This document shows, piece by piece, positions 1 to 64,000 of a stretch of DNA of 64,000 nucleotides. A program made the translations under genes and the position numbers. The first letter of the stretch is position 1. The number at the start of each line of letters is the position of its first letter. The stretch is from Symmachiella dynata (GTDB lineage: Bacteria > Planctomycetota > Planctomycetia > Planctomycetales > Planctomycetaceae), in assembly GCF_007747995.1 (NCBI RefSeq), contig NZ_CP036276.1:936001-1000000 (forward strand). The letters run 5' to 3'. A model generated the notes under the pieces. That model did not search any database. It saw only the letters and a list, made by a program, of their open reading frames with translations, and was not told the DNA's origin.

Positions 1-2121
1 TTTGCCCGCCGGCCGCAGAACAGTCGTCGCGACCCCAGTGCGGCCCACCAATCGTGCTGTCCCAGCACCAACAAGATCCGGTGCCAATTGCGGTTGCCCG
101 GCATGTTCAGCACCGGGGGGCGTGAGGACCAATTGATCGAACAGCGGCATTTTGGGCAAAAATCGATTCAGTACCGCAGCAATGACCACCACGCCAACAA
201 TAGCACCTGCTAGCGAGATCACGGAGCGTTCCAGGATTTTGTAATCCATCGAGGATTGCGGAATGACAAATGTCTGGCTGGCTAAAATCAGCGAGGCGAT
301 CATCAACAGTCCGCCGGAAACGCCAAAGACCGTCAAGCCGGGGATCACAAACAACTCGATCCCGATGCAGATGATTCCGCACAAGAAGAGCACGACCTCC
401 AACCAACCGGCGGTGCCGCCCAGATAACTGGCCCAGAAAAACAATGCAAAACAAACTCCCGCGCCGATACCAAACAGTCCGCTGGGAACATGCAATTCGA
501 TGTAGACACCGATAATACCCAGCACGATCAGCAGCAACTTGACACCTGGCTCGTTGAGCACAAACACCAACGAGTCGACCCACGTCCGACCGACCGCCTG
601 TAACGAAACCTCCGGCGGAATCGAAAGCCGTTCGCGCAACTCTTCCTGATCGGCCACCGGCGCTTCGGCGATCAACAATTCCTCGGCGCGTTCGCCACTG
701 ATGGTCAAAAACATATTGTTGCGGGTTTCAGGAACGATAGCACCCTTGATCCATTCGTCCCCTTTGGCATGAATTTCATCTTCGGTCATATACCACACGC
801 GGCCCGTGTCGCGGTGTTTGACCTGATAAACTTCCGTTTCTTTGATGATCATGGATAAGGCCAACGCTTCGGGCCGATTCTTCTTCCGGGCGAGGTCCTT
901 GGCGTCTTCTTTCAAAACGGTTAAGAGTTTTTCCGGAATGAATTGAAATTCTGCATTGGGGCCTTGCTGCGCAATTACACCAATATCACCGATCTTCGCA
1001 TCCGGATGCATATAGATTTCGTCGCAACCCAACGATATCAAAGCCGCTGCGCTAATGGCTTCGTGGGGAATGTATGCGATGGTCCGAACCTTTTGGCTGT
1101 CTAAATCTGCAATCGTGTGGGCAATTTCCTGGCCCGCAAGTAGAACACCGCCCGGCGAATCAATTTCAAAAATGATCAGATTTGCCCCTTCCGCGACCGC
1201 TTGCTCGACGTGACGCACCACAAAACCTTGCAGGACCGATTCAATGACGTCGTCGATGCGAATCACCCGCACAATAGGGGCATCGCCGCCGGCGGGGTCT
1301 TCCCGCATGGCTTGGCGGGGTAGGCCGTATAATTCGGCCACATCCGATTTGTCCTGTGCCACGGCCGAAACCAAATACCCGCCGTGGGCTGCCTGGCTGC
1401 CGGTGAAGGTTCCGGCTCGACCGGGATTTTTGACTGTTTCGTGTTGAGGGATCGCCACCCGCTCGACACGTTGTAAACGTTCGAATTCACCGGGCAACAC
1501 CAACCGCGTTTCGGTGGCGTCGTTGGGTGGCTCGCCGGATTGAATCTGCACTTGGATGACTTCGACCTGTGGGTCGGTCATCCCCATTGCCAGCGCCGAA
1601 CTGAGCTTGTTGTTGTGCCGGCGATTGACCAGATTCACGACGAAATTTTGTTCATCCGGATCGAGCGGTTTGCCCAAGCCGATATTTCCCAACGCAGCAT
1701 CGGGGTGCATCACAATGTCGTTGCAGGCCAATGCGGCGACGACGTTGTTTCCGGAGACGTCCTGCGGAATCCAGGCGACTTTGCGCAGCCCGGGCAGGTC
1801 TTTGGAGAGAAAATTGGCCAACCCTTGCACGTTGTGAAATTGGCTGGTCCCTTTGGTGATTTCCAGCACCAAGACGCCTTTGCGGCCTTCTTGTTGCGCG
1901 CGGTTTTGTAGCGCCAAGCCCATCCGTTTGACGCGGCCGATTGCCGCATCGTCGATGGTCCCGTCCAGCGTAATGAATTGTCCGATGGCGGCGGCTTGCG
2001 GTTTGGCTTGGTCGACATCCGCATCACCCAGCGCCGCTGAAATGGGGAGAAACGCCGCGAAAGCGCCAAGCAGCCACGCCGCCCGCCGGCGGCGTTCCCG
2101 GTCAATGCACATTTGTTCCAT
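1..2121 (-). CDS. NfeD-like membrane-bound serine protease (ClpP class), 3' end cut by window edge
   Basis: The reading frame opens at an ATG at 2121 (a second in-frame ATG lies at 2112) and is still open at base 1, giving at least 707 residues. After a signal-like N-terminus there are two ClpP/crotonase-fold regions in tandem (about 40-220 and 255-460), then four or more membrane segments (about 550-670) and the start of a C-terminal NfeD/OB region. The second protease region keeps the SPGG motif and a Ser at about residue 357 in the context ISAAALISLGCDEI, as in the long NfeD family that cleaves stomatin-like partners. In the first region the matching segment reads VSGNNVVAALACNDI, so the Ser is shifted or lost and this copy may be inactive. 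Usual partner genes (floA/stomatin) would lie beyond the left edge. Family assignment is firm; the substrate is unknown. Confidence 0.88.
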   Translation of the reverse strand, partial: MEQMCIDRERRRRAAWLLGAFAAFLPISAALGDADVDQAKPQAAAIGQFITLDGTIDDAAIGRVKRMGLALQNRAQQEGRKGVLVLEITKGTSQFHNVQGLANFLSKDLPGLRKVAWIPQDVSGNNVVAALACNDIVMHPDAALGNIGLGKPLDPDEQNFVVNLVNRRHNNKLSSALAMGMTDPQVEVIQVQIQSGEPPNDATETRLVLPGEFERLQRVERVAIPQHETVKNPGRAGTFTGSQAAHGGYLVSAVAQDKSDVAELYGLPRQAMREDPAGGDAPIVRVIRIDDVIESVLQGFVVRHVEQAVAEGANLIIFEIDSPGGVLLAGQEIAHTIADLDSQKVRTIAYIPHEAISAAALISLGCDEIYMHPDAKIGDIGVIAQQGPNAEFQFIPEKLLTVLKEDAKDLARKKNRPEALALSMIIKETEVYQVKHRDTGRVWYMTEDEIHAKGDEWIKGAIVPETRNNMFLTISGERAEELLIAEAPVADQEELRERLSIPPEVSLQAVGRTWVDSLVFVLNEPGVKLLLIVLGIIGVYIELHVPSGLFGIGAGVCFALFFWASYLGGTAGWLEVVLFLCGIICIGIELFVIPGLTVFGVSGGLLMIASLILASQTFVIPQSSMDYKILERSVISLAGAIVGVVVIAAVLNRFLPKMPLFDQLVLTPPGAEHAGQPQLAPDLVGAGTARLVGRTGVATTVLRPAGK

Positions 2122-2377
2122 AGCCACACATTCCGTTTTCCACGAGATGTTATCGATTATCCACCGTCGGCAATCGTCACAAATGCTTTCGCATCCTGAA
2201 TCCCACACCCGTTGCGCGGTGCCGCAGCGGACCCTTCAATTATAGGGCTGTAGAACCTGCCGTCAATTTCTGCTGCACGCGATTGGGCATTCCCGGCGAT
2301 TCCATGCGTTTTTAATGCGGAATCTGGAGCTGCAAAATTCGCTCCTGGCTGAGTGTATCTGGCCACTGAAACACCGA

Positions 2378-2752
2378 TTACGGCGGGTCGTAGCCGCCGG
2401 GGTGGAAGGGATGGCAGCGGGCGATGCGTTTGATTCCTTTCCAGGCACCAACGATCAAACCGTATTTTCGTATCGCCTCAATCATGTATTGACTGCACGA
2501 GGGGTGAAAGCGGCACGTTTGACCGAGTAGCGGGCTGAGCGTCATTTGATACAGCCGTACCACGCCGATCAGGCCCCGGCCGGGCAATTCCAACACCAGT
2601 TTCCAGAACCGGCTTTGTTTGCTGTTGTCTGCCAATTCCAACTCTGCCCATATCAACTGATAAGTTTGGGAAACCTGAACAGAACCGCGCGGAGCTTTAT
2701 GTTGTGATCCGTTTTGCCAACCGCTGAGCAATCCGTCGTAACGACCCGCCAT
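2378..2752 (-). CDS. yidD: YidD membrane-protein insertion efficiency factor
   Basis: The C-terminal 70 residues are a typical Yid[21 protein letters not shown], then the Cys-containing [19 protein letters not shown] stretch and a GGYDPP end. YidD is a small membrane-associated protein thought to help YidC insert proteins. The only in-frame ATG (2752) lies 56 nt inside rnpA and gives 124 residues, about 40 more than the usual size, so the true start may be a TTG downstream of the rnpA stop (for example near 2650). No clear Shine-Dalgarno settles this. The rnpA-yidD order is the common bacterial one; a yidC gene is not in the window. Confidence 0.9.
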
Positions 2753-3059
2753 AGTCCGCCAGTGTGCTCTTGGCCCCTTGCCGGGGAATCAGAATCAAGT
2801 CCATTCCAGTGGGCAAATCATGTTGATTCAACCGAAATGCCTCACGCAGCAAGCGTTTGATCCGCGACCGTCGGACAGCATTGCCATGTTTCTTGGAGAC
2901 ACTCAGCCCGATGCGGGTCTGTCCCACGTCGTTGGCAGCGGCAAAGATTAACAAGTGGTTATCTCCCGCACGCTGCTTGAGATCGTACACCCGTGTGAAG
3001 TCTGAGGAACTTCGCAAATGTTGTGGCTTGCGGAATGTGTAACGGCGGGTGATGGGCAT
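2697..3059 (-). CDS. rnpA: Ribonuclease P protein component
   Basis: This 120-residue basic protein carries the signature [20 protein letters not shown], the RNR motif that contacts RNase P RNA, preceded by the conserved IGLSVSKK strand. It partners the RNase P RNA in 5' maturation of tRNA. The length is normal. Usually rpmH (ribosomal protein L34) lies directly upstream. Here the 120 bases upstream of 3059 contain no L34-like frame, and the next gene is an ABC ATPase on the same strand, so the rpmH-rnpA linkage is broken at this locus. Confidence 0.95.
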
Positions 3060-3182
3060 TTGTGGGTGAGTGGCTCGTGGCCGGTGGTCAGTGGCCAGAC
3101 AATAAAGTAGGCAGCGTTACCGGTTGAGCTTACCACAATCGAGATGGCGTTGGCCACGATTGAGTGGGCAAATTACGGGGGA

Positions 3183-3848
3183 TCACGCGTTGTGGATTTG
3201 ACCGTCGCGAATCGTCAGCACCAAGTCGGCGGGGTCGATGAAACTGCGATCGTGCGTAACGATCACGATCGTCGACTGTTGTTCGCTGCACAATTCGCGG
3301 AGGTGACGATAAATCTCCGCGCCGCTGTCGCTGTCCAATTCTCCCGTCGGCTCATCGGCTAAGACCAACAGCGGCCGTTTGAGCAGTGCGCGGGCGATGG
3401 CTACGCGTTGTTGTTCTCCTCCCGAAAGTTGATTCGGGCGATGTTCCAAACGATCACCCAAGCCCACCCGTTTGAGCAATCGCACCGCCTCCTCGCGCCG
3501 CTGGGCGGAGATGCCTCCCGGTAAAAAAGGAACCAGTACGTTGTCGACCGCATTCAGGTTGTTGAGCAGATTGAAGTTTTGGAAAATGAATCCCACGTCA
3601 TCTCGGCGAAAGGCATTCCGCTGCCGCGCGGAGAGTGCCGACAATGCCCGTCCATTCACAGAAATCTCACCCGACGCCGGTTCATCCAACGCACCGAGCA
3701 AATACAACAAACTGCTCTTGCCGCTACCCGACGGCCCCACGATGAACGTAAACGCCCCCGCGGGAATATCACACGACACCCCACGCAGCGCATGCACCAC
3801 AGTTTCACCCGCCAGGTAATCTTGCCGGACGTCCCGAATTTCAATCAT
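3183..3848 (-). CDS. ABC transporter ATP-binding protein, LolD/MacB type
   Basis: A 221-residue nucleotide-binding subunit with Walker A (GPSGSGKSS, about residue 39), Q-loop (FIFQNFNLL), signature LSGGEQQ, Walker B plus D-loop ([13 protein letters not shown]) and switch His (VTHD). The EPTGELD sequence and the length match the MacB/LolD/FtsE group that drives mechanotransmission-type exporters. It follows the permease gene at 4068-5456 on the same strand, with a 219 bp repeat-bearing gap, and the two likely form one transporter. The substrate cannot be read from sequence; lipoprotein release or peptide/antibiotic export are the usual roles. Confidence 0.9.
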
Positions 3849-3875
3849 ATTCTTTCACGTCCCGGTGCAAATAGC

Positions 3876-3908
3876 CACAGATTGAACACAGATTAAACAC
3901 AGATTTCG
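3876..3908. repeat. Three 11-nt iterated units (undecamer family)
   Basis: Three back-to-back units CACAGATTGAA, CACAGATTAAA and CACAGATTTCG lie just upstream of the ABC ATPase start codon. The same oligomer, reversed and slightly diverged, recurs at 62251-62282. No coding potential. Confidence 0.75.
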
Positions 3909-3990
3909 TCGCGTACTTTTTCACCATGGGTGTTAAATAGGCCTTAGGCTATAGACCGTAGACTGTAGGAAATGCATTGGCTACCCAATC

Positions 3991-4043
3991 CTAAAGCCTA
4001 TGGTCTAAAGCCTATGGTCTAAAGCCTCCGTGCCTCCGTGGTG
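3991..4043. repeat. Heptamer-iterated repeat followed by a nonamer-type unit
   Basis: CTAAAGC and CTATGGT alternate (five heptamers, a perfect 14-nt direct repeat) from 3991. They run into CCTCCGTG CCTCCGTGG, which matches the 9-nt family seen at 62323-62349. A reversed, decayed heptamer run lies at about 3944-3974, so the locus can fold back on itself. It occupies the gap between the two transporter genes. Confidence 0.7.
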
Positions 4044-4067
4044 ATTAAAAAATTCGCGCCGCTTCAA

Positions 4068-5456
4068 TCAGCCGCGGCGGATGGCCTCCATGGGGGTCAT
4101 TCGTGCAGCCAAGTAGGCGGGGTACAGGCCGCCGGCGATGCCCAAGAGAGTACTGAACGCGACGCTTGCCGACAGCAAACCCGGACCGGCGTAGAGATAG
4201 ACGCGCTCCGCCCAGTAATAATTAATCACCAGCGTCGCCACCCAGCCGATGGCTGCGCCGATTACGCCGCCGGTGACACCCAAGATTCCGCTTTCCAATC
4301 CAATCAACAGCAAGATGTCCCGCCGGGACCAACCGTTCGCCTTGAGGATTCCAAACTCAATCGAACGCTCAGTGACGCTCATCAGCATCGTATTCAGAAT
4401 ACTCACCACGGCGATCGTAATGCCAATGCCTGTCATGATGACTAAAAAAATGTCGAGGTCCGCACTGAACTTTTCGAAGTCATTGGTCCAATCTTCGACG
4501 CTGCGGATTTCCAAAGGCAATTCTTCCGCAGGATCGACGGTCCCGTCGTCGGTTTCGTTTTCTTGAGACAGAGCAACCTCGCTCGACGGTTCTTGTGGAG
4601 CAACCGACTCGCCGTTGGTTGTTGCGGGGGGCGTAAACAACCTATTGAGCCATTGTGCCAAAGCTCCGCCTTGCCCATTCACTGCAGTGGTCGGCTGCGC
4701 GCCCATGGCCATGTTCAACAGGCTATTCGGGTCGACGGCATCCAACTTGCGACCGCGAAACCGATCCTGAACGGCGGCGATGACCGCTTCGCTGTTGGCT
4801 CCTTCAGCCAATTCGACATAGTAGGCCGAAACGGTATCCTGCCCGGTCCGCGAGATTCGCCGCACGGCATCGACATCTAAAATGATCGTCACATCCAGGA
4901 ACAACGAGTTGCAATCATAAATCCCCACGATGGTCAAATTGTTTCCATCGACCCGGAGCGTGTCTCCCAACTGCTTGTCGAACTCCTCGGCGATGCTGCG
5001 GCTGATGACCGTGTTGAGCGTGCCGTTATCGGACGGCGTTAAAAACCGCCCCTCTTCGAGGGCATCGCGATAGACACCGTGCCGCAACTGTGTTCGGGTG
5101 GCGATATCGGTTCCGAAGAGAAACCGCGGCGGGCTGAAGACCTGTTTGCCTTCGATGATTTGCGCTCGGTTCCAGACTTCGGCATTCACGACCCCCACCC
5201 CGGGCGTGTCGGCAATGTCCGCTCCCCAGGCAGAGGGGAGTTTGGAAAACAACGGAATCGGCGCTCCGGGCTGCACGGCGATCAAGCCGGGAATGCGTTC
5301 GAAGGTGTCGTGGATCATGCGATCCAGGCCGTTGGCCACGGAAAACAGCCCGACCATAGCAGCAATCGCCACGGTCAGTCCGATCAACGACAACAGTGTC
5401 CGCAACGGGCGGGTCAACAAATTCCGGAGCGAAAAGTGGAGCAATGGAGTCATCAA
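4068..5456 (-). CDS. ABC transporter permease, MacB/FtsX type
   Basis: This 462-residue protein has one N-terminal membrane segment (about 22-42), a large periplasmic MacB_PCD-like domain (about 45-335) and three C-terminal segments of an FtsX domain (about 338-362, 383-410, 425-448), ending in the characteristic ARMTPMEAIRRG coupling-helix region. The periplasmic domain contains a Pro/Glu/Asp-rich insertion near 275-320 absent from compact family members. It acts with the ATPase encoded downstream. Whether the substrate is a lipoprotein, peptide or drug is unknown, and no membrane-fusion protein gene is adjacent. Confidence 0.88.
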   Translation of the reverse strand: MMTPLLHFSLRNLLTRPLRTLLSLIGLTVAIAAMVGLFSVANGLDRMIHDTFERIPGLIAVQPGAPIPLFSKLPSAWGADIADTPGVGVVNAEVWNRAQIIEGKQVFSPPRFLFGTDIATRTQLRHGVYRDALEEGRFLTPSDNGTLNTVISRSIAEEFDKQLGDTLRVDGNNLTIVGIYDCNSLFLDVTIILDVDAVRRISRTGQDTVSAYYVELAEGANSEAVIAAVQDRFRGRKLDAVDPNSLLNMAMGAQPTTAVNGQGGALAQWLNRLFTPPATTNGESVAPQEPSSEVALSQENETDDGTVDPAEELPLEIRSVEDWTNDFEKFSADLDIFLVIMTGIGITIAVVSILNTMLMSVTERSIEFGILKANGWSRRDILLLIGLESGILGVTGGVIGAAIGWVATLVINYYWAERVYLYAGPGLLSASVAFSTLLGIAGGLYPAYLAARMTPMEAIRRG

Positions 5457-5751
5457 ATTTCGTGCTCAGTGGAATTCGTAGGAAGAGATCGGCAGAGCTG
5501 CGGTGCAGAATGGTTTGACGGTACGCATCACCCCGCCTGCCGTCAATCGTATGCGGCGGATCGCACAATGCAACCCGTTACAATTCCGCAATCCGCTATA
5601 AATTCACGTGTCTGTTCCATAAAATAGCGTTTTCACCTGCGCAAACCTCAGATGATTGACGCTAAGGGTGCAGGGGATTACAAATGGCTTGCAGAAAAAC
5701 CGGTGACCGGCACTATAGATTCACGATCCCCCCGTTTGAGCGTTCCTGTCC

Positions 5752-6705
5752 ATGTCCGTCGATTATTACAAAACCTTGGAGATTTCCCGCGAAGCCTCGG
5801 CGGACGAGATCCGTAAGGCGTACAAGAAGATGGCACGCAAGTATCATCCCGATTTGAACCCGGATGATGCGGTCGCCCAACAAAAATTCAACGAAATCCA
5901 AGAAGCGTACGACGTTCTCAACGATTCTGACAAACGCGAACAATACGACCGTTACGGCACCGCTTTTAAGGGAGGCCAAGGTCCGCAGCCGGGGTATAGC
6001 TATAGCTGGAAAGAAGGCTCCGGTGGGCCGGGCGGATTCAGTGATCTGGACCTGGGCGACCTCTTCGGGGGACAAGTCGACCTGGGGGGCATGTTCGGCG
6101 GGGGTGGCAGCCCATTTGGACGCCAAACCGGCCCGCGCGGCCGCCGCCAGCGGGCAACAAAAGGCCAGGATCACCGCCTGGAAATCGATATCCCCTTTCA
6201 TGTTGCCGCCGAAGGGGGCGAGCATCGTCTGGAACTGAGCCGTGACGGCAAGCCGGAACGCCTGAACATCAAGATTCCCGCCGGCGTCGACAACGGCAGC
6301 GTCATCCGGCTCGCCGGCGAAGGCAGCCCCGGCTCCGGCGGCGGTCAGAACGGCGACCTGCTGGTCACCATTCGTGTCGCACCCCACCCCTATTTTAAAC
6401 GGGATGGAAACAATATTCTGGTGGAGGTCCCCATCACAGTTTCCGAGGCGGTCTTGGGGGCCAAGGTGGATGTTCCCACCCTGAATGACGGCAACGTGCT
6501 TCTGACTGTCCCGGCCGGTTCCTCAAGCGGCACGAAATTGCGGCTCCGCGAAAAAGGTGTGCCCGACCGCAAGACCAAAGTCCGCGGCGATCAGTTCGTC
6601 ACTTTGAAAATCATCGCCCCGCAAAATCTCGGATCCAAGGCCGATCAGTTGATGCGGCAATTCGCCGACTACGAAAAAACCAATCCCCGCGAAAACCTCT
6701 GGTAA
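5752..6705 (+). CDS. DnaJ-family co-chaperone without zinc finger (CbpA-like)
   Basis: A 317-residue type II J-protein: J domain at 1-70 with HPD at 32-34, a Gly/Phe-rich linker (about 75-125, including DLFGG and GGMFGGGG), then the two-part C-terminal substrate-binding domain (about 140-310). The CxxCxGxG zinc-binding repeats of true DnaJ are missing. It should stimulate DnaK ATPase and deliver substrates. It stands alone on the plus strand, divergent from the transporter operon with about 295 bp between, in which no gene is seen. Confidence 0.92.
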   Translation: MSVDYYKTLEISREASADEIRKAYKKMARKYHPDLNPDDAVAQQKFNEIQEAYDVLNDSDKREQYDRYGTAFKGGQGPQPGYSYSWKEGSGGPGGFSDLDLGDLFGGQVDLGGMFGGGGSPFGRQTGPRGRRQRATKGQDHRLEIDIPFHVAAEGGEHRLELSRDGKPERLNIKIPAGVDNGSVIRLAGEGSPGSGGGQNGDLLVTIRVAPHPYFKRDGNNILVEVPITVSEAVLGAKVDVPTLNDGNVLLTVPAGSSSGTKLRLREKGVPDRKTKVRGDQFVTLKIIAPQNLGSKADQLMRQFADYEKTNPRENLW

Positions 6706-6812
6706 TCGCTCCCATAGTTGGTAGGCTCGTAGGATTGGTTTCAATTGCGCGATCAGACACCGATTGCCAAACGGCCGACGCTGACATGACCCTGGAAAGG
6801 CAGACCGGAAAT

Positions 6813-7196
6813 ATGACCGCCGCACAACGGTGTTTTATCGTTTTCATTTGCGGACTGTCGGTAGTTCCCGGATCACTGTCCGCACAGGACAAGCCAACGA
6901 CAGTCCCGGCAGACACGCCCGCCACACAAGGCCTTCGTGAGGTCGATCCTGCGAACCTAGAGGAGAAGCGGCAGCTCACCTTTACGGTGGGAGTGATGGT
7001 CCTGCTCGGCATCACAATCACCGGGCTGGGGCTGTTATTGGTCGTAATTCTGTGGGGGCACCGCGTCCGCCGAAAATCCCGCGCACCGCTCCCCGAAGCT
7101 TCGCGGGGTGACGACCTGTTCTATCTAAAAACCGGCAATAAACCACAGCCGGATACGACGGTCATTCCCCCCAAACAGTCGCCCAACGATGAGTGA
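6813..7196 (+). CDS. Small signal-peptide, single-TM protein of unknown function
   Basis: From the ATG at 6813 the product has a signal peptide (hydrophobic core CFIVFICGLSVVPG, likely cleavage after SLSA), a short acidic region, one membrane segment (VMVLLGITITGLGLLLVVIL) followed by the positive HRVRRKSR, and a hydrophilic tail. In-frame ATGs upstream at 6735 and 6786 would hide the signal peptide inside a longer N-terminus, so 6813 is preferred. The topology suggests an outside loop, one membrane crossing and a cytoplasmic tail. No family recognised. Confidence 0.6.
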   Translation: MTAAQRCFIVFICGLSVVPGSLSAQDKPTTVPADTPATQGLREVDPANLEEKRQLTFTVGVMVLLGITITGLGLLLVVILWGHRVRRKSRAPLPEASRGDDLFYLKTGNKPQPDTTVIPPKQSPNDE

Positions 7197-7233
7197 TCCT
7201 GGGGCGGCTGGCAGCGACGTTGGCAATGCATCA

Positions 7234-7256
7234 GGGTGCCATTGGCTTAGCCAGTG
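7234..7256. repeat. Single copy of the GGGTGCCACTGG hairpin family
   Basis: GGGTGCC followed by the near-palindrome ATTGGC-TTA-GCCAGT, related to the arms at 14972-15077, 51674-51697 and 63104-63175. It lies between the small membrane protein and the AtuA gene. A decayed partner (CACTGGCACAC) lies near 7290. Confidence 0.55.
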
Positions 7257-7352
7257 CGAGACACATTTTGCTGAATGATGGACAGACACTGGCACACTGA
7301 CGGAACATGAAATCGTGACCAAATTCGATAAAAAGCGGCGGCGGAATCGATC

Positions 7353-8735
7353 ATGACAAGCATTCGAGTGGGCAATGCCGCTGGCTTTTGGGGCGACAAT
7401 CTCGACGCGCCGCGGCTGCTGTGCGAATCCGGGCAGCTGGATTACCTCACGCTGGAATACTTGGCGGAACTCACGCTCTCCATTTTGGCACATCTCAAGT
7501 CGCGAGATCACAATGCCGGTTTCGTCAGCGATTTTCCCACCGTGGTGGAAAGTCTGATTCCCCAGTTGCGCGCGCAACCGAATCTAAAAATCGTCACCAA
7601 CGCCGGCGGCATGCACCCCTCTGCCTGTGCCGCCGCCGTCTCGGGAATTCTCCAAAAAGCGGGCATGAACGACGTGCGCGTCGCCGCTGTGGCGGGCGAT
7701 GATCTGTTGCCGCAACTCGATACGTACCTCGCCGCCGGTGAGCCGTTTCAGAACCTAGAGACCGGCGAGGCGCTGGATCAAATCCGTCCGCAAATCGCCA
7801 GCGCCAATGCGTATCTCGGCGCAGCGGGAATTGTCCAGGCGCTTCGACAGGAGGCGAGAATCGTCGTCACCGGTCGCGTGGCCGATGCGTCACTGACCGT
7901 CGGGCCGGCCGTGCATGAATTCGGCTGGGACTGGACCGATTGGAATTCCTTGGCGGCGGCCACGGTTGCGGGGCATCTGATCGAGTGCGGCGCGCAGGCA
8001 ACCGGCGGTATGTTTTCGGAGTGGGATCGCCACGGCGCGCCGCTCGCGCTGGCGAACGTCGGTTACCCGATTGCGGAAATCTCTGACGGCGGCGATGTCG
8101 TAATCACCAAACCTTCTGGGACTGAGGGGGCGGTCACCGTCGCCACCGTGGCGGAGCAACTGGTGTACGAAATCGGCGATCCGGCGCACTACCTGACCCC
8201 CGACGTCGATGCTGATTTTTCGCAGGTGACACTCACACAAATCGGCGAGGACCGCGTTGCTGTTGCCGGGGCGCAGGGCGGACCTGCACCGGAGAACTTT
8301 AAGGTTTCGTTGGCCTATCGCGATGGATATATGGCGACCGGGAGTTTGGTGATTTGTGGACGCGGCGCCATCGCCAAGGCGCGTGCGTGCGGACAAATCA
8401 TCCTCGACCGTGTGGCCCGCGCCGGGGTGCATTTGCAGCGGACAAACATCGAAACACTCGGCGGCGGCGACAGCGTCCCGGGCGGGTGGCCCGATCGACC
8501 GGAGCCGTGGGAGGTCGTGCTGCGTGTCACGGCGCACGATCCGTCAAAGCCCAACCTGGAACGATTTCTCCGCGAATTTGCTCCGCTCGTCACGGCCGGT
8601 CCCCCTGGTGTGACAGGGTACACCGGTCCGCGTCCCAAGCCGTATCCGGTGATGGCCTATTGGCCAACGTTGATCGCCCAGACGCGCGTCACCCCGCAGG
8701 TCGAAGTCCGCGCCGCTGGAGATTGGACACGATGA
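7353..8735 (+). CDS. AtuA-like protein, DUF1446 domain (acyclic terpene utilisation family)
   Basis: This 460-residue protein shows the DUF1446 pattern: N-terminal GNAAGFWGDN, TNAGGMHP, TGRVADASLTVGPA, a central GGMFSEWD and C-terminal GPPGVTGYTGPRP. The family is named after Pseudomonas AtuA, needed for growth on citronellol-type terpenes, but its chemistry is not established and most members lie in unrelated contexts. The next gene overlaps by 4 nt (ATGA) and encodes the AtuA C-terminal domain separately, so the two probably work as one protein. The role here is inferred only from the family. Confidence 0.85.
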   Translation: MTSIRVGNAAGFWGDNLDAPRLLCESGQLDYLTLEYLAELTLSILAHLKSRDHNAGFVSDFPTVVESLIPQLRAQPNLKIVTNAGGMHPSACAAAVSGILQKAGMNDVRVAAVAGDDLLPQLDTYLAAGEPFQNLETGEALDQIRPQIASANAYLGAAGIVQALRQEARIVVTGRVADASLTVGPAVHEFGWDWTDWNSLAAATVAGHLIECGAQATGGMFSEWDRHGAPLALANVGYPIAEISDGGDVVITKPSGTEGAVTVATVAEQLVYEIGDPAHYLTPDVDADFSQVTLTQIGEDRVAVAGAQGGPAPENFKVSLAYRDGYMATGSLVICGRGAIAKARACGQIILDRVARAGVHLQRTNIETLGGGDSVPGGWPDRPEPWEVVLRVTAHDPSKPNLERFLREFAPLVTAGPPGVTGYTGPRPKPYPVMAYWPTLIAQTRVTPQVEVRAAGDWTR

Positions 8736-9091
8736 ACAACACAATATCCCTCAAAGAAATCGCACACGCCCGCTCGGGCGATAAAGGGACCGGCGCCAAC
8801 GTCGGCGTGATCGCCTATACCGCCGCCGGATATGCGTTCCTGGAGCAAGAACTCACATCCGAACGTCTAACTAAACATCTGCACGAATTGCATCCACAAG
8901 GCGTCCAACGTTACTCGCTGCCCGGGATCCGGGCCTACAATTTTGTTTTACCCAGCATTCTCGACGGTGGCGCGAGTCGTTCGTTGCGGATCGACAGCCA
9001 AGGCAAGGTGCTGGCGCTGGCGGTACTCGAAATGCAATTGCCGCGTCCGGAGAACTTGGCACAGATGCAACCGAAATCACACCAGAGCTAG
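8732..9091 (+). CDS. AtuA C-terminal-domain protein
   Basis: A 119-residue protein starting at the ATG of an ATGA overlap with the preceding gene, which indicates translational coupling. It carries the family motif ARSGDKGTGANVGVIAYT near the N-terminus and RAYNFVLPSILDGGASRSLR in the middle, matching the C-terminal domain that is fused to DUF1446 in full-length AtuA proteins. It is probably a subunit of the same complex. Confidence 0.82.
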   Translation: MNNTISLKEIAHARSGDKGTGANVGVIAYTAAGYAFLEQELTSERLTKHLHELHPQGVQRYSLPGIRAYNFVLPSILDGGASRSLRIDSQGKVLALAVLEMQLPRPENLAQMQPKSHQS

Positions 9092-9099
9092 GTCAGACT

Positions 9100-9792
9100 A
9101 TGCACGACGAACAACTCGCGGAATACCTCACCGAGACGCTCGAGGATTATCGGATGTCTCGGGCGGAGAAACGGGAACTGGCTAAGCGATTGACGCACAT
9201 CGACCTCGATAAACATCGCTTGGCACGCTGCCACAGCTTGGCCTTCGATATCGCGCGACAATCGACCGTACCGGCGAATGCCGATTTGACACTCGATTGG
9301 TTAGAGGAAGTCACCAAAGTCCTGCGCCGCTCTGCTGAGGAATCCCCGGAAGGCAACACCGATACTTGCTTTAGTCCCGGCGATCATTGTTGGCAAAAAA
9401 TCAACGGCCTGTTTCGGGCAGCGCGGTCCCGCGCGGATGTTTGCGTGTTTACGATCACCGACGATCGCATCACAAACGAAATCCTCGCCGTTCACAAGCG
9501 GGGCTTGAAATTGCGGATCATCACCGACAACGACAAAGCATTCGATACCGGCTCCGACACCGAACGTTTGGCCAAAGCGGGGGTGCCGGTCAAAATCGAT
9601 CGGACATCGAATCACATGCACCACAAGTTCGCTCTGTTCGACCGCAAACAATTACTGACCGGTAGTTACAACTGGACCCGCTCCGCTGCACAGTACAACG
9701 AGGAAAATTACATCATCACCGACGATCGCGCCCTGCTGGTCCCGTTCGAAAAAGAATTCGAACGCCTTTGGAAAGAGTGCGACGCGTTTTAG
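9100..9792 (+). CDS. Phospholipase D-like protein with one HKD motif
   Basis: The 230-residue protein ends in a PLD-like domain with a single H-x-K-x4-D motif (H174, K176, D181) followed by LLTGSYNWT, as in the small Nuc/cardiolipin-hydrolase group that dimerises to form one active site. Residues 1-85 are a helical, charged extension without recognised domain. No signal peptide is seen, so it is probably cytoplasmic. It starts 8 bp after the AtuA pair and likely shares its transcript. Whether it cuts lipid or nucleic acid is not decidable from sequence. Confidence 0.82.
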   Translation: MHDEQLAEYLTETLEDYRMSRAEKRELAKRLTHIDLDKHRLARCHSLAFDIARQSTVPANADLTLDWLEEVTKVLRRSAEESPEGNTDTCFSPGDHCWQKINGLFRAARSRADVCVFTITDDRITNEILAVHKRGLKLRIITDNDKAFDTGSDTERLAKAGVPVKIDRTSNHMHHKFALFDRKQLLTGSYNWTRSAAQYNEENYIITDDRALLVPFEKEFERLWKECDAF

Positions 9793-9854
9793 TATTTGCA
9801 ACTCGTGTTTATGTGTCCCGGGAGGGCGAAGCTCCTGCTGAGCCGCAATTGTCG

Positions 9855-10700
9855 TTAACGGAGCGGTTGGCATACCGGGCAGAAAAACGTGGAGCGCTGC
9901 GCCTGCACGATCCGCTGCACCGGTGTTTCGCGGCATTTGGGGCAGAATTCTTCCGCTCGTTGATAGACCTGATGCGAGTTTTGATACGAACCGTTTTGAT
10001 TGAGTGCATTGCGGTAGGTGCCATCGGAGAGCGTCGAGCCTTCATGCTCGATTGCTGTGCGGAGCACGGTTCGTGTAGCGGTCGCCATGCGCTGGATTTG
10101 AGGCTGCGTGAGTTCATCGGCCGGCTGCTGGGGATGAATGCCTGCGCGATGCAAAATCTCGCTGGCGTACAAATTGCCAATCCCGGCGACGAACTTCTGG
10201 TCCAGTAAGGCAACTTTGATCGCCCGCTTGGTCTTTCCACAGACGACTTTCCATTGCCGCTGCGTGATCTTCAGCGCATCGACGCCCAGATGCGGCGGGG
10301 CCAGCCGCTGAGTCAATTCCGCAGCTGAGTACAACGAGAGGGTCCCTAAGCCGCGACGGTCCCAAAACCAGAGTGACGAGTCACCCCCAGGATGCTCAAA
10401 ATCCCAACGCACGCGCAAGTGTCCACGGTCGGGAGGATCGTTGAGCAGTAGTAGCCCGGTCATCCGCGGCTCAATCACAATGGCATCGCCACTGGACAAT
10501 TGGAACACCGCCCGCTTGGCGATGCGGGTCACTTCAACCACCTTCTGCCCCAAGACCCGTTTGGTGATCCGCGGCCAAGTGGGGTTCATCGTGATCGGCT
10601 TGCAGGGGCAGCGGCACTTTTTCATGGCGGTAATCACACGTCCTTCGACGCTGGGGCGAATCCCCCGCACCATGGTCTCTACTTCCGGCAGCTCCGGCAT
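9855..10700 (-). CDS. mutM: Formamidopyrimidine-DNA glycosylase (Fpg/MutM)
   Basis: The 281-residue protein begins MPELPEVET, with Pro2 and Glu3 as the catalytic N-terminus, continues through the H2TH region (QKFVAGIGNLYASEILHRAG) and closes with a C-terminal zinc finger (CPKC...CPVC). It removes 8-oxoguanine and other oxidised purines and nicks the abasic site. An unusual feature is a Cys-rich N-terminal loop, KKCRCPCKP at residues 27-35, where most homologues have no cysteines. It is convergent with the PLD gene and monocistronic. Confidence 0.95.
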   Translation of the reverse strand: MPELPEVETMVRGIRPSVEGRVITAMKKCRCPCKPITMNPTWPRITKRVLGQKVVEVTRIAKRAVFQLSSGDAIVIEPRMTGLLLLNDPPDRGHLRVRWDFEHPGGDSSLWFWDRRGLGTLSLYSAAELTQRLAPPHLGVDALKITQRQWKVVCGKTKRAIKVALLDQKFVAGIGNLYASEILHRAGIHPQQPADELTQPQIQRMATATRTVLRTAIEHEGSTLSDGTYRNALNQNGSYQNSHQVYQRAEEFCPKCRETPVQRIVQAQRSTFFCPVCQPLR

Positions 10701-10788
10701 TTCATCTGATCCTTGGGGCCAATGGATGTCCGTTTATTAAGATGCCTGTTATGACCGAAACCGATCCGGAGGGGAACCAACGCAGGAG

Positions 10789-10809
10789 AACGGTGCCTGG
10801 GGCACCGTT
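10789..10809. terminator. Perfect 9-bp hairpin with 3-nt loop
   Basis: AACGGTGCC and GGCACCGTT pair exactly around TGG, and the plus strand then runs into a T-rich stretch (TTTGAGTTATTGTTTTGTT). On the minus strand there is no T tract. It may be a terminator-like or REP-type hairpin; it lies just beyond the stop of the doubtful ORF at 10815-11000. Confidence 0.45.
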
Positions 10810-10814
10810 TTGAG

Positions 10815-11000
10815 TTATTGTTTTGTTGCCTGGGGGACAATATATGTACATGCGAACACTTTTTTGATGGGTTTACGTTGGACTTTGCCCGGGCCAGTCT
10901 TGCTAACGGGGGCGACTTGGATTGCCAGGGCTTCGTAAAGCGGATTTCGGTCTGGGAAGTTTGCTAGTCGTGCACGCATTCTGTCAATTGTTCTTGACAT
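10815..11000 (-). CDS. Doubtful small ORF, 61 residues
   Basis: A short basic product (contains TGPGKVQRKPIKKVF) between mutM and the ketosynthase gene. It has no recognised domain, and its start codon overlaps a strong-looking plus-strand promoter (-35 at 10994-10999). It may be a remnant of a larger gene or chance. The hairpin at 10789-10809 follows its stop. Confidence 0.22.
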   Translation of the reverse strand: MSRTIDRMRARLANFPDRNPLYEALAIQVAPVSKTGPGKVQRKPIKKVFACTYIVPQATKQ

Positions 11001-11022
11001 TCGTCCATTCGGAAGGTGTAAT
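10994..11022 (+). promoter_or_regulatory. Sigma70-like promoter, TTGACA-17-TGTAAT
   Basis: A consensus -35 (TTGACA, 10994-10999) lies 17 nt from TGTAAT (11017-11022), predicting transcription from about 11029. The first gene it can reach is the ketosynthase homologue at 11423, leaving a leader of about 390 nt. Confidence 0.5.
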
Positions 11023-11422
11023 ACTTACGCCTGATATTGAGTGAATCTTAGTTTTCTGCGGGGGTGGGACCCCTTGGATTGCTGGATTTTGTTGGGCAAG
11101 CAAAACGCTGAGGGTCTCGTTGCAGAGGCTCTCACATGTGTCTTGCTGGGTGACACTCTACAAGTATGACTGCCTGTCGCGGTCGGATTCTCGCACGATT
11201 TTGTGCGATAAACCGAAGGTTCTCTCTCTAGAGATCCGTTCTCCTTGAGAGATCCGTAGCGTGCAGGTGCAAGGAATTGCTGCTATGTCGATGCAATCGG
11301 ACCGAATGGACTTCTGGTTAAGCAACGGTTCGTGAACATGTCGATAATAGTGGCACGCGATTGAGTTGCGTACGCTCCAAAAACAGTTTGGACGGCCTCT
11401 GTAAGGGACACGCAGGGGATTA
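11023..11422 (+). other. Gene-free 400 bp leader with several dyads
   Basis: No frame with coding character was found. Visible structure: GGGGT-GGG-ACCCC near 11060, a perfect TCGCAC-N6-GTGCGA dyad at 11191-11208, and GAGATCCGT repeated directly near 11232 and 11250. It could be a structured 5' leader or an unrecognised small RNA. A purine-rich GGGGA lies just before the GTG start at 11423. Confidence 0.4.
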
Positions 11423-12778
11423 GTGAACGAAATTGGCGTCCGGTTGCAGGAAAGCTGCGGACGAGCCTCATTGATTGTGGGTCAAGCTATGATGGCTGAA
11501 ACTAGCCCCCGTGTTGTAATCACGGGTGTGGGTGTTGTTTCACCGGTCGGTATCGGAAACGATGCGTTCTGGCGCAATCTCTCTTCCGGTCGATCGGGTA
11601 TCGATTTCATGGAAGCTTTTGTCCGTTCCGATTTGCCGTGCAAATTCGCTGCCGAGGTGCAGGACTTTGACGCGATGGGCTATTTGCGGCAACGGAAAAT
11701 GCTCAAAGTGATGTCCCGCGACATACAGCTGGGCGTCTCCTCAGCCAATCTGGCGATGGAAGATGCCGGTCTCAGCCGCGGCGATGTCGACCCCGACCGC
11801 CTGGGTGTCGAGTTCGGCGCTGGCCGGATCTCCTCCACACCCCAAGAATTGGCCCAAGCAGCCAGCGACTGTGCCGACGCTCAAGAAGCCTTTGAATACA
11901 CGCGGTGGGGCGAAGGCAGCATGGGCAAGATTGCCCCGTTGTGGCTGCTCAAACAACTGCCGAACATGCCCGCTTGTCATGTCTCGATCGAGTTCGATGC
12001 ACGCGGCCCCAACAACACAATCACCAGCCGCGATGCCTCAGCATTGTTGGCATTGGCCGAAGCGACACGCACGATTCAACGCGGCGCCGCCGACGCCATG
12101 ATCGTCGGAGCGTGCAGCTCCAACGTCGATCCTGTCGATATTGCCCGGATGAATTTGATGGACAGTTTGTCGCACAACGGCGAAGATCCTAAGCGAGCCT
12201 GCCGGCCGTTCGACATGAATCGTGACGGCAGTATTGTGGGCGAGGGAGCCGCTACTTTTGTTGTCGAGCTCTACGAACATGCCGTTGCCCGCGGTGCCGA
12301 TATTTACGCCGAAGTCATTGGCTTGGGCGCCGGTTGCGACGGCACCGGCTATGCCAACGGAGCCGGCGGAACGGGACTGGTGCGAGCCATCCAAAAAGCA
12401 CTGCAACAGGCGCAGTTGCGACCCGATGAATTAGGCCACATCAACGCCCATGGCAAAAGCACGCAGCGGGACGACTTGGTCGAAGCACGAGCCTATCACC
12501 GTTCGATGGGGACCGCTGCTGAACGGGTTCCGGTGACAGCGATGAAGAGCTATTTCGGCAATTTCGATGCCGGTTCAGGAGCCGTCGAATTGGCCGGCAC
12601 CGTGCTGGCCTTGCGACATCAGCAAATCCCGATGACGCTCAACTACGAAACGCCCGATCCGAACTGCCGCCTCAATGTGATTCACGGCAGCCCGATGCGA
12701 TCCCGCAGTTCAGCCGCGATGACCGTCAACCGCACCGACGTCGGCCAATGCGCCGCCGCCGTACTGCGTGCCGTCTAA
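11423..12778 (+). CDS. Beta-ketoacyl-ACP synthase homologue with altered catalytic triad
   Basis: The 451-residue thiolase-fold protein is a full KAS I/II-type ketosynthase in length and order (VVITGVGVVSPVG near residue 30, GACSSN, RPFDMNRDGSIVGEGAA, INAHGKST). Aligned with FabF (Cys163, His303, His340), the nucleophile falls on Asp204 (ITSRDASALL), the first His is kept (His343), and the second is Asn380 (KSYFGNFDAG). The spacings (139 and 37) match FabF, so the alignment is solid. Without Cys it should not form the acyl-enzyme, so a non-condensing role such as chain-length-factor-like partner or other acyl chemistry is inferred. A GTG start with AGGGG at 11423 is used; an ATG at 11489 would remove 22 residues. 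No acpP or fab neighbours. Confidence 0.82.
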   Translation: MNEIGVRLQESCGRASLIVGQAMMAETSPRVVITGVGVVSPVGIGNDAFWRNLSSGRSGIDFMEAFVRSDLPCKFAAEVQDFDAMGYLRQRKMLKVMSRDIQLGVSSANLAMEDAGLSRGDVDPDRLGVEFGAGRISSTPQELAQAASDCADAQEAFEYTRWGEGSMGKIAPLWLLKQLPNMPACHVSIEFDARGPNNTITSRDASALLALAEATRTIQRGAADAMIVGACSSNVDPVDIARMNLMDSLSHNGEDPKRACRPFDMNRDGSIVGEGAATFVVELYEHAVARGADIYAEVIGLGAGCDGTGYANGAGGTGLVRAIQKALQQAQLRPDELGHINAHGKSTQRDDLVEARAYHRSMGTAAERVPVTAMKSYFGNFDAGSGAVELAGTVLALRHQQIPMTLNYETPDPNCRLNVIHGSPMRSRSSAAMTVNRTDVGQCAAAVLRAV

Positions 12779-12833
12779 CGGCGATCCCATCGACCTCTGA
12801 TCGGGTTGCCACTGCTGGCTTGTCCGGTAAAGC

Positions 12834-12908
12834 GTAGGTCATGCTGTGCATGACGAATCTCGAACGATTCACGCTCTCCCAAACTACGTCATGCACAGCA
12901 TGACCTAC
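12834..12908. repeat. GTAG-headed palindromic doublet (REP/BIME-like), copy 1
   Basis: Two exactly inverted 22-nt arms at 12834-12855 and 12887-12908. Each arm starts with GTAG followed by its own stem-loop GTCATGC-TGT-GCATGAC. The pair sits between the convergent ketosynthase and redoxin genes. The identical arm occurs again as a doublet at 50275-50350. Confidence 0.85.
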
Positions 12909-12958
12909 TGGTTCGTTTGGCGATCAGTGTCAGACCGTCGGTGGCTGGTGGTAAACGA

Positions 12959-13603
12959 TCACTTCGTCTTCCTCCGACGGCGGGCGCGACTCTTGCGTTC
13001 GTAGCGTACGCCGCAACCGATGGCGACGGTTTCTTCCGTTTCTGGTTTCTTGCCGGCTAGTGCCGCTTGGACCGCCAATTCGACGTAGTTTTTCGTCACC
13101 TTTTTGGGGTCGGTGGAATCGTCCATCGCTCCCATGTAGATGATCTTCCGCTGTTTATCGAGCACGAAGAATTCCGGGGTGCGGGTCGCGCCGAACTCGC
13201 GGCCGATTTTTTGCGATGCGTCGAACAGATAGGCGAAGGGAAACTTTTTTTCTTTAGCCCGCTCCTTCATCGCCGGTAGCAGATCCGCTTCTTCGCGGGT
13301 GTTCACGCTCAAGGCGACGACGGCGATTTTGGATTTCTCGCCGGCGTGTTTCTTGGCGAACTCGATGATGCGGTCTTCATACTCAACCGCATAGGGACAA
13401 GTATTGCAGGTCACCACCACGACGATGGCCTCTTTGTCCTTCAAGTCGGCGAGTGAATGTGTATTGCCGTCGGTCCCGGGCAGATCTTTCCAGACCGGGG
13501 CAGGGTCACCAATGTTGCGTTCCGGATTGTACTTGCCCGCCGATGTGGTTTCCGCTGTAACCAAGACAACCAAGGTCGCGACAATCAAAATCCAACTTCG
13601 CAT
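12959..13603 (-). CDS. Secreted thioredoxin-fold redoxin (AhpC/TSA-like)
   Basis: The 214-residue product has a signal peptide (LIVATLVVLVTAETTSAG), a peroxiredoxin/TlpA-like domain with the motif TCNTCPY (CxxC), a conserved cis-Pro segment (RTPEFFVLD) and a strongly basic C-terminal tail. It should be a periplasmic thiol-disulfide protein; this planctomycete-type family is often annotated as thioredoxin family. AAGGGA about 7 nt before the ATG supports the start. It is monocistronic and its partner is unknown. Confidence 0.82.
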   Translation of the reverse strand: MRSWILIVATLVVLVTAETTSAGKYNPERNIGDPAPVWKDLPGTDGNTHSLADLKDKEAIVVVVTCNTCPYAVEYEDRIIEFAKKHAGEKSKIAVVALSVNTREEADLLPAMKERAKEKKFPFAYLFDASQKIGREFGATRTPEFFVLDKQRKIIYMGAMDDSTDPKKVTKNYVELAVQAALAGKKPETEETVAIGCGVRYERKSRARRRRKTK

Positions 13604-13879
13604 GGCAATCCCTTGAACTTTTTTGGGTGGGAGAAAAACTGCGAGCGGATGAATCGAGCTTAGCTAGCAGTTCACGTTATTTTAACCGTTCCGCCCATCA
13701 TCGTTCAACAGGGCTACTTTTCTTGGGGAAACTCAACCGCTATACTTCGGTCGCAGACACGTTAATAATGGCAGTACGGAGCACACGGAGATTTGCTCTG
13801 TTTCATCCGTGTCCAAGTCAATTCGCAGCGACATTTCAGTCGTCCAGCATACACAACTTTAGGCTTCCGGAGATCGATC

Positions 13880-14941
13880 ATGACGACCCCCTTGGAATCA
13901 CTCATTGCCAGCGGAACCAAACTTTGGCTCGATAGTATCGATCCGGATCTCGTAGCCACGAATCGCGCACAAGGTGCGACGGGAGCGACTTCGAATCCGA
14001 TCATCGTGGGCGACTTGATCAAAACAGGCCGCTTTGACGACCGGTTGGCCACGCTGATGGATGAGGGATTCGACGACGAAACGGTGGCTTGGCAGGTGAC
14101 GAATCTGCTGGTCAAAGAAGCGCAAGAAGTCTTTTCGGATGTGCATGAGAAAACCCGCGGCAATGACGGCTACGTCAGCTTCGAGTTGGACCCGTTGTTG
14201 GAAGACGTCGAGTGCAAACTGTCGACCGAAGAACGAGCGGCGGAGTATATTGAACTCGGCAAGAAATGGGCGGCAGGTCAAAGCAACCGCATGATCAAAG
14301 TCCCTGCCACGCCGGGGGGATTGGCGGCACTGGAAGAACTCGTCGCTGCGGGGATCACCGTGAATGTCACGTTGATCTTTAGCGAGCGGCAATATCAAGC
14401 GGCTCGTGACGCCGTCTGGCGGGGAGCACAGCGACGCGATTCGCTGGACAACTTCAAATCGGTCTATAGCATTTTCGTCAGCCGCATCGATGTCTACACG
14501 GCCAAGCACGTTGCCGAGTTGAGCGAAGCGGCCCAAGGCATGGTGGGGATCGTTAATGCCCAACGGTTGTGGCAGGACAACCAAGCATTCTGGGCGGACA
14601 AAAAATTGCCGCTGGATCAAGAGATCATCTTCGCCAGCACCGGCACGAAGAACCCCAACGATCCCCCGCAAAAATACGTCGCCGCTTTGGCAGGTTCAGA
14701 CATCCAAACCAATCCGCCGGCCACGAACGATGCGATCCAAAAAATCGACGGCTTAACATTCGAGCGCGCGGTCGACCAACTGCCGCCACAAGAGGTCCTC
14801 GACGACATCGACGCCAAGGTTGACTTCACGAAGATGGAAGAGACGTTGATGGAAGAGGGCTTGGCCAAATTTGCCGACCCGCAGAAGGCGCTGCTTGCAC
14901 TGATCGCTGAGAAACGTAGCACCTTGCAGGCGGCGAAGTGA
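13880..14941 (+). CDS. Transaldolase
   Basis: From the ATG at 13880 (GGAG 7 nt upstream) the protein is 353 residues, a TIM-barrel transaldolase with TGATSNPII, the Schiff-base Lys in [24 protein letters not shown] and SRID segments. It moves a dihydroxyacetone unit between sugar phosphates in the pentose phosphate pathway. The TSNPII/IKVPAT pattern fits the longer Tal-type class rather than TalC. An in-frame ATG at 13793 has no ribosome binding site and adds an unrelated stretch, so it was rejected. Single-gene unit. Confidence 0.9.
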
Positions 14942-14971
14942 GACGGCACGCTGCCCATCAACCGTTCGCGC

Positions 14972-15077
14972 GGGTGCCACTGGCGGCTTGTCCGCCAGTG
15001 CCGTACCAGGCTGAGTTTTCCTTGTCCAGGGACGTCGTTCCACGTGCGCACTGGCGGGCAAGCCGCCAGTGGCACCC
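14972..15077. repeat. GGGTGCCACTGG hairpin doublet (family C)
   Basis: Two inverted 30-nt arms, 14972-15001 and 15048-15077, matching at 29 of 30 positions. Each arm contains its own stem CACTGGCGG/CCGCCAGTG. The doublet follows the transaldolase stop and could fold either as two small hairpins or one long one. Confidence 0.8.
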
Positions 15078-15134
15078 CGAATCATGACGACTGAATGCTG
15101 AATGTATCGCTGTCGTAACTAGATATTTACAAGT

Positions 15135-15212
15135 AGTTTCAAAACCCTCTGGCGCGTCACGCAAACACTGGTATATTAGATTCCTGAACAGGCGCAACCG
15201 GGTTTTGAAACT
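15135..15212. repeat. Inverted repeat AGTTTCAAAACCC
   Basis: Exact 13-nt inverted copies at 15135-15147 and 15200-15212, separated by 52 nt. The left copy is preceded by GT to give a GTAGTTTC-type head. It lies just upstream of the purH promoter and might be an operator, a repeat element or both. Confidence 0.6.
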
Positions 15213-15235
15213 GGTTCCAGCATCATAGCGTGCAT

Positions 15236-15264
15236 TTGACGCCACTAGGGTCGTGCGATACGAT
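15236..15264 (+). promoter_or_regulatory. Sigma70-like promoter for purH, TTGACG-17-TACGAT
   Basis: The -35 TTGACG (15236-15241) and -10 TACGAT (15259-15264) are 17 nt apart, about 73 nt upstream of the purH ATG. Found by eye only. Confidence 0.5.
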
Positions 15265-15336
15265 CGGCTCCGTTTGGTTGCGTCTCCGCTTCCGCACCAT
15301 GTTTCAGTCGTTATCTAAGTCTCAGGAACCGTTCCA

Positions 15337-16914
15337 ATGTCCGCCCCCCGTCGCGCGTTAGTCAGTGTCAGCGATAAGACCGATCTGGTCCCTTTTATTT
15401 CCGGATTGGTGGAACTCGGTTTCGAGATCATCTCGACCGGTGGCACGCGGCGCACGCTGCACGATGCGGGGGTGCCGGTGATGGATATTTCGGAGTACAC
15501 GAAATTCCCCGAGATCATGAACGGCCGCGTGAAGACGCTGCACCCCAAGGTGCACGGGGCGATTTTGGGACGGCCCGATTTGGCTGACGACCAAGCGGCG
15601 ATGGCGGAGCATGGGATTATTCCGTTTGAGTTGGTCGTCTGCAATTTGTATCCCTTTGAAGAGACCGTTGCCCGCGAGGGAGTGACCGTTGCCGAAGCCA
15701 TCGAGCAGATCGACATCGGCGGCCCGAGCATGATTCGGTCATCGGCCAAGAATCACGCCTACGTGGGGGTCGTGACGAGTGCCGCTCAATACAATTCGGT
15801 CTTGTCCGCTCTCAAAGCTGGTCCGCTGTCTGAAGAGTTGCGGCGGAAGTTGGCAGCGGCGGCGTTTGAAATGACGGCCCGCTATGACCGAGCCATCGCC
15901 AACTACATGGCGGGTGTCACGGCCGAGAGTGACGAGGATGCAGAAACCTTTCCACAGACTTTGTCGCTCGACTACGAGCGGCGGGCGACGTTGCGGTACG
16001 GTGAGAACCCGCATCAACAGGCGGCGTTTTACGTCGAACCCCGCGCCGGTGAATCCACATTGGCGGCGACCCAGCAATTGCACGGCAAGGAACTTTCGTA
16101 CAACAACCTGTTGGATCTCGATGCGGCGTTGGAATTGGTCCGCGAGTTCACCACCCCGGCGGCAGTGGTCCTCAAACACAACAATCCTTGCGGCGCAGCC
16201 ATTGGCGACAGCTTGGCGGCGGCGTTTGAAGCGGCCTATGCGGGCGACCCGATTAGCGCGTTCGGCTCGATCATCGGTTTCAATCGTCCGGTCGATTTGG
16301 CGACGGCGGAGCAGATGTGCGATCCGGGGAAATTTGTGGAAGCGATCATTGCTCCTGGTTTCGACGACGATGCATTCGAGGCGCTCACCACGCGTCCCAA
16401 ATGGAAAGCGAACGTGCGGTTGATGAGTTGTCCCGCCTTGGCAGAGCAACGGCCGGAGAGTTTCGCCACGCGCACGGTCGGCGGGGGAGTTTTGGTGCAG
16501 ACCCGCGATGATCGTCCGGAAGATCCCGCCCAGTGGCAGGTCGTCACCGAGCGGCAACCGACGGACGAGGAGCGGACGACACTCGATTTCGCTTGGAAGA
16601 TTTGCAAGCACGTTAAATCCAACGCCATCGTATTCGCCAAACAAGGAGCGGTCGTCGGTGTGGGAGCCGGGCAAATGAGCCGGTTGGATTCGGCGTTCAT
16701 TGCCGCCCACAAATCCGAAGGGCGTGCCGTGGGGGGCGTGGTCGCTTCCGACGCGTTTTTCCCCTTCCGTGATGGAGTCGACGAGGCAGCCAAGGCGGGG
16801 ATCACTGCGGTGATTCAACCGGGCGGTTCGCGGCGGGACGACGAAGTCATTGCGGCTTGCAACGAACATGGCATGACGATGATCTTCACCGGCTGCCGAC
16901 ATTTCCGGCATTAA
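15337..16914 (+). CDS. purH: Bifunctional AICAR transformylase/IMP cyclohydrolase
   Basis: The 525-residue protein has the N-terminal MGS-like IMP cyclohydrolase domain ([38 protein letters not shown]) and the C-terminal AICAR transformylase domain ([31 protein letters not shown], ending [24 protein letters not shown]-type). It performs the last two steps of de novo IMP synthesis. Length and motif order are standard and there are no other pur genes beside it. It is convergent with the next gene, 30 bp away. Confidence 0.97.
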
Positions 16915-16944
16915 CAGTTGCGGGGAGCAAGTTCGCACGTCGTT

Positions 16945-18177
16945 TCACTGCCGCGAGAACATGCGCTGAAACGCCTCTCCCAGGACCTGCTTAAAAACCT
17001 TACGCCGTCCTGAGGCAATCACGTAGAACGCGATGCCCAGAAAGGGCATGAGCAGGACAATGGCGACTGCCAAGACCGTGCGCCACGATCCACCCGGCAA
17101 GTAGGATCTTAATGGACGCTGACCGGTTTCGTTCGTGGTCGGTTCCGGTACGGAGGACGATTCGGTTGGTTCTTGCGGAGCCGCCGCCTGTTTCAAGCCA
17201 AACCGTAGCGCGCGTTCGTAAGGCGGAGCATATCCTTGGTTGATGTTGCGATAGCTTCTCCCACGCATATTGACCTTCTCGAATTCCTTACCCACGCCAT
17301 CGCCGATCGCCAAGCCGTTGATCACGAGGTCGCGAATTTGATCTTCCAGGCGAAACACGATTTTGGAATTGTAGACGGCACAGTCGCTGACGGAGACCAA
17401 GGTGTTTTTTTCCGAGCCACGCAGGCGAAAGCAAATGTCGTTGTCGCGAAACACGCAGTTCTCAACGGTGGCGTTGATATGTTCCTTGAGGTTTAGAGCG
17501 GATTGATTTTTGATTTGGCCGCTTCCCCAACCGTAGAACAGGCTGTTTTTCACATCCAGATGCGCGCGAGGCTGGTTATCGGCGCATTTGGTGTCGATCG
17601 CATTTTCGCCGGGACGTTCGCCGGCTAGAAAGTCAGCCGCTGCTTCTTTGAGGGGGCCGGTCCAAAATGTACAGTTCTCGATAGTGACGTCATCCCACTT
17701 ATTGCGATCGGGGTCGAACTGTACGGCGTCGCCGGAGACATAGTAAATTTCGCAGTTGCGAATCGTCAGGTTTCGCGGACTGCCGGTAATTCCATGCGCG
17801 TCTTGTTGCCTCAAAAAGCTGCCTGCTAAGCAATGGTGGATTTTGCATGATTCGATCGTGACGTTTTTGCCGCTCACAAAAATTCCGTTGCTGCGAGAAT
17901 TCCGAATCTCGCAATGCCGCAAGATCACATTGTCCGCGCGAATTTTAACGAGGTTCCCGTCGTACCATTCGCCGTCGATCAGTTGGTTTTCGTAGGTGCC
18001 CGATTCGTCAATGATCAGCCGCTTGGTCTGATTCGGTTCAGGCGATTCTAGGCAGCCAACCGGTTCGTTCGTGCCAATGACCGCCAACGGCTCCGCGGCG
18101 CGCGTGACACAGGGCACCAAGCAGCTTGCGAGGATGGCGAACGCAACGTGACTGAAAAATTGTCGCGGCTTAAACAT
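16945..18177 (-). CDS. Secreted right-handed beta-helix protein with C-terminal membrane anchor
   Basis: From the ATG at 18177 the product is 410 residues: signal peptide (HVAFAILASCLVPCVTRA), then about 260 residues of repeating NVTIESC / NLTIRNCEI / DVTIENCTF coils typical of parallel beta-helices (Pel/PbH1-type), a Pro/Glu/Ser-rich linker (about 325-355) and one membrane segment (VLAVAIVLLMPFLGIAFYVIA) with a basic tail. No pectate-lyase catalytic set can be identified. It probably displays a carbohydrate- or surface-binding helix outside the cytoplasmic membrane. An upstream in-frame TTG at 18204 is less likely. Confidence 0.75.
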   Translation of the reverse strand: MFKPRQFFSHVAFAILASCLVPCVTRAAEPLAVIGTNEPVGCLESPEPNQTKRLIIDESGTYENQLIDGEWYDGNLVKIRADNVILRHCEIRNSRSNGIFVSGKNVTIESCKIHHCLAGSFLRQQDAHGITGSPRNLTIRNCEIYYVSGDAVQFDPDRNKWDDVTIENCTFWTGPLKEAAADFLAGERPGENAIDTKCADNQPRAHLDVKNSLFYGWGSGQIKNQSALNLKEHINATVENCVFRDNDICFRLRGSEKNTLVSVSDCAVYNSKIVFRLEDQIRDLVINGLAIGDGVGKEFEKVNMRGRSYRNINQGYAPPYERALRFGLKQAAAPQEPTESSSVPEPTTNETGQRPLRSYLPGGSWRTVLAVAIVLLMPFLGIAFYVIASGRRKVFKQVLGEAFQRMFSRQ

Positions 18178-18326
18178 AGTCGTGGATTCAATGGGAGAGC
18201 GCAATGGGAGTGCAGGGGATGGTTTGTACGCTGAAACATACGAGGAAGCGCTCGAAACTACAGCCTAACATTGTGCCCAGACCGCGTCAAAAACCCTTGT
18301 CTGTGGCAAGCTGTTTTTTACAAAAT

Positions 18327-19709
18327 TTATCCGGCTTTGCAGCCTGAATGATTGTTGACTAGGGATGTGAAGGCGTTCCCGCGTTCGCGGAAATCGCGAA
18401 ACCAGTCATAACTGGCACAACCGGGCGATAGTAACACAACATCACCCTGAGTAGCCCGCGCGTGACACCACCGCACTGCCTCCTCCAAGTTGCCAAAGCG
18501 CTGGAAATCGGCTGCGGATCCTTCGGCTTGCAGGCAGGTCTGTAATTGCTCACCTGTTTGCCCCAGCAGCGCGATTGCCTTGCAGCGCGTGCCGATGAGC
18601 CGCGCGAAATCCGTCAGGTCAATCCCCTTGTCGTACCCGCCGGCCAACAGAATGATCGGAGCGGTGAAGGCCTGCAAAGCGGCAGCCACCGATTCGGGGG
18701 TCGTGGCAATCGAATCGTCATAAAACTGTCGGCCGTCGATCTCCGCGACCAATTGCAAACGGTGCGGCAAGGCTTGGAACGATTTCAACCCCGCTTCCAC
18801 TGCGGTGAGCGTCGCACCCAGCGATATCGCACAACCTGCAGCCGCCAGTGCATTTTGAAAATTATGGGCTCCCGGCAACGGCAACCATTGAGCGAGCGGA
18901 AAACGTTGTGCGGCGCAGCCGTCAAAATAGACCGCGTCGTCGCCCTCGCGATAGATGCCGGGTTTGTCGTGTGGCTGCGCGGAAACAATCAACCGCCGCG
19001 CAGGCGTTGGCCACTGCATAACGTCGGAGTCGTCGGCATTGAGAATCGCCAACTGATCGCTGCGTTGCCAGGCAACGATGTTTTGTTTGGCGTGGCGGTA
19101 AGCCTCTAACGTGCCATGCCGGTCGAGGTGGTTGGGAGTAAAATTTGTCACAACAGCGACGTCGGGTTGCGGATGCAACGGCGCCAAGTCTTCCAACTGA
19201 AAACTGCTGAGCTCCAGGACGACTATGTCGTCGCCGGCGATCTCAGAAACAAGCGGCAATAGGCTATGACCGATATTGCCCCCTAAATGACAGCGACGTC
19301 CGGCAGCGGTGAGGAGGGCGTGAATCAGCGCAGCGGTTGTCGACTTGCCGTTGGAGCCGGTGACGGCAACGACCTTGCCGCGATTGTGTTTCCAAAACAG
19401 ATTCATTTCGCTGGTGACTACGGCACCGGCGTCACGGCCGATCTCGAGAAAACGATTCGTGCGCGGGACCGCCGGACTGGCCACGATCATTTCGGCGTTT
19501 GAAAAGTCAGCGGCGCGATGTTCACCCAGATGGACAGCGGATATCGGCAGATCACGAATCGCCGCGAGCGACTCAGCCAGCTCCGTTTCGCTGCGGAGGT
19601 CGGCAATGGTCACCTGGGCGCCCTGGGCGGCCAAAAATTGGACCGCACCGACTCCGCCACCAAAACCACCCAACCCCATGACGGTGACACGTTTCCCTTG
19701 GTAATCCAT
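18327..19709 (-). CDS. murD: UDP-N-acetylmuramoylalanine--D-glutamate ligase
   Basis: A 460-residue Mur ligase from the ATG at 19709: N-terminal UDP-binding Rossmann region (VTVMGLGGFGGGVGA), ATP-binding VTGSNGKSTTAAL, central LELSSFQLE and TNFTPNHLDRHG, and C-terminal PHRLQLV and YDDSIATTPESV segments, all typical of MurD. It adds D-Glu to UDP-MurNAc-L-Ala. Its presence supports a peptidoglycan-making planctomycete. Here murD is outside any dcw cluster. The open frame continues far upstream of 19709 without homology, so a longer start was rejected. Confidence 0.95.
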   Translation of the reverse strand: MDYQGKRVTVMGLGGFGGGVGAVQFLAAQGAQVTIADLRSETELAESLAAIRDLPISAVHLGEHRAADFSNAEMIVASPAVPRTNRFLEIGRDAGAVVTSEMNLFWKHNRGKVVAVTGSNGKSTTAALIHALLTAAGRRCHLGGNIGHSLLPLVSEIAGDDIVVLELSSFQLEDLAPLHPQPDVAVVTNFTPNHLDRHGTLEAYRHAKQNIVAWQRSDQLAILNADDSDVMQWPTPARRLIVSAQPHDKPGIYREGDDAVYFDGCAAQRFPLAQWLPLPGAHNFQNALAAAGCAISLGATLTAVEAGLKSFQALPHRLQLVAEIDGRQFYDDSIATTPESVAAALQAFTAPIILLAGGYDKGIDLTDFARLIGTRCKAIALLGQTGEQLQTCLQAEGSAADFQRFGNLEEAVRWCHARATQGDVVLLSPGCASYDWFRDFRERGNAFTSLVNNHSGCKAG

Positions 19710-19976
19710 TCTCGTCTTCATCACTTTGAAAATGCTGCTCGGCACGATAAATCCGTGACCGGACCGTTGCCAGACACGCACGTCTACCAATTTCCCCTGG
19801 TCGCGGAAAGGGCAAATTCTCCCCGGCGGTTTGCAACGTTGATCGTCGCCCGGTAGGCTGGTCGAGAACTTGGTTTGCAACCCACGGTGGTTGGCAGCCT
19901 GAATCGGTGTCGTCCCATCGTCGCTGGTTCCACTAGGTAACGATTTTCTCTCACAAAACATCGAGATCCCCCCACT

Positions 19977-21956
19977 ATGTCTCTGTTGTTCGCGCAGGCT
20001 GTCCCCGACGTCAATAAATATATGGGTTTGGATATCGCCGATTGGTTGGTGCTGTGCGCCTATTTGGTTGGTGTCACCGCCATTGGTGTTTGGTCCTATA
20101 AAAAAGTCCATGATATGTCCGACTTCTTTATGGGAGGTCGACGATTCGGCAAAGTGTTCATGATGTTCTTCGCCTTTGGTGCGGGTACCAGCAGCGAACA
20201 GGCGGTGAGCGTGGCGGCCGGTTCGTTTCGCTATGGGTTGGCGGGGATTTGGTATCAATTCCTGTGGTTGTGGTCCACGCCGTTTTATTGGATCGTCGCT
20301 CCCGTCATGCGCCGTATGCGGGCTTTGACCACCAGCGACTTCTTTGAATCCCGTTATGACACCTCGACGGCGACGTTGTATTCGTTTCTGGGAATCACTA
20401 TGTCGATTGTCTTTATTGCCGGCGGTTTGTATGGCTGCGGCGAAATGGTGGAAGGGCTTTCCGGTGGGATCAACCCGGAAACCGGCCGCGCCTATTTTCC
20501 GAAGGAAATTGCCATCGCTGCCATGACGGTCATGTTTGTGTTGTACGGATTGGCCGGAGGGTTGGGAGCGGCGATTATCACCGACTTTATTCAAGGCGTG
20601 TTGACGATCATCTTCTCGTTTCTGTTATTGCCATTTGCTTTGAATGTCGCCGCACAAGTCGCCGGCACCGACGGTGGATTCGCTGCCTTGCAAGCGGGAA
20701 TTCCGGGACGACCCGGGGACGAGATGTTGGGGCTGACGCTCACCGAAGAAATGACCAAAAGCATGGGGCTGGAACCGATCACAACGTTTTATGTGATCGC
20801 TCTGTCGCTGACCGGCTTGGTGGGGATTGTTGTGCAACCGCACATTATGGGTGTTTGTGGAGCGGGCAAAACTGAGTTTGAAGGGCGGTTTGGATTCACC
20901 GTCGGTAACTTCATCAAACGCTTTTGCACGATCGCTTGGACCTTCACCGGTTTGGCCTGCATCATTATTTACCTTTCGCCCGGCAGCGATTATCTCAGCG
21001 GCGAAGAGTTGACCGTCTTGCAAGACGATCCGGCTGCCATGACCAGTTTTGCCAATCAAGTGTTCGGTCGTGCGGCCCATGATATTCTGCCAACCATCAG
21101 CCGCGGTTTGGTGGGGTTGTTAATGGCGTCGTTGTTGGCTGCGGTGATGAGCACCTGTGATGCGCAAATGGTCGTCGGATCGGGGTTGTTCACGGAAAAC
21201 ATTTACCGGCGGTTCCTTGTGCGGAACGGCAGTGCAACCCATTACCTGTGGGCTGGGCGGATTTCCGGGTTGGCAATTGTGGGCCTGTCGTTGTTGATGC
21301 TCACGCAGTTTGAAAACGTGATTCAGGTGCTAACCCGATATATCCAACCGATCCCAGCATTCATGGGGATGTCATTTTGGTTCGGCATTACCTGGCGGGG
21401 ATATACACCCAAGGCGGTTTGGGCATCGACGTTGGCGACGGCGACCGCTTGGTATTTGACGACATCGCACAAGCCGTTTCAATTCATTGCCGCCCTGGGA
21501 GATTCGGAGTTCCTGCAACGCAACATCGACTACCTGCCGGGCCTGTTCCGTGGTTGGATGTATGAGTTTGTCCCCAGTATTATGTTGGCGAATTTAAACG
21601 ACGCCGGGGAGATCGTGTCCATTAAAACGAGCCTGCCGTGGCAGATTTCGATTTACTTGGCAGCCGGAGCTATTGCCGGAATTGTGGTGAGCCTAACCAC
21701 GCGCCGCACACCGACGGAAAAACTGGATCATTTCTTCCAATTGATACGGACTCCCGTTCGTAAGGGTGAAGAAATTGAGACTCCTTGCACATTGCCTGAA
21801 GACCATCTGCCGACTGAAACTGGCAAACTGATTCCGCTAAAGGACTTGGAAATTCCCACTCCCAGTGTACTCGGCATGGTCGGATTCGCCTGTGCCTGGG
21901 CTGTGGTGGGCGGTATCATTTGGCTCACCATGACCTTGGCAAAACTCGGCACGTAA
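19977..21956 (+). CDS. Sodium:solute symporter (SSS family)
   Basis: The 659-residue membrane protein has about 13-14 hydrophobic segments starting near residue 18 (WLVLCAYLVGVTAIGVW), the SSS-type DFFMGGRRFG segment after TM1, FFAFGAGTSSEQAVSVAAGS, and RGLVGLLMASLLAAVMSTCDAQMVVGSGLFTENIYR near TM8-9 where the Na2 site lies. It should couple Na+ influx to uptake of a sugar, sugar acid or similar solute. The enolase-superfamily gene begins 50 bp downstream on the same strand, so the two probably form an uptake and catabolism unit. Divergent from murD. Confidence 0.9.
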   Translation: MSLLFAQAVPDVNKYMGLDIADWLVLCAYLVGVTAIGVWSYKKVHDMSDFFMGGRRFGKVFMMFFAFGAGTSSEQAVSVAAGSFRYGLAGIWYQFLWLWSTPFYWIVAPVMRRMRALTTSDFFESRYDTSTATLYSFLGITMSIVFIAGGLYGCGEMVEGLSGGINPETGRAYFPKEIAIAAMTVMFVLYGLAGGLGAAIITDFIQGVLTIIFSFLLLPFALNVAAQVAGTDGGFAALQAGIPGRPGDEMLGLTLTEEMTKSMGLEPITTFYVIALSLTGLVGIVVQPHIMGVCGAGKTEFEGRFGFTVGNFIKRFCTIAWTFTGLACIIIYLSPGSDYLSGEELTVLQDDPAAMTSFANQVFGRAAHDILPTISRGLVGLLMASLLAAVMSTCDAQMVVGSGLFTENIYRRFLVRNGSATHYLWAGRISGLAIVGLSLLMLTQFENVIQVLTRYIQPIPAFMGMSFWFGITWRGYTPKAVWASTLATATAWYLTTSHKPFQFIAALGDSEFLQRNIDYLPGLFRGWMYEFVPSIMLANLNDAGEIVSIKTSLPWQISIYLAAGAIAGIVVSLTTRRTPTEKLDHFFQLIRTPVRKGEEIETPCTLPEDHLPTETGKLIPLKDLEIPTPSVLGMVGFACAWAVVGGIIWLTMTLAKLGT

Positions 21957-22006
21957 TCCTGATTGGTGACAAATCTACGCATCATTTCCATAGTGTTTAC
22001 TAGAAC

Positions 22007-23290
22007 ATGCCGCACTCCGTAAAAAGCATCGAAACCATCTGGGTTGATCTGCCTATAAGGCCGGTGCCGGCGCGGAACATGGTCCGGGAGATCCCGCACT
22101 GGACCTTGTTCGAGATCTGCATTGTCACGCTCGATTGCGGCATCGTCGGCTTCGGCGAGACGATGGTCTATTACACGTGGGGCGAAAGCACCGTCACCGA
22201 TGCGGCCAAGAATCAGGTGATTGGCAAGCACCCGGCGGAAAACATGTGGGACGACTCACTCGGCGCCGGCTTGCAAATCGCCCTGTTCGACGCCGCCGCC
22301 AAGGTCCTCGATGCGCCGCTGCATCAAATGCTTGGGCGGCAAGTCCGCGATGGCTGCCATCTCTCTTGGTGGGACATCGACCTGCCCGCTGCGGATTGGA
22401 TCAGCGAATGTGAATTGGCGATTTCCCAAGGGTACACCGCCTTCAAGTCCAAGGGCCGCCCCTGGTGGGACCTCATCGAACAAACGCGACAACTGTGCGC
22501 CACTCTGCCCGATTATTTCGAAGTCGACATGGATTTCAACGGGTTCGGCATCGATGCGGCGCATTGCACGCGATTGCTGAAGGAAATGGAACAGTTTCAC
22601 CACGTGGTGATGTTCGAAAGCCCGTTGCCGCATCATGACGTTGCCGGGTATAAGCATTTGCGACAACACACACATGTGCCGCTGTCGATGCATACGCAAA
22701 CACACATCGGCGACCCGTCGCTGGAAGTTGCGATTCGCGAAGAGATGGTCGATGGATTTGTGCTGTGCGGCGGGGCGACAAAAATCCAGCGTGAGGCCCA
22801 TTTGTGCGGCCAGTTCAACAAGTCGTTTTTCCTGCAAGTCGTCGGCACGAAAATCGCCGCCGCCTTCGGTTTGCATCTGGGAGCCGTCTTGGAAAATGCC
22901 CGTTGGCCGGCGGTCAATTGTCATCAGCTTTTCGAACGTGATTGCGTTCAACAATCCATTCCTGTTTCCAACGGTCTGGCAACCGTTCCGAACGAGCCGG
23001 GCTTGGGGATCGATTTGGACGAAGAAGCCATCGAGTTATTCCGCACCGAGCCCCAGGACAAACCGTACCCGCATCCCGAGTTATTGATCGCCATTCGCTG
23101 GCCGGCGGGGACCACGACGTATTACGCGCATACCGCTCAGTTCTGGGAGGACTGGCATGCCGGGCGACTGCCGTTTTTCCCGCGCGGGGTCAACCTGGAG
23201 CACATCGCGAACGACGGCACGGCCTCATGGAAGGACCTACGCAGCCGCGCACTGGCCGGAGCGGTCCATAGCCAATCCCCACCGTTTTGA
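22007..23290 (+). CDS. Enolase-superfamily protein (mandelate racemase/muconate lactonising-like)
   Basis: The 427-residue protein has the capping domain then a (beta/alpha)7-barrel with a KxK motif (FKSKGRPW, about 154-158), first metal ligand in EVDMDFNG and second in MFESPLP. At the third-ligand strand, where most members have Asp or Glu, it reads LSMHTQTHIGD, so metal binding is altered or another residue serves. The likely reaction is sugar-acid dehydration or epimerisation, inferred from the symporter just upstream. Length is slightly above family average because of a C-terminal extension (RWPAGTTTYY onwards). The palindromic doublet at 23316-23399 follows the stop. Confidence 0.78.
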   Translation: MPHSVKSIETIWVDLPIRPVPARNMVREIPHWTLFEICIVTLDCGIVGFGETMVYYTWGESTVTDAAKNQVIGKHPAENMWDDSLGAGLQIALFDAAAKVLDAPLHQMLGRQVRDGCHLSWWDIDLPAADWISECELAISQGYTAFKSKGRPWWDLIEQTRQLCATLPDYFEVDMDFNGFGIDAAHCTRLLKEMEQFHHVVMFESPLPHHDVAGYKHLRQHTHVPLSMHTQTHIGDPSLEVAIREEMVDGFVLCGGATKIQREAHLCGQFNKSFFLQVVGTKIAAAFGLHLGAVLENARWPAVNCHQLFERDCVQQSIPVSNGLATVPNEPGLGIDLDEEAIELFRTEPQDKPYPHPELLIAIRWPAGTTTYYAHTAQFWEDWHAGRLPFFPRGVNLEHIANDGTASWKDLRSRALAGAVHSQSPPF

Positions 23291-23315
23291 AGCACCGCCG
23301 CTCAGACGACACCCC

Positions 23316-23399
23316 GTAGGGCAGGCTCCCGCCTGCCGCCATGCTCATTTGGACATTGCAAGCCAAAGGTGATTCACGGCAGGCGGGAGCCTGCCCTAC
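23316..23399. repeat. GTAG-headed palindromic doublet (REP/BIME-like), second sequence type
   Basis: Exact inverted 23-nt arms at 23316-23338 and 23377-23399; each begins GTAG and contains GGCAGGC-TCCC-GCCTGCC. It lies between two convergent genes, ending 4 nt before the stop of the next gene, and follows the architecture of the 12834-12908 doublet with a different stem sequence. Confidence 0.85.
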
Positions 23400-23403
23400 A
23401 TGA

Positions 23404-25137
23404 CTAGGCGTTGCCGAGCCAGCGCGGCAGTAGATTGAGGTGGGCAAAGAGAGGCGTTTCGCCCGCTTCGGTATGCGCTGTTTCTGCCGATCCAAGACGG
23501 TCTTTCTCCGGGATCGTCGCGAATAGCGACAACTCGACATCGGCAATCGTGACCGGCGTGGGCTGATACATGCGGAACACCAAACGAAATCGCTCAGCCG
23601 GTTCAGCGACATAAGCCCACAGTCCATGCTCGACGGATTGTTCGGTCAGTTGAATCTGTCCCAGTTCTTGGATTTCCGGCCGTTTGTTCTTTCCGTGCCA
23701 ACAATACAAGTCGCAACCGAGTTTTGCATTTTCGTCGGCTTGGCCGTGAAATTTCAGTTGCAGGAAATGCTGCCCCGGCAGCGACCCCGATTTGGGTGCG
23801 CTATTGCGATACCCTGCGCCTGTGTAAAACACAACTTGTTCGCTGACGGTAATCACTGGACCGTCGGACAACGGCTTGACCCGGTTCGATTCCGGATCCA
23901 CATAACTCCAACCGGTTGCCAATCGGCCCGTGCTGGCGATGGGCGGCATGACGATTCCCACAATCCGCTCGCTGGCCTGCTCCTCGATTCCCGGATCGGT
24001 GTAGGGTGTCCAGGTTCCCGGCCAGACGTCGGGATACTGTTTAGCGGCTGCAATGAAATGGGGCGGAGCAACTTCCGCATGTTCGCTGTGCAGCGAGAGC
24101 GTCGTCGGCTGCGAGACTTCCGGCAACGGCACGCGGTCCTTCCACAGTTGGAAATCAAAATCGTCCGCGCGGTCATCGGGCAGGGGGATCAGAGTGAATA
24201 GCGACGGCGAAGGAAACCCTTCCACCGAGGGCAGGAACAGTTCTCCCTGATAGGCCTTGGTCTGGCGGTCAAAAAATGCGAGCCGCGGCGGAATCTGCGG
24301 TTGTTTCGATGTCTCATTCCGCCATTGTGTGACGCCGCACACGATGTGCTTTTCCGTGACATGAATGCCGCGGACCCATTGAAAACTGTTTTCCCAGGTG
24401 GGCTGTTGGATCGTCACCGGCAAGACATGGTCCGGGCTGCGGCCTGTCATTTGCATGTCGCCGACGTTGTCGTAAATCAACACTTCGCTGTTGCCGGTGG
24501 CGGAGATATAAAAATCTCCTTCGTGGACGAATCCGTCGTGCGGAAAATTCAAACCTTCCAACACGACTTCGCCCGTGTCGAAGCAGATGACTTTTCCCGT
24601 CCGCGTGCCATTCCAGTTTCCGCACGTTAAATAGATGCGGCCGTTGTGTTCGGTAATATGATTGCAGTGAACCAGATCGGTTGCGGCGGGATTTCGCTCC
24701 AGGGCGGTTTCGGCGACAGCGGGGGAGATGTCCCACAAATAATGGTGTTTGACAAAGTCTCCCTCGGGCGTGAGTTCGTCGATCGCATCCATATAGGAAT
24801 TCGCGATGAACAGTTTGCCACGGTCCTTGCTGAAGTGCAGATGGTGCAAATCGGCAGCTGCCCGCGCGCCGATTTCCCACTCCGGTCGCCGCACCGTCCG
24901 CTCCAATTCGTAGCGGACTTGTCCGGCCGTGGTGTTCACACGATAAAGGTAAAGCGCCGCCGAGCTCAAGACGTACAGCAAGTCATCGACCAGCAGTGCG
25001 CCACGGAATCCGCGTCGCTTGAACGGTTCGGCGATATCTGTGATCTCAAAATGTTCCCAACTCGCTGTCAGCGGATCGAGAATACCGATCGCCGCTTGGT
25101 TGCTGGGGCGAGAATCAACTGCCAGAAGCAATCTCAT
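23404..25137 (-). CDS. Beta-propeller-like protein of unknown function
   Basis: The 577-residue protein lacks a signal peptide. Its first about 330 residues read as repeated strands with sequences such as LLVDDLLYVLSS, HCNHITEHNGRIYLTCGNW and HDGFVHEGDFYISATGNSEVLIYD, as in WD40/NHL-like propellers that carry His and Asn at blade ends. Residues 400-560 form a separate beta-rich domain. No catalytic motif is recognised. It is convergent with the enolase-superfamily gene and upstream of a long gene-free region. It may bind a saccharide or organic ligand, but that is a guess. Confidence 0.6.
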   Translation of the reverse strand: MRLLLAVDSRPSNQAAIGILDPLTASWEHFEITDIAEPFKRRGFRGALLVDDLLYVLSSAALYLYRVNTTAGQVRYELERTVRRPEWEIGARAAADLHHLHFSKDRGKLFIANSYMDAIDELTPEGDFVKHHYLWDISPAVAETALERNPAATDLVHCNHITEHNGRIYLTCGNWNGTRTGKVICFDTGEVVLEGLNFPHDGFVHEGDFYISATGNSEVLIYDNVGDMQMTGRSPDHVLPVTIQQPTWENSFQWVRGIHVTEKHIVCGVTQWRNETSKQPQIPPRLAFFDRQTKAYQGELFLPSVEGFPSPSLFTLIPLPDDRADDFDFQLWKDRVPLPEVSQPTTLSLHSEHAEVAPPHFIAAAKQYPDVWPGTWTPYTDPGIEEQASERIVGIVMPPIASTGRLATGWSYVDPESNRVKPLSDGPVITVSEQVVFYTGAGYRNSAPKSGSLPGQHFLQLKFHGQADENAKLGCDLYCWHGKNKRPEIQELGQIQLTEQSVEHGLWAYVAEPAERFRLVFRMYQPTPVTIADVELSLFATIPEKDRLGSAETAHTEAGETPLFAHLNLLPRWLGNA

Positions 25138-25324
25138 ATTGGGGTCGCCCTGGGGGTCTCGGATCTAAAAAAACAAAGACGACGGTGCACAATCCCGTCA
25201 AAAACTCCGGGTGGAGCAAGACGTTTATTAAAGATGGGCATTTAACGCAAGATCATTTCCGTGCACCCTTTGCGCTCGCAACGGTAACTCGCGGTTTTTT
25301 CATGGTCCGACTATTTCAAAACGA

Positions 25325-25558
25325 GCAATTGTGCCGCCCTTTCAGGGCTGGAACTCTCGACCGTCCCCCGAACCCAGGGCGGCGAGGAGTTCGCTACGCT
25401 CACGCCGTCTTGCCCTGGGCTAACTTGTCGTGGCCCCTTTCGGGGCGAATTCACCAGCCCCAACGGGGCCACACATGTCAGCCCAGGGCCAAGCGCAGCG
25501 ACGCCCTGGGTTACGTTGACCGCGCACCAAGCCAGCCCTGAAAGGGTGGCACAATTGC
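25325..25558. repeat. 234-bp nested palindromic (cruciform-capable) element
   Basis: Outer 27-nt arms (25325-25351 and 25532-25558) match at 26 of 27 positions and each carries GCCCTTTCAGGGC-type stems. Inside are inverted AACCCAGGGCG/CGCCCTGGGTT and GCCCTGGGC/GCCCAGGGC arms and a central CCCCTTTCGGGG and GGGGC...GCCCC pair. No ORF looks real. It accounts for most of the gene-free stretch 25138-25661. Confidence 0.75.
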
Positions 25559-25661
25559 TGACGTGCACCTTCGTCCCGGCACATTCGCAAACGTTCCCCA
25601 AACACGATAAAATCCCAATTTGCTATTTTCCCGCGCAGTCATTTCCGGAGCGATTGAAAAC

Positions 25662-26951
25662 ATGAGTGAACTAGCCCTATTGGGTGGTCCCAAGACCGTA
25701 CAGATTCCCGAGCCGAAATGGCCCATGTGGAATGACGAGGACCGGCAAGCGGTCAACGGGGTGTTGGAGAGCGGGAACTGGTGGATGTACGCTGTCGGCG
25801 ATGCCGAACTGGGCGGGGCGGAGGACAAACCCCAGCGCAGCCAAGTGGCACAATTCGAGGAAGAATTCGCCGCGCTGCACAAGGTGAAACACGCCTTCGC
25901 CGTCACCAGCGGCTCGACGGCGCTCGATATCTGCATGCGAGCCATCGACCTCAAGCCGGGCGACGAGGTGATCACCACCCCCTATACGTTCATCGCCAGC
26001 GCCACTTGCATTCTCAATGCCGGCGCGCTGCCGGTATTTGTTGATATCGATCCTGACACGTTCAACATCGATCCCAATCGAATCGAAGAAGCGATCACCG
26101 ACCGCACGCGGGCGATTCTGCCGGTTTATTTCGCCGGCGAAATCGCCGACATCGAAGCGATCCTGAATATCGCTCAGCGGCACAATTTGAAAGTCATTGA
26201 AGATTCCGCCCAGGCGCCCGGTGTCGCCCTGGAAGGCGATCGCTATGCCGGTTCCTTCGGCGAAGCGGGGATCTTTAGCTTTCAAGCTTCCAAGACGCTC
26301 AACAGCGGAGAAGGGGGGATCATCACCACCAACTCCGACGAAATGGCGGAGATCGTTTGGAGCCTACGGCACGTCGGCCGGACCAAGGAAAGCTTGTGGT
26401 ACGAACATCACCGCATCGGCTGGAACGCGCGGATGACCGAATTCTGTGCAGCCTTGTTGCGGACCCAACTGAAAAAACTCCCCGCTCAAAACTCCCAACG
26501 GATGGCGACCGTCGAACGGTTCTTTGAACGCATCGCCGGAGTCGAAGGTTTCGTGCCGGCCAAATTGCATCCCAAAGAAACGCACCGCGGCCACTACCTG
26601 GTCCTGTTCCACTACGATGCCGCCGCCTGGGACGGCCTGCCCAGAGAGAAGTTCCTGGAAGCGATCAACGCCGAAGGGGTTGGCGCGATTGCCGGTTACA
26701 CATTCCCCACCTTCGACAATCCGCTGTTCCAAAAAACTGATTTCTGTTCCCCCGCCTCGGTCTATATGGTCGGCCGCGACGCCCCGGTCGATTACAGAAC
26801 ATTCACCGAAAAATGCCCCGTCGCCATCCGCGCCTGCGAAACCGAAGCCGTCTGGATGATGCACACCCCGTTTTTAGGCACCGACGCATATATCGATCAA
26901 CTGGCCGATGCGGTGGTGAAGGTGCGGGAGAATTATCGGGATTTGTTGTAG
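25662..26951 (+). CDS. DegT/DnrJ/EryC1/StrS-family PLP aminotransferase
   Basis: From the ATG at 25662 (GGAG 11 nt upstream) the product is 429 residues: fold-type I PLP enzyme with FAVTSGSTALDICMRAI, GDEVITTPYTFIASA, DSAQAPG, and the PLP-lysine region FSFQASKTLNSGEGG, followed by RMTEFCAALLRTQL. Members transaminate keto-sugars during deoxysugar or cell-surface glycan synthesis, but planctomycetes hold many paralogues outside glycan clusters, and the neighbours here give no pathway. The last 45 nt of the gene are partly duplicated 1.29 kb downstream (32 identical bases at 28198-28229). Confidence 0.9.
   Translation: MSELALLGGPKTVQIPEPKWPMWNDEDRQAVNGVLESGNWWMYAVGDAELGGAEDKPQRSQVAQFEEEFAALHKVKHAFAVTSGSTALDICMRAIDLKPGDEVITTPYTFIASATCILNAGALPVFVDIDPDTFNIDPNRIEEAITDRTRAILPVYFAGEIADIEAILNIAQRHNLKVIEDSAQAPGVALEGDRYAGSFGEAGIFSFQASKTLNSGEGGIITTNSDEMAEIVWSLRHVGRTKESLWYEHHRIGWNARMTEFCAALLRTQLKKLPAQNSQRMATVERFFERIAGVEGFVPAKLHPKETHRGHYLVLFHYDAAAWDGLPREKFLEAINAEGVGAIAGYTFPTFDNPLFQKTDFCSPASVYMVGRDAPVDYRTFTEKCPVAIRACETEAVWMMHTPFLGTDAYIDQLADAVVKVRENYRDLL
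26907..26938 (+). repeat. 32-bp direct repeat, left copy (inside DegT gene 3' end)
   Basis: Thirty-two bases starting GATGCGGTGGTGAAGG are identical to 28198-28229. The gene stop follows the left copy. The two copies bound a 1.26 kb segment with two small genes. Confidence 0.9.
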
Positions 26952-26997
26952 TAGTCGTGGCCTGCTATTCGTTGTTTCGATATTTGCTGGCAGAAAA

Positions 26998-27375
26998 ATG
27001 ACCAAACTGACACCAATGGGATTGTTGTTTCGGACCGTTTGCGAAGAGACAGGCGGGCAAGGAATTAGTCGCGTCGGCGTGATCTCTTCGGCCAACCTTT
27101 GCGACAAGGCTGTTTGCACACGAATTGAGGCGTTACTCGCTGACCATGAATGGCAGAAGTGCTCGTCGTATCTGCACGGTGACCCAGGCGAGGACTGGGC
27201 TCAGTGGTGCGTGGTCTTCTGTGAATGCGGGCGTGCCTATTTGGTAGAAGCGGTGTTCTATATTGAGTTGTATGTCAATGACTTCGTAAGAATCATCAGG
27301 CAACTTTCCGAGTTCGAACGGGTGGAGGTAACGCAGCACCTGCGCAAGTGGCATCAGATTCGTGAAACCTGCTGA
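26998..27375 (+). CDS. Hypothetical protein, 125 residues
   Basis: A short acidic protein with several cysteines (SSANLCDKAVCTRIE, CSSYLHGD, WCVVFCECG). It has no signal peptide and no recognised domain. A Trp/Cys-rich middle (EDWAQWCVVFCECGRAYLVE) suggests a compact alpha/beta fold. It lies inside the segment bounded by the 32-bp repeats, 46 bp after the DegT stop, and its last codon is followed directly by the hairpin-ended element at 27382. Coding status is moderate; it may be mobile cargo. Confidence 0.45.
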   Translation: MTKLTPMGLLFRTVCEETGGQGISRVGVISSANLCDKAVCTRIEALLADHEWQKCSSYLHGDPGEDWAQWCVVFCECGRAYLVEAVFYIELYVNDFVRIIRQLSEFERVEVTQHLRKWHQIRETC

Positions 27376-27381
27376 TTCGCG

Positions 27382-27559
27382 GGTGGCCCCGAAAGATCCT
27401 TTCGGGGCGGCGCAGCCGCAGGAGAGTGCGAGCGGATGGGGAGCAGGTTTTGATGTCCGCAGCGCGCGGGAATTGTGGTAACGTTCCGGGTTAAGCGGCA
27501 GACCAAACTGCGGACTCCTGCCGACTTCGTCGGCCCAGAAAGAATCTTTCTGGGCCACC
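27382..27559. repeat. 178-bp hairpin-ended element, copy 1 (most complete)
   Basis: The ends carry the inverted motif GGTGGCCCCGAAAG / CTTTCTGGGCCACC (13 of 14). The left end folds as GGCCCCGAAAGA-TC-CTTTCGGGGC, the right end as GCCGAC-TTC-GTCGGC plus an almost perfect GGCCCAGAAAGA palindrome. Two further copies lie at 28231-28386 and 31916-32045. Open frames reading across it are not real genes. Confidence 0.8.
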
Positions 27560-27630
27560 TGCACATGATTGAGATTTCGTAAAACAAGGTTCGCTGACTT
27601 AACGTAACTCGAACAAGGAGGCTGAGACCG

Positions 27631-28173
27631 ATGTGGAATGTCAAAGCAACAAAGGCGGCGCTGGCTCTGGTGATTGGCTCCACGACCCTCTTCGCTCTAA
27701 CGACCTTCGCCGCAGACTCGGCAGGCCAACCATCGAACCATTTCCGTGTGCGTGTTACGGATGTCATTGCGGTCGACGACTCGGTCGTCAAACAAATGCA
27801 GATTGAAGCAAAACCTGGTTGCAAAGCAGAAATCACGTCGGACAAGAAGGGTGGTGGGGGACTGTGGACGACAGCAGGGAAAGTCGAGGACAAGGGACTA
27901 GGTCTCATCACAGTCACGATTCTCGTTGATCGCGTTGAGTGGAAGGCTGGAGAGGTGAATGCGCTCAAGTTTCTGATGGCCATCGATGGTAATAACAGCA
28001 AGGCGCTCATGTCAGACTCAGGTCCGATGAGCGCGGGAAAGCAGCTGAACGAATTGCTGTCCGTTGCAATGAAATCCGGCGAGTACGAATACGGCAAGAC
28101 AGTTCCGCTGCTGAAATTTAAAGACAAAACATACTCCCTGACCGTTACAGCCCCGCCAGCATCCCCCCGATAG
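27631..28173 (+). CDS. Secreted hypothetical protein, 180 residues
   Basis: A strong AAGGAGG (27614-27622 region) precedes the ATG. The product has a signal peptide (ALALVIGSTTLFALTTFA, cleavage after FAA-type site) and a beta-rich mature part (FRVRVTDVIAVDDSVVKQ, GLITVTILVDRVEW) with no recognised domain. It lies within the segment between the 32-bp repeats and between copies 1 and 2 of the hairpin-ended element, so it may have arrived with them. Exported, function unknown. Confidence 0.7.
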   Translation: MWNVKATKAALALVIGSTTLFALTTFAADSAGQPSNHFRVRVTDVIAVDDSVVKQMQIEAKPGCKAEITSDKKGGGGLWTTAGKVEDKGLGLITVTILVDRVEWKAGEVNALKFLMAIDGNNSKALMSDSGPMSAGKQLNELLSVAMKSGEYEYGKTVPLLKFKDKTYSLTVTAPPASPR

Positions 28174-28197
28174 CCAGCAGCCAAGCCGTGACCCGCT

Positions 28198-28229
28198 GAT
28201 GCGGTGGTGAAGGTGCGGGAGAATTATCG
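28198..28229 (+). repeat. 32-bp direct repeat, right copy
   Basis: Identical to 26907-26938, the 3' part of the DegT gene. Here it is out of context, between the 27631 gene stop and copy 2 of the hairpin-ended element. Confidence 0.9.
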
Positions 28230-28230
28230 C

Positions 28231-28386
28231 GGGGCGGCGCAGCCGCAGGAGAGTGCGAGCGGATGGGCAGCAGGTTTTGATGTCCGCAGTGCGCGGGGAA
28301 TGTGGTAACGTTCCGGGTTAAGCGGCAGACCAAACTGCGGCCTCCTGCCGACTTCGTCGGCCCAGAAAGAATCTTTCTGGGCCACC
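28231..28386. repeat. Hairpin-ended element, copy 2 (left end missing)
   Basis: Matches copy 1 (27382-27559) almost base for base from GGGGCGGCGCAGCCG to GGGCCACC, but its left hairpin is replaced by the 32-bp DegT-derived repeat. Confidence 0.8.
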
Positions 28387-28420
28387 CTCTCAATTCTTTC
28401 CAGGGAATCGCGCCGACACC

Positions 28421-29107
28421 ATGCAAGTGACTTCAAACACTCCCGTGCGAACGCAGTTGTTATTGGCGGCCCTGCTGGCGACCATTGCCGGATATGTTGA
28501 TTCGTATGCCGTTCAGAAGTTTGCGGTCTTTGCTTCTTTTATGAGTGGCAACACGACTCAGACCGGATTGCATGCGGGGCTGGGACAGTTTGCCGCCGCT
28601 GCACACCAGTTTTTGCCGATCCCCTGTTTCGTGGCCGGCGTTGCTGTTGGGGCATTCCTCCTGGAAGGCGAGCTGAAAAAACCGGTCCGCCGGTTATGTG
28701 GTTTGGTCGCTGTCATGCTGGCGGTCAGTGCGGTTGCGACTCGCTTCGGTTCGCTCGCAAACACGGTCAGCATCATCGCGGCCAGCTTTGGGATGGGAGC
28801 GATGAATACGGTCCTGTCGCAGGTGGGACGACAATCGGTGAGCCTGGGTTTCGTGTCGGGTGATTTGAATCAAATCGGCCGCCACTTGGCATTAGCGGTC
28901 CGAGGAACGCCGCTGCCCGATGCCGTCTCGGCAGGGAATACACGCTGGCGCAGGGCGGGTGTGCTGGCCATCGTGTGGTTGTGCTTTCTCACCGGTGCGG
29001 GACTGGCGGGCGTGTGGATGCTGTTTCTCGTAGAATGGACTCTGATCCCGCCCTTGATTGTCTTATGCTACTTGGCAGCTTTTTACCGCAGTCCACAGTC
29101 AAGTTGA
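28421..29107 (+). CDS. YoaK/DUF1275-family membrane protein
   Basis: The 228-residue protein has six hydrophobic segments and the family signature near the start (ATIAGYVDSYAVQKF, then FASFMSGNTTQTGLH), with later VSGDLNQIGRHLA. DUF1275 proteins are inner-membrane proteins of unknown transport activity. It is the first gene after repeat copy 2; the next gene, a MauE-type fusion, follows after 95 bp on the same strand. Confidence 0.85.
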   Translation: MQVTSNTPVRTQLLLAALLATIAGYVDSYAVQKFAVFASFMSGNTTQTGLHAGLGQFAAAAHQFLPIPCFVAGVAVGAFLLEGELKKPVRRLCGLVAVMLAVSAVATRFGSLANTVSIIAASFGMGAMNTVLSQVGRQSVSLGFVSGDLNQIGRHLALAVRGTPLPDAVSAGNTRWRRAGVLAIVWLCFLTGAGLAGVWMLFLVEWTLIPPLIVLCYLAAFYRSPQSS

Positions 29108-29202
29108 CATAGCGCCAGTTCCAACGGCCGTCGCAAGCTAACTTCCATCCGGCTCAGTCGGACCACTACGGTCGGGTGTTTTGAAACAGCGGGAGTGATT
29201 CT

Positions 29203-30135
29203 GTGAGCGATTCAACCGACACGACGCAATCGGCGGGCGGGACCTTGGGCTGGGAGTCTTTTCGCTTCGCAGTGGCTGCCTTGCTGTTCGCGACCGCCGT
29301 GATCAAGATCGTCAACATGGCACAAATCTTGACCGGTGGCGGCTTGCTGGGCACGATGCCGCGTCTGGTGGCCGTGACGACCTTCGAAGCGGCGGTGGCG
29401 GTCTATCTGATTGTCGGCAATCGGTGTTTGGCCTGGCTGCTGACGCTGACGACGTTCGCGATCTTTGTCGCATCGACGTTATATGCCATTTCGATGGATC
29501 AGCCTTGTGATTGCTTCGGCGGAAAATTGGAGCCTGAGACGGTCGTGGTCATCGACGCTGTCGTGTTGCTGCTGACGGCGTGTCTACGTCCGCGTCGCTG
29601 GCAGGTCGCTTCACCTAAGCTAATCCGACAACTGACGGTTGTGACCGTGGTGGCCGGTCTCGTTGCGGGGGTGGCGGTTTGGCGCTATGACGTTCTCTTG
29701 GAGAAAGAAAGGTCGCGCTTACTGGTGGCAGAGGTGCTGGTCGGCAAGCCATGGCCTCTGAACGGACAAACGGACCCGCGACTGTCGGAACTGGACAGCG
29801 GCAAATGGATGATCTTGATTGCGCGGCAGGACTGTGGTCATTGCCGAGAGATGGTCGCCCGATACTTTGCCGATCCGGAAACACATCGCCCCGACGAACG
29901 AACGGCATTTTTTGTTTTTGGCGGGCGCGATCCCCAGTGGCGATTTCAGCTGGACCGGGTCGCTTTCGATCCGCCAAGCGAAGCCCTGCTCAGTTGGCCA
30001 GACGGTGAGCCCTACGTCATCAACCCGGCAATCTTTCTGGTGGATAATGGCGTCGTTATAGACGCCGCCGAGGGGACAGAGTCCGAACAATTCTTAGGGT
30101 CACTATTGAGCGGTCCCGAACCGGCAACGCCATAG
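29203..30135 (+). CDS. MauE/DoxX-type membrane protein fused to a thioredoxin-like domain
   Basis: The GTG start at 29203 has GGGAG 7 nt upstream. Residues 20-130 carry four membrane segments of the MauE/DoxX redox family with the hallmark PCDCFGGK (about 105-112). A fifth segment (about 150-168) precedes a soluble C-terminal domain whose CxxC is RQDCGHCRE (about 210-216). The architecture resembles quinone-linked disulfide exchange modules (MauE or VKOR-like) with their own thioredoxin partner fused on. Predicted to act at the cytoplasmic membrane on extracytoplasmic thiols; the substrate is unknown. Confidence 0.75.
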   Translation: MSDSTDTTQSAGGTLGWESFRFAVAALLFATAVIKIVNMAQILTGGGLLGTMPRLVAVTTFEAAVAVYLIVGNRCLAWLLTLTTFAIFVASTLYAISMDQPCDCFGGKLEPETVVVIDAVVLLLTACLRPRRWQVASPKLIRQLTVVTVVAGLVAGVAVWRYDVLLEKERSRLLVAEVLVGKPWPLNGQTDPRLSELDSGKWMILIARQDCGHCREMVARYFADPETHRPDERTAFFVFGGRDPQWRFQLDRVAFDPPSEALLSWPDGEPYVINPAIFLVDNGVVIDAAEGTESEQFLGSLLSGPEPATP

Positions 30136-30208
30136 GGGCTACGTGTGGGCGTGTTTCAGATCGAACGACCGTAGAAACTAACAGGCCGCTTGTTGCCCAC
30201 GTACTTCC

Positions 30209-30838
30209 TCAGGTCATGGCAATTGCCAAAAGGTCCAACTTGCCTTTGGCCACGGAGGTCGCCATTTCGGAGAATTCGATTCGCGCCGCGTTGATCGCAG
30301 CTAAATCGGACGACCCGCCGCCCCATAACCAATGGGGTTTCTTGAAGGGCGGCGAATGATCTTTGAGTCGTTTTTCGATGTCAGCTTCAGTTTTTCCCTG
30401 CAAAGTTTCCCGTGGCAAAAAACCGACACCCGGCGGGAAGAAGGTCGACGTCGGAACTGGAAATGGCGGTTGAGACTGCTGCAGCAAGGGCCAAATTCCC
30501 ACCTCTCCGAAGAAGGCATCCCAACTTCGACCGGCAAGTAAGCTTTCCAAGACAATCATTTCGCCGTCGACGTTTGCCATTTCCGCCAAGGCAATAAAGT
30601 AATCGATGGCCAAGTCCTCGGCGTCTTCATCCTCTTCTGCGTCATAAGGTTTGGGGATTTCGTTGCGGCAAATCCGCTCGGCCAGAAGCAAGCAAACTGC
30701 GATTTGGTCGTCGTCATATGGGGACTCGGCCACTTTCATGTTTTCCTCGGTTTCCTTCATCAGTCGGCTACGGTCTTGCCGTAGGCGGCGCGCAAACGCA
30801 TCTGCATCTAGAGCGAAGAAAACAATTGAATATCTCAA
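30209..30838 (-). CDS. Hypothetical protein, second gene of a two-gene unit
   Basis: The open frame extends to an ATG at 30889 inside the preceding gene, but a TTG at 30838, one base after that gene's TAA and with GAGG 7 nt upstream, gives a more natural start and a 209-residue product. It opens with beta-strand residues (LRYSIVFFALDADAF), has an acidic middle (DAEEDEDAED) and Pro/Phe-rich PLLQQSQPPFPVPTSTFFPP, and ends in a helical segment. The general look is that of small DUF1877/DUF7691-type proteins. Function unknown; an immunity-type protein is one possibility. Confidence 0.55.
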   Translation of the reverse strand: MRYSIVFFALDADAFARRLRQDRSRLMKETEENMKVAESPYDDDQIAVCLLLAERICRNEIPKPYDAEEDEDAEDLAIDYFIALAEMANVDGEMIVLESLLAGRSWDAFFGEVGIWPLLQQSQPPFPVPTSTFFPPGVGFLPRETLQGKTEADIEKRLKDHSPPFKKPHWLWGGGSSDLAAINAARIEFSEMATSVAKGKLDLLAIAMT

Positions 30839-30839
30839 T

Positions 30840-31718
30840 TTAGGCCTCAGCAGTAGTTTCTTCCAAACCGAGTGACTGTCGCGTAACAAGGTAAGGTGAC
30901 AAATTGTCCGGTAATAACGGCAGCTCCATGCCGTTGTATTGCGCTATCTCGTAGATTACGGATTCCGGTGTTGCAATAAGTTCGGGAAAAGCAAATCCAA
31001 CGCCTTGCTTCTCGACTGTTTTGTCAAAACGTATTAACGATTCACGCATCGTCGCCGCCAACAATTCTGCATCTTTCGCCACAACAGCATCCCATGCCTG
31101 CAGCAGTATTTTCGTTTTCTTCGTTCGCTGTTTCGCGATTAACAAGCGGGATTGGTCCGCTCGTTCTGTCGGCTCATTTCGAATGCCTGAAGCGATCACC
31201 GAATACAAGGATCCAATCTCTGGCGAAACGCCGCACAGGCTCGCAATGTCAATCTGACGAGCCCAATCACTGATTCGCTCGACATCCTCCCACCGCCGAG
31301 CAAGTATTGCTAGCAACAGGCCATCGGCGAAGGAGTTAAAGAAGACAATTTCCTGATCCGCATCCTCGCGGGAATGTATTTCCTCTTCAGACTTCCACCA
31401 ATGACCAAAGAATAAATCAATCGCAGTATCAACTCCCGCTTGCAGCACGGCATTGACGTCGTCAATGGTCATGAGTTGCAGAGAATGGATGCAAATTATT
31501 TTATAGGCTTCGTGAATATTACTTTCACGAACCGTCATTGCATCCCATGCTGGATCTGGATTCGTGATGTCGTTTAAACTCATCGCCACAGCTTGACGAA
31601 TCTCGCTGCTTCGAACCTCTGGCTCAAAGCCGATTAACCGATATCGAGCTGCGGATGGATCGGCGTGGGGAGCCTCAACAAGACTCTGTAATATCTGCCG
31701 CAATCGCTCAAAAAACAT
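30840..31718 (-). CDS. Helical hypothetical protein, possibly immunity-like
   Basis: From the ATG at 31718 (AGGAAA just upstream) the product is 292 residues, nearly all alpha-helical, with FFGHWWKSEEE and LLLAILARRWEDVERISDWARQ in the middle. There is no signal peptide. The style (conserved Trp, amphipathic helices) recalls large immunity proteins of polymorphic-toxin systems such as Imm49, but I cannot confirm this and no toxin gene is adjacent. Its stop abuts the start of 30209-30838, so they form an operon. Confidence 0.5.
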   Translation of the reverse strand: MFFERLRQILQSLVEAPHADPSAARYRLIGFEPEVRSSEIRQAVAMSLNDITNPDPAWDAMTVRESNIHEAYKIICIHSLQLMTIDDVNAVLQAGVDTAIDLFFGHWWKSEEEIHSREDADQEIVFFNSFADGLLLAILARRWEDVERISDWARQIDIASLCGVSPEIGSLYSVIASGIRNEPTERADQSRLLIAKQRTKKTKILLQAWDAVVAKDAELLAATMRESLIRFDKTVEKQGVGFAFPELIATPESVIYEIAQYNGMELPLLPDNLSPYLVTRQSLGLEETTAEA

Positions 31719-31915
31719 ATTTTCCTGATCTCCATGGCTTCCTATTCGCACCTTTCGGTGGATCATAGATTTGAAAACCTGCCAAAATGTGCCATCGTTG
31801 ATTTTGGGAGGTCGCTGCGCCTGCTTTTAAATTTCACTCGAATGATCGTTGTAATCATTTTGTCTATTAGAGTGTATGCGGTCCACAAATTTGTCGCTTT
31901 CATATCTTCACCGCG

Positions 31916-32045
31916 GGGGTGGCGCCGCCGCTGGGTGGCAGGTTTTGATGTCCAGAGCGCGCGGGGATGTTCCGGGTTGAGCGGCAGACCAAACTGCGGC
32001 CAGCAGCCGACTTCGTCGGCCCAGAAAGAATCTTTCTGGGCCACC
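31916..32045. repeat. Hairpin-ended element, copy 3 (internally deleted)
   Basis: Shares AGGTTTTGATGTCC, the GCGGCAGACCAAACTGCGGC segment and the complete right end with copies 1 and 2, but lacks about 30-50 internal bases. It lies in the 546-bp gap 31719-32264 between divergent genes; the remainder of that gap shows no gene. Confidence 0.75.
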
Positions 32046-32264
32046 CGCCTGGTTCTGGGGCTACCTTACGGGGGAATTCTCGGGGGTTGTTGTGAACCCA
32101 ATGTGTGCAGCGAGCGTCATTTCTTAGGGCCGGTTGGATCGGCCGTTTCAAATTGGATTCTAAACTGCGGCCCTACTGTCCGGCATCGTTTACTGGTACC
32201 TCGCCACGGGCAGGGATATAATCCGCTCATCACATCCCCAGCTTCGCCGAGAAGGCTCGCCATC

Positions 32265-32870
32265 ATGACCGAAAAATCAAACGAAGAACCAGTATCTTCC
32301 GTTCCGGCCGCCACACCGGAGGCGGAACACGTCCAAGCCGAAGATACGGCAAACATCATTGAGGCGTATCATGCTGTCGCGGAGTGGATTCGCTTCGCCG
32401 ATGCTAAGTCGGGGGTTGTCTTGACGGTCAGTGCTGCCTTGGCGGGAATTTTAATTCCTACGATCCGCCCCATCATCGATGATCCAGAAGGAATCCATTT
32501 GATCCCGATGTGGAAAGCAGCAGCGTTGTCCTTTTTTGGGTTGTTTCTGATCTTTTTGATTCTCTCGGGAGTCGCCGCATTTCGCTGCATCAACCCCTTC
32601 CGCTTGCGCGGCAAACACCCGTCGCTTGAACGGTGCAGTCACTTTCACCCGGCAGCGATCTCGGATAACTACAAAATCGATCAGGAGCAGGAATTTGTGC
32701 GAGATTGCAATCAAGGGGGGGTGGTCAAATTCCGCGAAGAAGTCCTGACCGCATTGTTGATCGACTCACACATCTCCAATTCCAAATACCAGCGCGTTTC
32801 GTCGGCGATCCAGTGGTTTACGGTGAGCGTGGCGTTCGCATTTTTATATCTGCTCACGATCCAGCTCTAA
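32265..32870 (+). CDS. Two-TM protein resembling Pycsar effectors (DUF5706-like)
   Basis: From the ATG at 32265 the product is 201 residues: an N-terminal helix with EWIRFADAKSGVVLTVSAAL leading into the first membrane segment, a second segment (AALSFFGLFLIFLILSGVAA), a soluble part with HPAAISDNYKID, and a final hydrophobic helix after DSHISNSKYQRVSSAIQW. This matches the order of PycTM/DUF5706 proteins, whose RFADxKAG-type first helix is the hallmark. In Pycsar defence a cyclic-pyrimidine signal activates such a pore-former, but no cyclase gene is in the window, so this may be an orphan or have another role. Upstream in-frame sequence crosses repeat copy 3 and was excluded. Confidence 0.6.
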   Translation: MTEKSNEEPVSSVPAATPEAEHVQAEDTANIIEAYHAVAEWIRFADAKSGVVLTVSAALAGILIPTIRPIIDDPEGIHLIPMWKAAALSFFGLFLIFLILSGVAAFRCINPFRLRGKHPSLERCSHFHPAAISDNYKIDQEQEFVRDCNQGGVVKFREEVLTALLIDSHISNSKYQRVSSAIQWFTVSVAFAFLYLLTIQL

Positions 32871-32877
32871 GGCTCTG

Positions 32878-33741
32878 TCAGTTCTGGGTCAGACGGCGAT
32901 GCCCCAGTAGGGTCCCGTTCGGAAATCCCTCGATGTAGCAATTGTAACGCGGGCGGATTGGTTGTTGGCGTCCGAGTGCGTGCAGTTGGCACAGCTCGTG
33001 AATGTGCGCAGCTTCTGTCGTAAAAGTTGAGATGAGCCGCACGCCGCCGAGTCGCGGGTCTTTCACCGAATACACAACCAGGGATTGTGGAGCCGAGCCG
33101 CGACGGTTGGCCTGCAGTTCGACCATATCGGTCCGTAGCGAGATGCGCCGTTTCCCCCCGGCATCGGTAACGGTCACATCCTCAGTGATTCGCGACGACT
33201 TGAGTGCGGCAAAAGCATAGTCCCGCAGCACCTCAGCGATGTCCGAGTTCTCTGCGGATGCTCGTTTCCATTGTCGACAGTCACAAAGCGCGATCTGTCC
33301 CAAACACCACGTCACATTTTGCAGCAACGTCCCTTGCTTCGGTTCAGCGGTCAGCGTTCGTCTAGGGAGCCCCAAGCCCTCTTCGATCGTATGGTTCAGC
33401 CAGCGTTTTCGTTTGTAGCCAAACGGTGTTTGTAACCAACTGAAGAGATATCCATACGTATGAATCAATCCCGCATGGTAGGACTGGCCGTCGCGGATTT
33501 TTTCCTGCGCCAAAGTGCCGATCACGGTCAGGATTTTGGGGTGCACGATGATATCTTGGGCGAATTCGTCAAAGTTGCGGCTTCGGCCCCACAGCTTTAA
33601 CAGTCCGCTTCCGGCATCACGTTTCAATTGCGCTGCAATCGTGGGAACGGCTGCGGTAAAAGCGCATGTCGTGATCCGTCCTTTGCGGGATTCGTCAACG
33701 AGCCGCCGTGCGATTCGTTCGTATTGAGTTCCTGATATCAC
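32878..33741 (-). CDS. Hypothetical protein, about 287 residues, start uncertain
   Basis: The open frame reaches 33975 but would run through the operator region and overlap the divergent BlaI gene, so a GTG at 33741 is preferred. The mixed alpha/beta product contains HAGLIHTYGYLFSWLQTPFG in the middle and a His-rich AAHIHELCQLHALG near the C-terminus. I recognise no family. It is convergent with the DUF5706-like gene, 7 bp apart, and its promoter would fall in the 33742-33937 interval shared with blaI, so it may also be under BlaI control. Confidence 0.6.
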   Translation of the reverse strand: MISGTQYERIARRLVDESRKGRITTCAFTAAVPTIAAQLKRDAGSGLLKLWGRSRNFDEFAQDIIVHPKILTVIGTLAQEKIRDGQSYHAGLIHTYGYLFSWLQTPFGYKRKRWLNHTIEEGLGLPRRTLTAEPKQGTLLQNVTWCLGQIALCDCRQWKRASAENSDIAEVLRDYAFAALKSSRITEDVTVTDAGGKRRISLRTDMVELQANRRGSAPQSLVVYSVKDPRLGGVRLISTFTTEAAHIHELCQLHALGRQQPIRPRYNCYIEGFPNGTLLGHRRLTQN

Positions 33742-33882
33742 AGACCGTCCGTTTCGTAGACTTGCGTGAAGGGAAGGGGTATGCCGGGCGCTGCTAGGTC
33801 GATCGAACGATGTCGCAAGTTGCCGCCAATAGAATTTGAATTGAAGCAGAATCAGCAATAAAACAAAACCGCTCTTGCGTTC

Positions 33883-33898
33883 TACGACGAACGTAGTA
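33883..33898 (+). promoter_or_regulatory. Candidate BlaI-type operator 1
   Basis: TACGAC-GAAC-GTAGTA, a dyad with TAC/GTA half-sites as in BlaI/MecI operators, 40 nt upstream of the BlaI-family gene. It shares the pattern TACGAC-N4-GTARTA with the site at 33909-33924. Confidence 0.55.
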
Positions 33899-33908
33899 AC
33901 ATGGCGAT

Positions 33909-33924
33909 TATTACATCTGTCGTA
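33909..33924 (-). promoter_or_regulatory. Candidate BlaI-type operator 2
   Basis: On the minus strand it reads TACGAC-AGAT-GTAATA, same spacing and pattern as operator 1 but opposite orientation. It lies 14 nt before the BlaI-family start codon, where binding would block transcription or translation initiation. Confidence 0.55.
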
Positions 33925-33937
33925 ATCGAGGGCTGCT

Positions 33938-34348
33938 GTGAAGAAGAAATCCAATTCTACCTCCCCGCGTCTCACTGCTGGGGAAATTGAAATTCTTGAA
34001 ATGCTCTGGGCTGCCGGAGCGGTGACGCTTTCTGCTGCTCACAAAGCCATGAAACGGGCTATTGGGTATACCACCGTGCAAACCCGGCTCAACCGGCTGG
34101 TGGAAAAAGGGTTTGTGGTTCGTAGTGATGACCGGCCCGCCCAGTACTCCGCCGCTGTTTCGCCCAATGATGTCAGTGCGGGGCATTTGGATTTGTTGCT
34201 CAAGCGCGTCAGCGGGGGGAGCGTCGTGCCGTTGGTTACGCATCTTGTCCGCGACCGCCGGCTCTCTTCCGACGAAGTCAGCGAACTCAAAGCATTGATC
34301 GAACAGGCGGAAAAAGATCTGGGGTCTTCCTCGAAAAAAGGACGCTAG
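33938..34348 (+). CDS. BlaI/MecI-family transcriptional repressor
   Basis: The GTG start has GAGGG 7 nt upstream. The 136-residue protein has a winged-helix DNA-binding domain (LTAGEIEILEMLWAAGAVTL, YTTVQTRLNRLVEKGFVVR) and a helical dimerisation/cleavage part, as in BlaI/MecI. It probably represses its own operon through the two dyads just upstream. It is separated by 2 bp from the M56 sensor gene, matching the blaI-blaR1 operon. In planctomycetes such pairs usually do not lie next to beta-lactamases, and none is seen here. Confidence 0.92.
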   Translation: MKKKSNSTSPRLTAGEIEILEMLWAAGAVTLSAAHKAMKRAIGYTTVQTRLNRLVEKGFVVRSDDRPAQYSAAVSPNDVSAGHLDLLLKRVSGGSVVPLVTHLVRDRRLSSDEVSELKALIEQAEKDLGSSSKKGR

Positions 34349-34350
34349 CC

Positions 34351-37300
34351 GTGAACGAAATCGCCTCGCTGTTCTGGCCGCATCTGTTGCGCGGCACGGT
34401 CATCTTGTCCGTCACGTGCATCGTCGTCATTTGCGTGCTACGCCTCTTGCGGGTTTCTTCGCCAACGCTGCATCGCATCGCTTGGTGCGCGGTGTTGCTG
34501 CAAGGCTGTTTGATCTCCAGCTTTACGTTGCCTATCCCCTGGCACGATCCTCTATCCGTCTCGGCGCTGCCGGCGCCGATGACCATACCAGAGATGCCGC
34601 TCAGCGATGTTCCTAACACTGATATTGTCGTAACTACACTTGAGGTTGATGCCCCTGCGGAATTACCCGCTGTCATTCCCGCCGAAGTCAAACCGGAAAT
34701 AAAAACGTCGCCGGTTCCAACGTCCGTCTGGTTCTTATTGGTCTGGATTGCGGGCATGTTGGTTGCCGTTGTTCGTTGGACGGCTGGGTATGCTTGGTTC
34801 TTGCGTAGCCTAAAACCAATCACGACGGACGATGAAACGTGGCAAGCGGAGTGGCGGGAATTACAAACTGCGCAGAACGTGCGTCGACCCCTTCCGCTGA
34901 TTATCACCGCTGCCCAGGGACCCATGCTCTGCCGGTTGCCGCAGGGGTTTGCCGTGATTGTTCCCGAAACGTTATGGCGAAGCTTTGCGGCATCTCAGCG
35001 ACGGGCGGTGCTGCGGCACGAATTGGCGCATTACCTGCGCGGCGATGCGCTGAAGTCATTGGCGATGCGGTTGTTGGCCTTGCCGCACTGGTTCAATCCT
35101 TTGGCATGGTGGACCGTCCGGCGGTTTGATGAAGCGGCCGAATGGGCCTGCGATGATGCCGCCGTTGACAATCTCGGCCAGTCGCCCACGTCGTTTGCCA
35201 AAACGTTGTTGGAGTTGGGGACCGTAGCCGCTCCTCCCTTGAGTCATAGTCCGGCGGCAAGTGGCCATTCGTTGGCGCGTCGCATCCGCCGCATGTTGTC
35301 CGCCTCGCCGACTCAAGACCAACCCTGGAAAAAAACATTGGTCCTACTTGTCGGTGTTTTAGCCGTGCTGCTCAATGTGATCCGCTTAGAATTGGTTGCC
35401 AAGGCCGCGCCGCCGACGAATCCGGCAGGGGAAGTCGCAACGGATTCTGACGATGCGCCCCTTGCCAACGAAGCGGAGAAACCTGCACCCGCCGCAAAGA
35501 AAACGTTGAAGGCAAAACTGCCTAAAGCGGTGCAGGGGGGGATTGATTATCTATTTTCGCAACAGCAACCCGACGGTCATTGGACGAATGGTGACGAGAA
35601 TTCGTGGGTCATTGGAGTCACGAGCCTGTGTACATTTGCGCTGCTCGAAAGCGGCGTGACGGCGGACGAACCATGCGTGAGCGACGCGCTGGATTATTTA
35701 CGCAAGCAAAAACCGACACGAACCTATGAAGTCGCCTTGCAGACGTTGGCATTGTGCGCCGCCGGAGCCAAGCAGGATCTCGCGACCATTCAGCGAAATG
35801 TGGTCATCCTCGAAAGTGGACATATTCAGCGGGGGCCAGGGCAGGGTACATGGAGTTACGGCACGGGCAACCGCTTGAACATGGCAGGGGGTGACAGTTC
35901 CAACAGCGAATTCGCCATCTGGGCCTTGGATGCTGCCGCCAATGCCGGTGTGCAGGTCAAACCCGAGACGTGGAAGTTGGCGTACGATCATTGGAGTAAG
36001 AGTCAATTGGCGGAAGGGGGGTGGGGATATAGGGCTCGCAGTCCAGCAACCGGCAGCATGACCTGCTCGGGAATTGCTTCGCTGGTGATTTGCCACCGCC
36101 GCGTCTTCAAGGACGATCAAGACGACGCACCGGACCTCAAGAAAATGCTGGCTCCCAGCCTGGAATGGATGGCCAAGAATTTTGCCGTCGGGATCAATTC
36201 ACCGCAACTCAACTGGCAATTGTACTATATGATGGTGCTTCGCAACGCGGGTGAATTATCGGGCACCCAGCGGTTCGGCGAACACTCCTGGTACGCCGAA
36301 GGGAGCTTCTATTTGTCCGAGCGTCAGTCCAAGAAAACCGGCGCGTGGAATGGGGCGGGACAGATGGAAGACGAAATCCTGAGCACGGCGATGGCGTTGT
36401 TGTTTTTGAAGGCGGGGCCGCCAAAGGTTGCAGCGGAGACGTCGGCGGTTGAACCGGCGGAGGGTGATTCTCTGGTGGCGAGAAAGGCGGCCGTTGACGA
36501 ATTGAATAAACTGGGCCTTCGCCACCCATTGGAAGTCGGTGATGGCAAACGGCCTTACTTCGAGGTTGAGTTGAGCGGAAGTGAAGTTACCGATGCCGAT
36601 CTCAAACATCTCAAAGATTTAGGCGGGCTATTGGTATTAAAGTTCGAGAAAACGCAAATCACCGACGCGGGTTTAAAGCACGTCATGCCGTTGTCGGGGT
36701 TGAGGTTACTATGGGTGCAAAACTCGAAAATTACAGTCGCCGGGCTTCGCGAACTTTGGCGTGTGATGCCCAGACTTCAAGTCGTAGAAATCAATACGAT
36801 AGCCGAGGGCGATCCGGGAACGGCGAAAAAACTGCTCCGGGAGACTGGCGACGCGCTGATCGCCGCCGCGGCTGCGAGAGAGGCGAGCAAGCCGCGTACA
36901 CCCGTTGAAAAAGAGATTTACGCTGCTCTTAAGGCTCGTGACGATACCGTCAAGTCTTTTCGGTTTGTATGGACAGAGCGGCACACTGACCACAAGGGCT
37001 CACAACATAGCATCGCAGACCGCGCTCGGGTTGCGCTCGGCCAAGATACCAGTTATACCTGGACCACCGAAATGGCCGTTGACGGGAAGAAGATGCTTTA
37101 TTCATTTTCCGGAAAACAACCGACCTATGACGCTAGCGGTGAGGCGGAATTCATTGAAAGACGTTATCTGAGCGGATTCAATGGTCGGGAAATGCGGTCT
37201 GCTTCCCTGTATCCCGGATCGTCTAAGATAACACAGGGTTTTTTACGCCCGGCGAACAGGAGCGACGACGTCGCGCTAGCCAGCACCAACATTTTGCGAT

Positions 37301-37725
37301 GGCTCTATTGCACGTTTGATCCCACGATGACGAATACCAACTGGCAGAGTCTTGAAGTCGTAAAAGAGCCTGCCGAAGTTCGGGGGCACCGTTGTTGGGA
37401 ATTGCGTCGACGATATGAGGGAATAAATCCTGGTGCCCCCAAAGTGCCGTCGGCGTCCTGGTGGGTGGATCCCAACCGGGAATACGTGATCGTACGTTAC
37501 GCCTACTCAAGCAGCGCCGGCACGGTTCAGTCACAATTCGATATTGATTATCAACAGGATGACAAGCACGGCTGGGTTCCGTCGCTTTGGCGGTTTCGCC
37601 GATTCGATCACAATGGCAAAGTCCGTACGACAACAATTTCACGCGTCACAGAATACGAAATCAATCCCCAACTCGACGACGACATCTTCACCCTTCAATT
37701 CCCACCCGGCACGCATATGAACTGA
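34351..37725 (+). CDS. BlaR1-like M56 metallopeptidase fused to prenyltransferase/squalene-cyclase-like, LRR and LolA-like domains
   Basis: The 1,124-residue protein (GTG start 2 bp after blaI) has an N-terminal M56 module with membrane segments near 12-32, 46-62, 128-148 and 330-348 and the zinc motif HELAH at 223-227, with EWACDDAA downstream. After a Pro/Ala/Lys linker comes an alpha/alpha-toroid domain (about 390-690) with repeats such as GGIDYLFSQQQPDGHW and GGWGYRARSPATGSMTCSGI, typical of squalene-cyclase/prenyltransferase folds; then planctomycete-type leucine-rich repeats (about 735-815, TDADLKHLKDLGGLLVL) and a beta-rich C-terminal domain (about 850-1124) that resembles LolA-like lipoprotein-binding folds. 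BlaR1 senses beta-lactams with a penicillin-binding domain; here that is replaced, so the signal is different. Proposed: a membrane sensor that triggers BlaI cleavage. Confidence 0.85.
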   Translation: MNEIASLFWPHLLRGTVILSVTCIVVICVLRLLRVSSPTLHRIAWCAVLLQGCLISSFTLPIPWHDPLSVSALPAPMTIPEMPLSDVPNTDIVVTTLEVDAPAELPAVIPAEVKPEIKTSPVPTSVWFLLVWIAGMLVAVVRWTAGYAWFLRSLKPITTDDETWQAEWRELQTAQNVRRPLPLIITAAQGPMLCRLPQGFAVIVPETLWRSFAASQRRAVLRHELAHYLRGDALKSLAMRLLALPHWFNPLAWWTVRRFDEAAEWACDDAAVDNLGQSPTSFAKTLLELGTVAAPPLSHSPAASGHSLARRIRRMLSASPTQDQPWKKTLVLLVGVLAVLLNVIRLELVAKAAPPTNPAGEVATDSDDAPLANEAEKPAPAAKKTLKAKLPKAVQGGIDYLFSQQQPDGHWTNGDENSWVIGVTSLCTFALLESGVTADEPCVSDALDYLRKQKPTRTYEVALQTLALCAAGAKQDLATIQRNVVILESGHIQRGPGQGTWSYGTGNRLNMAGGDSSNSEFAIWALDAAANAGVQVKPETWKLAYDHWSKSQLAEGGWGYRARSPATGSMTCSGIASLVICHRRVFKDDQDDAPDLKKMLAPSLEWMAKNFAVGINSPQLNWQLYYMMVLRNAGELSGTQRFGEHSWYAEGSFYLSERQSKKTGAWNGAGQMEDEILSTAMALLFLKAGPPKVAAETSAVEPAEGDSLVARKAAVDELNKLGLRHPLEVGDGKRPYFEVELSGSEVTDADLKHLKDLGGLLVLKFEKTQITDAGLKHVMPLSGLRLLWVQNSKITVAGLRELWRVMPRLQVVEINTIAEGDPGTAKKLLRETGDALIAAAAAREASKPRTPVEKEIYAALKARDDTVKSFRFVWTERHTDHKGSQHSIADRARVALGQDTSYTWTTEMAVDGKKMLYSFSGKQPTYDASGEAEFIERRYLSGFNGREMRSASLYPGSSKITQGFLRPANRSDDVALASTNILRWLYCTFDPTMTNTNWQSLEVVKEPAEVRGHRCWELRRRYEGINPGAPKVPSASWWVDPNREYVIVRYAYSSSAGTVQSQFDIDYQQDDKHGWVPSLWRFRRFDHNGKVRTTTISRVTEYEINPQLDDDIFTLQFPPGTHMN

Positions 37726-37851
37726 CATTCGCCACCAAACCCCTCTTGCTCCATTTGAGATAATCCCGTATCGTCCCCGCTTCGCAGTGGGGGCGCGACC
37801 GCGTTCCCCGTGCTGCGTGGCACCATGGATGGTTGTTTCTTGGGATAATCA

Positions 37852-39030
37852 ATGCATATTTTCTTTTCCGTCGGCGAACCCAGCGGCGATGCTCATGCGG
37901 CGAAGCTGATTGAGGAGATTCGTCGTCGCGATCCGCAGTCGCGGTTTTCTGGTTACGGCGGACCGCAGATGGCTGATGCGGGGTGTGAGTTGCAATTTGA
38001 ACTCACCACGATGGCCGTGATGGGGATCGTGGCGGTGTTGCCGCTGTTGCTGAAATTCTATCGGCTGGTCAAACAGGCCGAAGTGTTGCTCAAGGAGCAG
38101 CGGCCCGATTTGGTGGTGTTGGTCGACTTTCCCGGTTTCAATTGGTGGATCGCTCGCAAGGCGAAACGTTTGGGGATTCCGGTCGCCTTCTACATGCCGC
38201 CGCAATTGTGGGCCTGGGCTTCGTGGCGGATTCACCGCGTCCGCAAATTCGTAGACTATGTGCTCTCGCCGTTGGAATTCGAAACGCGTTGGTATTGCGA
38301 TCAGGGAGTCGATGCGGAGTGCGTGGGGCATCCCTTTTTTGATGAAGTGGCCCAGCACAAATTGAACGCCGATTTCATGCACGAACAAACTGAGCGGGGC
38401 GGGACCGTGATTGGAGTGCTGCCCGGCTCGCGCAATCAAGAGGTGCAACGCAACTGGCCAATTCAATTGGCGACCATCCGCCGAGTGCACCAGCGTTGCC
38501 CCACGACGCGGTTTCTGGTTGCTTGTTATAGTCAACAGCACGTGGAGTGGTGCCGCGAATTGTTGACCGATGAGTCAGAGGATTTGCCGATCGAATTGTG
38601 CGTGCAGCGTACGCCGGAAGTGATTGAGGCCGCCGATGCGTGTTTGATGGTCTCCGGGTCGGTCTCGCTGGAAGTTCTGGCGCGGCAGACGCCGGCGGTC
38701 GTGATCTACGTGATGTCGAAAACGCTGCATCGGTTGGGCAGTCCGTTCATTCGTTGCGCTTATATCACCTTGGCGAATCTGATTGCCGGGCGTGAAGTGA
38801 TGCCGGAATTTGTGGTTTTAGGGGACCCGCAAGCGGATATTGAGCGGATGGCGGGGATTTTGGAGCAATGGGTCCATAACCCCGACAGCCGATTGCAGCG
38901 CAAGGAAGAATTGGCGACGATTGCGGCCGCTGCCGCACAGCCAGGGGCCACTGCCCGTGCTACCGATGCGATTTTCCGGCGTTTTTCGGCGATTGAGAAC
39001 TCAAAGTCAGCCGAGCGCCGCGCTGCTTGA
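37852..39030 (+). CDS. lpxB: Lipid-A-disaccharide synthase
   Basis: The 392-residue GT19 enzyme begins MHIFFSVGEPSGDAHAAKLI and keeps the family segments MGIVAVLPLLLKF, VLVDFPGFNWW, YMPPQLWAW, GHPFFDE, LLPGSR-type VLPGSRNQEV, and MVSGSVSLEVLARQTPAVV. It joins two acylated glucosamines in lipid A synthesis at the inner face of the membrane. This supports an LPS-bearing envelope. It is a single gene here; the usual lpxA/lpxD/fabZ neighbours are absent. Confidence 0.94.
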   Translation: MHIFFSVGEPSGDAHAAKLIEEIRRRDPQSRFSGYGGPQMADAGCELQFELTTMAVMGIVAVLPLLLKFYRLVKQAEVLLKEQRPDLVVLVDFPGFNWWIARKAKRLGIPVAFYMPPQLWAWASWRIHRVRKFVDYVLSPLEFETRWYCDQGVDAECVGHPFFDEVAQHKLNADFMHEQTERGGTVIGVLPGSRNQEVQRNWPIQLATIRRVHQRCPTTRFLVACYSQQHVEWCRELLTDESEDLPIELCVQRTPEVIEAADACLMVSGSVSLEVLARQTPAVVIYVMSKTLHRLGSPFIRCAYITLANLIAGREVMPEFVVLGDPQADIERMAGILEQWVHNPDSRLQRKEELATIAAAAAQPGATARATDAIFRRFSAIENSKSAERRAA

Positions 39031-39314
39031 GGCATTTGTCGACCCCTGCGAGGCAGTCCGCTGGTCTGGCGTCCTGGTGAATTTCGGTTCGATTGCTGTC
39101 CATAGGTTGAAATTCCGGGCACAGGGCATCACTATACGGGCACCGGTATCGCGCTGCGCGCGTCGGAGCCGCGTGGGCGTCGCAATCCGTCGTGCGGAGA
39201 CCACCCTCGATTGTCAGGTTTCGTACGGAAATCGCAGTCGGTAAATGACTAAACAGAGAGTGGTGACGCCACTAGGGCCAATTCCATCGGCATTGAGAAT
39301 TTTTGAGTTCATTC

Positions 39315-40364
39315 ATGGTTGAAGATACTGTTCGCGTTGCCATTGTTGGAGCGGGTGCGAATACCAGATTACGCCACATTCCCGGCTTTCGCGAAATCGA
39401 CGGCGTCGAAATCGTAGGTGTCGTCAACCAGACTCAAGAATCGACGGCTCGCGCCGCCCAGGAATTGTCGATTCCCAAGCAATACCCCGACTGGCAAGCC
39501 TTGGTTTCCGACGATGACGTTGACGCTGTCATGATCGGCACTTGGCCGAATCTCCACTGCGAAATCACTTGTGCCGCTTTGGAAGCAGGCAAACATGTCC
39601 TCACCGAAGCCCGCATGGCTCGCAACGCTTCCGAAGCTCACGCGATGCTCAAGGCGGCTCAGGCGCATCCCGACTTGGTTGCCCAAATCGTGCCTAGCCC
39701 GTTTGGCTTGGAGCACGAAAGCCGTATGCGGCAATTGATCGAGGATGGCTTTATCGGCGATCTGCGCGAGATGGTCGTGGTCGGCGCTGCGGACGCATTT
39801 TGGGATTACACCAAGCCGCTGCATTGGCGGCAAGACGCTGAGATCAGCGGATACAATACCCTGACCCTCGGGATCATGCACGAAACGGCCATGCGTTGGA
39901 CGTCGCCAACAACGCGGGTCTTCGCGCAGGCGACGACGTTTGAACCGAAACGCCCTTCGAAGGTTGGGACGGATATTCTCGACGTCACCGTCCCAGACAG
40001 TCTGCAGGTGCTCACAGAACTCTCCGACGGCGCGCGCGGCTTGTACCACTTTAGCGGGATTGACCTATTCGGGCCGGGACACCAAATCCACCTCTACGGC
40101 ACCCGCGGCACGATCAAAGCCAAATTCAACGACGGCGAACAGATCTTCGTCGGTCACGCCGGTGACGACGATATGACATTGCTGCGTGTTCCTAAGGAAC
40201 AGCTCGGCGGATGGCGGGTCGAAGCGGAATTCATTGGCGCCATTCGCGGCACCGAACCGGTGCGGCTGACTGATTTTGAATCCGGCGTACGGTATATGGA
40301 GTTCACCGAAGCCGTGCATCGCAGCATTCAAACCAACGCACCGGTCAACTTGCCGTTAGCATAA
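39315..40364 (+). CDS. Gfo/Idh/MocA-family oxidoreductase
   Basis: From the ATG at 39315 the 349-residue product has an N-terminal NAD(P)-binding Rossmann fold (VRVAIVGAGANTRLRHIPGF, then VDAVMIGTWPNLHCE, EAGKHVLTEARMA) and the typical C-terminal alpha/beta domain. The EKP motif common in the family is changed to EARMA, which is seen in some divergent members. It probably oxidises or reduces a sugar or inositol-type substrate. An in-frame TTG at 39303 is less likely. The 284-bp gap after lpxB holds no gene. Confidence 0.87.
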   Translation: MVEDTVRVAIVGAGANTRLRHIPGFREIDGVEIVGVVNQTQESTARAAQELSIPKQYPDWQALVSDDDVDAVMIGTWPNLHCEITCAALEAGKHVLTEARMARNASEAHAMLKAAQAHPDLVAQIVPSPFGLEHESRMRQLIEDGFIGDLREMVVVGAADAFWDYTKPLHWRQDAEISGYNTLTLGIMHETAMRWTSPTTRVFAQATTFEPKRPSKVGTDILDVTVPDSLQVLTELSDGARGLYHFSGIDLFGPGHQIHLYGTRGTIKAKFNDGEQIFVGHAGDDDMTLLRVPKEQLGGWRVEAEFIGAIRGTEPVRLTDFESGVRYMEFTEAVHRSIQTNAPVNLPLA

Positions 40365-40365
40365 G

Positions 40366-41862
40366 CTATCGGTTGGGCAGTTTGGTCCAGACGCCGATCG
40401 GAGGCGGGGAGATGTCGGTTCGTCGATCGGAGCGAACTTGCACGGGCTTGATCCACTGCGTACGTTGAATCTGTTGCGGATTCGGTTGAGGCATGACCGT
40501 GTTGCGTTCTCTCGCGATTTCGTTGAGCCAATGGCGTGCGGATGACATGCGCGGGTCGAGTTGCAGTGCGTAATGTAACTGTGCTTCGCCTTGCTTCCAA
40601 TAACCCGCTTTGCACAACATGACTCCCACATTGAAATAAGCGGCCGCCTCGCCCACCGTCTCGGCGAACATAGGCAGAGCGGCACGCATGTTGCCAGTTT
40701 CCGCTAGCGCCACAGCCATGTAATAACGCGTGATATCCACCCCGGAATTGCTCTGCACAGCACCGCGTTGCATGAGCCCGGGAAAACGCCGCGCCGGCAA
40801 TGGCATATGCGGTGTAGCCATCGAGACAGCTTGGCGAATTTGCCGGCCGTTGGTGTTCATCTGTCGCCGCGCTTCGCCGGATTCCAGGCCTGGCTCAAGA
40901 GCGTTCGGCTGCTCGTCGGCATTGTCGGTCGCGTCCTCGGTGGTGTCTTCGGTGGCCTCCTCGGTGGCATCGACCGGGTCAGCGACAATGCGGCAGTTCG
41001 GCAGTGCGACTTGCAGTTCGGCGATTCCTACCGGTGTGACGCGGGTTCCGACTAGACTCAGTCCTTTGAGTTTGTCAAAGCCCCGCAGATGTTGCAGTCC
41101 GGCGTCGGTGATCTGCGTGTGTCCTAACAACAGATACTTGAGATCTTTCATATTCCGCAAGTGGGCCAATCCGGCATCCGTGACTTCGGTTTTATTCAGA
41201 CCCAAGGATTGCAGACCGTTCAACTCGGCAATTTGAGCCAGTCCGGCATCTCCGACGGCTGTTTCGTTCATCCACAACAGTTGCAGCCGATTCAAGTTTT
41301 TGAGGTTCTGTAATCCTGCATCCGTCAGGCTCGTTCCATTGAGCGACAGACGCGTCAAATTCGACATCCAATGCGGGTGAGCGAATGCCGCGTCCGTGAT
41401 CGTTGTTTCGCTCAGGTCAAGTTGCGTTAAATTCTCCAAGCCGGCGCCGTTTCGCAGGTCATCGTCTCCGACGATTGTTCCCGACAAATCCAACACGCTG
41501 ATATCCTGTGTTGAGTCCAGTTCCACCGTTCCGCCCAGGGATTCAAACCGCGTCGCCAATTCCTGGGAGGTCACCGCCGGTTCCGCTTGGGTTTGCGGAT
41601 CCATTGGTGCAGCCGTGGGTGGATCCACGGGAGGGGCAGCGTACGGTTCGTCCAGTTGTACCGGACCTGTGGAGAGTTGCTGATCGGCTTCCGCAATGGC
41701 GGCCGGCGCTTGTTGCTCAGCGGCGGGTGCACAGACTTGGCAGCATCCGGCTGTTTCCTTTTCCGCGTGTTGACAACCGCAGACACCGGCGAACCCCGCC
41801 AGCCCGATCGTCGCGACGACAGTCACCAGTTTTTTGGAGGGCAAGGAGAATTTGTTGAACAT
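40366..41862 (-). CDS. Secreted or lipoprotein with planctomycete-type leucine-rich repeats
   Basis: From the ATG at 41862 the product is 498 residues. Its N-terminus has a hydrophobic signal (LVTVVATIGLAGFAGVCGC) with nearby cysteines that may serve as a lipobox. A low-complexity Pro/Ala/Glu region follows, then about six LRR units (TDAGLQNLKNLNRLQLLWMN type, about 165-305), a Glu/Thr/Asp linker (EEATEDTTEDATD), and a TPR-like C-terminal part (AVALAETGNMRAALPMFAE, then AGYWKQGEAQLHYALQLDP). A cell-surface protein-binding role is likely. It is convergent with the oxidoreductase gene with 1 bp between stops. Confidence 0.8.
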   Translation of the reverse strand: MFNKFSLPSKKLVTVVATIGLAGFAGVCGCQHAEKETAGCCQVCAPAAEQQAPAAIAEADQQLSTGPVQLDEPYAAPPVDPPTAAPMDPQTQAEPAVTSQELATRFESLGGTVELDSTQDISVLDLSGTIVGDDDLRNGAGLENLTQLDLSETTITDAAFAHPHWMSNLTRLSLNGTSLTDAGLQNLKNLNRLQLLWMNETAVGDAGLAQIAELNGLQSLGLNKTEVTDAGLAHLRNMKDLKYLLLGHTQITDAGLQHLRGFDKLKGLSLVGTRVTPVGIAELQVALPNCRIVADPVDATEEATEDTTEDATDNADEQPNALEPGLESGEARRQMNTNGRQIRQAVSMATPHMPLPARRFPGLMQRGAVQSNSGVDITRYYMAVALAETGNMRAALPMFAETVGEAAAYFNVGVMLCKAGYWKQGEAQLHYALQLDPRMSSARHWLNEIARERNTVMPQPNPQQIQRTQWIKPVQVRSDRRTDISPPPIGVWTKLPNR

Positions 41863-42321
41863 AATAGTCGGACCCGCGTTGAAACATGGAAAGACCGTAA
41901 CAGAAAGATCGCACTGAGCATGGCTCAGGGGGCGGTAATCATTTTCGGTGCAACCGGTTTCACCGGTCCATTTCAAAACAACCAATCGCGCGATCCCGAA
42001 TAACCCGGCGACGATTGGCGCAATCGATCCGGCTATGTGGCCTCGTGGCGTTGTAACAAGTGTGCGGCACACGACGATCTTGCCAAACATGAGTCCCTTT
42101 CGCAGGCAGAGCATTCGCTACAACCGGACCGTCGCGATAGGGCAAATCGAGGGGCATTTTCAGTCCCGCAGGAAAGCCAATCAGCGGGGTCCTGCTTACA
42201 GTCGCCGCGGCGCGTCATTGACACTGCCGACCGAAAACGGCAAGCTGATGCATGAAATCCAATAGTACTCCCATGGCCAAACTTGGCAGAGAATCATTGA
42301 ATCGTGCGGAAGGCATCCTTC
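41863..42321. other. 459-bp intergenic region between divergent genes
   Basis: This region separates the LRR gene (minus) from the sulfatase (plus). Short frames in it lack homology and ribosome binding sites. A TTGACA occurs near 42219 without a convincing -10. I see no repeat or RNA here. Confidence 0.5.
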
Positions 42322-43749
42322 ATGAAATTGACGACAGCCATCATTGCGGCGCTGCTGGCCACTTATACCTGCTCGGACTGTGCCCAGGCGGCGGATAAAC
42401 CGAATATTTTGTTCATCTACACCGACGACCAAGCTCCTTGGGCGCTGGGGCTTTCGGGACATCCGGATGCGGTAACGCCCCACTTGGACGAGCTGTTTCG
42501 CAGTGGTGCGTATTTGGTCAATGCATTCACAACGACCCCGGTTTGCAGTCCGTCGCGCGCGGGATTGATGACCGGTCGTTATGGCAGTGAACTGGGCATC
42601 ACCGATTGGATCAATCCTCGACACGAGTATGGAGTTGGTCTGCCGCCCAGTTCTCTCTGTTGGACGGAAGTCCTGCAGCAACACGGATACACCAACGGCC
42701 TGATCGGCAAATGGCATTTGGGTGTCCCGGACCGTTTTCATCCGACGCGTGCCGGCTTTGATTACTTCATGGGGTTTCGATCCGGGGGGACAAAAGTCAA
42801 AGGCGCTGTTTTGGAAACTGAGGGACAGCAACAAACCTTTCCCGGTTTCACCACCGACGTGCTGACCGACTATGCCATTGAATTCATCAAGGATCATCAA
42901 GAAAAACCGTTTGTCTGTTGCGTCCACTACCGCGCGCCGCACGCCCCATGGTTGCCGCAACCGGAGTCGGATTTAGAACCGTTCAAAGACCTCGATCCCA
43001 CGCTTCCGCATCCGGATTATCCCAAGTTGGACGTCAAAAAAGTGAAGCAAAAAACGCGGGAATACTTGGGGAGCGTCCATGGCGTGGATCGCAATGTCGG
43101 CCGGTTGATGCAAACGTTGGACGACCTGAAATTAGCTGACAACACAATTGTGGTATTCACCAGCGATCACGGCTACAACATGGGCCACAACGGTATTTGG
43201 CACAAAGGCAACGGCCACTGGATTTTGACCGAGTTTCCCGCAGGGACGGAGAATGTCCCCCGACGACAACGACCGAACATGTACGACAATTCAATCCGAG
43301 TGCCAACCGCCATCCGCTGGCCCGGTGTGATCAAACCGGGCACGATCGTGGAAGAGACCTTCTCCAACTTGGACTGGTATCCCACACTTTTGGGGATGGC
43401 CGGAGTCCCCTTGCCGGCGGACACCATCCTCCGTGGTCGAAGTATTGTTCCGGTGCTGGAGGGCAAATCGACCGACTGGGACAACGACTTTTATGCCGAA
43501 TACAGCACCAAGCACCAGTCGCACACGCACATGCGGATGTATCGCACCCCGCGTTGGAAGCTGGTCCGCGATTTTCTCAATCCCGAGCGCGACGAGTTGT
43601 ACGACCTAGAGGCTGATCCAACAGAAACCACGAATCTGATCCACAAAGACACGCCGGAAACCAACGCGGCGATTGAAAAGCTGCATGCGAAAATCATTGA
43701 GCAGATGCAGGAAATCAACGATCCCGTATTGGCGCTCGTCCAAGAATGA
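42322..43749 (+). CDS. Secreted type I sulfatase
   Basis: From the ATG at 42322 (GGAAGG upstream) the 475-residue product has a signal peptide (LTTAIIAALLATYTCSDCAQA), metal ligands in NILFIYTDDQAP, and the formylglycine signature CSPSR with Cys75, to be oxidised by a sulfatase-modifying enzyme. Later segments TSDHGYNMGHNGIWHKG and LYDLEADPTETTNLI are typical. It should cleave sulfate from polysaccharides or small esters outside the cytoplasm. Planctomycetes carry many such genes for marine glycan use. No partner glycosidase is adjacent. Confidence 0.93.
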   Translation: MKLTTAIIAALLATYTCSDCAQAADKPNILFIYTDDQAPWALGLSGHPDAVTPHLDELFRSGAYLVNAFTTTPVCSPSRAGLMTGRYGSELGITDWINPRHEYGVGLPPSSLCWTEVLQQHGYTNGLIGKWHLGVPDRFHPTRAGFDYFMGFRSGGTKVKGAVLETEGQQQTFPGFTTDVLTDYAIEFIKDHQEKPFVCCVHYRAPHAPWLPQPESDLEPFKDLDPTLPHPDYPKLDVKKVKQKTREYLGSVHGVDRNVGRLMQTLDDLKLADNTIVVFTSDHGYNMGHNGIWHKGNGHWILTEFPAGTENVPRRQRPNMYDNSIRVPTAIRWPGVIKPGTIVEETFSNLDWYPTLLGMAGVPLPADTILRGRSIVPVLEGKSTDWDNDFYAEYSTKHQSHTHMRMYRTPRWKLVRDFLNPERDELYDLEADPTETTNLIHKDTPETNAAIEKLHAKIIEQMQEINDPVLALVQE

Positions 43750-43759
43750 CCAATGGCCG

Positions 43760-45247
43760 CTACAACTGTTGCTCGGCGATTTCGATGGCCTTCAACAGGC
43801 CGCGGGCCTTGTTTAGCGTTTCTTGATATTCGCTTTCCGGGACGCTGTCGGCGACGATGCCGGCGCCGGCTTGGACGTAGACGGTCTGGCCTTGCATGAC
43901 CATTGTTCGCAGGGCGATGCAGGTGTCCATGTTGCCGGTGAAATCGACGTAGCCGACCGCCCCGGCATAGGGGCCGCGGCGGTGCGGTTCGAATTCGTCG
44001 ATGATTTCCATCGCCCGCACCTTGGGGGCTCCGGAGACCGTACCCGCCGGCAGTCCGGCACGCAGCGCATCGAGTGCGGTACGACCTTCGGCGAGTTGAC
44101 CGGTGACGTTAGAGGTGATGTGCATCACGTGGCTGTATTTTTCCACGACCATCATGTCGCTCAATTCCACCGTGCCGTATTCGGCGATGCGGCCCACGTC
44201 GTTGCGTCCCAAGTCGACAAGCATGACATGTTCGGCGCGTTCCTTGGGGTCGGCCAATAACTCTGCGGATAAACGTTCGTCCTCCGCTTCCGTCGCACCC
44301 CGTTTGCGGGTCCCGGCCAATGGACGGATCGTGACCTGCCCATCCTCGACGCGAACCATGATCTCCGGCGAACTGCCGATGAGATTCACAGCCGGGGTTT
44401 TGAGCAAAAACATAAACGGGCTGGGATTGACCACCCGTAAGCTGCGATAAATATCGAGCGGCCGCGCGTGCGTCTCTAATTCCAATCGCTGGCTGAGCAC
44501 GACTTGAAAGATGTCCCCGGCGCGGATGTATTCCTTGCAGGATTCGACAGCCGCTTCGAATTCGGGTTGCGTGAAGTTCGAGCGAAACTCAATCGTCGAT
44601 TCCTCGTCCAGGTTGATGTCGGTGACCTGCAGGTCGGAGGCACCCATTTGGAGTTGTTTGCAAAGCTCATCCACCCGTTTGCGCGCTGCATCGTAATCAG
44701 CCCGCAAGTCCTCCCCGTCGGTACGGGCGTGGACGACAACCAGCACAGTCTTGTTGATTTGATCGAAGATCACCATCCGGTCGTAAAACGCGAACGACAA
44801 ATCGGGCAACTGGCGGTCATCTTCCGGGGCATTGGGCAGATGCTCGGCGTAGCGGACGGTGTCGTACCCCGCATACCCGACGGCGCCGCCAGCAAAGCGG
44901 GGCAGTCCAGGCAAGTGCACCGCGCGGTATTGGCTGAGCAGGACTTCCAATTCGTGCAACGGATCGTCGCAGTCCCGTTCTTCGACACGGCCGTCTTGGT
45001 GTGTGAGCTTGATGCGCGTGCCGTAGGCATCGAGCTGCAGGAATGGATCAGCGCCGAGGATGCTGTACCGGCCGATCTGTTCGCCGCCGACGACGCTTTC
45101 AAACAAGAATGAGCAAGGCCCCCACTGGATCGTACTATAAGCGCTCAGCGGGGTCAGCGTGTCACTGACCAATTGCCGATAAACCGGCACCACATCGGAA
45201 TCGGCCGCCAGTTTGGCGAAAGTGTCGAAGTCAGGGTAGTACTTCAT
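43760..45247 (-). CDS. trpE: Anthranilate synthase component I
   Basis: The 495-residue protein has the N-terminal regulatory domain ([21 protein letters not shown], with the LLES-like Trp-binding element) and the chorismate-binding domain ending with [21 protein letters not shown], then [20 protein letters not shown] and [19 protein letters not shown]. It converts chorismate and ammonia to anthranilate with TrpG. No trpG follows, so the trp genes are scattered. The stop is 10 bp from the convergent sulfatase stop. Confidence 0.93.
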
Positions 45248-45556
45248 AGCTGTCGAACTTTATTGCTGGTGTTCAGTGATGTTCGTTGGGGCGACCGAGT
45301 GAATTGTCACGATTCAAAGCTTGAGTTGGGTGCCTGCCCACAAAAACGCGCTACAGGGTCAGATTAGCCGCAGATTATTTGTTTGAATCGGATCGGCCGA
45401 CCTGTACATAAGGTATGATCAATAAGGTGTCCGGTCAGTTCCGTCGCCGAGGGGCAGAATTCTGGTTGCTTGGATTTGAGCAACGACGATCAGCAAACGT
45501 AACCGCATCCATAGTACCAGCTTGGCCTTAGGCGCGACAGTCAGAAACGTCGTCGC

Positions 45557-45584
45557 TTGACACTCGGGGGGCCGCGAATAGAAT
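45557..45584 (+). promoter_or_regulatory. Sigma70-like promoter for mcsA-mcsB, TTGACA-16-TAGAAT
   Basis: TTGACA (45557-45562) and TAGAAT (45579-45584) are 16 nt apart, about 85 nt before the mcsA ATG at 45672. It is the closest to consensus of the promoters seen here. The rest of the 424-bp gap from the trpE start (45247) shows no gene or repeat. Confidence 0.6.
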
Positions 45585-45671
45585 TGAATTGAGGTGATGC
45601 CCGACGGGAACGGCCCGTAGAGCGGATGCCCTTTATTGCGCACACATCAGTTTTTTGAAACAACCGTTTCA

Positions 45672-46196
45672 ATGAAGAAATGCAGCAAATGCCCGAAGCC
45701 GGCAACCTTGCACATCACGGAACTCGTGAAGCAAGTGCCGCATGAGATCCATCTGTGTGAGGATTGCGCGCAACAATACCTCAACCAAGACGAGCCATCG
45801 CCCGCCTCGGAACCGGAGGAAGGGATGATGGTCAAGTTGCAATTGGATGCGGGTGACAAAGAACTGGCGGAATTGGATAAAAACGTCTGCCCCAATTGCG
45901 GCATCAGTTTTCGAGAGTTTCGCAGCCAAGGGCGGTTTGGGTGTCCTCATGATTATGTCGTCTTCGGCGACGAGTTAGAGGCACTTCTGGAGAATATCCA
46001 CGACGAGCGACAACATTGCGGAAAAGTTCCCAAGCGTGCACCCTCCGACAGCCAACGCCAATACCAACTGATCAAACTGCGGAGCGAATTGCGCAAAGCG
46101 GTGGCGGAGGAATCTTACGAAGAGGCAGCGCGGTTACGGGATGAAATCCAGGCGATGGAAACGGCGCTATCGCAAGGCACGGGTGACGCAGACTGA
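45672..46196 (+). CDS. mcsA: McsA-like zinc-finger/UVR-motif protein
   Basis: The 174-residue protein starts at MKKCSKCPKPATLHITE, which is the usual McsA N-terminus. It contains CxxC pairs (KCSKC, CEDC, CPNC), then a C-terminal UVR motif (RSELRKAVAEESYEEAARLRDEIQAME). McsA activates the arginine kinase McsB. The upstream in-frame ATG at 45636 gives an unrelated N-terminus. mcsB follows on the same strand after 153 bp, as in Gram-positive stress operons. Confidence 0.88.
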   Translation: MKKCSKCPKPATLHITELVKQVPHEIHLCEDCAQQYLNQDEPSPASEPEEGMMVKLQLDAGDKELAELDKNVCPNCGISFREFRSQGRFGCPHDYVVFGDELEALLENIHDERQHCGKVPKRAPSDSQRQYQLIKLRSELRKAVAEESYEEAARLRDEIQAMETALSQGTGDAD

Positions 46197-46349
46197 TGGA
46201 ATGAGGATGCCCTGTCTGGTTCATCAGGCTAGGCGGCGTGTCAAATTGAAATGCTAATCACGCGTATCGTTGTCGGCAGTTGGCCGAGGGCGGAACGTAG
46301 TCGGTGGAATTGGTCGCGATTGTTCGGGCCACCCTGGGAGAATTTGATT

Positions 46350-47414
46350 GTGGAACTGGATGACCTCACACACACCAGTGGCGAGTGGTTGCGAGGCACC
46401 GGGCCTGAAGCCGATATCGTCATCTCCAGTCGAATTCGGTTGGCACGCAATTTGGCGCAGTTCCCGTTTCTGAGTCGCTCCGACGAATCCACCCGCGCCG
46501 AAATCGAAGGCTTGCTGCATCAACACGTCAGCGATCTCCGCCTGCCGCAACCGTTGACGTACCTCGACGTGCAAAACATGTCGGAGTTGGACCGCCGCTT
46601 TCTCGTCGAACGACAATTGATCAGCCGCGAACTGTGCGAAAGCAGCGGCGCGCGCGGTGTGGGAATCAGCAGCGGCGAAAACGTAAGCCTGATGGTCAAC
46701 GAAGAAGACCATCTGCGGATTCAAGTCCTGCGCAGCGGCTTGGCTTTGGAGGACTGCTGGGAAGAAATCGACCGCATTGATGATTCGCTCGAAGAAAAAG
46801 TGACCTATGCCTTTAGCGAACAGCTCGGCTATCTCACTGCGTGTCCTACGAATGTGGGGACCGGAATTCGCGTGAGCGTCATGCTGCATTTGCCGGCGCT
46901 GGTGATGACCAAAGAAATCCAAAAGGTGTACCAGGCCCTGCAAAAAATCCATCTCGCCGTCCGCGGCCTGTATGGCGAAGGCAGCCAGGCGATGGGAGAC
47001 TTTTATCAGATATCCAACCAAGTCACGCTGGGAAAAAGCGAATTGGATATCATTAGTGAAGTGAAAGACGTGATCCCGCAAATTATCGGCTACGAGCGAA
47101 AGTATCGAGAAGCTTTGGTGAAGGAAAAACGCCGCGATTTGCACGATCAAGTTTCGCGGGCCTATGGAATCTTACGGACCGCGCAGACAATCAGTTCCGA
47201 GGAAACGATGCATCTGCTTTCCAGCGTGCGGATGGGCATCAATTTGGGCCTGATCGACGATTTGGAAATCCCGACAGTGAACGAGTTGTTCATCCATACG
47301 CAACCGGCGCATCTGCAAAAGCTCCGCAACTCCGCACTCGAATCGGGCGAACGCAACGTGGCCCGCGCCTGCTATCTGCGTGAACGCTTGGCGTCCAACA
47401 ACGACGTCCCGTAG
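46350..47414 (+). CDS. mcsB: Protein-arginine kinase McsB
   Basis: The GTG at 46350 is preceded by GGGAGAA with 7-nt spacing and gives a 354-residue phosphagen-kinase-like protein starting MELDDLTHTSGEW, near the usual McsB length; an ATG at 46251 would add 33 residues without homology. Motifs: ADIVISSRIRLARNL, GVGISSGENVSLMVNEEDHLRIQ, ACPTNVGTGIRVSVMLHLPAL-type LTACPTNVGTGIR, and GEGSQAMGDFYQISNQ. McsB phosphorylates arginines of unfolded or regulatory proteins, tagging them for ClpCP in firmicutes. No ctsR or clpC lies next to it here. Confidence 0.93.
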   Translation: MELDDLTHTSGEWLRGTGPEADIVISSRIRLARNLAQFPFLSRSDESTRAEIEGLLHQHVSDLRLPQPLTYLDVQNMSELDRRFLVERQLISRELCESSGARGVGISSGENVSLMVNEEDHLRIQVLRSGLALEDCWEEIDRIDDSLEEKVTYAFSEQLGYLTACPTNVGTGIRVSVMLHLPALVMTKEIQKVYQALQKIHLAVRGLYGEGSQAMGDFYQISNQVTLGKSELDIISEVKDVIPQIIGYERKYREALVKEKRRDLHDQVSRAYGILRTAQTISSEETMHLLSSVRMGINLGLIDDLEIPTVNELFIHTQPAHLQKLRNSALESGERNVARACYLRERLASNNDVP

Positions 47415-47470
47415 CACAAACTGCGGTTCGTTTCGAAAACGGGGTGACCGTGGTGTGCGGTAAAAAGAAG

Positions 47471-47657
47471 CCTCACGCAAAGCCGCAAAGCTCGCCAAGG
47501 GATGTGCCGGGTCCAACGGGATTGTGAGCGTTTCCTCATATTAAGTTCAACGTACTCAAGAAGTTCATAGAATTCGTTCTCCCCACCGTTGGGCGCTGAT
47601 CACGACCTGCGCTAAACGCCGAAAACTCCTTTGCGAGCTTGGCGGCTTTGCGTGAGG
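47471..47657. repeat. Long inverted pair of nonamer-iterated arms
   Basis: Arms 47471-47500 and 47628-47657 are inverted copies (28 of 30) of CACGCAAAG / CCGCAAAGC / TCGCCAAGG-type 9-nt units. Two A/C differences are reciprocal. The arms bracket 127 nt without a gene, in the 412-bp gap between mcsB and the CoA-binding gene. Confidence 0.75.
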
Positions 47658-47691
47658 TATTTTTTACCACTGATCGCTAAAAAAGATTAAC

Positions 47692-47718
47692 CACGAAAGA
47701 AGCGAAAAACACGAAAAA
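47692..47718 (+). repeat. Three 9-nt units CACGAAAGA/AGCGAAAAA/CACGAAAAA
   Basis: Tandem nonamers of the same type as 61887-61913. They lie about 110 nt upstream of the CoA-binding gene. Confidence 0.75.
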
Positions 47719-47826
47719 ATGCTGTGATGGTGTTCGTTCGTCTCGCGATAGCTTAGGCTCGATCAGGTTTTATCATCCAACCGTGTAACCAGCCGTATTT
47801 GCCAATTTCCACAAAGGGGATTTCGT

Positions 47827-48204
47827 ATGTCGAAACCGACTGTCGCCGTGCTCGGGGCCAGCGCCGATCGCAATAAATATGGCAACAAAGCGGTTCGGGC
47901 GTATCGGGAGCAAGGGTATGACGTTTATCCGATCAACCCCAGTGTGACGGAGATTGAAGGGCTCAAAGCGTATTCCGCGCTGGATGAAGTGCCTGTCGAG
48001 ATGTTGGACCGCATTAGCGTCTATCTGCCGCCGACGATCGGGATTTCGCTGCTGCAGGAAATCCAGGATGCCGGGGCTGAGGAAGTCTGGCTGAATCCCG
48101 GCAGCGAAAGTCCGGAGTTATTGGCCCGTGCGGAGGAGTTGGGGTTAGACGTCATCCAAGCCTGCAGCATCGTAGACATCGGCGCGCGGCCCAGTGCGTT
48201 TTGA
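47827..48204 (+). CDS. CoA-binding domain protein (YccU-like)
   Basis: The 125-residue single-domain Rossmann protein has the family N-terminus VAVLGASADRNKYGNKAVRAYREQGY, the NPSVTEIEGLKAYSALDEVP segment and EEVWLNPGSESPELLARAEELGLD. Such proteins bind CoA in vitro in some cases; the biological role is unclear. AAAGGGGAT just before the ATG is a good ribosome binding site. Confidence 0.85.
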   Translation: MSKPTVAVLGASADRNKYGNKAVRAYREQGYDVYPINPSVTEIEGLKAYSALDEVPVEMLDRISVYLPPTIGISLLQEIQDAGAEEVWLNPGSESPELLARAEELGLDVIQACSIVDIGARPSAF

Positions 48205-48415
48205 AATTGGGGATCTGCGAGGGACTTGCTGAGCGCGTCTTGGTGGACATTTGCATCGGCGTTGCTTAGTGTAGCTATCCGAACCCGCGTATTAGCGGAT
48301 GCCCGCGAGAATCAGTGACACCGACGATTCTCAGCTTGGCAACGCAAACGTGACGTCCCGCGCTCCAATTCGGATTTGCTCTGCCCTAGAATCTTCAGTC
48401 GAACATTTCTCGCCG

Positions 48416-50272
48416 ATGCACATGGATGCCAACACTGCCGCTCCTGAGGATGTCCTCAAGCAATACTGGGGCTACGACGACTTTCGCCCGCTACAGCGCG
48501 AGGCGATCGACTGTGTGCTTGCCGGGCGGGATTCGGTGGTTGTGTTGCCGACCGGCGGCGGAAAATCGCTCTGTTTTCAAATTCCCGCGATGTGCATGCC
48601 TGGTATGGCGGTCGTGGTTTCGCCGCTCATCTCGCTGATGAAGGACCAAGTCGACGCGCTGCGTTCCAACGGCGTCCCGGCTGCTTGCGTGAACAGTTCG
48701 CTCTCCTATCAGGAGCGTATTCAGGTCTCCGAAGAAATTCGCAGCGGGCAGTTGAAGCTGCTGTATGCGGCGCCGGAACGGTTGTTGATGGAAAACACGA
48801 TCGAATTCCTGCAGGAGTCCAACGTCTCGTTCGTCGCCATCGACGAAGCGCATTGTGTGAGCGAATGGGGACACGACTTTCGGCCGGACTACCGTCAATT
48901 ACGGACACTCAAACGGGCCTTTCCCAATATCGGCATCCATACCTATACCGCGACGGCGACCGAAATCGTCCGCGAGGATATTGCCAAACAACTCGATTTG
49001 CATGAGCCGGAGGTCCACATTGGATCGTTTGACCGCCCGAATCTGATTTATAAAATCGAACGCCGATCGGGCGGGATCAAACAGATTCAGGAAGTCATCG
49101 ACCGGCATCCCGGCGAGTCGGGGATTGTGTATTGCATCAGCCGCCGCAAGGTGGATGAAACAACGTCGGAGCTCAACGAGTTGGGTTACCGCGCCTTGCC
49201 CTATCATGCAGGGATGCCCGATACGCAGCGAAAAGACAATCAGGATGCGTTCATCAACGAACGCTGCGACATCATCGTGGCGACGGTCGCCTTTGGTATG
49301 GGAATCGACAAGTCGAATGTCCGCTATGTGATTCATTCGCAACTTCCCAAATCGCTGGAAGCGTATCAACAGGAAAGTGGCCGCGCCGGGCGGGATGGCT
49401 TGGAGGCGGAGTGTTGTCTGTTTTATTCCACTGGCGATTTCAACACGTGGTCGCGGTTGCTCAATCAGTCGGGGGACCTCAAAGCGCGAGACGTGTCGAT
49501 TGATTCGCTGGGGATGATGCTCGATTTCTGCACCGGTGTCACGTGTCGACACCGCGCAATCGTGGAACACTTTGGGCAAAAGCTAGCTGTGGATTCCTGC
49601 AATGCGTGCGACGTCTGTATGGGGGACATTGAACTGGTCGACGACGCGCTGGTCATCGGTCAAAAAATCCTCTCCTGTGTGATTCGCCTCGAACAACGTT
49701 TCGGCGGCGAATATACCGCGGGCGTGTTAAAAGGTTCGCAGGAGCGTCGCTTGCTCGACAACGGGCACGATCAATTGAGCACCTATGGTTTACTCGCCGA
49801 GGAATCGCAGCGAACGATTCGTGACTGGATCGAGCAGTTGGTTTCGCAGGGGTATTTATCGCGTTACGGCGAATTCAACCAATTGCAGGTGAGTGAAAAT
49901 GGGCGGCAAGTGTTGCGGGGCGAAGTGACCCCTCGATTGAGCAAGCCGCTCAAGAAGGCTAAAAAATCCAGGTCCGAATCCAAGTCCAAAGTCGCCGAGG
50001 AATCTTGGGAAGGCGTCGATCGCGGACTGTTCGATGTCCTGCGGACCATTCGCAAGGCGATCGCTGAAGAAAAAGAGGTCCCCGCCTACGTCGTCTTCGG
50101 TGACGCCGCCCTGCGCGACATGGCGCTGCGCCGCCCGACCACACTGGAAGGATTTCTAGACGTCCGCGGCGTCGGCGAAAAGAAGTGCAAGGACTACGGC
50201 GAGGAATTCGTCGGCGCGATCAGCGCGTATTGCCGAGAACACGATGTGACTGCGGATGTTGATGTGGATTAG
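48416..50272 (+). CDS. recQ: ATP-dependent DNA helicase RecQ
   Basis: Starting near ATG 48416 (48422 also possible), the 618-residue protein has motif I PTGGGKS, motif II DEAH within FVAIDEAHCVSEWGHDFRPDY, motif VI QESGRAGRDG, the RQC zinc-binding cysteines (CRHRAIVEHFGQ, CNACDVC), and a C-terminal HRDC domain (VFGDAALRDMALRRPTTLEG). It unwinds recombination and replication intermediates. The open frame reaches 48299, but the extra 39 residues lack homology. Its stop lies 2 nt before the palindromic doublet at 50275. Confidence 0.95.
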   Translation: MHMDANTAAPEDVLKQYWGYDDFRPLQREAIDCVLAGRDSVVVLPTGGGKSLCFQIPAMCMPGMAVVVSPLISLMKDQVDALRSNGVPAACVNSSLSYQERIQVSEEIRSGQLKLLYAAPERLLMENTIEFLQESNVSFVAIDEAHCVSEWGHDFRPDYRQLRTLKRAFPNIGIHTYTATATEIVREDIAKQLDLHEPEVHIGSFDRPNLIYKIERRSGGIKQIQEVIDRHPGESGIVYCISRRKVDETTSELNELGYRALPYHAGMPDTQRKDNQDAFINERCDIIVATVAFGMGIDKSNVRYVIHSQLPKSLEAYQQESGRAGRDGLEAECCLFYSTGDFNTWSRLLNQSGDLKARDVSIDSLGMMLDFCTGVTCRHRAIVEHFGQKLAVDSCNACDVCMGDIELVDDALVIGQKILSCVIRLEQRFGGEYTAGVLKGSQERRLLDNGHDQLSTYGLLAEESQRTIRDWIEQLVSQGYLSRYGEFNQLQVSENGRQVLRGEVTPRLSKPLKKAKKSRSESKSKVAEESWEGVDRGLFDVLRTIRKAIAEEKEVPAYVVFGDAALRDMALRRPTTLEGFLDVRGVGEKKCKDYGEEFVGAISAYCREHDVTADVDVD

Positions 50273-50274
50273 GT

Positions 50275-50350
50275 GTAGGTCATGCTGTGCATGACGATGC
50301 TTATGAACCTTCAACATGGCGCGAGGTTCGTCATGCACAGCATGACCTAC
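50275..50350. repeat. GTAG-headed palindromic doublet, copy 2
   Basis: Arms 50275-50296 and 50329-50350 are identical in sequence to those at 12834-12908, again inverted and between convergent genes. Only the 32-nt spacer differs. The stop codon of the following minus-strand gene (TAG at 50347-50349) is supplied by the GTAG head of the right arm. Confidence 0.9.
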
Positions 50351-51633
50351 GCGGTCGTGGAGACGTCCAACGCCGCTGCTTCATGCACGAGCTTCAGCGC
50401 TTGATCCAACAACTCGGCGGCGCGGCGTTGATTGTCGGGGACTTCGGCTGCCTGTTCGCCGGGGGTGATTTGTTCCAGCGAGGTGGCCAAGCACATTGAT
50501 GCGGCGGCCAGCAATTCGGGGAAGTATTCCGCTCCGACCTCGCCGCTTTCACCGTTGTCGGTGTCGAGTGCGTGGCGGACTTCGACTAACTTGCTTGAGG
50601 CAGCGAATTCATCGTCATTCGACTGCGCTGCAGGAATGGCGGTGGACAACGATTCCAGCGGTTGTGCGTTGCGGGCTTGTCGGGCGTCGTCGATGATCGC
50701 TTGGTCTTGTTGTTCTTTATCGCGGAACGGTTTCTTTTTGCCGCTGCTAAAGAGGCCTTGGATTTTCTGGAATGATGAGTTGTCCCGCAGTTTGTTAAAC
50801 CGTTTGGCCAGTTGTTTGAAGTTGGCGTTGAACAACTTGGGCATTGCCACCGGCAGCACCATGAATCGTTTTTGTGTTTGATAGGGCATGTCTGTCTGTT
50901 CCTCGACCACATGCGCCAACATGGCTGCCGTCCGCGCCAGTAAGAACAAACCGGTACCATGCTGTGGTTGGAAACCGAGCGAAAGCAAAATCGCGCCGGT
51001 GATGCCGTCGACATTGGGCGGAACTCCTTTTTGTTCCGACATGCAACCAACGACACCGTCGTAGACGTCCAGGTAAGGGCCTTCGGCTTCCAGTTCGCAC
51101 AACACTCGCCGCACGTGCGTTGGCCGGGGGTCTTTGCGCAACAGCGGATGTCCGTAGCCGGGCACGGTTTCACCCCGCTCGATCATACCGAGGACATGTA
51201 TGCGCGCAAATTCGACCAACGCGCCTGCTTTGGCTGGTGTCTCACCCTGTTGCTCGCGGTAAGCGGTCAGGATGTCGCGATACAACGTCATCGCATGTTC
51301 GACGGCTCCCACGTGATACGGTCCGCTGGCCAAGTAGCCCGCGGCCAGCGCTTGCGCAGTGGAAACACCTGTTCCGGCGACCAGTCGCGGGACTAGCGTT
51401 GTGGGGGGCAACAGTCCGAATCCGCCATGAAAGGCGACCAAGACCAGGTCGAACATTTGCCGTTCTTTTTCTGAGGGCAATTGTCCGTGCAGAATGTGAA
51501 ACAGCGCATCGGTATAGGTGTATTTGCCCAGCAGGTCGTTCAGGTTGTGAGAATGCACGAGCAATTGCTCGGCAGACATGTGCACGCCGTCGATCTGGGT
51601 GCCGAGATACGGATACGGAAACGACCGCGCCAT
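50347..51633 (-). CDS. Citrate-synthase-family protein (citryl-CoA lyase-like)
   Basis: From the ATG at 51633 the 428-residue product has citrate-synthase large-domain segments: YTDALFHILHGQLPS, VEHAMTLYRDILT, PGYGHPLLRKDPRP with the catalytic His, and HGTGLFLLARTAAMLAHVVEEQ near residue 290. A C-terminal extension of about 120 residues (from residue 310) is hydrophilic and not part of the usual fold. It may be citryl-CoA lyase or a divergent citrate or methylcitrate synthase; sequence alone does not decide. An open frame up to 51738 crosses a repeat and was excluded. Confidence 0.8.
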   Translation of the reverse strand: MARSFPYPYLGTQIDGVHMSAEQLLVHSHNLNDLLGKYTYTDALFHILHGQLPSEKERQMFDLVLVAFHGGFGLLPPTTLVPRLVAGTGVSTAQALAAGYLASGPYHVGAVEHAMTLYRDILTAYREQQGETPAKAGALVEFARIHVLGMIERGETVPGYGHPLLRKDPRPTHVRRVLCELEAEGPYLDVYDGVVGCMSEQKGVPPNVDGITGAILLSLGFQPQHGTGLFLLARTAAMLAHVVEEQTDMPYQTQKRFMVLPVAMPKLFNANFKQLAKRFNKLRDNSSFQKIQGLFSSGKKKPFRDKEQQDQAIIDDARQARNAQPLESLSTAIPAAQSNDDEFAASSKLVEVRHALDTDNGESGEVGAEYFPELLAAASMCLATSLEQITPGEQAAEVPDNQRRAAELLDQALKLVHEAAALDVSTTA

Positions 51634-51673
51634 GAACTGCGTCTCCCAGTGCAATGTCACACTCAAAAAATCA

Positions 51674-51751
51674 GGGTGCCACTGGCTCCGCCAGTGCTTT
51701 GAAGACATTTTCAGAAAGTTTGAATGCGCACGGACCAAGCCCGTGGCACAC
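51674..51751. repeat. GGGTGCCACTGG family doublet, decayed
   Basis: The left arm (51674-51697) has CACTGGC-TCC-GCCAGTG. The right arm near 51729-51750 has CACGG...CCGTG followed by GCAC, a diverged inverted partner. It lies between the redoxin gene stop (51818) and the citrate-synthase-like start. Confidence 0.55.
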
Positions 51752-51817
51752 TATTCCAACCACATATTGGATCGTGACAAATCACGAGTCCTGCCCAGCA
51801 TTCCGGGCGGTTCGTCG

Positions 51818-53773
51818 CTACTTGGTCTTGGATGTTTTTTCGTCAGCGCCGACTTGAGGCGTTTTGCCCGCGATTAAATCCGGCAGCAACGTTTTCAAAT
51901 CATCAACGCTGGCATTCCGCTTCACGACCTTGCCGTCGCGGTCGACCAGAAACACCGTCGGAGCTGTGATAATGCCGAAGTCGCGCGCCGGGGGGCTGTC
52001 GACCAGTCCGCCCGGTTCATGAATCTGCGGCCAAGTCACTTTGTGCTGTTTCAAATATGCAGGGATCTCACTTGCATCGGCGTCGACGTTGACACCGACG
52101 ATTTCAAATCCGTTGCCGTGATGTTTCTTGTACAGTTCGCGGATTTGCGGGAGGTCCTCCGTGCAGGGTTTGCACCATGTGGCCCAATAGATCACGGCTA
52201 ATACCTTGCCGCGATAGTCCGCTGTCTTAATCGTTTTGCCTTGCAGGCTGGTCCCGCTCAATTCCAACGGTTTGCCTTCGATCTCGATCCGCTTAACGGC
52301 CCCCTTAGCGCGAGGGAGTGAGGGCGATTCGGGATAATCCTTGATCAACTTGGCATACCAGGTTGCCGCTTTTTTCACATTGCCGCTGAATTCTTCAGCA
52401 ATGGCGATTTGCAGAATTGCCTCCGGGGCATCATCGGACAACGCATGCTTGTCTACATAAGCTTCTAAATCCGCCAGCCATTTTTCGTGGATTTTGCTTC
52501 GTTCGTCGTTGTCGGCGTCGCGAATCTTGACGTTGTAACCGGCCAGCATTCGGCGATAAACCACATAGGCCAACATCGGGGCTTCGTTGTTCGATTTCTC
52601 CAGTTCGGCTTCCAAAGCCTTCAAGCGTGCTTCTGCCTCGGGGTAGACACCCGTCTGGATGCCGGCGGCGAGTCCATCAGTCAATTGCCGCGTCCATTGG
52701 TCGCGGAGTTCGTCCGATTTCGACGTCTTTCGTAATTTGGTTAACAGATCAGCCCGCTCTGCATAGTATTTGGACATTTTGGAACGGCTGGCGGTCAGGG
52801 CGGGGCTGTTTTTATCTAGCTCCTGCAGCTCTTCGATCAACTTCCGGGCAACCGGATTGTCTTCGGATTCCATTTCCGTATCGGCGACATCGGCTGTGGC
52901 CGGATTCATCAGAATGCCGCCGACCTGGACCGAGTCCTTGCCCATCAACTGGGGAATGCCAGCCAACTTCCAGGAGTTTCCAACACGGACCATCTCGCCG
53001 ATTTGAATCAGCGCCGTTTGCGATCCCGTTTCGACAGTAGCCATCGCGTTTTCGTAGATGAACAAATCCTGCGGCGCGCCGATTTGTTCGGCTGGAACCG
53101 TGGCGGGAATCGAATTGATGAACTGAAGCCATCGCGATTGTTTGCCGATTCCCTTGGCAGCGGATTGGTTCTTGGCCAATTTCGCGGGCGCGTCGGCAAC
53201 TTCAGCGAGTAGCTTTTTGGAGACCGATTTGGGAATTCCCAATTCTTTGGCATCGTCTTCGTTGAACAGCAAGGGTTGCAGAATCTTGCTGTTGCCGGAG
53301 GTGAGCGCTCGGACTGCTTCACGACTGGCTTCCTCGGCGGAGATGATTTTCCACGAGTCGACAATCCCATCGGCGTTGTTGTCGATGCCCCACCGCGAGC
53401 CGGCGCGGTTCATCCAGCGAAACTGGTCGATTTTGTTGTCGGCGTTCGAGTCGATATCGCGATAGACTTCCAAACCACGGAAGTAGTACCCCCAGTGATC
53501 GACGATGTTATCACCATCGGTGTCCATGAACCGCCGCAGAGTTTCGCCTCCCGGTCCCAACACAACCCAGCCCGAAGCCTTACCCTTGCGGACGACCGTG
53601 ACTTTGCATTGGTCGTATTCGCTGGTTTTGGGAATATCGTATTCGACATCGGCCTGTTTGGGCTTAAAGCTGAGCGCTAATTTTGCTGTGGGAGGATCGG
53701 CCGCCTCGACCGTTGTCACCAGCACACTCAATAGTCCACAAACCGCAGCTAACCGCATCAAAGTGTAGTGCAT
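51818..53773 (-). CDS. Secreted TlpA-like redoxin with calcium-binding-type loops
   Basis: From the ATG at 53773 the product is 651 residues: signal peptide (LAAVCGLLSVLVTTVEA), then three DxDxDxxxD-type loops (DTDGDNIVDHWGY, DSNADNKIDQF, DNNADGIVDSW, about 85-150), a long helical middle with TPR-like pieces (about 330-490), and a C-terminal AhpC/TlpA domain with WATWCKPC. It should reduce disulfides outside the cytoplasm. The EF-hand-like loops are the kind used in planctomycete secreted proteins and dockerin-like modules, and may rigidify the N-terminal domain with Ca2+. Monocistronic. Confidence 0.85.
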   Translation of the reverse strand: MHYTLMRLAAVCGLLSVLVTTVEAADPPTAKLALSFKPKQADVEYDIPKTSEYDQCKVTVVRKGKASGWVVLGPGGETLRRFMDTDGDNIVDHWGYYFRGLEVYRDIDSNADNKIDQFRWMNRAGSRWGIDNNADGIVDSWKIISAEEASREAVRALTSGNSKILQPLLFNEDDAKELGIPKSVSKKLLAEVADAPAKLAKNQSAAKGIGKQSRWLQFINSIPATVPAEQIGAPQDLFIYENAMATVETGSQTALIQIGEMVRVGNSWKLAGIPQLMGKDSVQVGGILMNPATADVADTEMESEDNPVARKLIEELQELDKNSPALTASRSKMSKYYAERADLLTKLRKTSKSDELRDQWTRQLTDGLAAGIQTGVYPEAEARLKALEAELEKSNNEAPMLAYVVYRRMLAGYNVKIRDADNDERSKIHEKWLADLEAYVDKHALSDDAPEAILQIAIAEEFSGNVKKAATWYAKLIKDYPESPSLPRAKGAVKRIEIEGKPLELSGTSLQGKTIKTADYRGKVLAVIYWATWCKPCTEDLPQIRELYKKHHGNGFEIVGVNVDADASEIPAYLKQHKVTWPQIHEPGGLVDSPPARDFGIITAPTVFLVDRDGKVVKRNASVDDLKTLLPDLIAGKTPQVGADEKTSKTK

Positions 53774-53822
53774 CCGCACAACTCCATCGTTGAATGACCC
53801 GTCCAAGTTCTCAACCACTGCC

Positions 53823-53844
53823 GTAGGGTGCGTCGCAACGCAGC
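53823..53844 (+). repeat. Single GTAG-headed hairpin
   Basis: GTAGGG followed by TGCGT-CGCA-ACGCA, a short stem-loop in the same style as the doublets at 12834, 23316 and 50275 but unpaired. It lies upstream of the redoxin start. Confidence 0.5.
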
Positions 53845-53915
53845 TTTCTGCGCAGAACTAACGCCCCCCACGAGTTCACCACTGTATAAGCCTTCCGCCC
53901 AAAGTGACACACCTG

Positions 53916-53945
53916 CTCAAGCCTGTCCCCTCACGCCTCAAGCCT
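53916..53945 (+). repeat. Heptamer-iterated repeat (CCTCAAG/CCTGTCC type)
   Basis: CTCAAGCCTGTCC then CCTCACG and CCTCAAG. Related copies occur at 55793-55824 (reversed), 55907-55944 and 60296-60324, and in diverged form at 3991-4027. Confidence 0.7.
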
Positions 53946-54071
53946 TTTTCCTCGTGGCGGATTTTATAACATTCTCCACCGTCAGGTCACCAGCAGGTTG
54001 CTGAGATTTCATTGGTGAGGACAATTCTCAGCTAAAAATCAGCACGAGCGAATTCCGCCGTTTCGCGGCGC

Positions 54072-55064
54072 TTACTCTTCATACGGCGTTGACTGGATCG
54101 GTTCATACTCGCCCTGCGCGGAGGGAGCTTCGTAGAGATTTTCCTGCAAATTGGATCGCTGGATCATTCCTTGTGCAGGAATTTGCCGCACCGGCATGCC
54201 TTGCGGCACTTGGAATTGGGCCGGACTGGTGGCTGGATTAAATTCGATTTGCTCCAGTTTAATGTTTAATTGCATTTGAGATTGCGGCCAAATCAACTCA
54301 ATCCGACCCGGCAAATACGCATTGCTGTTGGGATCGGAGAGATATTCGGACAGATTCGCCTGAGCGATCACGTGTCCGCCCGCATCGAGCAACGCATGTT
54401 CGACGACGTTGGCATGGCAGCGATTGATCGTCGTGCGCTTTTGCACAGGCTGCCCGGAAGGGGAAATGCGTTTGTTGTAGATTTCCAAGTACCCTTCGCG
54501 TTCAACAAAAGTCGTCTCGTTGTCGAGGACGATTGGGCGCACACCCATCACCTCCATCAACCAATCGGGTTCGAAGGGAATCGGCATCGTGTGGGCGGCA
54601 TGGGCGACGTCTTCATGATTGCACATGATGACGTCGGAGTCGGGGTGCTTGGGATCCTCGATCCAAAACCAAAAATGGTCGTCATTGGAACCCAAATCGG
54701 CGACCTGACGCGCACCCAAGGGATGTTTCGCCAACAGGCGGAAATTCCGCTGTCCGTCAACCGCGACAGTTGTCCCTTTGACCTTGAGGAGCATGTGGCT
54801 TCCGGAAATCGTCGCCTTTGTCGACTTCCAACCATGAATTTTTTCTGTGTTGGCATTCACCTGTGCGACCAACAAGTGCGGCTCCATGGCGGGATTGACG
54901 TGGCATTTGGCACTGGGGCCAAACGGATCATCGGGTGCAGGCCAGAGTCGGCAGCCGGTGCCGGTCAGGCAGAGAGTCGCCGCCAACAGACAGCACACAA
55001 TTGCAGCCCGTTGGTTTCGTGCAGGTTGCAACGTCGTAAGCGGCGTCCTTGCCTGTTGTGACAT
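54072..55064 (-). CDS. Lipoprotein of unknown function, possibly LolA/LppX-like
   Basis: The 330-residue product has a lipoprotein signal with lipobox LTGTGC at about residues 33-38. The mature part is beta-rich with ATISGSHMLLKVKG and DHFWFWIEDPKHPDSDVIMCNH, in the style of planctomycete LolA-like lipoproteins that bind hydrophobic ligands. The C-terminus is Gln/Pro-rich. Substrate unknown. The next gene (55125-55616) lies upstream on the same strand with 60 bp between, so they may be co-transcribed. Confidence 0.75.
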   Translation of the reverse strand: MSQQARTPLTTLQPARNQRAAIVCCLLAATLCLTGTGCRLWPAPDDPFGPSAKCHVNPAMEPHLLVAQVNANTEKIHGWKSTKATISGSHMLLKVKGTTVAVDGQRNFRLLAKHPLGARQVADLGSNDDHFWFWIEDPKHPDSDVIMCNHEDVAHAAHTMPIPFEPDWLMEVMGVRPIVLDNETTFVEREGYLEIYNKRISPSGQPVQKRTTINRCHANVVEHALLDAGGHVIAQANLSEYLSDPNSNAYLPGRIELIWPQSQMQLNIKLEQIEFNPATSPAQFQVPQGMPVRQIPAQGMIQRSNLQENLYEAPSAQGEYEPIQSTPYEE

Positions 55065-55124
55065 CTGTCGATTCCTATCGTTGTGTCCGTGTGGGCTGTT
55101 GAGGCTGTGCGGGGCAACGTCCGT

Positions 55125-55616
55125 TTATGCCGCCCACTCCTGCATTAAGTGCGCGTTGAGGCTTTCTTGCAGTTCGTGCATTTCGTCTTCTTCGAGTTGA
55201 AAATCGCGGACTTCGTACATCCCTTCGCCTTGGCTGCCGCTGACTTGGATGTATTCGTCTTTGCCATCGTGGTGCGAGCCTTCCAAACGCACGCGGCGTT
55301 TTTGCAGCAACAACAGTGCAAGGACGTACCGCAGTTTTTCTTGTGCCGGGTTGGCGTCTTCGGTCATTTGATCGAAATAGGCCATTAACCCATCGGCGTC
55401 GATGGTCGGTTTTTTATTCACGATCGGTTCGGGAACAATGCATTGCCAAGCACCGATCGGTTCTCCCTGCCACAACTTGCGGCCCGCTTCAGAAAAATCA
55501 AGCCGCACCATCTCGTCGTTCTCTTCGATCAAAACGCTATAGCACACTGTGCCGGGGACAAGGTCCTCGCCGGTTTGCGCACATTTTTTACTGAGCGGTT
55601 TGAGATGATAGTCCAT
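55125..55616 (-). CDS. Hypothetical cytoplasmic protein, 163 residues
   Basis: The acidic protein begins with CAQTGEDLVPGTVCYSVL, where two cysteines are spaced as in a rudimentary zinc knuckle, and ends in a helical part (YVLALLLLQKRRVRLEG, then QLEEDEMHELQESLNAHL). It resembles conserved planctomycete proteins of unknown function. No signal peptide. It probably shares a transcript with the lipoprotein gene. Confidence 0.75.
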   Translation of the reverse strand: MDYHLKPLSKKCAQTGEDLVPGTVCYSVLIEENDEMVRLDFSEAGRKLWQGEPIGAWQCIVPEPIVNKKPTIDADGLMAYFDQMTEDANPAQEKLRYVLALLLLQKRRVRLEGSHHDGKDEYIQVSGSQGEGMYEVRDFQLEEDEMHELQESLNAHLMQEWAA

Positions 55617-56053
55617 AAGAGGGGCGAATCGCGTAGCAGGCTAGAGCAGGGTGGGATGGTATGAAAAACGTATCCCGACCGCGTGTGCCGGGAAACGGGG
55701 CGGGATCGTACTGCAAAGTTCATCACGACACAATACGATCCCACACCGCGACGCGCAGCACGCGCCATGCATCTCAGAACGCCTTTGCTGAAGGCTTGAG
55801 GCGTGAGGTGACAGGCTTGAGGGGGCGGGGTGTAGGGTGGCTTGGGTGTTGTGACTGGATGGAACACCAACGAATCCATCTCAAAAGAAGATCTCATCCC
55901 ACCATCCCTCAAGCCTGTCGCCTCAAGCCTCACCCCTCAAAACGTCCCCGCGATTGGCGCTTCCCCTACCGAGCAGGTATAAAACTGAGAGACCACCGCC
56001 CCGTGCCGTGGCTCATCTTGATTCTCCCCCTCCTGTCCCCTTGAGGTTGCACC
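55617..56053. other. 437-bp gap with dyads and heptamer repeats
   Basis: It holds an inverted GGGATCGTA/TACGATCCC pair (55702-55710, 55734-55742) and two opposed heptamer runs (55793-55824 and 55907-55944). No gene is seen. Confidence 0.55.
55793..55944. repeat. Opposed heptamer-iterated runs
   Basis: The left run (55793-55824, reversed) and right run (55907-55944, CCTCAAG/CCTGTCG/CCTCAAG/CCTCACC) are imperfect inverted copies about 82 nt apart, so they could form a large hairpin upstream of the PQQ propeller gene. Confidence 0.7.
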
Positions 56054-57472
56054 ATGCGTTTTCTTGTGTTGACTCCAATATTGCTGTCGTTTTGCGTAGC
56101 GGTTGCCTCGGCGGATACCTGGTTGCAGTTTCGCGGACCGAACGGGGCCGGGCGGATGCCGTCAGCAGCGCGGCTGCCCGAAGAGATCGGGCCGGAGAAA
56201 AACGTGTTGTGGAAAACGCCGCTTCCGCCGGGGCATTCCTCGCCGGTGGTGACGGACGATCGTATTTTTGTCTCGGGCGTCCGCGACGGCCAATTGGTGA
56301 CCATCGGCCTGGACCGCCAAACCGGCAAGCAACTTTGGGAACGCGTCGCCCCGCATGACGCCTTAGAAAAGATCCACGCGATCGGCAGTCACGCGCAAAG
56401 CAGTCCCGCCAGCGACGGTGAGATCGTGGTGAGCTTTTTTGGATCGGCGGGACTATTCGCCTATGACAAAGATGGCAAACCGTTGTGGCATAAACCGCTG
56501 GGGCCCTTCAGCAACACCTTCGGCGCCGGCAGTTCACCGATTCTGTACGGCGACTACGTGATTCTCAATCAGGATCACGATATCGACTCCGCCTTGATGA
56601 TCTTCAACAAGACCAACGGTGAATTGGTGCGGCGCATCAATCGCGACGATTTTCCGCGGAGTTATTCCACACCGATTATCTGGGAGCAAAACGGCAAACC
56701 GCAAATTGTAGTCAGCGGTACGCTGCGCATCGTGGGCTACGATTTGGAAACCGGAGAGGAAATCTGGACAGTGCGAGAACTGGCGCGAATTTCCAACACC
56801 ACGCCGGTGATTGGTTCTGATGGTGTTCTGTATCTCGCAGTCTGGTCGCCCGGTGCGGATTCGGAGAACCGTATTCAAGCCGAACCGTTCGACGAGTTGA
56901 TTGAGACGCTCGACAAAAACAAGAACGGTGCGTTGGAGTTAGTCGAAATCCCCGAAGGAGCGCTGCAGCGTCGCTTTGGACAAATCGACCGCAACAAGAG
57001 CGGCGAAATTACGCGAATGGAATACGAGTTCATGCGCAACGTCTTCCACTCAGCCGAGAACGCCATTGCCGCAATCCGTCCGGGCGGAACTGGGGACATC
57101 ACGGACACGCACGTCCTCTGGAAAGAACGCAAGACATTGCCCTACGTCCCCTCGCCGCTGTTTCACGACGGGCATGTGTATACGGTCAAAAAAGGAGGCA
57201 TCTTCACCAGCCGCGATGCTTCGACCGGGCAGGTCGTTAAAACAGGCCGACTGCCTGCAACGGGTGCCTACTACAGTTCGCCGGTTTACGGTGACGGCAA
57301 ATTCTATCTACTCAACCAACATGGCCGCTTGTCGGTCATGACTGCCCAGCCAAAGTGGAAGAAACTGAGCACGGCCGATTTCGGCGAAGACACCTACGCC
57401 ACCCCCGCCTTGGTCGACGGAAAAATCTACCTCCGCACCGCCGGCCACCTGTATAGTTTCGGACTCGAATAG
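56054..57472 (+). CDS. Secreted PQQ-type beta-propeller with EF-hand insertion
   Basis: The 472-residue protein has a signal peptide (TPILLSFCVAVASA) and repeated WLQFRGPNGAG, GHSSPVVTDDRIFVSG and LDRQTGKQLWERV blades of a PQQ_2/BamB-like propeller. At about 275-325 there is an insertion with two EF-hand-like loops (DKNKNGALELVE and DRNKSGEITRMEY). It resembles planctomycete propellers that have no alcohol dehydrogenase activity; the function is likely binding or scaffolding in the periplasm. Upstream runs of heptamer repeats lie in the gap. Confidence 0.83.
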   Translation: MRFLVLTPILLSFCVAVASADTWLQFRGPNGAGRMPSAARLPEEIGPEKNVLWKTPLPPGHSSPVVTDDRIFVSGVRDGQLVTIGLDRQTGKQLWERVAPHDALEKIHAIGSHAQSSPASDGEIVVSFFGSAGLFAYDKDGKPLWHKPLGPFSNTFGAGSSPILYGDYVILNQDHDIDSALMIFNKTNGELVRRINRDDFPRSYSTPIIWEQNGKPQIVVSGTLRIVGYDLETGEEIWTVRELARISNTTPVIGSDGVLYLAVWSPGADSENRIQAEPFDELIETLDKNKNGALELVEIPEGALQRRFGQIDRNKSGEITRMEYEFMRNVFHSAENAIAAIRPGGTGDITDTHVLWKERKTLPYVPSPLFHDGHVYTVKKGGIFTSRDASTGQVVKTGRLPATGAYYSSPVYGDGKFYLLNQHGRLSVMTAQPKWKKLSTADFGEDTYATPALVDGKIYLRTAGHLYSFGLE

Positions 57473-57507
57473 CCGAACACCATCGAATACGCCGCGCATC
57501 CATCTCC

Positions 57508-57528
57508 CCCTCTCCCTCTGGGAGAGGG
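57508..57528 (+). terminator. Hairpin CCCTCTCCC-TCT-GGGAGAGGG
   Basis: A perfect 9-bp stem with 3-nt loop, 36 nt after the propeller stop, followed by CCGGGGTGAGGGTTTTCG. Very similar strings are common intergenic repeats in many bacteria. It may end the upstream transcript. Confidence 0.5.
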
Positions 57529-57701
57529 CCGGGGTGAGGGTTTTCGCTCGGGCCAGCGATTATCCTCGCTAACAAACCTTCCATCCACGTCTGCACACCA
57601 GTAATTCCCTGTAAGGCAAACTGCTTTGCTGCGCCGGGTTTGAATAGGGTAATCATTCATCCTAGGCGAGAAAGGTGCGTCGCGAGGCAGCCCACGACCG
57701 C

Positions 57702-58895
57702 TTACGGGCGTTGTCTGGGCGGGGGGAGTTCGTGGTAGCCGCGGCGTGCCGGGCGCGGTGCTTGCAGGCGATTGGGATTGGGCACGCTGGTCGGCCCGCC
57801 GCCGTTGATGTTGAGTGGTAACGGGAACGTTTTCGATTTGGCGACCGGGCCTTGCGGATCGAGATCCTCGGTCGACTCGTTGTAATACGGGGATTTCAAT
57901 CGCGGATCCGCGGCGGTGAGCGCCGTGACGAGGCCATCGGCATGAGTACTCCAGGCGGTCTTGCCGTCCAAGCGTCGATCGATGGACACCACAATGACCG
58001 GCAACTTGCGATCGTTTCCGGCGAACTGTTCTAAGGAGCCTGAAATCTCTGCTTGTCGATTCGAGACCCGATAGCCATTCTGCACGGCCACCTTGCGGGC
58101 GAGTTGCCGCGCCGGGCCGGCGTAATCGATGCTCCCTTTGGCGTTCGTGTTTTGTATGACAATAATCCGATCCGGTTTGAAGTCGTCGATCATGCGGATC
58201 AACACCCGCGTTTCGATTTCACTGGCGGCATTGGGGCCCGCTTTCCCATCAGCGGTCGTTCGCCAATTGTCCGACGGAAAATTACGCGTCAGATCGATTC
58301 CCCGACCGTTGTAGGGTGAGCCCAGTGCAACGCCGTCCGGATTAGGATTACGGACAAACAAAGCGGTGCAGGCGTTTTGCAGAGTTGCTTGATTGCTCAT
58401 GGTTTGGGCGAACTGTTCGATCACACTGATGCTCGAAGCATCCTGGCCGTTTAAGCCAGCCAGCACCATCACCCGCGATCGACCGATGCCGATTTGCACG
58501 GTCTGAATGGGCCGACGTTGTGTGCTTTGGTAGTGCGATTCCCACAAGGTACGATGCTCGACCTTTTGGCGAATCGTATTTTTGATGCTCGGTCCGGGCC
58601 GTTCCGGTCGACCCCAGGGGTCAGTGCGCACGTTTCGCACAGGCAATTTGCGACGCCGCGCTTCGGGACCGGGGTCAGGCTCGGGAGAGAGCAACTGCGG
58701 CCCCCCGGAATTCGACGTTCCTGGTGCTTCGAGAATTGGCGCTGACGAGGACGGAGGAAAATCGGATTGCTGTTGCGGAATCGGCGTCAGGTTTTGAGGA
58801 GAGCCGCCGTAGTAATCTGTTTGGGTATTTCGAGCGGTGCACCCGGCGATTAAAAACAAGCAAGCGCATATCGTACGTGATTTATAAGTATCCAT
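57702..58895 (-). CDS. M14 carboxypeptidase-like lipoprotein lacking zinc ligands
   Basis: From the ATG at 58895 (AAGGA 6 nt upstream) the 397-residue product has a lipobox (CLFLIAGC) and a Pro/Gln/Ser-rich linker before a domain with M14 landmarks: GLNGQD, NPDGVALGSPYNGRGIDLTRNFP and NAASEIETR. In M14 enzymes the first is HxxE; here it is N149-G-Q-D152, and the later His position is in QNTNAKGSIDYAGPA without a His. All three zinc ligands therefore look lost, so it is probably non-catalytic and may bind peptides or peptidoglycan. An open frame to 59105 lacks the lipobox in first position and was rejected. Confidence 0.75.
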   Translation of the reverse strand: MDTYKSRTICACLFLIAGCTARNTQTDYYGGSPQNLTPIPQQQSDFPPSSSAPILEAPGTSNSGGPQLLSPEPDPGPEARRRKLPVRNVRTDPWGRPERPGPSIKNTIRQKVEHRTLWESHYQSTQRRPIQTVQIGIGRSRVMVLAGLNGQDASSISVIEQFAQTMSNQATLQNACTALFVRNPNPDGVALGSPYNGRGIDLTRNFPSDNWRTTADGKAGPNAASEIETRVLIRMIDDFKPDRIIVIQNTNAKGSIDYAGPARQLARKVAVQNGYRVSNRQAEISGSLEQFAGNDRKLPVIVVSIDRRLDGKTAWSTHADGLVTALTAADPRLKSPYYNESTEDLDPQGPVAKSKTFPLPLNINGGGPTSVPNPNRLQAPRPARRGYHELPPPRQRP

Positions 58896-59201
58896 AGCAA
58901 TTCCTTGCTGGAGGGGGTCGCAAAAGTCCTCGTGTCTCCCGGTCCAACCGACCGGTGGGTGCAACCACCGTTGGGAATTGTGGTGCACTGAATAAACGGC
59001 GAGCATCGCGAAGTGTTTGTCGAATAAAAAACGGCGGGAGGACGATTGTCCCGTCCCGCCATTTTCGTCTGAGAAGAGCATCCGCGTAGTGTGTTTGAGC
59101 AACAAAGCAACCGGCGGCTGCGTGCCCCCGTTTCAGCGCTCCAGATGCACACTGCACCGGGCAACTAAAAATTCCGAGGGCTTCGCTTGTTTCAAGGGGG
59201 C
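58896..59201. other. 306-bp gap, nothing recognised
   Basis: The region between the M14-like gene and the next minus-strand gene has no clear repeat, promoter or RNA. Confidence 0.4.
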
Positions 59202-59891
59202 TTAATAAATTTCGTCGATGCCGAGTCGATATTTCAGTTCATCGAACATCGAATGGAATTCATCGCGGGAGGAATGGACGTGTTCGGCTTCGGTGATGAA
59301 CTTAATGTCCTGGTCACGCCGTAGGCCGCAACTGTTGAGGATTTCCTCAAATTCTCCCAGTTCCTGCCCATACATGATGAGCAATTTGTGTTCGTCGAAT
59401 TGCAGTTCCAACGGAATGTTGGGGTTCAAGACGGCAATGCCGGTGCAGCCGTCGTTTAAGAGCATATCCTCGAAGTCGTAAAGAATGCTTTTGAAAACCG
59501 GCGCGTCAATATGTTCGCGGTACAGGTCGTCATGTCCATTTGAATTGCGGTCGTGGCTGGTTTCCAAGACGACATCGACTTGGTCGCCCAAAGGTTCCAG
59601 CAAATCGATGAAGACGTCCATCATCGTATCGCTGGAAGCGGCCGCCATGATCACCGGGATCTCGACACCGGTGGCGCGATCTTTATAGACGTCGTGCCGA
59701 TACCCGGCGCTGGGCACCACTTGTAGGTCGAAGGACGGCCGGACTGCATCCGTCAGCGAAAAGCCGCCGTAGCTGGCGATTCGCAGATGGGCATCCAGTT
59801 GCGCTTCGGAGAGATCCTCGAAGCTGCTCTGGTCTTCGTGGATTTGACCGTCATGAAAAACGTTTGTGAAAAACTTTTTTAGAAAGCTCAT
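59202..59891 (-). CDS. Hypothetical protein, 229 residues
   Basis: From the ATG at 59891 (AAGGA 9 nt upstream) the acidic product has no signal peptide. It starts MSFLKKFFTNVFHDG, continues with an alpha/beta domain (IPVIMAAASSDTMMDVFIDLLEPLGDQVDVVLETSHDR, here broken into shorter motifs SDTMMDVF and VDVVLETSHD) and ends in a charged helix. I recognise no family. It is a single gene. Confidence 0.65.
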   Translation of the reverse strand: MSFLKKFFTNVFHDGQIHEDQSSFEDLSEAQLDAHLRIASYGGFSLTDAVRPSFDLQVVPSAGYRHDVYKDRATGVEIPVIMAAASSDTMMDVFIDLLEPLGDQVDVVLETSHDRNSNGHDDLYREHIDAPVFKSILYDFEDMLLNDGCTGIAVLNPNIPLELQFDEHKLLIMYGQELGEFEEILNSCGLRRDQDIKFITEAEHVHSSRDEFHSMFDELKYRLGIDEIY

Positions 59892-60330
59892 ATTCCAGAT
59901 TCCTTTGTCCCGCAGACGGTCAAAGTCGTCGCCTCGTGCGGTTGTTTCCGGCCCCATCAAAATCAGTTTCATTGCGGCCCCGAACCGGCAGGCAAACGCC
60001 AATGGGCCTCGTCAAAACTCTAGCATGCGTTTTGAGGGCAATTGAGAAACTACGCATCGGTGTGGCAAAAAATCATCGCGCATCGACCCCTTTTTGCGGG
60101 GGACGCACTTTGCGGAGAGATTGCCGCACAGAGAAACTGCCCCGTTAGGAAACCTCTGCGGCCAGACCAGGGGACAAACAATCGACGCAGCCGCGCAGAT
60201 CGTCACAGCACAACCCGTCAGCGAAGCGCTTCTACGGGTCAAACCGACAACAACGATATTCCGCCCACGTGACTGGAATCGGAACGAACCAGCTTCCTCA
60301 AGCCTGTCCCCTCAAGCCTTGAGCTTACCC
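59892..60330. other. 439-bp gap with one heptamer repeat
   Basis: The only structured part seen is the heptamer run 60296-60324. Frames here look non-coding. Confidence 0.45.
60296..60324 (+). repeat. Heptamer-iterated repeat
   Basis: CCTCAAG/CCTGTCC/CCTCAAG/CCTTGAG, the cleanest example of this family. It lies directly after the MFS gene stop. Confidence 0.75.
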
Positions 60331-61641
60331 TTAGTCGTCCAGTTTTTTCCCCGTCGTATCGGGGGCGAACAAAATGACGATCATCCCGAGCAGATAAATC
60401 AGGTGCGTCCAACGGCCGACTTGGGCATAGTCGCCGTGAAAGGTGTTGAGCAGTGCTCCGGTTCCTAAGACACCGATGGCGGAAACAATACGGCCGAAGT
60501 TAAACGTCACGCCCGAACCGGTCGCGCGGATGTGGGTGGGAAACAATTCCGGCAGATACAACGGCAACCACCCAAAATAGATCGTCCCGAAAAATCCCAA
60601 CATAAACACCCAAACCGTGAACGTCGGTGACAGGGGCGTTAGATTCCAAAACAAATAGCCGCTGCATGCCAGCGATAAAAAGCTGATCACAAAATAGGTG
60701 CTCCGCCGACCGAATTGGCTGGCCAGCCACCCCCCCAAAAGGCTTCCCAACGTCGCCCCCGTGGATCGACAGATGGAAATCGTAGCTTTGAGTTTAGGAT
60801 CGTCGGCTCCCCCCACTTGATCAGCCCAAGGAATCGTCCAGTTCAAAGTGCCCCAACCCCCCAGCAAGGGAATCGTGCCTAAACAGATCCCGATGATCGT
60901 GATTCCCAGGTAGGGTGGTTTGAAGACCGTGGTCATTGAAGGGGTGTGTTTCGCGTCGCCACTGGAATTGCGTTGCGCTAACCAACGCGGCGATTCCGGG
61001 AGCGTGAACCACGCGAGTACCCCTAGCAGCGCGGGCAGCCCTGCCAGGGCGAATACCCATCTCCAATCTTCAATCGTCACATCGCGGACATATTTGGCCA
61101 GCAGACCGACAATCACGAATCCGACATTCGCTGCTGTCCCGATCAGTCCTGCTAGTAAAGGCCGTGAACCTTCGGACCAAGCTTCGGATGCCAATGCCAC
61201 ACCGTTGGGCCACATCCCGCCAATTCCCAGGCAAGCAATGAAACGCAAGACGAACAACTGTTCCAGTGACGTGGCGAAATAGCTGACTCCAGTGATCAGT
61301 GAGTAACACAAAATACTAGCTGCCATCGCTTTTGCGCGTCCGATTTTGTCACCCAGCCATCCGAAAAGTAGCCCACCGGTCGCCGCTCCCAACAAAAAGG
61401 CGCAGATATAACGTGCAAACCATTTTCCGACTTCGCCTTCGATCTGCGAATCGGGTAAGCTCTCCGGCAAGAAACTGATAATCGCCGGCCGTCCCGCCAA
61501 GGGGATCACATTCATCACCGAGCCGGCAAACATCCATCCCAAAAAGGCGACAAAGAGAATGAAAAGACTTTGCGCCATGGAAAGGCCAACTTGCGGCACG
61601 TTGGCTAGTTCCACGTTGTCTGACTCGGAGGACATACACAT
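60331..61641 (-). CDS. Major facilitator superfamily transporter
   Basis: The 436-residue protein has 12 hydrophobic segments and the MFS loop motif GWLGDKIGRAKAM between TM2 and TM3, with a second copy GGWLASQFGRRSTYF between TM8 and TM9. The layout (LPESPRWL after TM6) fits the sugar/acid-porter subfamily. Substrate unknown. It stands alone; the 750-bp gap upstream is rich in iterated repeats. Confidence 0.9.
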   Translation of the reverse strand: MCMSSESDNVELANVPQVGLSMAQSLFILFVAFLGWMFAGSVMNVIPLAGRPAIISFLPESLPDSQIEGEVGKWFARYICAFLLGAATGGLLFGWLGDKIGRAKAMAASILCYSLITGVSYFATSLEQLFVLRFIACLGIGGMWPNGVALASEAWSEGSRPLLAGLIGTAANVGFVIVGLLAKYVRDVTIEDWRWVFALAGLPALLGVLAWFTLPESPRWLAQRNSSGDAKHTPSMTTVFKPPYLGITIIGICLGTIPLLGGWGTLNWTIPWADQVGGADDPKLKATISICRSTGATLGSLLGGWLASQFGRRSTYFVISFLSLACSGYLFWNLTPLSPTFTVWVFMLGFFGTIYFGWLPLYLPELFPTHIRATGSGVTFNFGRIVSAIGVLGTGALLNTFHGDYAQVGRWTHLIYLLGMIVILFAPDTTGKKLDD

Positions 61642-61886
61642 GACCTATGATTTTGAATGAGTGATGTTTTTCAGTCGGTGCAGTGTGACAGCTACACCGC
61701 ACGGATTCAAATCCGCGCGGCAGATTCTCTCAACACTATGCAACTAACTGCAAACAACAGCTCAACCAGACGCGCCTCAATGGCCGTTTGAACCCAAGAA
61801 ACCGATGCGTAGGTTTTACTTCTCCGTGCGACGAACGATTCAATGTTTTGTCTGGGACGTAAATATTCACCCCCAAAAAAAGAAAC

Positions 61887-62349
61887 CACGAAAGCTACGA
61901 AAGACACGAAAACGATATCTGAAATGACAGCAGACGCATAAACCTTGTGCAGGCAGTCTATTAATGCAACCTTCTGTGCCTTTTTCGTTACCACCTGGAC
62001 TCGCAGGCAAGGTACTAGCCACAGAGAGCACCGAGGACACCGAGAAAATCTCTGATGTGCGGTCATCGCTGTTTTTAAAATTTCTCTGTACTGCAAACTG
62101 TCAAAGTTTGCGCGCCACACGCGCTGGGAAATCATCCAGCAACTCAAACCCCGTTTATTTCGCGTCCCAAATTACGCCAGCGCTTGGTCCGGCACGAAAT
62201 GCACAATGCGACGGCAAGCCGTCGGTTTGGGATCTTAATAGTCACGCCCAGAAATCTGTGTTTCATCCGTGTTCAATCTGTGGCTAAGAAACTATCGCCC
62301 CGGTTTCGATGCGGCCTAACTGCTCCGTGTCCTCCGTGCCTCCGTGGTG
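61887..62349. repeat. Cluster of four iterated-oligomer repeats in a 750-bp gene-free region
   Basis: In the gap 61642-62391: 61887-61913 (CACGAAAGC/TACGAAAGA/CACGAAAAC), 62020-62046 (CACAGAGAG/CACCGAGGA/CACCGAGAA), 62251-62282 (11-nt units, reversed), and 62323-62349 (CTCCGTGTC/CTCCGTGCC/TCCGTGGTG). Nothing in the gap looks coding. Confidence 0.8.
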
Positions 62350-62391
62350 AATCCTTAGAACGGTGGATCTTCTTAAGATGCGCCCACCACA

Positions 62392-63081
62392 CTAATCGCC
62401 GGCTTGCAAGATACCGCGGGCGGTGGCGAAGATGTCGTCGAACATCTCCTCTGTCAAACGGCCGGTGAAGGTGTTTTGCTGGCTGGGGTGATAGCTTGCC
62501 AGCAGCACACGGCCGTCGGTCAGTTCGACTTGTGCACCGTGACCGAACTTGGGAAGTTTGCCCGTATGCCAGCCGCGCGAACGTGCTTCTTTCAAGATGG
62601 CCTTAAACCCAATTTGCCCCAGAGCCAAAAACAAACGTACCGGCAACTGCTCCAACGTCTCCGTCAGCCAGTCGCGGCAATTGGCGATTTCGTCGGTCGT
62701 CGGTTTGTTTTGCGGCGGCGCGCAATGGCACACGGCTGTGATCGCGCAGTCCTTGAGAATCAATCCATCGTCGGCGGTTGTGGCTGTGGGTTGATTGGCA
62801 AATCCGGCGCGATGCAGCGCACGGTACAACCAATCGCCGCTACGATCGCCGGTGAACATCCGACCGGTCCGATTCGCTCCATGCGCCGCCGGCGCCAATC
62901 CAACCAACAACAACCGCGCGTCCGGGGCACCGAAATTCGGTACGGGTTGTCCCCAATACTGCGAATCTCGAAACGCTTTGCGTTTGACCGTAGCAATGTG
63001 TTCGCAATGCGCGATCAATCTCGGACAACGGCGGCACGTCGTGATCTGCGTATTGAGTTGTCCCCAAGCGTCATCGGGCAT
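62392..63081 (-). CDS. Uracil-DNA glycosylase, family 5 (UdgB-like)
   Basis: From the ATG at 63081 the 229-residue protein has the Fe-S-type cysteines CRRCPRL near residue 17, motif [21 protein letters not shown] with [10 protein letters not shown], and motif [16 protein letters not shown], all as in Thermus UDGb. It removes uracil and other deaminated bases, and the family-5 type accepts hypoxanthine. An in-frame ATG at 63177 crosses the repeat at 63104-63175 and was rejected. It is downstream of the truncated membrane protein on the same strand. Confidence 0.9.
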
Positions 63082-63103
63082 CGGTCTTCCTGTTTTTGAT
63101 TTG

Positions 63104-63175
63104 GGGTGCGGCTTGTCCGCCAGTGCAGAATGTGAGACCGGCAATACACTGCTGGGCAAGCCAGCAGTGGCACCC
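63104..63175. repeat. GGGTGCCACTGG family doublet with compensatory stem change
   Basis: The left arm (63104-63125) lacks about 7 bases of the stem. The right arm (63147-63175) has CACTGCTGG-GCAAG-CCAGCAGTG, where both stem sides changed together relative to CACTGGCGG/CCGCCAGTG at 14972. Confidence 0.7.
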
Positions 63176-63224
63176 AACTCTGGGATGATTTTGTTTTTTC
63201 AACGGGCGGGCTTGCACTGTATTA

Positions 63225-64000
63225 TTAGGGTGCCTGATAAACCCCGGCCAATGGCACGTTTTCACGACGCACTTCCGAGATGATCCGCCAATTTTCGTCC
63301 GGTGTCACATCGAGATTTGCGCGACGATAATAAACGAGTAAATAGTCCTGCGCGCCCAGCGGAGCGCCCTGGTAGGGCTGCAATTGAATATCGTGCTGCG
63401 CAAATAAAGGTTCCTGAGCCAGCATTTCGTCCAATTGAAATTGATGCAACACCGGAGCCACATAGAGCGTGCTCCCGTCGGGAATCTCATCGAGCGCCTT
63501 CTCTAATAAAGCGTGGGTGACGCTGTCACTCCAATAGGTCCGTTCCAATCCCAAGCGATCCGCTCCACGCAGACCGCCAACCGTCAGGTTGTAATAACTC
63601 AACCAGTAGGGGGCGAGAAAAACGATGCCGTATGCCTGCAGCAGTAGAAATCCGGCAAGACAGCCGTTGGATTTGCCGACCGAAATCCGTTTCCGCAGCC
63701 AATCGAGCGCAAGCTGCCCGCCTCGTCCAGCGAACAAAGCCCATAACGGATAGACGACCAGAAACAACCGCACGCCGTCGTAGATCGGAGTACCGGGCAG
63801 ACTGAATACTAATAACGGCAATGCGATCGCGCCGAGCAATAGCACTTCACGCGGAAACTTGGTGAAAGTTTTTCGCAGTTCAGCCACGCCTATAAGACTC
63901 AACAGATGCACGCCGACCGGGACCGTGATCGCGAACATCACCAGCGGATAATGCCAAGGGGTCATACGGTCGGCATATTGCTGGCCGAGATACCAATTCT
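63225..64000 (-). CDS. Membrane glycosyltransferase-like protein (GT39/ArnT-type), 5' end beyond window
   Basis: The frame is open from 63225 to the right edge, continuing with NWYLGQQYADRMTPWHYPLVMF upstream of the first Met seen (written here as YLGQQYADR then PWHYPLV). It has at least four membrane segments, then a soluble C-terminal domain (DSVTHALLEKALDEIPDGSTLYV). The PWHYPLVM pattern and topology fit polyprenol-phosphate-sugar transferases, which act on the periplasmic side. Only the C-terminal part (about 258 residues) is present, so the assignment is tentative. Confidence 0.65.
   Translation of the reverse strand, partial: NWYLGQQYADRMTPWHYPLVMFAITVPVGVHLLSLIGVAELRKTFTKFPREVLLLGAIALPLLVFSLPGTPIYDGVRLFLVVYPLWALFAGRGGQLALDWLRKRISVGKSNGCLAGFLLLQAYGIVFLAPYWLSYYNLTVGGLRGADRLGLERTYWSDSVTHALLEKALDEIPDGSTLYVAPVLHQFQLDEMLAQEPLFAQHDIQLQPYQGAPLGAQDYLLVYYRRANLDVTPDENWRIISEVRRENVPLAGVYQAP

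Follow-up and report, generated by a model that had tools for sequence, protein, structure and literature searches.

The three inverted doublets at 12834-12908, 23316-23399 and 50275-50350 of the window (the whole 64,000-nt stretch of DNA analyzed, bases 936001-1000000 of the 7.77-Mb, one-contig Symmachiella dynata genome, G000) are, with a probability of roughly 0.93, REPINs copied by a genome-encoded RAYT, with spacer inversion, most likely through template switching, superimposed on them. A REPIN would here be two GTAG-headed REPs in inverted, head-outward arrangement that are copied as one unit (about 75 bp in class 1, defined below). A Y1 tyrosine transposase (RAYT, also TnpA-REP) would recognize the GTAG foot and the hairpin on single-stranded DNA; this recognition, the cleavage and the copying are assumed from published RAYT work. 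In a second process, spacers would invert in place between the arms, most likely by template switching during replication and not by the RAYT. REPINs and RAYTs were reportedly treated together by Bertels and Rainey in 2011 (PMC3116915). REPIN/RAYT systems are familiar elements that have been described before in Planctomycetes (PMC3733652), and the spacer flips are the only part of our observations that may be new.

A sequence-only reading of the window had described the three exact doublets and a single hairpin at 53823-53844, and all four were confirmed in the sequence. It had ascribed one design to them; GTAG hairpin doublets are indeed common to the three, but the doublets divide into two families and the hairpin belongs to a third one of different build. 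Class 1 comprises the 12834 and 50275 doublets, whose 22-nt arms are identical. The former consists of the arm GTAGGTCATGCTGTGCATGACG on the plus strand (12834..12855; GTAG head, 7-bp stem, 3-nt loop), a 31-nt spacer (12856..12886) and the inverted partner on the minus strand (12887..12908); the latter has its plus-strand arm at 50275..50296, 2 nt past the stop of a gene for a RecQ-type helicase, a 32-nt spacer at 50297..50328 and the minus-strand partner at 50329..50350. Class 2 is represented by the 23316 doublet with 23-nt arms, namely GTAGGGCAGGCTCCCGCCTGCCG on the plus strand (23316..23338; 7-bp stem, 4-nt loop), a 38-nt spacer (23339..23376) and its minus-strand partner (23377..23399). 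The GTAG (GT[AG]G) head and palindrome of GTAG REPs are present in all three doublets, and a window scan for GTAG-headed hairpins with a 7-bp stem returned only these six arms. According to script gene calls, the flanking genes converge at 12834 (11423-12778 on the plus strand, 12959-13603 on the minus strand), at 23316 (22007-23290 and 23404-25137) and at 50275 (48299-50272 and 50347-51738). The product of 50347-51738 has a citrate synthase C-terminal domain, and the GTAG of the adjoining arm gives this gene its TAG stop codon, as had been noticed from the letters alone.

Genome-wide, 75 class-1 arms (46 of them exact), 98 class-2 arms and 184 class-3 matches were found at up to 3 mismatches, and the reversed pattern of each class gave 0; the class-2 count takes in a stem variant with two substitutions, and some class-3 matches were counted on both strands owing to the palindromic core. 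With these numbers and the seven RAYTs described below, the prospect of only a few copies and no RAYT gene, raised in the sequence-only reading, falls away. When all 75 class-1 arms were taken in, with up to 4 mismatches per arm and spacings of 22-100 allowed, 27 doublets were obtained, and their arms lay 52-54 nt apart start-to-start in 27 of 27 (53 in 23, 52 in two and 54 in two). In 23 hand-picked class-2 doublets the spacing was 52-53 in 12, and the others ranged from 33 to 68. By rough gene calls, 47 of 49 class-1 sites lie outside called genes. At 315527-315551 of G000 (L022), a class-1 doublet is reduced to one 25-nt palindrome, GTAGGTCATGCACAGCATGACCTAC, which is not present in the same-genus genome G102.

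The class-3 hairpin of the window (GTAGGGTGCGTCGCAACGCAGC, 53823..53844, plus strand) is single, and its 22 nt fold no better than shuffled sequences (z -0.95). Together with its tail it occupies 53823-53875, the hairpin (GTAGGGTGCGTCGCGACGCACC) being followed by the conserved sequence TTTCTAYGYAGGACGA, which resembles the tails of other class-3 copies; a conserved tail 3' of the hairpin is common to 19 copies from 13 sampled stretches. Neither of two further marks of a GTAG REP or REPIN was found for class 3: none of these 19 copies has an inverted partner arm, and no class-3 arm lies in the scanned flanks of the seven RAYTs. A REP similar to class 3 flanks a RAYT in another genome (G034, L114).

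The expectation that a RAYT would be encoded in the genome though not in the window was borne out. Seven RAYTs of G000 scored above the cut-off of the NCBIfam model REP_Tyr_transpos (NF047646), none of them inside the window. The class-1 RAYT (167460-168029) sits between two class-1 doublets, 20 nt downstream of one (167366-167440) and 3 nt ahead of the other (168032-168106). It scores 177 bits on NF047646 against a cut-off of 80 and matches E. coli TnpA-REP (PDB 4ER8) at E 1e-33, with the HUH, WQPR.WEH and YI..NPVKH motifs aligned; the roles of these motifs are in part those given in PMC6006769. The HUH and Tyr motifs and the family profile thus mark it as a RAYT/TnpA-REP. A search with Pfam Y1_Tnp (PF01797) omitted this gene, at 20.7 bits against a cut-off of 23; it was found through homology to the class-2 RAYT and then again with NF047646. 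The class-2 RAYT (4660140-4660712) has class-2 REPs on both sides, so that classes 1 and 2 each have a cognate RAYT with its own REP alongside, in support of the REP/RAYT reading.

RAYTs at 551163, 2438010 and 3180745 bear GT[AG]G REPs of other sequence, and one of the seven has no REP nearby in our scan. The RAYT-family gene 1894025-1894492 (L178) carries a 28-nt terminal inverted repeat (GTTGTGCGCGGGTCTCCCGACCCCGCAC) with no REPs in the scan, resembling the transposases flanked by such repeats in PMC3733652. The RAYT at 3180814 was considered as the class-1 RAYT and rejected, since a class-1 doublet lies about 1 kb off but another REP (GTGGCCCCGAAAG...CTTTCGGGGC) flanks it; many of its relatives have their own flanking GT[AG]G REPs, and its nearness to the class-1 doublet is taken as coincidence. 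In relatives, REP stems are shared within well-supported RAYT clades: GTAGGGCCGGTT(C/T)C(C/T)ACCGGCCG flanks L098, L099, L101 and L103 (support 100/99), and GTAGGGTCCGCTGTGCGGACC flanks L106, L108 and L118 (support 100/96). At two or three of the 30 loci scanned, those at the weak end (L112, L115, L116), no such flanking REP was found.

The 12834 and 50275 doublets had been credited with identical arms and different spacers. The arms are identical; the spacers, however, are diverged members of one family, and that of 12834 fits the family in its minus-strand reading. When both orientations are admitted, a relative scoring beyond the 95% level of shuffled spacers exists for 26 of 27 spacers in class 1 and for 19 of 23 in class 2, with a mean pairwise identity between paralogs of 55% and 48%, respectively. 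Because 26 of the 27 class-1 spacers are related, the class-1 doublet appears to be copied whole, as an inverted pair with heads outward, which is the mark of a REPIN. We infer that, in the lineage that does the copying, the middle of the copied unit drifts while its arms remain alike.

Six of 150 genomes in the order contain class 1 at up to 1 mismatch, with 68 arms in G000, 26 in G102 and 15 in G051, all of the same genus, and 8, 2 and 1 in the other genomes G130, G117 and G126. A scan of named genomes, which may omit records close to that of the window, found exact class-1 doublets in a Planctomycetales MAG (IP29b_bin.173) and in Rhodopirellula sp. SM50; because these are planctomycete genomes, the host looks planctomycete-like, not proteobacterial. 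The evidence for class-1 mobility consists of presence/absence differences between species. In the compared G102 stretches, 19 of 49 class-1 sites have both flanks, with arms in 12 and none in 7, a ratio biased to presence by eleven stretches that were chosen for having arms; the empty sites are not clean, as extra bases adjoining the doublet are also gone. The 12834 doublet is present in G102 with its spacer unflipped. The 23316 doublet, of which G102 keeps only a stub, looks like a deletion there rather than a new insertion in G000.

At the class-1 RAYT locus, G051 retains a class-1 REP stub, GTAGGTCATGCTG, and a RAYT stub of 24 residues, and G102 retains only the REP stub GTAGGTTAGGCTG. Neither G102 nor G051 (both about 96% complete) showed a RAYT with class-1 arms beside it in the loci scanned, which in G051 leave aside a partial match at C31:95376. 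Because of the stubs in both species, we read this locus as an ancestral class-1 REPtron that would have been lost twice. The place of the 50275 doublet in G102 is taken by 739 bp with a SUKH/SMI1-KNR4-family gene (L145 11926-12414) and another REP. In G051, a gene of RAYT length between two class-1 doublets (L117 2114-2623) was examined as a further candidate; tblastn showed no RAYT and the gene is SUKH-like. The SUKH/SMI1-KNR4-family genes near REPs at L117 and L145 are possibly REP-flanked cargo.

We further compared spacer orientation between G000 and G102, whose flanks are about 92% identical. In 2 of 8 orthologous class-1 doublets the spacer is inverted and the flanks are not. Across classes 1 and 2, 15 doublets with both flanks matched were resolved, 11 forward and 4 inverted; the inverted spacers are those at G000 2483042 (L037/L134), 2804410 (L038/L133), 5302325 (L225/L206) and, weakly, 5816685 (L228/L204), where a 12-nt spacer matches at 9 of 12 positions and without which the fraction is 3/14. 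These came from 54 doublets, of which 33 had no two-flank match (stretch outside the set or gap above 500 bp), 5 were ambiguous or absent, and one (534549) was excluded for having no arms between its flanks in G102. Only one flank was matched for 948834 in this comparison, and adding the unflipped one-flank doublets 108135, 1985134 and 3641434 gives 4/18. As a control, non-REP inverted repeats with 10-13-nt arms were forward in 31 of 31 resolvable cases and inverted in 0 (35 of 79 repeats had an ortholog stretch, and 2 of the 35 were absent), and for 4/15 against 0/31 the hypergeometric probability, one-sided, comes to about 0.008. Control repeats with 14-nt arms gave 1 forward and 1 inverted case. 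The inverted one, the non-REP repeat at 55810-55919 of the window with an 82-nt spacer, aligns only slightly better when inverted (428.8 against 421.0).

A tentative explanation, to which we give a little less than even odds, is that REPINs act as hot spots where spacers invert in place by polymerase template switching, independent of the RAYT. The long, near-identical arms would make DNA polymerase switch templates, so that the spacer inverts in place and roughly a quarter of the doublets have spacers in opposite orientation once flanks diverge by 8%. Template switching between inverted repeats is described as inverting the spacer or loop between the arms with the flanks unchanged, as here, and in yeast it was seen only with arms longer than 9 bp (PMC8604942, PMC8794818). 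The yeast cases involve spacers with 2-5 substitutions, whereas the inverted segments in these bacteria are entire spacers, about 30 nt long and enclosed by 22-nt REP arms. As a cause of arm identity, template switching was considered and set aside, as no variant common to both arms was seen by eye in 27 doublets.

Alternatively, the RAYT itself may invert spacers, by excising the REPIN and reinserting it reversed or by strand transfer between the arms. Both arms are RAYT substrates by kinship, and flips occurred in both of the families for which G000 encodes a RAYT. However, G102 showed no RAYT flanked by arms of class 1 or class 2, though the flips could date to the G000 lineage, and the non-REP repeat at 55810 is also better inverted, by its small margin. 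The lack of a cognate RAYT in G102 and the 55810 case, neither of which is proof, favor RAYT-independent flips, and we consider inversion by the RAYT unlikely. Independent REPIN insertions at the same place in two species would give the same picture under a strong target preference, but this is highly improbable, as the strong inverted spacers match their orthologs at 29/31, 29/31 and 28/32 positions, as closely as six unflipped class-1 spacers do (169/187 summed) and far above the identity between paralogs.

Flipped queries for three tail-tail BIMEs of E. coli revealed no flip at 3 of 3 loci, a limited negative as the two arms at these loci are unlike each other. The rows were ordered by letters covered times identity, such that a flipped strain should come first; the top-ranked rows have matches of 92.5%, 92.1% and 90.7%, and an unflipped K-12 MG1655 record is among the equal-best rows at the second and third loci. 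A literature search covering few subscription journals turned up no paper describing inverted spacers or template switching in REPs, and the sections of PMC3733652 consulted hold no mention of spacer inversion. If the flips hold in other clades, they would provide a simple natural readout of bacterial template switching at inverted repeats, and REPIN spacer comparisons would have to allow both orientations. If REPINs are indeed inversion hot spots, their orientation would be uninformative about lineage, and some of the "unrelated" spacers of other REP families may be flipped relatives.

The doublets might instead be immobile bidirectional intrinsic terminators or mRNA-stabilizing hairpins selected between convergent genes. 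Folded as RNA, every doublet forms a single long hairpin (-41 to -60 kcal/mol, z -8.8 to -10.6), and placement is skewed in the direction that such a role predicts: class-1 sites fall in convergent gaps more often than expected (16 sites against an expectation of 7.8, p=0.003) and in divergent gaps less often (1 against 7.6, p=0.005), with expectations taken from gene gaps in the window and in twenty G102 stretches, mostly chosen near REP sites. The location at convergent gene ends, noted earlier for all three window doublets, is nevertheless not the rule, the enrichment being about two-fold: the 49 class-1 sites comprise 16 convergent, 30 tandem and 1 divergent site and 2 within genes, according to a rough gene caller, which overlooked the class-1 RAYT and probably further unusual genes. 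A T-run (at least 6 T in 8 bases) follows only 1 of 75 outward-facing ends, so that class-1 doublets lack the T-run after the hairpin that defines intrinsic terminators, and none of three terminator-like sites in 12600-13100 is the 12834 doublet. The same arm sequence recurs everywhere and flanks its own transposase. In eight orthologous class-1 doublets of G000 and G102, the arms (335/352 identical) diverge almost as fast as the flanks (3655/3978; p=0.03); judged from these alignments, there seems to be little that keeps single class-1 copies from decaying, and this speaks against the idea that every one of them is a necessary terminator. We therefore regard the terminator reading, including the suggestion that the arms are unrelated terminators, as very improbable beside RAYT-copied REPINs, although single copies may have a secondary RNA role.

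The system closely resembles the GTAG REPs of Di Nocera et al. 2013 (PMC3733652). The shared features are a GTAG head with a hairpin and head-head dimers, location between convergent or unidirectional genes with the repeat supplying a TAG stop, and spacers similar in length and differing in sequence. That paper also describes several families per planctomycete genome, R. baltica included, repeat-specific REPtrons, and consensus sequences of 24 families, one or other of which classes 1-3 may equal. As with the REPINs and RAYTs of PMC8049555, an inverted REP pair would be copied as a whole by its RAYT, with single REPs as decaying remnants and the RAYT single-copy and vertically inherited; unlike there, the host belongs to another phylum and there are three families, one of them with no partner arm or RAYT found. 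In pseudomonads and stenotrophomonads, according to Nunvar 2013 (PMC3686654), REP classes likewise outlast a RAYT that is kept in related strains, whereas here the corresponding locus of one sister species (G051) still has a RAYT stub. Our data thus offer a clean REP/RAYT case outside Proteobacteria, with three families and two cognate RAYTs in one genome, and the one RAYT locus whose decay can be traced in sister species while its REPs persist bears on how REPs survive without a transposase.

A further inverted repeat lies at 14972-15077 of the window, with 30-nt arms (GGGTGCCACTGGCGGCTTGTCC...) and a 46-nt spacer. Its motif recurs near G000 562700 and 855167, and it probably represents another repeat family.
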